27,491 bases of DNA from a virus. Location of the stretch: positions 1-27,491 of the IMG/VR virus record IMGVR_UViG_3300028571_000094; one strand, 5' to 3'. Position numbers and translations under genes: made by a program. The notes below the pieces were generated by a model, which did not search any database, had not been told where the DNA came from, and worked only from the letters and a program-made list of their open reading frames with translations. Positions 1-27,491 of the stretch are shown in pieces. Each line of letters starts with the position of its first letter. Positions within the stretch are counted from its first letter, which is position 1.

Positions 1-251
1 AAGGGGGGGTCTTTTTAAAAAGGTACTAAGTAGGGGGTACTTATATTTGAAGGGGGGGTACCTCTTTAATAAAACACCTCCCCCCAAGTTTACATTGTAA
101 CGAAGTGTTCGCAGTGCTATAAAAATAGTTCAGCAAGAATCTATTGATTAGTACGACTGCCAAAGGACAAAAGTTGCAATATTACCCAAATTGACAATAA
201 CTCAATACAAATGTGAATATCTTTTCTATTCTATATCTGAACTTTTTAATG
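1..251. other. G-run-rich non-coding leader
   Basis: No credible ORF on either strand. The first 60 bases hold three runs of five to seven G (3-9, 33-37, 52-58), each followed by a GTAC/GTCT-like sequence, with a GGTAC at 22-26 as a weaker fourth copy. There is a perfect 12-bp palindrome, CTTTTTAAAAAG, at 11-22. The third G-run can pair with the C-rich stretch at 76-83 to form an 8-bp hairpin with one G-U pair and a 16-base loop. The rest (about 90-250) is unstructured A+T-rich DNA. Its position before the first gene of a one-directional gene block suggests a regulatory or inter-block region. Whether it is an origin, a terminator for genes to the left, or a promoter region cannot be told from sequence alone. 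Confidence 0.5.
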
Positions 252-283
252 TAGCTTTGTACTATAACTTTAAAACTTAAAAA
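252..283 (+). promoter_or_regulatory. Candidate promoter and leader of the first operon
   Basis: TAGCTTTG at 252-259 matches the Bacteroidota -7 consensus TAnnTTTG, but I see no good -33 TTTG at the expected distance. It is followed directly by CTATAACTTTAAAACTTAA (262 onward) ending at the ATG at 284. Very similar leaders occur before the genes at 13017, 13450 and 20504. This supports a real regulatory or translation-leader element, though the transcription start is inferred. Confidence 0.45.
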
Positions 284-721
284 ATGGATAAGACTAAAGC
301 ACAAATGATTCATCACAAGATTGATTCTTTAGGTGAAGGTATGGCAAGAAGAATGATGGAAATCTACAATGAACTTGCTAATCTTAGGTTTGTTATGACT
401 ACTGTAGTTAGTCAACACAAAGACAACATGGCTGAGATAAATGAAGAGGATATTCTAGAGGAATTAAAAGATTACTATTTGGTATCTGATGAGATAGCTA
501 TTCATGTACCAACAGAAACTTTTGTAAAGTTTAATTTGATTACTAGAGTATATGAACTTGAAAATGTAACTGAAGAGGGTAAATTTTCGTTTAAGTTCAA
601 AGGTATTGTTATTGATGAGGATCTTCAGAGGGATCATACTTTTGAAGCTTCTAATGAGCAGCATGCCTGGCAGCTACTAAGAGAAGTGATGATTAATAAT
701 GCAAAGAATCAATCGGCTTAA
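284..721 (+). CDS. Hypothetical protein, 145 aa, first gene of the operon
   Basis: I do not recognise this protein. The first 70 residues look helical and charged. The remainder (about 75-145) looks like alternating beta strands followed by a C-terminal helix. No signal peptide, membrane segment or catalytic motif is visible. The ATG follows an A-rich leader, which fits Bacteroidota translation starts. The gene heads a run of short genes that overlap or nearly touch, so it is probably co-transcribed with them and with the packaging genes. A virion-assembly accessory or regulatory role is possible but unsupported. Confidence 0.8.
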   Translation: MDKTKAQMIHHKIDSLGEGMARRMMEIYNELANLRFVMTTVVSQHKDNMAEINEEDILEELKDYYLVSDEIAIHVPTETFVKFNLITRVYELENVTEEGKFSFKFKGIVIDEDLQRDHTFEASNEQHAWQLLREVMINNAKNQSA

Positions 722-905
722 TACTTTATTTTTTGGCAGTGACTTAGAGTATTTACTTTTAGTCAAGGAAAGAGTATTAGATACATTGGATAAAAAAACA
801 ATAGAGTATTCATACACCTATTCTATAGAAGTTAATGAACATGGATGGTACTTAAATATAAACATTTATCACAATGCCCAAGGAGATGCAGCCGAAGATA
901 TATGA
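699..905 (+). CDS. Small hypothetical protein, 68 aa
   Basis: Overlaps the previous gene by 23 bases in another frame. The predicted layout is a helix (about residues 14-32) followed by two beta strands. The same layout occurs in the next gene product, which hints at a weak tandem duplication. There is no membrane segment or known motif. The ATG at 699 is the only ATG giving a full-length product, and overlaps of this size are normal in this block. Function unknown. Confidence 0.6.
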   Translation: MQRINRLNTLFFGSDLEYLLLVKERVLDTLDKKTIEYSYTYSIEVNEHGWYLNINIYHNAQGDAAEDI

Positions 906-1083
906 GTTTACTGACCTTAAAAAGGCATTGAACTACTATAGAGTAATGCAAGAGAAGCTCAGTAACTATAGTAATAATTATAGTAGGATATGGTATGAGG
1001 TTACTTTGCAAAGCTCAAATCTAACTGGTGTGCATCTTGTTACTCTTCATATTGGTGTTCAAAAAAATATAGATGAGCTTTAA
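874..1083 (+). CDS. Small hypothetical protein, 69 aa
   Basis: Overlaps the upstream gene by 32 bases if translation starts at 874. A second in-frame ATG at 886 would cut the overlap to 20 bases and is equally plausible. It has a helix around residues 14-35 and two C-terminal strands, like its upstream neighbour, so the two may be distant paralogues. It stops in a TAATG junction with the next gene, pointing to translational coupling. Function unknown. Confidence 0.6.
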   Translation: MPKEMQPKIYEFTDLKKALNYYRVMQEKLSNYSNNYSRIWYEVTLQSSNLTGVHLVTLHIGVQKNIDEL

Positions 1084-1385
1084 TGGAATTAAAATGCTTA
1101 GAGTTTTTGTACAAGGAAGAACCTGTTTATGATGAGGAAGGAACTCCTGTAGATATTAAGCAAGTACCAATAAAGCTAGGATTTATAACAAAGATGCAAG
1201 TAGAGCTAGAAGATATACTAGCATTTAAAGAACACTATAATGAAAAAGGAATATTATATAAAGAAAGGTGCTTGATCCACCATAGGACTTTAGGTAATAT
1301 AGTGGTCAAGCACAGTTTTTTAGAACTAAAAAGATTAAAAGAAAAATCTAACTTTGTAATAAAAGGATTTTATGGTAAACAATAA
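1083..1385 (+). CDS. Small hypothetical protein, 100 aa
   Basis: Starts at the ATG of a TAATG junction with the preceding stop. The protein is charged and soluble, with a predicted beta-rich first half, a central helix (about 40-55) and a lysine-rich C-terminus. There are no recognisable motifs. A compact beta-rich fold is likely, but its role is unknown. It belongs to the overlapping small-gene series upstream of the packaging genes. Confidence 0.65.
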   Translation: MELKCLEFLYKEEPVYDEEGTPVDIKQVPIKLGFITKMQVELEDILAFKEHYNEKGILYKERCLIHHRTLGNIVVKHSFLELKRLKEKSNFVIKGFYGKQ

Positions 1386-1536
1386 ACAAAAGATTGAAAC
1401 ACTAGAGCAGATTATTACAGAATATGAGCTTAAGTTAGAAATACTTAAACAAGAGCTTAGGTATTTAAAATTGAATCAAGAAAACAAAAAAGGCTTACCT
1501 GCTACTTGGACAGTCACTGATACTAAAGAATACTAA
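1372..1536 (+). CDS. Short coiled-coil protein, 54 aa
   Basis: An uninterrupted ATG-to-TAA reading frame of 54 codons that overlaps the end of the upstream gene by 14 bases and stops one base before the next ATG (1538). Without it there would be a 152-base gap in an otherwise gapless block. Residues 5-38 form a strongly heptad-like helix rich in Leu, Ile, Glu and Lys. The last 15 residues contain GLPATWTVTD. Its small size and coiled coil suggest a protein-protein adaptor, but this is inference. Confidence 0.6.
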   Translation: MVNNKQKIETLEQIITEYELKLEILKQELRYLKLNQENKKGLPATWTVTDTKEY

Positions 1537-1537
1537 T

Positions 1538-1732
1538 ATGGGAAAGACATATACTAATATGAAAGGAAAACCTGATGAGGTAGTAATAGACGAAAGGTTT
1601 AATACTAACAACATCTGTGTTATTAATGGCACTTACTGTTTAAAAGGGTGTAACTTTATTGAAACAGAAATATGCACAAAGCATGAGTTAAGGAAGCAAC
1701 AATTAAAAGAAGAGAAGAATAATGGTTCATGA
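1538..1732 (+). CDS. Small cysteine-containing protein, 64 aa
   Basis: Begins one base after the previous stop and overlaps the next gene by 11 bases. Four cysteines lie in the middle with spacing C-x6-C-x3-C-x7-C, so a small metal site or disulfide-stabilised hairpin is possible. The C-terminal 15 residues are lysine- and glutamate-rich and helical. I do not recognise a family and claim no function. Confidence 0.55.
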   Translation: MGKTYTNMKGKPDEVVIDERFNTNNICVINGTYCLKGCNFIETEICTKHELRKQQLKEEKNNGS

Positions 1733-1928
1733 GTTTCATAATCCTATTCCTGTAGTAGTAGAGGAAAACAAAGATGGCTATGCTATCTATGTTAGGGATT
1801 CTGGTACTTTTGAAAATGATGTTTGGTGTGTAGTGCACTGTGATACTGGAATAGTAAGGCACTACTTAACTGACCAAATAAAAATATATGCCAATGCTAC
1901 ATTTGGTATTAAAAAAGAAAAGCTATGA
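1722..1928 (+). CDS. Conserved-looking small phage protein, 68 aa
   Basis: Beta-rich protein with the pattern PIPVVVEENKDGYAIYV followed by FENDVWCVV and a QI...NATFGI ending. I have the impression that short proteins with a FEND-W-VV core and a final N-TF-I segment are widespread in Bacteroidota phages, but I cannot check this here. It ends in an ATGA overlap with the winged-helix gene, so the two are probably translationally coupled. Role unknown. Confidence 0.65.
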   Translation: MVHEFHNPIPVVVEENKDGYAIYVRDSGTFENDVWCVVHCDTGIVRHYLTDQIKIYANATFGIKKEKL

Positions 1929-2527
1929 TTAAAAAGTTTAACATACCTGTTAAAGAAAAAGTTCAAGTGTTCCAAGTATGGCTAGGAGCTATTAACTGGA
2001 CACTAGGAGTTAATCAGCTGACTGATTCTGAACTAGAGATATTTTCTTATCTACTATATTACAATGATAAGTACAAGTCTATTACAGAGCATGATGTTAG
2101 AATGGACTTACTATTCTCTACTACTATTAAGAATAAAATTAAGCAGGAGTTTAATATAGTTACTCATAAGCTAGAAACTTACCTTAACAAGCTTAGGAAT
2201 AAAGGATTTATTGTTGGCAATAGTGTACCAGAGAGATTCTTAGTTTACCCAGAAAATTCTATAGAGGTAACCTTTACTTGTTTTCTAGAAGTAGATAAAC
2301 CTGCTCCTAAACCTAAAGAACAAGAACTACCTGTAGAGCAACTACCAGTAGAGATGCCAGTAAATACTGAAGTACCTGAAATTACTCAAGTCACTCAAGT
2401 CACTCAAGTTGAACAGATAGATGAATATGATGATTTAGATGAAGTGTCTAATGAGCCTATGGACTTTAGAGATCCATTTGATAAGTATTTTGATGATGAA
2501 GATACTCCTGCAGAAACATGGATGTAA
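1925..2527 (+). CDS. Winged-helix DNA-binding protein with acidic tail
   Basis: A 200-aa protein. Residues about 30-110 resemble a winged helix: LTDSELEIFSYLL, then LLFSTTIKNKIKQEF and a recognition-helix-like LETYLNKLRNKGFI. Phage proteins with this F-S-T...N/SYI-LKKGFI pattern are usually DNA-binding regulatory or replication-associated factors. Residues 125-200 are a low-complexity Pro/Glu/Val then acidic tail, with a TQV triplet repeated three times, and are probably disordered. It lies directly upstream of the IHF-like and terminase genes, so a role in late transcription or in packaging-site recognition is possible. An alternative reading is a small-terminase subunit. Confidence 0.6.
   Translation: MIKKFNIPVKEKVQVFQVWLGAINWTLGVNQLTDSELEIFSYLLYYNDKYKSITEHDVRMDLLFSTTIKNKIKQEFNIVTHKLETYLNKLRNKGFIVGNSVPERFLVYPENSIEVTFTCFLEVDKPAPKPKEQELPVEQLPVEMPVNTEVPEITQVTQVTQVEQIDEYDDLDEVSNEPMDFRDPFDKYFDDEDTPAETWM
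2384..2410 (+). repeat. 9-bp tandem repeat, three copies
   Basis: ACTCAAGTC, ACTCAAGTC and ACTCAAGTT occur head to tail inside the disordered tail of the winged-helix gene and encode repeated Thr-Gln-Val. A unit divisible by three keeps the reading frame, so the tail may vary in length by slippage between related phages. Confidence 0.85.
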
Positions 2528-2778
2528 CTCTAGAAAAAATAATAACCCTCAAAGCCAAAGAGCTGAATATCTCTAAGTCACAAGCTATAGAGATATTTAA
2601 CTCTATACCTAGGTTTGTAGTTAAGATAATGAAGGAAGGAAATCCTTTAGATCTTGATTCCTATAAATCAATTTACATTAAGGACTTAGGTATAATATAT
2701 CCTAGACTAGACATAGCTAAGAATATTAAAAGGAGTATTGAGAATAATCTAAACAAAGAAGCAAATGAAGATATTTAA
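2518..2778 (+). CDS. IHF/HU-like DNA-binding protein, 86 aa
   Basis: The layout matches the first half of HU/IHF proteins: two N-terminal helices with a lysine-rich start and a helix-turn-helix-like segment (KAKELNISKSQAIEIFNSI), then MKEGNPLDLDSYKSIYIKDLGIIYPR. That last segment resembles the HU pattern where a Gly-containing turn leads to strands ending in an Arg/Lys. The DNA-embracing beta arms appear shortened. crAss-like phages are known to encode IHF-like subunits in their structural block. It overlaps the winged-helix gene by 10 bases and the next gene by 14. A DNA-bending role at the packaging site or late promoters fits the context but is inferred. Confidence 0.55.
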   Translation: MDVTLEKIITLKAKELNISKSQAIEIFNSIPRFVVKIMKEGNPLDLDSYKSIYIKDLGIIYPRLDIAKNIKRSIENNLNKEANEDI

Positions 2779-3280
2779 TCTTGCTAATAATAAAGTAGTT
2801 TTTGAAGCAGAGCTATTATTGGTACCAGAGTTTAAAGCACTATGGGAAGCAGATAAAAGCAAAACCAAAGACTTAGTATTTAAGCAGTTTGCTTATATAT
2901 ATTTTATGATAGACTCTGGTAGTCCTTATAGTAATTTTCCAGAATATAAAAGGAAGGAGTTTATAGGTAAGGATATTTTTAAGGGAGAAATAAAAGAAAC
3001 TCCTTCACTAAAGGCTGCTATGGATAAGTACATAGAAATGTCAGAAAGCCCTACACAAAGGTTACTAACTAGTGTTAAGGGTAAGATAGATGATGTGGCA
3101 AACTTTTTGAAGAACACAGACATTACTGAAGATTCTCTAGCACCAGTACTTAAAGCTATTGAAAGTACATCAAAACTTGTATCACAATTATCTACTCTAG
3201 AAGATGCTGTAAATAAAGAAAAAGCTACAGATGCTACTAGAAGAGCTGGAGAAAAAAGAACTAGAAAATATGAGGATTAG
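2765..3280 (+). CDS. Candidate small terminase subunit, 171 aa
   Basis: It overlaps the start of the large terminase gene, the usual place for a small subunit. The N-terminal part holds KTKDLVFKQFAYIYFMID followed by SPYSNFPEYKRKEFI, a pattern I associate with conserved proteins beside terminases in large phages. The middle (about 85-150) is helical, as expected for an oligomerisation region, and the last 20 residues are very basic (RRAGEKRTRKYED). No classical helix-turn-helix is obvious. Small terminases diverge quickly, so this is an assignment by position and architecture. The gene ends with TAG, which shows TAG is a normal stop here. Confidence 0.45.
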   Translation: MKIFNLANNKVVFEAELLLVPEFKALWEADKSKTKDLVFKQFAYIYFMIDSGSPYSNFPEYKRKEFIGKDIFKGEIKETPSLKAAMDKYIEMSESPTQRLLTSVKGKIDDVANFLKNTDITEDSLAPVLKAIESTSKLVSQLSTLEDAVNKEKATDATRRAGEKRTRKYED

Positions 3281-5288
3281 TATTCCACCAAAGTATTTTC
3301 AGGAAGCATCTTATAGTTTTCAAGACCATGGGGTATATACTCAATACCCTATAGGCACTTATCAGTTTGATGAGTTTTGGGAAGAAGAAACTAGAAAATG
3401 TAAAGAAGGGATTACCCATGGAGAATTGTACATTCCAGGGGCATATTATTTTTATTTGAACTATACACAAATTGAACTTAAGAATACTAAGACTGGTAGA
3501 AAAAACAAAGGCTTTCCTATTTTTACAGATGTTGACTTAGAGTATTTTACTTTTATTGAAAAAGCTAGAAAACAACAGAAAGGTATAGTATTAGTAAAAC
3601 CACGAAGGATTGGTTTTTCATATAAGTCAGCAGCTATTATTGCACATGAGTTTAGTTTTTTTAGAGATGCTAAGTGTATTATAGGTGCTTTTCAATCAGA
3701 GCTTTCTGAGAATACTATGAGGATGTCATTAGATGACCTTAACTTTCTGGACTTACATACAGAGTGGGGTAAAGAAAGAAATCCTAACACCAAAGACTTT
3801 GTTAAAGCTAGATATAAAAAGACAGTAGATGGGGTAACAGCTTGGTCAGGGTATATGTCTGAGATACACTCTTTTACTTTTAAAGATAACCCCTTTGCTG
3901 CTATTGGTAAATCTAGTAACCTTTTCTTATTTGAGGAAGCTGGTAAATGGCCAGGGTTACTTCAGTCTTATAATATATCTGAACCTTGTTGGAAAGATGG
4001 TGATGACCTTATTGGTGTTCCTATTATTCAAGGAACTGGTGGTGATATGGAAGGTGGTACACAGGAATTTGCTGAAATGTTTTTTCATCCTGAAAAGTAC
4101 AACTTCTTATCTTTTGATAATATATGGGATGAAGATTCTATAGGTACAAAATGTGGCTTTTTTATACCAGCTACCAGAATGAGATTTGGTACTTATAAAG
4201 ATGCTTATAAAGAACATCCTGAATGGAAGGATAAATCTATGATAGATGACTATGGTAATTCTCTTGAAGATATTGCTAGGCAGTCTATTTTAGATTTAAG
4301 AAAAAGAGCAGAACAAGGTGCAGACCAGCAAGCTAAAATTGACTCTGTTACACAGTTTCCATTATCTCCTAAAGAAGCTTTTTTACAAAGTCATTCTTTT
4401 TTCTTTCCTATTGTAGATTTAAAAGGAGTTTTATCTAAGATGGATGATTCCATTGAATTAGATAAACACAGTATAGGTATGCTGAATTTTGAAGAAGGTG
4501 AGCTTAAATGGAAAGATGTCCAAAATGGTACTCCTTTCAGAGAGTACCCTGTACAAAAACCAGAATATGGGTTAATTGAAATATATGAAACACCTAGACT
4601 ATCAGATGATGGAGATAACATAGGTAGGTATATTGCTGGTATTGACCCTTATAGATATGATACATCTAGTACAGATTCAGTAGGTTCTATATTTATGTTT
4701 GATAGGCTAACTAGAAGGATAGTTGCTGAATATACTGGTAGGCCAGAAACTACTGACCAGTTTTATGAAACATGTAGAAAGCTGATTATTTACTATCAAG
4801 CTACTGCTATGTATGAAGCTAACATTACTGGTATGTACACATATTTTGAAAAGAAAAAAGCTTTACAGTTTTTAGCAGATACTCCATATAACCTTAGAGA
4901 TAGAAATACTTGGAGGCCCAATACCAATACTTCTAAAGGAATTATTATGAGTAAAGGGGTTAAAGAAAGGGGTATGGAATATCTAAAATCTTGGATAGAT
5001 GAAAATATTTCTGAAGAAAGCGAAGAAAAAAATCTAACAAAAATAAGATCTATTGGTCTACTAAAAGAGCTTATAGCTTGGAATCCAAACCCTAGAGCTA
5101 ACTTTGACCGTGTGTCAGCTATGCTTATGGTTATGTGGTATGATGTAACTTTACAAGAATTTACTCGTATATCTATAGAACAATCACCTCAAAAGAAAAA
5201 AACTGCTTCTTATTTTGATAAATACAAACAAAAAAGAAATGATCAAGATATATGGATGAAGCACTTTAATAACATACAAGAAGAATAA
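3270..5288 (+). CDS. terL: Terminase large subunit (packaging ATPase and nuclease)
   Basis: Powers DNA translocation into the procapsid and cuts the concatemer. From the ATG at 3270 the protein has 672 aa. The ATPase domain has a Walker A-like VKPRRIGFSYKS at about 109-120 and a Walker B NLFLFEEA near 217-224, followed by IIQGTGG as the coupling motif. The RNase H-fold nuclease domain has IAGIDPYRYD (Asp at about 459), MYEANITG (Glu at about 516) and NFDRVSA (Asp at about 613), giving the expected acidic triad. An upstream in-frame ATG at 3231 adds 13 residues but lies deep in the previous gene. I prefer 3270, which has an 11-base overlap and an A-rich leader. The portal gene follows after one base. 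Confidence 0.94.
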   Translation: MRISIPPKYFQEASYSFQDHGVYTQYPIGTYQFDEFWEEETRKCKEGITHGELYIPGAYYFYLNYTQIELKNTKTGRKNKGFPIFTDVDLEYFTFIEKARKQQKGIVLVKPRRIGFSYKSAAIIAHEFSFFRDAKCIIGAFQSELSENTMRMSLDDLNFLDLHTEWGKERNPNTKDFVKARYKKTVDGVTAWSGYMSEIHSFTFKDNPFAAIGKSSNLFLFEEAGKWPGLLQSYNISEPCWKDGDDLIGVPIIQGTGGDMEGGTQEFAEMFFHPEKYNFLSFDNIWDEDSIGTKCGFFIPATRMRFGTYKDAYKEHPEWKDKSMIDDYGNSLEDIARQSILDLRKRAEQGADQQAKIDSVTQFPLSPKEAFLQSHSFFFPIVDLKGVLSKMDDSIELDKHSIGMLNFEEGELKWKDVQNGTPFREYPVQKPEYGLIEIYETPRLSDDGDNIGRYIAGIDPYRYDTSSTDSVGSIFMFDRLTRRIVAEYTGRPETTDQFYETCRKLIIYYQATAMYEANITGMYTYFEKKKALQFLADTPYNLRDRNTWRPNTNTSKGIIMSKGVKERGMEYLKSWIDENISEESEEKNLTKIRSIGLLKELIAWNPNPRANFDRVSAMLMVMWYDVTLQEFTRISIEQSPQKKKTASYFDKYKQKRNDQDIWMKHFNNIQEE

Positions 5289-5289
5289 T

Positions 5290-7800
5290 ATGTACAATAG
5301 AATGTTTACTGCTCCTAGTCAATTAGTAACTGATTCAGTTAAGAAGACTAAAAAATGGCAACAAGACACAATAGATTCTTTTGAAGCTTTAGTGCTTTTT
5401 GAGAATAGACAAATTAAAAACTCTTACTACAATAAAGTAACAAACTACAATCTAAAAAGAGGCATTCTCAATATGAATGATGTTGAGAAAGTAGTTGACC
5501 CTTATGGATTAGGTCTAGGTACTTTTCCTGGCAGAATGGAGCATAAAGGAGTGGGTAACTCCAAGATTGACTTGCTGGTAGGAGAGCACATGAAAAGAAA
5601 GTTTGACTTTAGAGTTATAAGGTCATCTTCAGATCAGCAAGGTATTAGAGAAGTAGAAGAAAATAAGTTACAAGAGTATCAGAAGTTTTTTGTAGAGGAA
5701 GTCCAGAATGCTAATTTTGATGAAGCTCAAGCTGAAAGAAGGCTAAAACAATTAGATGAATACACAAACTCTTCATTTTTTGATGTAGCCGAAAGAGGAG
5801 CTAACAAGCTTCTTAAATATTTATACAAGTACTATTATGTAAAAGACCTAGTATTTGACCCTGCTTTTGAAGATGCACTTATTGCTGCTGAGCAATACTG
5901 TTTTATTGAAGAAATGGGTGGAGAGCTAGCTATTAGAAAAGGAGATCCTACTAGGATTTTTACAATTATGAATGGCCATGCTACAAATGAATCTGGTTTA
6001 GAGGCATTAGTAGAAGTTACTTATCATACTATATCTTCTTTAGTAGATTTATTCCATGACTTTTTAACTAAAGACCAGCTTAAGGAATTAGAGGATTATA
6101 GAGGATATAACTCAGGCCCCACTCCTTATTTTAATTATCCTATGTATGGCCATGTAGGAGAACTAGCTATTCCTTCTGATTCTGCTACTGCTAGAGTTCA
6201 GGAGATTATGCCATTAGGGGATTTAGATTTACCTATGTTTTCTAGCTACTTTGATGCTAGAGGTAACATCAGGTTACTACATTGTATTTGGAGATCTAAG
6301 AGAAAAGTAAAGCTTGTTAAGTCCCTAGATGAAAATGGTATAGAACTACTTAAGTATGAGCATCAAAAATATACTATTGATGAGCTTAATGGAGAAACAC
6401 TAGAAAGAGAAGAATGGATTAATGAGTGGTGGAGAGGTTATAAAATTGGTGCTAATATCTATATTAAAGCTGAGCCTATTCCATATTTAGGTAATTCACT
6501 AGATAACATTTCTAGACAAGAGCCTCCTGTAGTATTACAGTTCTACAATACCAATTCATCTAGAGCACAGTCTTTAATGGATATTATCAAGCCTTATGAT
6601 TACTTGTATAATATCTTTGATTATAAAAGACAAGTTTTAATAAATTTAATGCTACCAGATATTGTGCAGTTTCCTACTAGCATGATTCCTGATAACATGA
6701 CTTTACATGAGTTTTTGAACTATGTAACCTCTACTGCATTTATGCCTATGGATCCTACAGCAGAGATAATGACCCCTAAAGGTCTGCAAGCTGCAGGAAC
6801 TTATAATACTATTACTCCTAATAGATTATCTTCTAATCAAAGTGGGCCTATTAGTGTACTTAATAATGTACTGCAAGATATCATCAGAACTATGGATATA
6901 GTATCTGGTGTTACTCAACAAAGACAAGGTGCTATTTCTAGTACAGAGCTAGTAGGTAATGTAGAAAGAGCAGTTAGTCAGTCTTCACTTACTACTGAAA
7001 GATGGTTTTGTAAAAATGAATTCTTCAAGGAAAGGTGTTTAAAAAGAATACTAGATATTGGTATTCATGTATTAAGAAAAAATCCTAAGAAGCTTTCATA
7101 TTTAATGGATGACTTTACTAAAGAGATAATGACTGATGATGAGATTAATGGAATCTTATTAGCAGACTTTGACCTTATGGTATCTAGGTCTTCAGATGAT
7201 GCTATGTTACTACAAATGATTGAGCAAAACTTTAGTCAAGCTGTAGCTGCTGGTACTGCTGATATGGGTGATCTTATTAGTGTGTTTAAAACTGAAAGTG
7301 TCCAAGATGCAGCTAGAATCTTAAAGAAAAAAAGAGAAGAGCAACAAGCTAGACAAGAGCAGCAACAACAAGAAGTTAATAAAATCAAGCAACAGGAGAT
7401 TCAACAAAAAGCTCAAGCTCACCAAGAACTTATGGCTCTAGAAATGAAAAAACTAGAACTTGATAAATATAGGTATGACTTAGATGCTCAAACTAGATTG
7501 CAAATAGCTACTATCAATACTTATGCAAGAAGAGAAGAAATAGACTTGAATAACAACCAGATTCCAGATCCTATAGAATTAGAAAAGGTTTATCAGAGAG
7601 ATAGAGAAGCTGAAGCTAAAAAAATGGATAAAGAATTGGAAGTAACTACTAAGTTTAACATTGAACAACAAAAGCTAGCTCTAGAAAGAGAAAAGCTACA
7701 AAATGCTAGAGAGATAGAAAGGCTAAAATCTGAAACTGCTAAAGAAGTAGAAAGAATGAAACTTAGAAATCCTGTAGCAGGAGAAAGAATTAAAAAATAA
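5290..7800 (+). CDS. Portal protein with long C-terminal coiled coil
   Basis: An 836-aa protein immediately after the large terminase. Its size, position and long helical content fit crAss-like portal proteins, which form the dodecameric vertex through which DNA passes. Residues about 1-670 form the portal body. Residues 678-836 are a Gln/Glu/Lys-rich coiled coil, comparable to the barrel extensions of podovirus portals that project into the capsid. Inside this extension, residues 752-763 read DLNNNQIPDPIE, with acidic or amide residues at loop positions 1, 3, 5, 9 and 12 as in calcium-binding loops. The start is one base after the terminase stop, implying coupling. The identity is strong by context but is not supported by a catalytic motif. 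Confidence 0.88.
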   Translation: MYNRMFTAPSQLVTDSVKKTKKWQQDTIDSFEALVLFENRQIKNSYYNKVTNYNLKRGILNMNDVEKVVDPYGLGLGTFPGRMEHKGVGNSKIDLLVGEHMKRKFDFRVIRSSSDQQGIREVEENKLQEYQKFFVEEVQNANFDEAQAERRLKQLDEYTNSSFFDVAERGANKLLKYLYKYYYVKDLVFDPAFEDALIAAEQYCFIEEMGGELAIRKGDPTRIFTIMNGHATNESGLEALVEVTYHTISSLVDLFHDFLTKDQLKELEDYRGYNSGPTPYFNYPMYGHVGELAIPSDSATARVQEIMPLGDLDLPMFSSYFDARGNIRLLHCIWRSKRKVKLVKSLDENGIELLKYEHQKYTIDELNGETLEREEWINEWWRGYKIGANIYIKAEPIPYLGNSLDNISRQEPPVVLQFYNTNSSRAQSLMDIIKPYDYLYNIFDYKRQVLINLMLPDIVQFPTSMIPDNMTLHEFLNYVTSTAFMPMDPTAEIMTPKGLQAAGTYNTITPNRLSSNQSGPISVLNNVLQDIIRTMDIVSGVTQQRQGAISSTELVGNVERAVSQSSLTTERWFCKNEFFKERCLKRILDIGIHVLRKNPKKLSYLMDDFTKEIMTDDEINGILLADFDLMVSRSSDDAMLLQMIEQNFSQAVAAGTADMGDLISVFKTESVQDAARILKKKREEQQARQEQQQQEVNKIKQQEIQQKAQAHQELMALEMKKLELDKYRYDLDAQTRLQIATINTYARREEIDLNNNQIPDPIELEKVYQRDREAEAKKMDKELEVTTKFNIEQQKLALEREKLQNAREIERLKSETAKEVERMKLRNPVAGERIKK

Positions 7801-7823
7801 AAACAAAAACAAAAACAAAAATT
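7801..7823 (+). promoter_or_regulatory. AAAAAC-repeat translation leader
   Basis: The gap after the portal stop is almost entirely AAAAAC repeated about three to four times, then ATTATG. No Shine-Dalgarno is present. A-rich leaders promote initiation in Bacteroidota, and this one is extreme, so it probably acts as a strong start signal for the next gene. Confidence 0.55.
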
Positions 7824-8216
7824 ATGGATGATATTATTAAAGAATTAGCAGGACTTAAATTATCAAAAAGTGCACCAGAAGCATTTATTGCTAAGTTGTT
7901 TCAGTCTAGGGATATTGCTCATTTAGCTCATTTATCTACTAAGAGCTATGCAGAACACATGGCATTAAATTCATATTACGATGGACTGCTAGATTTTATT
8001 GATGGATTTGTAGAGGCATATCAAGGACTTTATGGAATTGTAAAGCTTGAGATACCTAGTTCTACAAATGAAAACCCTATTAAACACCTAGAAACTCTTC
8101 ATAAGTTTATTGACGAAAATAAGAAGGTTTTCACTGACTCTGCTCTGTTAAATCAGATAGATGAGGTAAAAACTTTAATTCAGTCAACCCTTTATAAACT
8201 GAAGAACCTTTCATAA
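7824..8216 (+). CDS. Ferritin-like/Dps-like small protein, 130 aa
   Basis: All-helical protein with IAHLAHLSTKSYAEHMAL, then YYDGLLDFIDGFVEAYQGLY. His33, His45, Asp60 and Glu64 reproduce exactly the H-x11-H-x14-D-x3-E spacing of the Dps ferroxidase site (H51/H63/D78/E82 in E. coli Dps). The residues around them also align in character (AH-, -EH-, -D..-E..-LG). I believe related phage proteins are grouped in the DUF5856 family. At 130 aa it is shorter than Dps (about 160), mainly after Glu64, and the extra Dps acidic ligand is Asn49 here. It sits between portal and scaffold genes, so it may be a virion component. Iron or metal binding is inferred. Confidence 0.6.
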   Translation: MDDIIKELAGLKLSKSAPEAFIAKLFQSRDIAHLAHLSTKSYAEHMALNSYYDGLLDFIDGFVEAYQGLYGIVKLEIPSSTNENPIKHLETLHKFIDENKKVFTDSALLNQIDEVKTLIQSTLYKLKNLS

Positions 8217-8328
8217 GTCTATATAATCTATATATAAATGCTATATACCCTGTGCCTATGGTATCAATTTATACTGGATTATTGCAACTTATATTTAAAT
8301 TTGTATGTATTAACTAACAACTATTAAC
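8217..8328 (+). promoter_or_regulatory. A+T-rich intergenic leader with promoter candidate
   Basis: A 112-base gap, one of the largest between genes here. CTATATA occurs three times (8219, 8228, 8241). TAAATTTG at 8296-8303 matches the Bacteroidota -7 consensus TAnnTTTG, but the -33 region is poor. No terminator hairpin is seen. It may hold a promoter for the scaffold-like and capsid genes. Confidence 0.35.
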
Positions 8329-9549
8329 ATGGCATTAGATCTATTTAATTCGTTAAAAGTAGAGGAACAGCCTCTAATGAGCTTATCAGAAGTAGAAACT
8401 ACTTCTGGTACTTCTACTATGTCTTCAGATGAAGATGATTCTGGGACAGGTGATTCCAGCCAGGCAACTCCTAAGTCAGGAGATTTGATGCCTATTACAG
8501 ATATGTCAGACACAGATGATGGTGGAGAGCCTTCCAAGGCAAAAAGTGATGAATCTAACACCTCCTCAAGCAAACCAAATTCATCCTCTCAATCATCATC
8601 TAAAAAATATGCAGCCATTATTAAAGCTCTACATGAAAAGACTGGAGCTTTTGAAGGATTTGATGAAGAAGAATTTGAAGATTCTCCTGAATCTTTCCTT
8701 GACTATTTAGATGAGTATGCAACAAAAAATGCTGAAGCTATGGCTTCAGACTATATTGAGAGAAACCTAACTCCACTTCAACAAAAGTTTGTTGATATGG
8801 TGGAGAATGGTATTTCTGAGGAATCAGCTACTCAAATTGTTAAAGGTTATAAATTAGCACAAGGTATTAATGAAGATGTATTAGTAGAAAACCCTGATAA
8901 AGCCAAACAATTATATGCTGAGTATCTTCGTTATACTACTACTTTCTCTGAAGAGAAAATTCAAAGAGAAGTACAAAAGAAAGAAGACCTAGGAACTTTA
9001 ACAGATGATGCTTTAGAAAGTCTTCCTGAGTTTAAACAACTCCTAGCAAATGCTGAAAGAGAAGCTCAAGCTGAGTTAGCTCAGAATGAGTTTAAAAGAA
9101 GAGAGTTCCAAAAAAGACAAGCTGATGAGCTTAAGAACTATTTGGAAGGTACTGATGAAATTGCTGGAATTAAACTAAATAAAAAAATGAAGGACAACTG
9201 GATGAGAGAATACTCAATAGTTGAAACTCAAGATGGTAAAAAAGTCAACCCTATCTTGGCAACAAGAGATGTTGACCCTAATAAATTTGATGCTCTACTT
9301 AGACTATATCATACAATGGGACTATTTAAGTATGATGCCAGAAAGAGAGATTTTGTTCCTGATTTTACTGCTATTAAATCTCTAGGCAAAACTGAAGCTA
9401 TTAATGAGCTTCACAGAGCTGTAGAATCTGATAATGTAAGGAGAAGAACTTCTGGCTATTCTTCAGATAGTGGAGTAGATATGGATGTAGAAAAAGAAGA
9501 CCATAAAAAACGCTGGGCTGAATTAGCCAAAAAACTAGCACCTAAATAA
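8329..9549 (+). CDS. Putative capsid scaffolding protein
   Basis: A 406-aa protein directly upstream of the major capsid gene, the usual scaffold position. Residues 1-90 are very acidic and Ser/Thr-rich (for example SSDEDDSGTGDSSQATP) and probably disordered. Residues 95-280 are highly helical and charged, with coiled-coil potential around 205-275 (EREAQAELAQNEFKRREFQK). The C-terminus is basic (KKRWAELAKKLAPK), reminiscent of scaffold C-termini that bind coat protein. No protease motif is visible. A retained head or cargo protein is the main alternative. Confidence 0.6.
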   Translation: MALDLFNSLKVEEQPLMSLSEVETTSGTSTMSSDEDDSGTGDSSQATPKSGDLMPITDMSDTDDGGEPSKAKSDESNTSSSKPNSSSQSSSKKYAAIIKALHEKTGAFEGFDEEEFEDSPESFLDYLDEYATKNAEAMASDYIERNLTPLQQKFVDMVENGISEESATQIVKGYKLAQGINEDVLVENPDKAKQLYAEYLRYTTTFSEEKIQREVQKKEDLGTLTDDALESLPEFKQLLANAEREAQAELAQNEFKRREFQKRQADELKNYLEGTDEIAGIKLNKKMKDNWMREYSIVETQDGKKVNPILATRDVDPNKFDALLRLYHTMGLFKYDARKRDFVPDFTAIKSLGKTEAINELHRAVESDNVRRRTSGYSSDSGVDMDVEKEDHKKRWAELAKKLAPK

Positions 9550-9580
9550 TCTTTAATTTAATAACTAAACCCTAAAACAA

Positions 9581-11113
9581 ATGACTGAGTTATTTCCCTT
9601 AATTGCGAGGTACGGCCCTAAAACTTTTAATGGCCCCCTCAAAGTTCCCCACTTGGGAGAACTAGGCATGATTGAGCCTCAATTGGCTTCTGACATGTAT
9701 CGTAGAATTTTCCAAACTCTACCTTCTGATGATTATGTGAACTTTATGAATGAGTTCCCTACTAGAGTTCTTGATACTGAGAACAAGTTTTACCATTGGA
9801 GAGTAGCTGGCAACAACAACAAAACTGTACAGCTTCTTGATTGGTCTGACTCTCTTGGTGCTAAGCCTGCTGCTGTAGGTCTTAATCAAGCTCGTTGGTA
9901 TATGATTTTTGGAGAGAGATTCTTTGATTTGAATGACGTTATTGTAGGACACAATCCTGATGATTACTACGTTCAAGTTAAGAGTGTTGAAGAACAAGCT
10001 CCTAATCGTTGGAAATATGAAGTTTCTCTTATTACTGATGATCCACTAAACCGTTCAATGCCTGCCACTGAACTTAATATTGGTACTCGTTGGTCTAAAG
10101 AAACTAACTTCCAATCTGGAGAGCGTTCTATGAGTGGTACTCAAGCTCACTTTACTACTTTTGTAGAATTGAAAGCTCGTGCTGCCCTACAACGTATGAA
10201 CTACAAAGTAGATGGTAACATTATTGCTGAAGGTAAAAACGTACCTCTAGCTTTTGGTTTTCCTGATCCTACTGATCCTAAGTCTACTAAGCCTTATACT
10301 GGAGCTTTTGTTAACTTCTATGATATGGTTGCTCTATATCAATTTAAGAAGCAACAAGCTCGTGCATTCTTGTTCTCTCACAAGAACTACACTCAAAATG
10401 AAATCTATTATGGTATTGATGACCGCAATGGTTGTACTATCCAGACTTTTGCTGGTATGTTCAAGCAAATTGCTAACACCAATATCCACCCCTACTCTAC
10501 TCTAAACCTTGACAAAATTGTAGACATGACCATTGAAATGGGCTTGGCTTACAAAATGCAAGATGAGTATTATGTAGTAATTGAAACTGGTGCTTATGGT
10601 AAGAAAGATATTTCTCAATGGATTGAGAGTCGTTCTACCCAATACACTCCTAACTTTGTAACTGAAAGAGTACAAAAGAATGGTGATATGGGAAGCCAAG
10701 GCTTAACCTACCAAGGTGTATTTACCCAGTTTAAGTCTTACAATGGTGTAAACATCATGGTTAAGCACAGACCTTTCTTTGATGATGTAGAACGCTACAA
10801 AGAAAAGCATCCTTCTGGATATGGTCTTAATGCTTCTCGCCATATGTTAATCCGTGGTGGACACAAAATGGCTAATGGTGAGTTCTTGGGAGATCCTGGA
10901 ATCCATCGTTTGACTGTTAAAGGTCTTGAAAATGGAGTATACAAGTATATTGCTGGTATGCGTGATCCATTCTCTCCATATACTAATAAAGTAAATACTG
11001 GCTCAGCAATGACTAGCAGCCCTGTTGATGCTTATGAAGTACATGGTATGGAGTGGACTGGTTGTGTTGTAGAAGACCCTACCAAAATCTTGTGGATGCC
11101 TTATAACATCTAA
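9581..11113 (+). CDS. Major capsid protein (HK97 fold, crAss type)
   Basis: A 510-aa protein that builds the icosahedral shell. Its N-terminal segment (LFPLIARYGPKTFNG, then LGELGMIEPQLASDMYRRIF) is the part I recognise from crAss-like capsid proteins, and it lies after the scaffold-like gene as expected. The middle holds long beta-rich insertions and the C-terminus ends WTGCVVEDPTKILWMPYNI. The gene uses CGT/CGC for arginine far more than neighbours such as terL, which use mostly AGA, and more C-ending codons. That is the sign of a very highly expressed gene. A strong terminator follows within 20 bases of the stop. Confidence 0.92.
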   Translation: MTELFPLIARYGPKTFNGPLKVPHLGELGMIEPQLASDMYRRIFQTLPSDDYVNFMNEFPTRVLDTENKFYHWRVAGNNNKTVQLLDWSDSLGAKPAAVGLNQARWYMIFGERFFDLNDVIVGHNPDDYYVQVKSVEEQAPNRWKYEVSLITDDPLNRSMPATELNIGTRWSKETNFQSGERSMSGTQAHFTTFVELKARAALQRMNYKVDGNIIAEGKNVPLAFGFPDPTDPKSTKPYTGAFVNFYDMVALYQFKKQQARAFLFSHKNYTQNEIYYGIDDRNGCTIQTFAGMFKQIANTNIHPYSTLNLDKIVDMTIEMGLAYKMQDEYYVVIETGAYGKKDISQWIESRSTQYTPNFVTERVQKNGDMGSQGLTYQGVFTQFKSYNGVNIMVKHRPFFDDVERYKEKHPSGYGLNASRHMLIRGGHKMANGEFLGDPGIHRLTVKGLENGVYKYIAGMRDPFSPYTNKVNTGSAMTSSPVDAYEVHGMEWTGCVVEDPTKILWMPYNI

Positions 11114-11130
11114 TAGTTGTGGATATTTGT

Positions 11131-11156
11131 AAAAGTGGGGATAAAACCCCACTTTT
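11131..11156 (+). terminator. Intrinsic terminator after the capsid gene
   Basis: A perfect 10-bp stem, AAAAGTGGGG paired with CCCCACTTTT, closes a six-base ATAAAA loop and ends in a T-run. It lies 17 bases after the capsid stop, so it should limit read-through or protect the abundant upstream transcript. The A/T ends make it partly usable in both directions. Confidence 0.88.
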
Positions 11157-11180
11157 GCATTATCACTTAAAAATATTGCT

Positions 11181-12179
11181 ATGAGTAAACAACTAAGAAA
11201 AAAAACACAAGAAATGCCCCAAGAAGAAGTAATAACTTTGGCATCAATTGAATCTAAACCCAAGTATTCCTCACAGGATTTCTTGGCTAAAAAAGTTGTT
11301 AGAGTAGTTCCTATTGAAACTAGGACTTTTACTAACCAACAAATAGAACAATTGCCAGAAGGATTTATTCATGAAGGAATGGGAAGATCTCTAGAATTAA
11401 AGAGAGATAGAACTACTGGTGAGTTTTTACCTATTTTTGATAACATCGAAAATGTAATTACTCCTCAGTTTCCAGATGAGCCTATGACAGAACTAGAGTT
11501 CTTCAGTAAGATTACTGGATATGATTTATCTTTTTCTAAAGATAGTAAAAACTTTTGGTCTGGATGGATATCTGAAGGGCCAAACAACAGAGGTAAATTA
11601 CCTTATTCTGTAAAGCTTCCAAAAGAAGGTTTGACATTAGATTTAAGTAATGCATGGGACAATATCACTTGGAGGGTTTTAAAAACCAATGATAGGTATA
11701 TTGCTCCTTCATGGGAACTTAGAAATGCTAAGCCTACTTACTGGTTTGCTTTAGTAGATGAGAGAATTTCTGTAGACTTGAAGAAAGAAGAGATTAATCT
11801 TAAATTAAAAGCAACCGAAGAGTTTAACAAGATTAAAGATCATCGTGAAATCCTTATGGAGTTTATGATTATTAAAGATCCTAACAACATTATCTCTAAA
11901 ACTGCATCTACAGATTTCTTATTTAATCTTGTGTATGAAGTAATGGAAACCAACCCTAAGCTATTCCTATCTATTGTTAATGATGAATATCGTGAAGATA
12001 AGATTCTTATTTTCAAAGCAGTAAGAGCAGGAGTACTTAAGAAAATCAGCACCAAATACTTTACTATGGGTGATGAACCACTAGGAGTATTAGGTGATGT
12101 TATTTCACTTATTAACAACCCTGAAAAGCTAGAATTCCGCAAGAAGCTAGAGTTTCAAGTAGAGAATTCTAATCTATGA
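11181..12179 (+). CDS. Conserved structural/connector protein, 332 aa, unknown role
   Basis: First gene after the capsid terminator, in the place where crAss-like phages carry a conserved unknown head gene. The N-terminal 80 residues look extended. A beta-rich middle contains FFSKITGYDLSFSKDSKNFW and TYWFALVDE. The C-terminal 130 residues are helical, with lysine-rich segments. No enzyme motif or membrane segment is seen. It shares an ATGA junction with the next gene, implying coupled translation and related function. The leader (ACTTAAAA...TTGCT before ATG) resembles that of the gene at 21291. Confidence 0.6.
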   Translation: MSKQLRKKTQEMPQEEVITLASIESKPKYSSQDFLAKKVVRVVPIETRTFTNQQIEQLPEGFIHEGMGRSLELKRDRTTGEFLPIFDNIENVITPQFPDEPMTELEFFSKITGYDLSFSKDSKNFWSGWISEGPNNRGKLPYSVKLPKEGLTLDLSNAWDNITWRVLKTNDRYIAPSWELRNAKPTYWFALVDERISVDLKKEEINLKLKATEEFNKIKDHREILMEFMIIKDPNNIISKTASTDFLFNLVYEVMETNPKLFLSIVNDEYREDKILIFKAVRAGVLKKISTKYFTMGDEPLGVLGDVISLINNPEKLEFRKKLEFQVENSNL

Positions 12180-12964
12180 CAGCAAATGAAATGTGGCAAT
12201 TAGTCTTAGTTGAGTATGAAAAACTCAACTCTGCTGGAGCCCCTGGTATACAGGGAGGTGAGGCTAATATCATATTGACTAATGCCCAGAATTATTTTGT
12301 TCATACTAGAATTACTGCTATCTTAAATTTGAAGAGGGAAGGGTTAGAAGAAACAGAAATCAGAATGCAGGGGTTATCACCATTGATAACCTCTGCTACT
12401 GTTTCAAGTTTTACTAATACCACAGATAACTTACCTAATGGTGTGTTTGCCACATTACCATTAGATTTTATGTACACTATTTTAGAAAGGTGTGTTATTG
12501 ACCAGAATGATTGTGAAACTGGTGAACCTGCTGATTTACCTGTGTATGTTATATCTCATAATGAGTTTAACAGAAGCAGAAATAATCCATTCAAAAAACC
12601 CTATTTTAATCAAACTGAAGGTTTAGTATGGAGATTAGCATTTACTAGAACCAATACTGGATATAATTCTCAAACTACTACATCATCTAATGGGTACTCA
12701 TTTATTACTGGTCAAACAGGCAAAAGGCATGAATTAATTACAGATGGAAATTTTAATATTGTAGATTACGATTTACGATATTTAAGACTTCCAAAACCTG
12801 TTAAAGTAGACTTAGTAAACTTCGTAACCCCTGTAAACATGCAGAATTGCGAGTTAGATGAATCTACTCACAGACCTATTGTGGACATAGCTGTTAAGAT
12901 GATGAAAGAGTCATTAACACAGCCCTCTCAATCTTTACAACTAGATGCTCAACAAATTGAGTAA
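12176..12964 (+). CDS. Putative head-tail connector (ring/adaptor) protein
   Basis: A 262-aa protein starting in an ATGA overlap with the upstream gene. N-terminal helices (MTANEMWQLVLVEYEKLN) are followed by a long beta domain containing FATLPLDFMYTILERCVI and FKKPYF, and by YDLRYLRLPKPV. A C-terminal CELDESTHRPIVDIAVKMM helix ends the domain. The sequence from LP-DF to the TH-PIV-AV helix resembles an adaptor type that recurs in head-tail connectors of Bacteroidota phages. It is probably a ring under the portal or an adaptor. The family is judged by eye. Confidence 0.5.
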   Translation: MTANEMWQLVLVEYEKLNSAGAPGIQGGEANIILTNAQNYFVHTRITAILNLKREGLEETEIRMQGLSPLITSATVSSFTNTTDNLPNGVFATLPLDFMYTILERCVIDQNDCETGEPADLPVYVISHNEFNRSRNNPFKKPYFNQTEGLVWRLAFTRTNTGYNSQTTTSSNGYSFITGQTGKRHELITDGNFNIVDYDLRYLRLPKPVKVDLVNFVTPVNMQNCELDESTHRPIVDIAVKMMKESLTQPSQSLQLDAQQIE

Positions 12965-13016
12965 CTTTTTTTGAAATAATTCGTATAACATATAAACTTT
13001 TAAAACTTAAAACGCA
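12963..13016 (+). promoter_or_regulatory. Promoter-like leader, copy E
   Basis: AACTTTTTTTGA is followed by TTCGTATAAC, then ATATAAACTTTTAAAACTTAA, ending at the ATG at 13017. TTTG (12970-12973) and TAAACTTTT (12993-13001) are 19 bases apart, close to the Bacteroidota -33/-7 spacing. Almost the same arrangement is found at 20451-20503, also starting right at the stop codon of the upstream gene, and a weaker copy at 14821. Confidence 0.5.
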
Positions 13017-13421
13017 ATGAAAACTTTCGCAAGAACTACTACGTTAACTTCTTCTCAAGTAAATGGCTTGGGAACTACTGCTATTATTGTAGTACCTGCT
13101 CCACAAGCTGGGTACGCTATTATCCCTCAAAGCCTTGTTCTAGTTAAAAAATCTGGAACTGCTGTTGGATCATCTGCTGGAGCTATTGGCATAGGCTATG
13201 ATGGATCAAGTGCTCTTGTAATTTCTGTAGCTTCAACCCAAGCTGGAAATGTACTATCTACTGGTGCTGCTGCTAGTGCTTATACTACTGCTGTTAGTGC
13301 TGGTTCTGCTGGTGCTGGAGTATATTCTGGAAAAGCACTGGATATCTTTGCATCAGGTGCTGTGGCTTCTTTTGATGGCACTATACAAGTAACCGTACTT
13401 TTCAACATTGTTAAAATCTAA
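13017..13421 (+). CDS. Small Gly/Ala/Ser-rich structural protein
   Basis: A 134-aa protein with no charged cluster, rich in Gly, Ala, Ser, Thr and Val, and predicted to be all beta. Composition and length are like capsid decoration or auxiliary proteins and small fibre knobs. crAss-like phages are known to carry an auxiliary capsid protein encoded a few genes after the major capsid protein, and this is a reasonable candidate. It follows a promoter-like leader, so it can be expressed strongly and independently. The alternative is a tail-associated beta protein. Confidence 0.5.
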   Translation: MKTFARTTTLTSSQVNGLGTTAIIVVPAPQAGYAIIPQSLVLVKKSGTAVGSSAGAIGIGYDGSSALVISVASTQAGNVLSTGAAASAYTTAVSAGSAGAGVYSGKALDIFASGAVASFDGTIQVTVLFNIVKI

Positions 13422-13449
13422 TAAACTATAAACTTTAAATTTAGAAATC
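13422..13449 (+). promoter_or_regulatory. Conserved A-rich leader, copy F
   Basis: Holds CTATAAACTTTAAATTTAG, ending nine bases before the ATG at 13450. It matches the downstream half of the leaders at 262 and 12991. It lacks the TTTTGA and CGTATAA part, so it may act as a translation leader only. Confidence 0.4.
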
Positions 13450-14757
13450 ATGATTGCACAACCGCAAATTTTAGACAACTTTAAGTACTTTGCAGGAGCT
13501 GATGTAGCCAGAAGTGCTAGTGCTACTGCAGGAACTGTAGTTTCCCCTGGTATCCTAGCTGTAGGAGAAATTGTCATTACTGATCCTAGTAATGTAATTT
13601 TGAGTACTGCTACTGTTCTTACTGCCCCTGCTATTAAAGTAGTTATGGGCCGTGGAACTACTGAAAACCTGTGGGAATCACAGCTTTTCAATTTTAATGA
13701 CATTGCTGCCTACACTGGTATTCCTTTTGCTTCTAAAGTTCAGCAAGTATCTTACTATGGCTACAATGCTGACACCAACACTGGTTCTTTTCAGCCTATT
13801 AACAACAACTACTACAGCCTTGTAATTTCTTTTTATGAGCTAGTATCTCAAGAAGCTTCTGCTTTGATGAACCCCATCATTGTAGATTTCCTTTCTGATG
13901 CTTCTGCTACTCAGCCTGAAGTAGTTAATGGTCTTTACAAAAATTTGGTAAGACAACTTTCTTACTGGACTCGTAGGCCTATTTTAGCTGAAATGGTATC
14001 TAGTGCTGCTTCTGCTGCATTAACAGGTACAGCTACAACATTAACATTTACTAAAGGTTCTCCTATTGTAACTCTTAATGGTACTGTAACTAACGTAGCG
14101 GTAGGTGAGTACTTAAGAGTATCTCCTGATGTAACTGTGAATGATTTGGATCCAGTTTACAGAGTAATTGCTATTAACTCTCCTACTTCTATTACATTAG
14201 AAACTCCTTATCAATCTGATAACTTTGCTGCTCCTGTTGCTCAAGTAGAAGTTATTACTGCTGCTTTAGTTGCTGCAGGTAATATGGGTATTCGTGTAAC
14301 TGGTATTAACCAGCCTTTTATCCTAGATTCTCGCCCTTATGGATTGGTAACTTTCCAAATTGGTATTTCTGGTGGAGGTACTACCAACTTGAGCTACCAA
14401 GTAGGTGCTTTCATTGGACATGGTACTTATGAGCAAATGCGTACTTTAGAAGCTGCTTCTTGGAGAAACCAAGGACAGATCTTTGTATACACTGAGTTTC
14501 CTCCTACTACTGTGTTGACTGACTTGATTGCTGCTCAAAACCATTCTACTTTGGATTTGGTATTGCGTAAAGCTAATAGAGCTTTGACCAACACTGATTT
14601 TAGAGCACAACTTTGCTTAGCTTGTGCTTTAGATGGTAATACTGCTAATACTTTTAAGACTTCTTATACTGCTGGTGTTGGTACTGGTTGTGTAGATGTA
14701 CTGGATGCTTATGTAACTGGCTTTACTAACCTAACTGCCCAATTGGGTAACCTGTAA
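13450..14757 (+). CDS. Abundant structural protein, 435 aa, unidentified
   Basis: A beta-rich protein with few lysines and many Ala, Thr, Val and Asn. Recognisable stretches are KVVMGRGTTENLWESQLFNF, LMNPIIVDFLSDASA and a central Ig-like segment (about 195-275: TFTKGSPIVTLNGTV, then VYRVIAINSPTSITLETPY). The C-terminal part is more helical. Frequent CGT/CGC arginine codons resemble the major capsid gene, and a strong terminator follows. Both point to a high-copy virion protein. A tail or capsid-associated major component is likely, but I cannot name the family. Confidence 0.55.
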   Translation: MIAQPQILDNFKYFAGADVARSASATAGTVVSPGILAVGEIVITDPSNVILSTATVLTAPAIKVVMGRGTTENLWESQLFNFNDIAAYTGIPFASKVQQVSYYGYNADTNTGSFQPINNNYYSLVISFYELVSQEASALMNPIIVDFLSDASATQPEVVNGLYKNLVRQLSYWTRRPILAEMVSSAASAALTGTATTLTFTKGSPIVTLNGTVTNVAVGEYLRVSPDVTVNDLDPVYRVIAINSPTSITLETPYQSDNFAAPVAQVEVITAALVAAGNMGIRVTGINQPFILDSRPYGLVTFQIGISGGGTTNLSYQVGAFIGHGTYEQMRTLEAASWRNQGQIFVYTEFPPTTVLTDLIAAQNHSTLDLVLRKANRALTNTDFRAQLCLACALDGNTANTFKTSYTAGVGTGCVDVLDAYVTGFTNLTAQLGNL

Positions 14758-14773
14758 TCATAGCAATGCTACT

Positions 14774-14807
14774 AAAGGGGGTAGCCTATTTTTGGGCTAC
14801 CCTTTTT
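14774..14807 (+). terminator. Intrinsic terminator after the 435-aa structural gene
   Basis: AAAGGGGGTAGCC pairs with GGCTACCCTTTTT over 13 bp including two G-U pairs, around an eight-base TATTTTTG loop, and ends in T5. It starts 17 bases after the stop codon. It separates the head/connector genes from the fibre genes. Confidence 0.88.
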
Positions 14808-14820
14808 CAGTAGTTTATGG

Positions 14821-14855
14821 AACTATTTTTTCAATAATCCGTAATATGATTACAT
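14821..14855 (+). promoter_or_regulatory. Promoter-like leader, copy G
   Basis: AACTATTTTTTCAATAATCC then GTAATATGATTACAT precede the ATG at 14856. It shares the AACT-T-run, the AATAAT and the CGTA core with the leaders at 12963 and 20451, but lacks the AAACTTAAA end. Its place directly after a terminator supports transcription restarting here. Confidence 0.45.
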
Positions 14856-15422
14856 ATGGCACTAGAATTAAAGCTATCTCTTTGCTTTAAAGAGAAATGC
14901 AGTAAGCTTCAGATATCTGATGCTACTGGAGAATATGATGTAACCACTAATCCTACTGGATGGGGTGCACCTAATTTAGATTTAGCTGATGTAGATTCAG
15001 CTACTGTTGTTTTGACTCCTCCTGGAGGTTCTGCTATTAACTATGATGTAACAGCAGAAGTTCAGGGAGGTACTATTGTAGATGGTACTTTCTTATTAAA
15101 GCTTGTTGATAACATTACTTTAAATGATGGTATCTATACTGTTACCTATACTGTAGTTGATGAAGATACTGATACTGAGTACACTATTACAGTTAAATCT
15201 TTTTCTACATGTAAAGCTGATTGCTGTGTAGAGAAAATGAAAACCAAGTTTAAAGAAGAACTTTGTGGTTGCAACTGGGAAAACTTTTGGGACTACTATA
15301 AAAAAGCTGAAGCTCTTCTCTATGCTGCTAAATCAGCATTTGCTTGTGGTAAGGATGCCCAAGCTACTGACTTATTAACTCAAGTAAATAAAATTTGTAG
15401 CATTCAAAAGTGCTGCTGCTAA
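14856..15422 (+). CDS. Ig-like domain plus Cys-rich C-terminal domain protein
   Basis: A 188-aa protein. Residues 1-115 look like a beta-sandwich (ATVVLTPPGGSAINYDV, LNDGIYTVTYTVVDE), the kind of Ig-like module used in phage tail and fibre adaptors. Residues 116-188 are a helical domain with ten of its twelve cysteines: C119, C123, C124, C137, C139, C164, C181 and C186-188 (a terminal CCC). Such density suggests metal binding or disulfides. The next two genes are also cysteine-rich, which points to a shared assembly. No signal peptide. Probably an adaptor for fibres, by inference. Confidence 0.6.
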   Translation: MALELKLSLCFKEKCSKLQISDATGEYDVTTNPTGWGAPNLDLADVDSATVVLTPPGGSAINYDVTAEVQGGTIVDGTFLLKLVDNITLNDGIYTVTYTVVDEDTDTEYTITVKSFSTCKADCCVEKMKTKFKEELCGCNWENFWDYYKKAEALLYAAKSAFACGKDAQATDLLTQVNKICSIQKCCC

Positions 15423-15432
15423 AATAATAATT

Positions 15433-16077
15433 ATGTGCAACTGTTCATCTAATATATCAAATTGTAATTGTAATGACTGCTCAGTAATTACTATACCTAG
15501 TATAATAGGGCCAGAAGGAGATCCTGGAGTTAATGGTTTAAATGCAGGTAATGTTATTGACACAGAGATTATTTTTACTGCTGGGCCTGTACAAGGAGCT
15601 GTTAGAAGATATACTCCAGAAATTCTTATTACACCTAGTACTGAACTAACTAAAACAGATGATAGATTAAAAATCAGAGCAGTTTTTGCACTAACAAGTG
15701 AAGCTTCTCCTGCTTCTGGTGTATTAGGAGTGTATATTAATAGTACTGCCTCTATGGTTGGTGCCACAGCATTAGCTGAATTTAGTGGTACTATTCCTAA
15801 TGGTAAGTATTTTTATATGGAGTTTTACTTTGATAGATATACTACTCAAAGATATCATGTAACAGGTACTGCAAAATTTTCCAATATTGCATCAGAAATA
15901 GGTCAAGGTCTATTTTTAGTTCCTACTGAGAGTAGTTATGTTATTCGCAGAATTAACCAATTAGTTACAGCTCCTACAGTATTAAATTCTCCTTTTTATA
16001 TATTCTTAGGTTCTCAAAATTTAGGGTATATACTTCCTACTTTTTTCACTGTTGAATATATCTTAAGAAAATCATGA
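15433..16077 (+). CDS. Fibre-like protein with Cys-rich N-terminal anchor
   Basis: A 214-aa protein. It begins MCNCSSNISNCNCNDC, with five cysteines in the first 16 residues and none after. Next comes a short collagen-like stretch, GPEGDPGVNGLNAG (about 28-41), then a beta-sandwich of about 170 residues. An anchor, a collagen-like stalk and a globular beta head are typical of trimeric phage head or tail fibres. It ends in an ATGA junction with the 91-aa gene, so the two are probably made together. The receptor is unknown. Confidence 0.65.
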   Translation: MCNCSSNISNCNCNDCSVITIPSIIGPEGDPGVNGLNAGNVIDTEIIFTAGPVQGAVRRYTPEILITPSTELTKTDDRLKIRAVFALTSEASPASGVLGVYINSTASMVGATALAEFSGTIPNGKYFYMEFYFDRYTTQRYHVTGTAKFSNIASEIGQGLFLVPTESSYVIRRINQLVTAPTVLNSPFYIFLGSQNLGYILPTFFTVEYILRKS

Positions 16078-16349
16078 CCGAAGAATGTAGAATAAAGTAT
16101 ATCCGGTATATACAATGTAAGTACTCTGATTTAGCTCAACAGCTAACTAACAAATACAAGCTAGGGAGAAAATGTCCTGAGCTTGAAACTAGAATGTTAG
16201 TAGTTAGAGAATATATTAAATCATTGTACTGCTACAATACTACATTAGAAGAAGGTCAAACCTTAGATGATATAAACTGCTTGACTGAAGATGAAATATG
16301 TAGTATTGTACATCATGCTATGGAATTAACAGAAGATTGTAATTGTTAA
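16074..16349 (+). CDS. Small Cys-rich helical protein, 91 aa
   Basis: Eight cysteines in 91 residues (5, 15, 34, 53, 69, 76, 89, 91), ending DCNC. Predicted to be helical, with LETRMLVVREYIKSLYCY in the middle. Coupled by ATGA to the fibre-like gene upstream. The composition resembles the C-terminal domain of the 188-aa protein. It may be a stand-alone partner that binds the Cys-rich fibre anchor, for example through shared metal or disulfide links. No known family recognised. Confidence 0.6.
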   Translation: MTEECRIKYIRYIQCKYSDLAQQLTNKYKLGRKCPELETRMLVVREYIKSLYCYNTTLEEGQTLDDINCLTEDEICSIVHHAMELTEDCNC

Positions 16350-16363
16350 AAACTTAAAATAAA

Positions 16364-16711
16364 ATGACACAAGGATTCTTAAATGGTAATCTTTTTAAAG
16401 CTAAAGAAACCATTGTAAATGATTATAAAGCATTCAGTTCTGCTACTATTACTGTTAGTGGTACTGTTCAATTGCTTGACTTAACTGGTGCTAAAGCTAA
16501 TGCTAGAGCTGTACATATTTATGTAGACTCTACTGCTGCATCTAAAGCACTAAGGTACACCTATGATGGATCTCTTCCTTCTGCAGGTGTAGGTATTGCT
16601 AGAAAAGATAATGATGAGTTTATCATTACTGAATTTTCTAACCTACAAAAGTTTAGAGTAATTCAAGAGCTAGCAGCTACTACTACATTGTTTATCACCT
16701 ATTTACAGTAA
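16364..16711 (+). CDS. Small beta-rich structural protein, 115 aa
   Basis: Preceded by AAAACTTAAAATAAA, the same A-rich leader type as other genes here. Beta-rich, with ATITVSGTVQLLDLTG, then ARAVHIYVDSTAAS and a C-terminal ATTTLFITYLQ. The size and strand pattern suit a small virion decoration or fibre-tip protein. No cysteines, unlike the three genes before it. Function not assigned. Confidence 0.55.
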   Translation: MTQGFLNGNLFKAKETIVNDYKAFSSATITVSGTVQLLDLTGAKANARAVHIYVDSTAASKALRYTYDGSLPSAGVGIARKDNDEFIITEFSNLQKFRVIQELAATTTLFITYLQ

Positions 16712-16715
16712 GGTC

Positions 16716-17294
16716 ATGTCAAAGTATATTAATACAACTAGGCAAAGTGTATTTAAAAACACAGGAGCATCAGGAAGTGGTAGCTCTGTAGGAGGACTTT
16801 TTTCTCAAACTGGAGATAGTCCTAACAATGCTACTATTTTAGAAACTACTTTAATTGATGGTGGTGTAGGTTCTTTAACAGTACCTGCTAATGGTTTTAC
16901 AGTAGGTGATTCTTTTTCAATAGTAATGGGTGGTAAAGTTAGTTGCAGTAATAATTCTCCAATTACTATTAGAATTAAAAGTGGGGCTGTTGTTTTAGCT
17001 ACAACTGGCTTATTTTCATTACATCTAACTACTTTAAAAAACTGGGAGTTAGAAGTAACTTTTACTATTAGAGCTATTGGTGCTGCTGGTGTGGCATCTA
17101 TTGCAACACATGGAGATTTTTTATATATAAGAGATTCTAGTTCTAATTTTGAAGGTATGACTTTTAGTTCTACTAACAACACTACCTTTGATACCACAAT
17201 ATCTAATACTCTAGATATTACTGGTCAATGGTCTACATTGAATGCTGCCAATGTATTATACTCAGAAATATTCACCTTATCTAAAATTTACTAA
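16716..17294 (+). CDS. Fibre-like beta-sandwich protein, 192 aa
   Basis: Starts with a flexible Gly/Ser-rich segment (NTGASGSGSSVGG, about residues 15-27), then a beta-rich domain with many Thr, Ser, Asn and Ile residues. This is similar in layout to the 214-aa fibre-like protein but lacks the cysteine anchor. It lies four bases after the previous gene and one base before the holin. A tail or head fibre head domain is the most likely role. Family not recognised. Confidence 0.5.
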   Translation: MSKYINTTRQSVFKNTGASGSGSSVGGLFSQTGDSPNNATILETTLIDGGVGSLTVPANGFTVGDSFSIVMGGKVSCSNNSPITIRIKSGAVVLATTGLFSLHLTTLKNWELEVTFTIRAIGAAGVASIATHGDFLYIRDSSSNFEGMTFSSTNNTTFDTTISNTLDITGQWSTLNAANVLYSEIFTLSKIY

Positions 17295-17295
17295 G

Positions 17296-17727
17296 ATGAA
17301 TCACTTGTTATATACATGGACTAGACCTGTTATTGAGTGGATACACTCTACTTTTATAGGAATTTTAGCTTATACTGTTGCATTTTTTGCACCAGTTGAC
17401 AAGTATATTACTGCAATAGGATTTATTGTAGTTCTTGATATGGTAGTAGCTATTATAATTGCAATTAGACAGCCTGGAGGTATAAACAATATTGAAAGCA
17501 GAAAACTTTGGAGAACTGTTATTAAGTTCTGTGTTTATCCTATGGCTATCAAAGGAGCATATTTTATTGAAAATACTTTTAGTCCACATGTTCCTGCTGT
17601 ACAGTTAGTATCAGCACTTATAGCTACTGCTGAAGTCAAATCACTTGATGAACATTGGGAAAAGCTTTTTGGTTATTCTATATTTAAGTCTGTAATTAAC
17701 CTATTGACTACAAAGGGTATTAAGTAA
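17296..17727 (+). CDS. Holin (phage_holin_4/TcdE-like)
   Basis: A 143-aa membrane protein, hydrophobic at about 17-34 and 37-57 and more weakly at about 73-90 and 98-112. It contains VVLDMVVAIIIAIRQPGG, SRKLWRTVIKF, YFIENTF and TAEVKSLDEHWEKLFG. The Asp in the second segment, the Lys/Arg-Lys-Leu motif and the final acidic E-x-SI/SLDE region match the phage holin 4 family. Holins pore the inner membrane at the end of infection and release the endolysin. An in-frame upstream ATG at 17242 would overlap the previous gene by 53 bases. The ATG at 17296 gives the proper holin N-terminus one base after that gene's stop. The amidase is two genes downstream. Confidence 0.75.
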   Translation: MNHLLYTWTRPVIEWIHSTFIGILAYTVAFFAPVDKYITAIGFIVVLDMVVAIIIAIRQPGGINNIESRKLWRTVIKFCVYPMAIKGAYFIENTFSPHVPAVQLVSALIATAEVKSLDEHWEKLFGYSIFKSVINLLTTKGIK

Positions 17728-18317
17728 TGCAAGTATCTAGGGAAATACAAGTATATGTTGAAGAAACAATAAAAAGGTTTCTTAGAACCTCTATGCTTAC
17801 TGTTACTAGAGAAGCACATACTCACCCTAATAAACCTCTACTAGATTCACTTATAAACTCTGGGCCTGGAACAAATTACCTAGCTGATGATGGCATTTAT
17901 AAACCAGTATCAGGTGGTGGTGGAGGAGAATATATTGTAGGAGAAAGAAGAAATGATTGGGTTGCACCTTATTCATATTGTGGTACTGCTGCTGATGGTG
18001 CTTTAGAAAGTGATGCTGTATGGCAAATAGACAGAATACAAGTTACTAACACAGGAGATATTATAGTAATGTCTGCTAATAATGTAGCTTGGACTAATAG
18101 ATATTCAGTTACATATACCAATAGCTACTTACCTTTACAAAAGAAAAATGATTGGAATGCACCATATAGTTATTGTGGGGTATCTCCAATAGGAGCATTT
18201 ACTACAGATCCTATATGGCAAATTGACAGGCTACAAGTAAATAATAATGGCTCAGTAGTTGTTCTTAGTGCTAATAATGTAGCCTGGGATAATAGATATA
18301 TAGTACCTTATACTTAA
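17727..18317 (+). CDS. Tail fibre protein with duplicated receptor-type domain
   Basis: A 196-aa protein starting in a TAATG junction with the holin stop. Residues 5-60 hold EAHTHPNKPLLDSL and NYLADDGIYKP, a segment I associate with Bacteroidota phage tail fibre proteins, followed by a flexible SGGGGG linker. Two copies of a 56-residue module follow (76-131 and 141-196), each with NDW-APYSYCG, WQIDR and SANNVAW-NRY. I count about 36 of 56 identical residues. A surface-binding or carbohydrate-binding role is likely by analogy with repeated fibre domains. Confidence 0.65.
   Translation: MQVSREIQVYVEETIKRFLRTSMLTVTREAHTHPNKPLLDSLINSGPGTNYLADDGIYKPVSGGGGGEYIVGERRNDWVAPYSYCGTAADGALESDAVWQIDRIQVTNTGDIIVMSANNVAWTNRYSVTYTNSYLPLQKKNDWNAPYSYCGVSPIGAFTTDPIWQIDRLQVNNNGSVVVLSANNVAWDNRYIVPYT
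17952..18314 (+). repeat. Duplicated 56-codon domain
   Basis: Copies at 17952-18119 and 18147-18314 encode modules about 64% identical, each starting NDW and ending YT, with a nine-residue linker. The protein matches are in register without gaps, so this is an internal tandem duplication that has since diverged. Confidence 0.9.
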
Positions 18318-18322
18318 TTGTT

Positions 18323-18802
18323 ATGAACTACACAGAAGTTTTTAAAGAATCTCCTAATAAATCTAGAGTGCTACAACCTACTGGGATTGTATTACATCAC
18401 TCTGCAGGTAATTTTGTGGGCTCAGAAGCTTGGATTTTATCTCCAAAAAGCAAGGTGTCATATCATTGTTTAGTAAACACTGATGGGAATAGAACTATAT
18501 TAGTCCCTGATAATAAAAGAGCATGGCATGCTGGTGTATCTTCTTTTAAAGGTAAGCAACATTGTAATAACTTTCTGTTGGGTATAGCGGTAACTGGTAA
18601 TACTAGTAAGCGTTTACTAAATGAAGATGAGATTAATAGTGTTGCTGAATGGTGTGTGGCCAAAATGAAACTTTACAACTTTGGGATTGACAGGATAACT
18701 ACGCATAGAGAAATATGTCCAGGGAGAAAAGCTGATGTAGATCCGAGAGCTGAAAAAGCTATCAAAGAAATGATTCTGGAAATGTTAAATAATAATCATT
18801 GA
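18323..18802 (+). CDS. N-acetylmuramoyl-L-alanine amidase (endolysin)
   Basis: A 159-aa zinc amidase (Amidase_2/AmpD/PGRP fold) that cuts the MurNAc-L-Ala bond of peptidoglycan. It shows GIVLHHSAGN with His25, SYHCLV with Tyr47, and THREICPGRKADVDP with His128, Lys136 and Asp138. The H-x9-D spacing with Lys two residues before Asp matches AmpD (H154/K162/D164), so the zinc ligands are probably His25, His128 and Asp138. There is no signal peptide, so it depends on the holin for release. No cell-wall-binding domain, as is usual for phages of Gram-negative hosts. Confidence 0.93.
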   Translation: MNYTEVFKESPNKSRVLQPTGIVLHHSAGNFVGSEAWILSPKSKVSYHCLVNTDGNRTILVPDNKRAWHAGVSSFKGKQHCNNFLLGIAVTGNTSKRLLNEDEINSVAEWCVAKMKLYNFGIDRITTHREICPGRKADVDPRAEKAIKEMILEMLNNNH

Positions 18803-18806
18803 AACT

Positions 18807-19100
18807 ATGAATACTAATAAACCTATCGTTGTTGATGAAGTTACCTATGATAAGGTGGCGGCATCTTTATCATCAATGCCTCTATTCAGAGAAGAAGAAA
18901 TTGGTCAAACTGTAGCAATTAGACTACAGTATTACACCCATGATGAAAATGGTAATGTAATTAGACCTGAAGACCCATCTCAATATGATGTACCTATTGT
19001 ATATGGAGATGTAACTACTTCAGGTGATACAGATGCACTAACTGCCTTCGCCAAGATTACCGAGGCATTACAAGAGTACATTAACGCTAAAGGGCTTTAA
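18807..19100 (+). CDS. Hypothetical protein, 97 aa
   Basis: An acidic soluble protein just after the amidase and two bases before the spike gene. The first part contains PIVVDEVTYDKVAASLSS. The second has a YDVPIVYGDVTTSGDT turn-rich stretch and ends in a helix, LTAFAKITEALQEYINAKG. The last 60 bases contain CpG and C-ending codons like the spike gene that follows, so the composition break begins inside this gene. A small chaperone or partner of the spike is possible, given the tight pairing. Function unknown. Confidence 0.6.
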   Translation: MNTNKPIVVDEVTYDKVAASLSSMPLFREEEIGQTVAIRLQYYTHDENGNVIRPEDPSQYDVPIVYGDVTTSGDTDALTAFAKITEALQEYINAKGL

Positions 19101-19102
19101 TT

Positions 19103-20317
19103 ATGGCTAATTACAAGGCCGTAGCCAGCGGCAACTGGTCAAACTTGGCAACATGGCAAGATAATTCGACTGGAAGTTTTGTTGCATCTACAGTATTGCC
19201 GGGGGCGAGTGATGTTGTTTATTTCAACAACTTTACCGTGCAAATGGATGTTGATGTTACGGTTTCGCAGATTAATAACAACAGTACAACAGGGGTAACG
19301 GCTGGGGGTACTGGTGTTATTTCGACATCAAGAACGGTTAATGCAAATTTAATATTTACAAACTTTAGAACACTTATATCTATTACAGCGACTTCTACAA
19401 GTGTGGTAAATATTGTTGGAAATATACCCGGAACAGGGTCTGAGGCTGTTTGTACTTGTATAAACCAAAGTGGCAACTGTACATTAAATTTTGTTGGAAA
19501 TATAACAGGCGGAGCCTTTTCTGGCGGAGGACAAAATCAAAATGTAACAGGTATAAATGTAGGCATTGGGGCTACGTTAAATTGTACAGGGGACATTGAA
19601 GGCGGGAAAAACACATCATCTACTGGCATAGGTACTAATAGAGCAATAGATGCAGGAACAAGTTCTATAATCAACGTTGTTGGCAATGTATCAAGTGGAA
19701 CAGGAACAAGGTCTAATTCAGGAATTAGAAATCTGAATAATGCAACAATAAGCATTACAGGAAATATTTCAAATGTATCAGGAAATGACAAGTTATTGCC
19801 AAATTGCGGTATATTACTTGGGGACGGAACAATACCTTGCAATATAATTGGGAATGTTACAGCAAATTCAATAGGGCATGCAGTGTTTTCAAATACAAAC
19901 CCAGTAAAACTAACAGGCAATCTAACTAACGGTACATCCGGTGATATGGCATTTAGAGGAGCAATATTGTATCTTGAATCGGCAAACCAATGGGAGTTTA
20001 GAAAAGAAAACTTAACAACAAATACTTTATATGCACCCGGAGTAGCAACTGGGTTCCCAGCTACTAATAACGTAAGAACAGGGATAACCTACGGCCCAAC
20101 CAACAACCTGACTGGAACTTGTGCTGTGCCTCCTGCAGCAGCAGTAAGTATTGGTGTACCAGTAGATAATACAGTAGGTACAGGATATCTAAATGCTACA
20201 GATATCTGGAATGTACCACTAGCAAATATCACTACACCTAATAGCATAGGAGAAAGATTAAAAGCTGCATCTACAGTACAAAGTACAGGTGCTCAATTAG
20301 CAGCATTTTTACCTTAA
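19103..20317 (+). CDS. Tail spike/fibre with beta-helix-like repeats
   Basis: A 404-aa protein. The N-terminus (SGNWSNLATWQDNSTGSF, then PGASDVVYFNNFTVQMDV) has the NWS..TW...P...D.V pattern that often opens secreted or surface beta-helix proteins. Residues 102-275 hold seven rungs with a core like I-N-V-V-G-N-V (Gly-Asn at 106, 132, 163 [GD], 194, 220, 250 and 272), suggesting a right-handed beta-helix. The C-terminal 50 residues (TDIWNVPLANIT, SIGERLK) resemble a fibre end shared by other phage proteins. Bases 19040-20110 are CpG-rich against a CpG-poor phage, so the binding region was probably acquired from elsewhere. Confidence 0.62.
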   Translation: MANYKAVASGNWSNLATWQDNSTGSFVASTVLPGASDVVYFNNFTVQMDVDVTVSQINNNSTTGVTAGGTGVISTSRTVNANLIFTNFRTLISITATSTSVVNIVGNIPGTGSEAVCTCINQSGNCTLNFVGNITGGAFSGGGQNQNVTGINVGIGATLNCTGDIEGGKNTSSTGIGTNRAIDAGTSSIINVVGNVSSGTGTRSNSGIRNLNNATISITGNISNVSGNDKLLPNCGILLGDGTIPCNIIGNVTANSIGHAVFSNTNPVKLTGNLTNGTSGDMAFRGAILYLESANQWEFRKENLTTNTLYAPGVATGFPATNNVRTGITYGPTNNLTGTCAVPPAAAVSIGVPVDNTVGTGYLNATDIWNVPLANITTPNSIGERLKAASTVQSTGAQLAAFLP

Positions 20318-20327
20318 TACATAAATC

Positions 20328-20453
20328 ATGGCAAAAGTAACTAAATCAAATTCACAGAAAGTATCCTTTGGAGCTAGAAAATCTGGCAAGGCTAAAAGGA
20401 AATTTGGGCCTAGGGAAGAAAGACCTAAAAAATATAATGGTCAAGGTAGGTAA
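20328..20453 (+). CDS. Tiny basic protein, 41 aa
   Basis: An ATG-to-TAA frame of 41 codons, with about a third Lys or Arg. It reads KVSFGARKSGKAKRKFGP and ends KKYNGQGR. Proteins of this type, with GKAK-K-GP and a final Y-GQGR, look familiar to me from crAss-like phages. Without it a 186-base gap would remain. The charge suggests nucleic-acid or acidic-protein binding, perhaps packaged with the genome, but this is inference. A promoter-like leader begins at its stop codon. Confidence 0.65.
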   Translation: MAKVTKSNSQKVSFGARKSGKAKRKFGPREERPKKYNGQGR

Positions 20454-20503
20454 CTTATTTTGATTAACTTCGTATAACTATATAAACTATATAAAAAACT
20501 TAA
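20451..20503 (+). promoter_or_regulatory. Promoter-like leader, copy H
   Basis: TAACTTATTTTGATTAACTT, then CGTATAACTATATAAAC, then AAAAAACTTAA up to the ATG at 20504. It aligns closely with the leader at 12963-13016. TTTG (20459-20462) and TAAAC (20483) are 20 bases apart, fitting the Bacteroidota -33/-7 spacing. It probably drives the spanin-like genes and the tail genes downstream. Confidence 0.5.
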
Positions 20504-20572
20504 ATGGCTACTCAAATATCTAAAAAAATAACTTATAATGATCCTGCACCTAATTTAGCTAATAGTCTGTGA
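20504..20572 (+). CDS. Possible 22-aa leader peptide
   Basis: An ATG directly after the AAACTTAA leader opens a 22-codon frame that stops in a GTGA overlap with the GTG start at 20569. The perfect leader and the four-base overlap suggest it is translated and couples initiation of the membrane protein. It is too short to judge by composition. It could also be a remnant of a decayed gene. Confidence 0.35.
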   Translation: MATQISKKITYNDPAPNLANSL

Positions 20573-20922
20573 AAGCTTATTTTATTATTATGATAGTTGT
20601 CCTTCTTATAGCTGTTTCAGTAGCTTGTGGTTTATACATTCATGAAAATGTAAAAGTGAGTGATAGAGATCATAAAATTAAAAGCTATGAAGATTCTATA
20701 AGTGTTTACCAAAAGGAATTAAGAATGTTAAAGCTAGAAAAAGACAGCCTTAACATTTCTTTAGAAGCATCTTTAGAATCTTTAGAAGAAAAGAAAACCC
20801 AGATTAAAAACCTAAAAAAGAAACTTTATGCCAAAGCTGATTCTGTTAAGCATCTTTCTAATGATAAGTCAGTTGAGTATCTCTCAAAATTCTTATCCAA
20901 AAGAAGTAAAGCTGGGGAATGA
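20569..20922 (+). CDS. Rz-like inner-membrane spanin candidate (i-spanin)
   Basis: A 117-aa protein starting with GTG. It has a single N-terminal membrane segment (about 4-24, FIIMIVVLLIAVSVACGLYI) followed by about 85 residues of coiled coil rich in Lys, Glu, Ser and Leu. This N-in type II layout is that of Rz i-spanins, which span the periplasm and fuse inner and outer membranes in the last lysis step. The next gene starts inside it in another frame and encodes a signal peptide, as in Rz/Rz1 pairs. No sequence family is recognised. It lies after holin and amidase but not next to them. Confidence 0.55.
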   Translation: MKAYFIIMIVVLLIAVSVACGLYIHENVKVSDRDHKIKSYEDSISVYQKELRMLKLEKDSLNISLEASLESLEEKKTQIKNLKKKLYAKADSVKHLSNDKSVEYLSKFLSKRSKAGE

Positions 20923-21259
20923 TACAGTAGTATGTATCACTTTTCCACAGCTTAAAAATATTATCTATGAAATAGAACTATCTGAGGGTAAAACTCAGAT
21001 TATTGATTCTATGGAAGTAGCTCTTAATATCTGTGACACTTCATTAAGTTATTACCAAGCTGTTGTTAATAACTTAGAAAGCCAAAATATTAACTTAACT
21101 AATCAAATAGATAAGCATAAGAAAATCAACCATTTGCTAGTGCAAGAGAACATTGAATTAACTAAAAAAGTTAAAAGACATAGGTTCTGGACTAAAGTAG
21201 GTAGTATAGCAAGTGGAGTAATAATTACAGTCCTTACTGTTGTTATTGCCACAAATTAA
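20828..21259 (+). CDS. Signal-peptide, coiled-coil, C-terminal TM protein (spanin partner)
   Basis: A 143-aa protein overlapping the Rz-like gene by 95 bases in another frame. Residues 1-20 (KLILLSIFLMISQLSISQ) look like a signal peptide. There is no Cys at a lipobox position, since the first Cys is residue 36. Then comes a KLGNDTVVCITFPQLKNI segment, of a kind I associate with Bacteroidota phages and prophages, then a coiled coil (about 75-120) and a C-terminal membrane segment (122-141). A secreted start with a membrane end recalls single-protein spanins, but the lack of a lipobox argues against a standard outer-membrane anchor. Function inferred from architecture and overlap. Confidence 0.55.
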   Translation: MPKLILLSIFLMISQLSISQNSYPKEVKLGNDTVVCITFPQLKNIIYEIELSEGKTQIIDSMEVALNICDTSLSYYQAVVNNLESQNINLTNQIDKHKKINHLLVQENIELTKKVKRHRFWTKVGSIASGVIITVLTVVIATN

Positions 21260-21290
21260 TGTAAATATTTGTAAACTTAAATCATTTGCT

Positions 21291-22457
21291 ATGACTATAG
21301 AAGAAATCAAAAAACAATTAAGCCTCTATCCTAGTTACATTAGAAACTATGACCACAAAAGGTTTGCTACTAGATACAAGGTTAATCTAGAAGATGTAGT
21401 GGAAGCTGTTAAACAGATTAAAGAAGAATCTGCAGTAGCCCCTAACAATGATACAGCAGAGTTTAATTCTTTTTTAAGTACTAATAACTTAAAACTTAGT
21501 GATGTTAAGAAAGTAAAATTCTGGCAAAACTTTAAGGGAGAGAATAGATTTAGTGTTGATACTAAAAATGAATGGTACAGTAACCCTCAAGAACTGCTTG
21601 CAGAATTTAGAGATGTACTAGAGCAATATGAAATGCCTGTACACAAGCCTATCATTAAAAGGAATCATGGTGATAGTATAGCAGTTATTAACCTATATGA
21701 TGCTCACATTGATAAGATAGTACTTATTGATGAAACTAACCCTTCAGGTTCTGTAGAAACCAATTGTGATATCTTTGAAGATGCTTTTGATAAACTACTT
21801 AGCCAAAGCTTAGTATATAATCCAGAGATGATTATATTCCCTGTAGGTAATGATTTCTTCAATGCTAATGATTCTCGCAATACTACATTAAAAGGTACTC
21901 CACAAGAGTCTAATCCATTTTGGAAAAAGAGTTTTATGGAAGGCTATAAAACTATTAGAAGGTGTATTGACAAAGCAGCTAACTACTGCAATGTATATGT
22001 AGTAATGGTTATGAGTAACCATGATGCTGATAAGCTTTTCTACTTAGGTCAAATGCTAAAAGCTACCTATGAAAAAGATGGTGCAGTATGTATTGATGAT
22101 ACTACTACATCTAGGAAGTATATCACTTATGGATCTAACCTATTAGGTTTTAGTCATGGAGATAAAGAAAAGAATTACATTAAAGACCTTCCTGCAACTA
22201 TCATGATTGAAAACAAGAATATCATGCCAGAGGTTGATTACATTCATCATTTCTGTGGAGATGTTCACCACAAAGAAACATTTCAATCTAGAACATCACA
22301 TGACTTAAGAGGATGTACTATTTCATTCCTAAGATGTTTATCTGATTTAGGAAGGTGGGAATATGAGCAAGGTTATGTTGGTGTACCTAAAACTGCTGAA
22401 AGTTATATCTTTACAAAAAATAAAGGACTAGCAGCTAATCTATTAGTACATATCTAA
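21291..22457 (+). CDS. Calcineurin-like metallophosphoesterase, 388 aa
   Basis: Motifs of the two-metal phosphoesterase fold occur in order: YDAHI (Asp137, His139), GNDFFN (186-191, with Asp188), MSNHD (Asn243, His244), FSHGD (His289) and CGDVHH (His326, His327). The family includes Mre11/SbcD nucleases and phosphatases. The N-terminal 50 residues look like a helix-turn-helix (RFATRYKVNLEDVVEAVKQI), suggesting a nucleic-acid substrate. An in-frame ATG at 21240 lies in the previous gene. I chose 21291, after the GTAAACTTAAATCATTTGCT leader. It ends in TAATGA with the ring protein gene, so it is coupled to tail assembly genes. Confidence 0.8.
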   Translation: MTIEEIKKQLSLYPSYIRNYDHKRFATRYKVNLEDVVEAVKQIKEESAVAPNNDTAEFNSFLSTNNLKLSDVKKVKFWQNFKGENRFSVDTKNEWYSNPQELLAEFRDVLEQYEMPVHKPIIKRNHGDSIAVINLYDAHIDKIVLIDETNPSGSVETNCDIFEDAFDKLLSQSLVYNPEMIIFPVGNDFFNANDSRNTTLKGTPQESNPFWKKSFMEGYKTIRRCIDKAANYCNVYVVMVMSNHDADKLFYLGQMLKATYEKDGAVCIDDTTTSRKYITYGSNLLGFSHGDKEKNYIKDLPATIMIENKNIMPEVDYIHHFCGDVHHKETFQSRTSHDLRGCTISFLRCLSDLGRWEYEQGYVGVPKTAESYIFTKNKGLAANLLVHI

Positions 22458-23185
22458 TGAAATCACTAAACCAGCTTAGATTTGAATTGCTAGAACTTGT
22501 CAATCAGTATACTGATGACAGTAAGCTAGATTATCGTCTTATTGATGAGTTTATCATTAATAAGAGAGTTAAATGGTTTGAGAATACTTACAACAAGTTT
22601 AACAAAACCATTCCTAATATATATTATCAATCACTAAGCTGTGTTCCTGTACAATTAGTAGACCAAGCAGAATGTTGTGATACTGTCACTGACTGTCTGA
22701 TTCTAAGAACTGTTAATAAGCTTCCCTCTTTCTTAAGCTTATCAGATGGTGAACTTGTTGATAAGGTATCTCCAGTAGGTATTATTGGGTTACCTTTCAA
22801 TGTTATTACATACAGAAGAGCAGAATTCTTTGGCAATGGCAGATATAATTACAACGCTGTAGGTGCTTTTTTATATAATGGGTATATGTACTTTATCTCT
22901 AAAGATAAGGTACATTACCCTCTTATTGAGAAAGTAACTATTAGAGGCATCTTTAGAGATCCTAGAGATGCTGCTAAATTTATATCTTGTGAGAATAAAC
23001 CTTGTTGGAATCCTGATATGGAGTTTCCATTAGAAGAAAGACTATGGGATTATTGTAAACAAGATATTCTAAATACAGACTTCAAGATTAAGTATTCTAA
23101 TCCTGAAGATATAATGAATGATAATCAAGAAAATAGAATTGATCCAATACCTCCTGGTGGTGGAGGACAACCTAATCAACGATGA
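22457..23185 (+). CDS. crAss-like tail ring protein, 242 aa
   Basis: Starts at the TAATGA junction with the phosphoesterase gene. It opens with helices (NQLRFELLELVNQYTDD, YRLIDEFIINKRVKWFENTY), then a beta-rich part with SCVPVQLVDQAECCDTVTDC, a four-cysteine stretch at 62-80. It ends in a Pro/Gly-rich disordered tail, PIPPGGGGQPNQR. Its place between the phosphoesterase and the IHF-like gene, and the helix-then-beta layout, fit the stacked ring proteins that connect portal and tail in crAss-like virions. The exact ring cannot be assigned without comparison. Confidence 0.6.
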   Translation: MKSLNQLRFELLELVNQYTDDSKLDYRLIDEFIINKRVKWFENTYNKFNKTIPNIYYQSLSCVPVQLVDQAECCDTVTDCLILRTVNKLPSFLSLSDGELVDKVSPVGIIGLPFNVITYRRAEFFGNGRYNYNAVGAFLYNGYMYFISKDKVHYPLIEKVTIRGIFRDPRDAAKFISCENKPCWNPDMEFPLEERLWDYCKQDILNTDFKIKYSNPEDIMNDNQENRIDPIPPGGGGQPNQR

Positions 23186-23715
23186 CTAAGAGAGGCAAAG
23201 CTGTAATCAAGAAAGATTTTATCACAAAGGACATTTATAATTTTTATAAAGAGTCCAATGATAATCCTGTGCCTTATGAAACTTTTAGAGATTTTCTTTT
23301 TTCCTCTTCTATTAATAAAGGTGTTATTGAACAGATTGTTCATAAAGTGTTATACAGCTCTTATATCATATCTTTACCTAGATTAGGTGACTTATATGTA
23401 AAGAAGTATAAACCAAAGATTAAGTTCAAGCCTAATGGAGATCTTGATATTAGAAAGAGCCACATTAGGATTGATTGGGGTAATACCTTAAAGCTTTGGA
23501 GAAGTGATCCTGAAGCTAAAGAAGAAAAAAGAAAAGTGTATCACCTAAATAAACATTCTAAAGGTTACCTTTATAAGTTTATTTGGGACAAAAGAAAACA
23601 ACTTTTACCAAATAAATCCGTATATAGATTTAAACCTGTTAGAAAAGTAGACAGAGAACTGTCTTATATTCTAAAAACTGGTTTAGATGTAGACTATTTT
23701 GAAATAAACTATTAA
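23182..23715 (+). CDS. IHF-like subunit/basic protein, 177 aa
   Basis: Overlaps the ring protein gene by four bases (ATGA). It contains DIYNFYKESND, YETFRDFLFSSSINKGVIEQIV, then YIISLPRLGDLYVKKYKP. This helix-helix-strand pattern ending LGDLYVKK resembles the body of HU/IHF proteins. The C-terminal 100 residues are strongly basic (KEEKRKVYHLNKHSKGYLYK, KFIWDKRKQLL) and end in a segment, NKSVYRFKPVRKVDREL, that looks conserved. crAss-like phages carry such IHF-like genes among tail genes. It is probably DNA-binding, perhaps virion-associated. Confidence 0.55.
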   Translation: MTKRGKAVIKKDFITKDIYNFYKESNDNPVPYETFRDFLFSSSINKGVIEQIVHKVLYSSYIISLPRLGDLYVKKYKPKIKFKPNGDLDIRKSHIRIDWGNTLKLWRSDPEAKEEKRKVYHLNKHSKGYLYKFIWDKRKQLLPNKSVYRFKPVRKVDRELSYILKTGLDVDYFEINY

Positions 23716-23718
23716 ACT

Positions 23719-24000
23719 ATGTCACACATTAGCGAATGTTACTACAACTCTAAAGTAGAAAAAACTGAGAAATCAGGAAACAAGATTACTCATATCTGTG
23801 CTTATGAGCTAAAAGATGGTGGGTATCTTGTATTTAAAGATGTCAGAGAAATGCCAGAAGATAAAGAGGAATACTACATGGGTGGTAAATCTATTGAAAC
23901 TTTTGCACAAGCTTCTGACTCTATGCCTGAAGATATGATGATGGAAGAAAAATCCATGAACCTTAAAAGATTAGCTGAATTAGCTAGAAAATTAGTATAA
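23719..24000 (+). CDS. Small acidic protein, 93 aa
   Basis: A beta-rich start (NKITHICAYELKDGGYLVFK) is followed by an acidic Met/Glu/Asp region (SMPEDMMMEEKSMN) and a short basic helix, LKRLAELARKL. It sits between the IHF-like gene and the ring protein gene, three bases and one base away respectively. The acidic stretch and final amphipathic helix suggest a binding partner for a basic protein or a tail component. No family is recognised. Confidence 0.6.
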   Translation: MSHISECYYNSKVEKTEKSGNKITHICAYELKDGGYLVFKDVREMPEDKEEYYMGGKSIETFAQASDSMPEDMMMEEKSMNLKRLAELARKLV

Positions 24001-24001
24001 A

Positions 24002-24949
24002 ATGTATAATGGGCTATTAGTTTCATCTAGCTCTGTCATTGATAAAATGTACAGAGATTTTGCATGGGATTATACTTTACAGTATAACGATGTATTAGAA
24101 TGGTTAGGGGAATCTTTAAGAGAACTTAAAGTCCCTTGCTTTTATGTTGATAAAGTTACAGATGGCAATAAAGATTTAGGCCATCAAGACTTTATACATA
24201 TTGAAGATGGCAGAGGTAAATTACCCTGTGATTTATTTTCTATTACACAAACTGCGTGTGCTGTAGAAGTAGAGCCTAGTACTAGCAAAGCTATAGTATC
24301 TGGTGTAGTATATGTAGATTACAATACTGACCAGTCATGTACTATTGGTGATGGTAGTGGATTATGTAACTCTTTGGTTTGCTCTCAAGATATGTGCAAT
24401 CATGAATGTGACCCAAAACAAAAGTGCTATACTTTCCTTCCTATGAGATGGGATACTAGCACTTTTTATAAAGCTTATCATGGGACTGACATTGACTTTA
24501 GAGTTAATTCAGACCTTACTTATACTGTTAATAACAACTATATCTTTACATCATTTAAGACTGGTAAAGTAGCTATGGCTTACAGAGCTGTACCTACAGA
24601 TGAAAATAGTCTTCCTATGATTCCAGATAATCAATCTGTTATTAACTATGTTACTTGGTATATGGGTAATAAGATAGCTTTCCAGCTATACTTAACTGAT
24701 AAATATACCAGAGATAAATATGAAGAGTTTAAAGGATATTTGTCTTTGTATTACCAAAAGGCTAAAAACGAAGGTAAAATGCCTAAGAGCTTAGATGAAT
24801 GGGAATCTTATAAAAACCAAAGACTTAGAACAATTCCTAAGTTCTTTGAACATAAGAGATTCTTTGGTAATCTACAAAGACCTGAAGAAAGATATAACCA
24901 TCCTAGAATTAGTACACTAGGAGGATTTAGTAGCAGACTAGCTTATTAA
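24002..24949 (+). CDS. crAss-like tail ring/adaptor protein, 315 aa
   Basis: N-terminal helical part (SSSSVIDKMYRDFAWDYTL, VLEWLGESLRELKVP), then a beta domain with six cysteines between residues 113 and 142 (CTIG, LCNSLVCSQDMCNHEC, KCYTF), possibly a metal site. The C-terminal third is helical, with VTWYMGNKIAFQLYL and LSLYYQKAKNEGKMPKSLDE. The order ring, IHF-like, small gene, ring, large tail protein fits the gene order I recall for crAss-like phages, where this position codes for a ring next to the portal. Confident as structural, moderate for the exact role. Confidence 0.65.
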   Translation: MYNGLLVSSSSVIDKMYRDFAWDYTLQYNDVLEWLGESLRELKVPCFYVDKVTDGNKDLGHQDFIHIEDGRGKLPCDLFSITQTACAVEVEPSTSKAIVSGVVYVDYNTDQSCTIGDGSGLCNSLVCSQDMCNHECDPKQKCYTFLPMRWDTSTFYKAYHGTDIDFRVNSDLTYTVNNNYIFTSFKTGKVAMAYRAVPTDENSLPMIPDNQSVINYVTWYMGNKIAFQLYLTDKYTRDKYEEFKGYLSLYYQKAKNEGKMPKSLDEWESYKNQRLRTIPKFFEHKRFFGNLQRPEERYNHPRISTLGGFSSRLAY

Positions 24950-24951
24950 TT

Positions 24952-27491
24952 ATGCCAAGATTAACCAGTTCATATATTAAAGGTCTTAGCCAAGATTTGG
25001 CTATAGCTAAAAATGATAATGAGCATTTATACAATGCTTTAGATATTGATTTAATTACTGATACTGGTGAGTCTACTGGCATTATATCTAATCATAAAGG
25101 TAATAAGCTTCAGTTCTCAATACCTAATATTCAGCCATTATTCTCTATTAAGTTTACTCCTGTAGCTCCTATAGCTGCTACTACCTTAACTATTAATGGT
25201 ACAGCAGTAGTTATAGCTTTATCATCTATATCAGATTCATTTGATATTTATTCTCAGATTATAGCTAATGTAACTATTGCTGCTGATATAGCTCTTGGAA
25301 GATATGGAGTGTACTATAATACACAAGAAGTACTTATTCAAGGTTATTCTTTAAACCCTAGTGTATCTGTAACTGCTGGTAATGACTTAACAGTTACTAC
25401 TGTAGTAGCTGCTCAGACTAATTTATCTATTATTGGCTGGGGTACTTTAGAAGAAGAGATTATCTTACTAACTACTAGCAGAACTAATACTTCTGCTACA
25501 CCTTCTAATACTGCAGGTCAAGTGTGGGTAATACAATATAATGATGCTACCAGTACAGTTGTAGGATTATCAGGCACATCATTAGTAGCTGCTACACATC
25601 TTAGGTACAACAACATACTAAACTTTTCACTAGCTAATGAAGTATATCGTGAAGCACTTGGTAGGAGAGAATCTTCTCTCCGTGGTACATTTTATTGGAC
25701 TGATGATTATAACCATCCTCGTGCTCTTAATATCTATAATCCCCAATGTCCTGCTATTCCTGTGGGTCTTTTAGATTGGAAACCTTCTGTAGATATGAGC
25801 ACACCTATCATAGAAAATGTTCTTGAAGGTGGTTTATTAGTAGTAGGTACTTATCAGTTTGCATATCAGCTTTATAGTAAAGATGGTGCTGTAACTGCAT
25901 ATAGTCCTACTAGTACATTAGTTCCTATTACAGATTCTAATCTTAATGGGCCTTATTTTGAATACCAAGGTGCACCTGTAGAAACTCCTTCAGGTAAATC
26001 TATAGCTATATCAATTAGCCATATAGATTTAAGGTATGATTTTATCAAGATAGTTTTAATTGAGTATTCAGTTGAAGATGTACCTATCATTAATTATGTC
26101 TATGATTTACCTATTGATGGTGAAACTATGGAGTTTGTAATTAGTGGTGGAGAAGATAAAATAGCTATATCAGTTGAAGAGTTTGTTAACCCTTTGATTT
26201 TCTTTGATAGAGTAAAAACATTCACTCAAAAGAAAAATAGATTATATCCAGCTAATACTAGAACTACCAGCTTTGAAGTTAATTATGATTCTAGAGCTTA
26301 TAGATTTAATAGTTCTCAAGTTGCTAGATTATATTCTAGAAGTGGAGCTTTTGTAGATTATAATGCTACTGTACCTGCCCAACTAGCTAATTTATATGCT
26401 TTATCTGATAGTGCAGATGCTGTAAATGCTTATAATGATGAATCAGGACAAATCTATGGGTTACTGTCTACACAAGACTATGATGATTGGTTAACTAATT
26501 ACCAATATAAGTATCAAACTAATGGTACTACAATAGGTGGTGAAGGCCCTAATGTATCTTACAAATTTACTTTCCATGACTTAAGAGGGGATAGCCAAAT
26601 GGTTTATCCTTACTTAGACTCTACCACTTTTAACTTGAAGAACTACAATATGACAAATGCTCCATTTGTAGACAATTTAGTTACAAGTGCAGGTACTGTC
26701 AACTTTGGTACACCAGCTTTAGATGGATTTTATCACCCTGTACAAGGTTGGGGAGGATATAAAAATCCTCTTAAATCTACAATTTATGATGGATACTCTA
26801 GAGGAGAAGTTTATAGATTTGGTGTAGTATTTTACAATGACAAAGGGCAAGAGTCTTTTGTTAATTGGATAGCAGATATTAGAATTCCTGAGCCTTGGGA
26901 AGGTATTATAAGTGGTAGTGACTATGCAGATTTATCTAGTTATGAAGATGATGGCATTAGTGACAAAAGAATTGTAACTAGGTCTATGGGTGTTGAATTT
27001 ACTTTTAACAATCTTCCTGCAAATATTACAGGCATTAGAATAGTTAGAGTACAAAGACAAAAGAAAGATAAAACTAGATTTGGAACTGGTGCTATATTTG
27101 GACTACTAGATAGTAGGGTACAACTAGCAGGTACAGGTGTTACTACTGATTGTTTGCATTTATTATCATTTAGTAATTCTGATACAAATGATGCAGTTCC
27201 TAATACTGATGAGATACCTTTACTATTTATTAATAATGATTTTAGCTTAGGAGAAACCTGGGCTGGAGGTACTGGAGCTGCACCTGCACATCATGGTGCT
27301 AATTCTGGAACAGCAGGAGCTATAGTATTAAGAGAAAACAACTTAGGTATAATTAAGTTTCCAGAATTTGATTTTGGAGAATATCAAGTAGGTGATGCTT
27401 CGCATGTTAAGTTAATTCAAAATTATATTTTTACTTCTAGTACTCTTGTTCCTGCAAACGCAGATACATATTATACTGGAGTATCTTCAGG
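24952..27491 (+). CDS. Large crAss-like tail (muzzle/stabilisation) protein, 3' truncated
   Basis: The frame is open from the ATG at 24952 to the window edge: 846 complete codons and no stop, so the C-terminus is missing. It starts MPRLTSSYIKGLSQDLAI. Typical crAss features are TFTQKKNRLYPANTRTTSFE (about 422-441), YRFGVVFYNDKGQESFVNWI (about 622-641) and SMGVEFTFNNLPANITGIRI (about 678-697). The protein is beta-rich throughout. In crAss-like virions the large protein at this place forms the tail tube end below the rings. It starts two bases after the ring protein gene. The family is recognised with good confidence, though the precise structural name is less certain. Confidence 0.75.
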   Translation, partial: MPRLTSSYIKGLSQDLAIAKNDNEHLYNALDIDLITDTGESTGIISNHKGNKLQFSIPNIQPLFSIKFTPVAPIAATTLTINGTAVVIALSSISDSFDIYSQIIANVTIAADIALGRYGVYYNTQEVLIQGYSLNPSVSVTAGNDLTVTTVVAAQTNLSIIGWGTLEEEIILLTTSRTNTSATPSNTAGQVWVIQYNDATSTVVGLSGTSLVAATHLRYNNILNFSLANEVYREALGRRESSLRGTFYWTDDYNHPRALNIYNPQCPAIPVGLLDWKPSVDMSTPIIENVLEGGLLVVGTYQFAYQLYSKDGAVTAYSPTSTLVPITDSNLNGPYFEYQGAPVETPSGKSIAISISHIDLRYDFIKIVLIEYSVEDVPIINYVYDLPIDGETMEFVISGGEDKIAISVEEFVNPLIFFDRVKTFTQKKNRLYPANTRTTSFEVNYDSRAYRFNSSQVARLYSRSGAFVDYNATVPAQLANLYALSDSADAVNAYNDESGQIYGLLSTQDYDDWLTNYQYKYQTNGTTIGGEGPNVSYKFTFHDLRGDSQMVYPYLDSTTFNLKNYNMTNAPFVDNLVTSAGTVNFGTPALDGFYHPVQGWGGYKNPLKSTIYDGYSRGEVYRFGVVFYNDKGQESFVNWIADIRIPEPWEGIISGSDYADLSSYEDDGISDKRIVTRSMGVEFTFNNLPANITGIRIVRVQRQKKDKTRFGTGAIFGLLDSRVQLAGTGVTTDCLHLLSFSNSDTNDAVPNTDEIPLLFINNDFSLGETWAGGTGAAPAHHGANSGTAGAIVLRENNLGIIKFPEFDFGEYQVGDASHVKLIQNYIFTSSTLVPANADTYYTGVSS

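Follow-up and report, generated by a model that had tools for sequence, protein, structure and literature searches.

The window, a 27.5-kb virus record of 27,491 nucleotides, encodes directly behind its portal gene a real, well-conserved Dps-like protein, a shortened relative of the Dps with which bacteria detoxify iron; it belongs to an already widespread phage family, DUF5856/PHROG 858. At a probability of roughly 0.7, we read this protein as a trimmed Dps-like miniferritin, packaged or expressed late, with a two-subunit metal site that would guard DNA from iron and peroxide chemistry. The additions made here are a corrected ligand set, the crAss-like portal and muzzle neighborhoods of the gene, and a link to scattered virion mass spectrometry (MS) data. 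The following genes and codons, listed by window position, carry the argument.

3231 to 5288, + strand: terminase large subunit gene (phrog_6681, E 3e-120)
5290 to 7800, + strand: portal protein gene (phrog_6547, E 8.4e-86)
7824 to 8216, + strand: DUF5856/PHROG 858 Dps-like protein gene (ATG start, 130 aa, 14.7 kDa, pI 5.7)
7920 to 7922, + strand: H33 codon, an extra invariant His one helical turn before H36 (invariant in 85/85 homologues; aligned with E. coli Lys48)
7929 to 7931, + strand: H36 codon, predicted equivalent of the first Dps ferroxidase His, E. coli His51 (invariant in 85/85; alignments)
7956 to 7958, + strand: H45 codon, predicted equivalent of the second Dps ferroxidase His, E. 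coli His63 (invariant in 85/85; alignments)
8001 to 8003, + strand: D60 codon, predicted equivalent of E. coli Dps Asp78 (invariant in 85/85; alignments)
8013 to 8015, + strand: E64 codon, predicted equivalent of E. coli Dps Glu82 (invariant in 85/85; alignments)
8329 to 9549, + strand: 406-aa ORF in a scaffold-like position ahead of the capsid gene (by position only)
9581 to 11113, + strand: crAss-like major capsid protein gene (PF23898, E 2.4e-61)

The Dps-like ORF begins 23 bp after the portal ORF and is followed by the 406-aa ORF and then by the crAss major capsid gene, an order that is kept in close relatives whose contigs span the region. A preliminary description of this DNA had placed the gene between portal and scaffold. 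The portal side of that placement stands, whereas the scaffold side is a matter of position; Pfam and PHROG searches with the 406-aa ORF gave no significant match. The window comes from a deep crAss-like lineage: identity to known Crassvirales records, among the best matches listed, does not exceed 36% for its terminase and is about 26 to 27% for its capsid protein. Elsewhere in the window, positions 12176 to 12964 match crAss tail ring protein 3/4 (PF25710, E 3.8e-19), and a holin (PF05105) and an N-acetylmuramoyl-L-alanine amidase (PF01510) lie near each other (17242 to 17727 and 18323 to 18802) as a lysis pair within the structural region.

Membership in DUF5856, a family that the preliminary description had named for comparison, was borne out by profile searches: the protein covered the whole Pfam model (PF19174, positions 1 to 94 of 94; E 5.6e-22, 79 bits against a curated cut-off of 34.6) and nearly all of phrog_858 (positions 13 to 128 of 129; E 4.8e-27), which its database labels a "starvation-inducible transcriptional regulator." In one collection of 50,697 phage records, 649 matched the family. 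Most of these come from phages that infect enterobacteria or Aeromonas, and Ackermannviridae, T4-like phages (MobD.6), and jumbo phages are all represented. Proteins of gut crAss-like phages are already entered in BFVD and GenBank as "putative DpsA" and "DNA-binding protein," among them PhiCrAss001 gp7, which the DUF5856 model detects with a score below the cut-off. Pfam Ferritin (PF00210) was not listed as a match for the window protein and reached 14.6 bits with one homologue (cut-off, 24.5). A literature search for papers naming DUF5856 found none.

The preliminary description had proposed a Dps-type metal site, and the predicted structure is consistent with that proposal. An AlphaFold2 model built with 73 homologues (pLDDT 93.1) folds as a ferritin-like four-helix bundle with helices at residues 18 to 38, 42 to 70, 85 to 102, and 106 to 128. 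The top rows of its Foldseek PDB list were almost all Dps, with weak E-values (best, 0.053), and in the VIA comparison the model matched MsDps2 with a Z of 13.6 (2.2 Å over 115 residues) and E. coli Dps with a Z of 12.2, values close to the range in which helical bundles can match by arrangement alone. Since other ferritin-like proteins (Bfr, FtnA, and others) scored only slightly below Dps and the Foldseek E-values were weak, the Dps assignment rests on the residues plus the fold. Profile comparisons supplied a second line of evidence. While a single-sequence search of PDB sequences with the window protein gave no match, nearly all top matches of a 20-homologue profile belonged to the Dps family (1ji4, E 7.3e-5; MrgA 2chp, E 7.9e-4), and the best matches of a 73-sequence profile, although weaker (1.7e-3), were still Dps. 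The 20-sequence profile was too divergent for scanning contigs, for which closer sub-alignments were used instead. With hhalign, a seven-sequence bacterial Dps profile aligned in the same register with a probability of 83% (E 9e-6), and E. coli Dps alone aligned weakly (E 0.017). The residue pattern and the profile matches together point to Dps, rather than to any ferritin-like bundle, as the right comparison. The predicted fold also matched two giant-virus entries in BFVD, from Pithovirus LCPAC404 (A0A481ZC29, E 7e-4) and Fadolivirus (A0A7D3V608, E 1.5e-3), which suggests that Dps-like proteins may also occur in viruses of eukaryotes.

Conservation was assessed in 85 non-redundant homologues (<80% identity), in which exactly six positions were invariant: H33, H36, H45, Y52, D60, and E64. 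The preliminary description had read His33, His45, Asp60, and Glu64 as a Dps signature, H-x11-H-x14-D-x3-E. These residues do fit that pattern in the window protein, and all four are conserved throughout the set. Shuffling the window protein produced the exact pattern in 0.06% of cases, and 2 of the 9059 unrelated ORFs taken from the fetched loci contained it. Nevertheless, the H-x11-H portion is not the homologous spacing. The H33-x2-H36 and H45-x14-D60-x3-E64 spacings are fixed in all 85 sequences, whereas the interval from H36 to H45 varies (x8 in 75, x11 in 3, and x12 in 7). Four alignments of the window protein to Dps (HMM against PDB sequences, hhalign against E. coli Dps, hhalign against the Dps profile, and a combined alignment) all placed H36 on E. 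coli His51, H45 on His63, D60 on Asp78, E64 on Glu82, and H33 on Lys48. The structural alignment pairs model residue 16 with Dps residue 31, where an unbroken helix begins, and, although reported by its end points only, would likewise set residue 36 on 51. H33 was therefore rejected as a ligand; the predicted equivalent of Dps His51 is H36, and H33 stands at the Dps spacing only by coincidence because the A-B loop has three residues fewer than its counterpart in Dps. Thus, the bundle fold and the residue invariance behind the Dps-type metal-site proposal stand, but the ligand set needs H36 in place of H33.

H33 has a counterpart in a non-ligand His of some bacterial Dps proteins ("HNFHW," "HGYHW"), and two of the three further bacterial Dps sequences aligned carry His at this position. 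Members with longer A-B loops read AHIFHLQVKGPGAFAAH, resembling bacterial Dps LKTHNFHWNVEGPMFNTLH, and the loop of the x11 members (H-LQVKGPGAFAA-H) has the same length as that of Dps (H-WNVEGPMFNTL-H). Homologues with a Dps-length loop (L024, L269 to L279, L094, and L097; for example, HLQVRGDEGSYAKH), some of them on contigs of several hundred kilobases, are possibly closer to the ancestral form; a single-sequence fold of L094 (pLDDT 43.5) was left out of the analysis.

The coincidental H33-x11-H45 spacing lends something to the idea that the whole pattern arose by chance in an unrelated helical protein. This idea is contradicted by the invariance of the residues, the Dps matches in the profile searches, and the fold match, and we consider it hardly credible.

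Several features do depart from Dps. The short BC helix of Dps is absent from the window model, which has coil at residues 71 to 84, and the B-C connection is mostly 13 to 18 aa long across the family; without this helix, the dimer and the cage could differ from those of Dps. Asn occupies the accessory-ligand position, as the preliminary description had noted: N49 is the equivalent of Asp67, at a position that varies in the family (N, G, D, R, Q, or E) and is Asp in crAss DpsA. Leu37 replaces Trp52, which is retained as W in L020, L023, and crAss DpsA. The tail beyond E64, which had been described as about 30 residues shorter than in Dps, is in fact about 19 residues shorter (66 versus 85 aa in E. 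coli Dps). With the BC helix lost and Asn and Leu replacing Asp67 and Trp52, cage assembly and the exact chemistry may differ.

In Dps, the metal site takes its His ligands from one subunit and its Asp and Glu ligands from an antiparallel partner. In the window model, one end of the A-B hairpin carries H36 and H45, while D60 and E64 lie 15 to 19 residues beyond H45 on the continuous helix B, >20 Å away by helix geometry. Given this separation along one helix, sharing a single metal would require an antiparallel partner, and a metal site shared across such a dimer would account for the strict conservation of both ligand ends with Dps spacing. In the mechanism that we propose, two subunits would pack antiparallel, one contributing H36 and H45 and its partner D60 and E64, and would bind iron or a different divalent metal where they meet. 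Fe(II) would be oxidized at this predicted site using peroxide or oxygen, and Fenton damage to phage DNA would be lowered during replication, packaging, or injection. The protein would be made late and carried in the virion, as the MS data for homologues and the position of the gene beside portal or muzzle genes suggest.

Coating phage or host DNA would be a different function, that of a DNA-binding or regulatory protein. Current database annotations ("starvation-inducible transcriptional regulator," "DNA binding protein") are in line with it, as is the placement of a protein of the former name among "DNA-associated" virion proteins in one proteomic study (PMC13119998). However, the family has no conserved Lys/Arg-rich basic tail at either end (such a tail occurs in only some Dps), and its median pI is acidic, at 5.5, so direct DNA binding is not indicated. 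We found no DNA-binding test for any family member, and we regard this explanation as improbable.

The placement of the family in virions draws on homologues in other phages, outside the window's clade. LIMEstone1 ORF078 is a family member marked as a "confirmed structural protein"; putative late promoters occur in its region, and virion MS identified ORF78 as a 13.15-kDa protein by 3 peptides at 28% coverage (Table 2, PMC3296691); the orthologue in JA15 has a computed mass of 13.149 kDa. The record for phiR1-37 g280 carries its own note, "phage structural protein." A "starvation-inducible transcriptional regulator" was detected, with 26/27 peptide-spectrum matches, in CsCl-purified virions of two Klebsiella Jiaodavirus phages (PMC13119998), a detection that, by annotation name only, probably concerns this family. 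PhiCrAss001 gp7 is not named as a virion protein in the text of either PhiCrAss001 virion study. A Dps-like protein had been anticipated as a new type of virion component; with family members in hundreds of phages, a "putative DpsA" already annotated as PhiCrAss001 gp7, and ORF078 confirmed by MS in LIMEstone1, the protein, although real, is not an entirely new type of virion-associated component.

A portal gene directly precedes the family gene in two lineages, the window's crAss clade and the L017/L019-type podoviruses. Of the 278 family ORFs in the fetched loci, whose sampling was biased by the choice of queries, 107 were portal-adjacent; among non-redundant ORFs, 12 of 84 were, besides the window. 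In seven other crAss-like contigs (L050, L060, L061, L069, L070, L071, and L084), the gene is directly preceded, within about 12 bp, by a muzzle-type gene and lies near positions 7968 to 8345 (7717 to 8094 in L061). The muzzle call comes from PF25731 in the four contigs tested (L050, L061, L071, and L084) and from similarity to these in the other three. In PhiCrAss001, the muzzle gene immediately precedes cargo protein 1. ORFs downstream of the muzzle-adjacent family genes had no significant profile link to crAss cargo protein 1, and one local BLASTP match, a single pairwise comparison, joined the L061 downstream protein to PhiCrAss001 cargo protein gp45 (E 7e-8); the label "cargo-like" for these ORFs is tentative. 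Near the muzzle and Dps-like genes of L050, positions 8721 to 11780 encode a 1019-aa protein with a DUF5872 domain (PF19197) at its end. In T4-like phages, Ackermannviridae, and PhiCrAss001, the family gene is not portal-adjacent; PhiCrAss001 gp7 lies beside tRNA genes upstream of the terminase. In a tree with weak deep supports, the window protein is distant from cr106_1 DpsA and stands closer to other environmental phages; gain or relocation of the gene therefore probably happened repeatedly among the crAss-like carriers.

These neighborhoods, portal-adjacent in two lineages and muzzle-adjacent in a third, together with the LIMEstone1 MS result and the loss of the BC helix and Trp52, could also be explained by a structural head or neck protein with a Dps fold, whose conserved His/Asp/Glu cluster would hold a structural metal that joins the dimer close to the portal or tail and would not act as a ferroxidase. 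We consider this unlikely: all four catalytic-ligand equivalents are retained, the gene lies far from the structural modules in T4-like and PhiCrAss001 genomes, and the PhiCrAss001 atlas, in the part of its text available, describes no such protein. The wide variation in gene position among phages is in line with an unpackaged intracellular factor that protects an oxygen-stressed host during infection, for which portal adjacency would reflect operon timing only, and protection of anaerobic hosts is a role already suggested for the Dps and Mn-catalase genes of gut phages (PMC8008677). Against this, MS places homologues in the virions of unrelated phages, at least one and probably three of them, and we find such a factor rather doubtful. 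As an extension of the miniferritin reading, the protein of crAss-like phages may be a cargo that is packaged at the portal or with muzzle and cargo proteins and leaves the particle together with the genome, in which case every virion would bring its own iron- and peroxide-detoxifying ferroxidase into the host; we put this forward tentatively, as a possibility short of an expectation.

Under the miniferritin reading, DUF5856, still labeled "unknown function" or "transcriptional regulator," has a function that can be tested, and the crAss-like portal and muzzle neighborhoods offer a concrete place to look. If the protein is packaged and active, iron and peroxide chemistry would take place inside the phage particle, and this would bear on genome stability in virions and on the infection of anaerobic or oxidatively stressed hosts.

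Compared with bacterial Dps (E. coli Dps, MsDps2, and MrgA), the window protein has a like predicted fold and presents the equivalents of His51, His63, Asp78, and Glu82 in the same order, but its A-B loop is 3 aa shorter, it lacks the BC helix, it has Asn for Asp67 and Leu for Trp52, and, unlike some bacterial Dps, it is without a basic DNA-binding tail. The "putative DpsA protein" of Steigviridae (PhiCrAss001 gp7 and cr106_1) is a divergent member of the same family (PHROG 858, E 2.1e-8 for cr106_1). The cr106_1 protein has the pattern H-x8-H-x14-D-x3-E, keeps both HW and an equivalent of Asp67, for which the window protein has Leu and Asn, and carries Lys where the window protein has H33. 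LIMEstone1, a T4-related phage of the Ackermannviridae, carries its virion-confirmed member near a DNA primase gene and not beside the portal. The DUF5856/PHROG 858 proteins of T4-like phages (MobD.6), Ackermannviridae, and jumbo phages share the same six invariant residues and their spacing with the window protein; those of the T4-like phages and Ackermannviridae lie in other neighborhoods, whereas the window gene lies directly after the portal gene.
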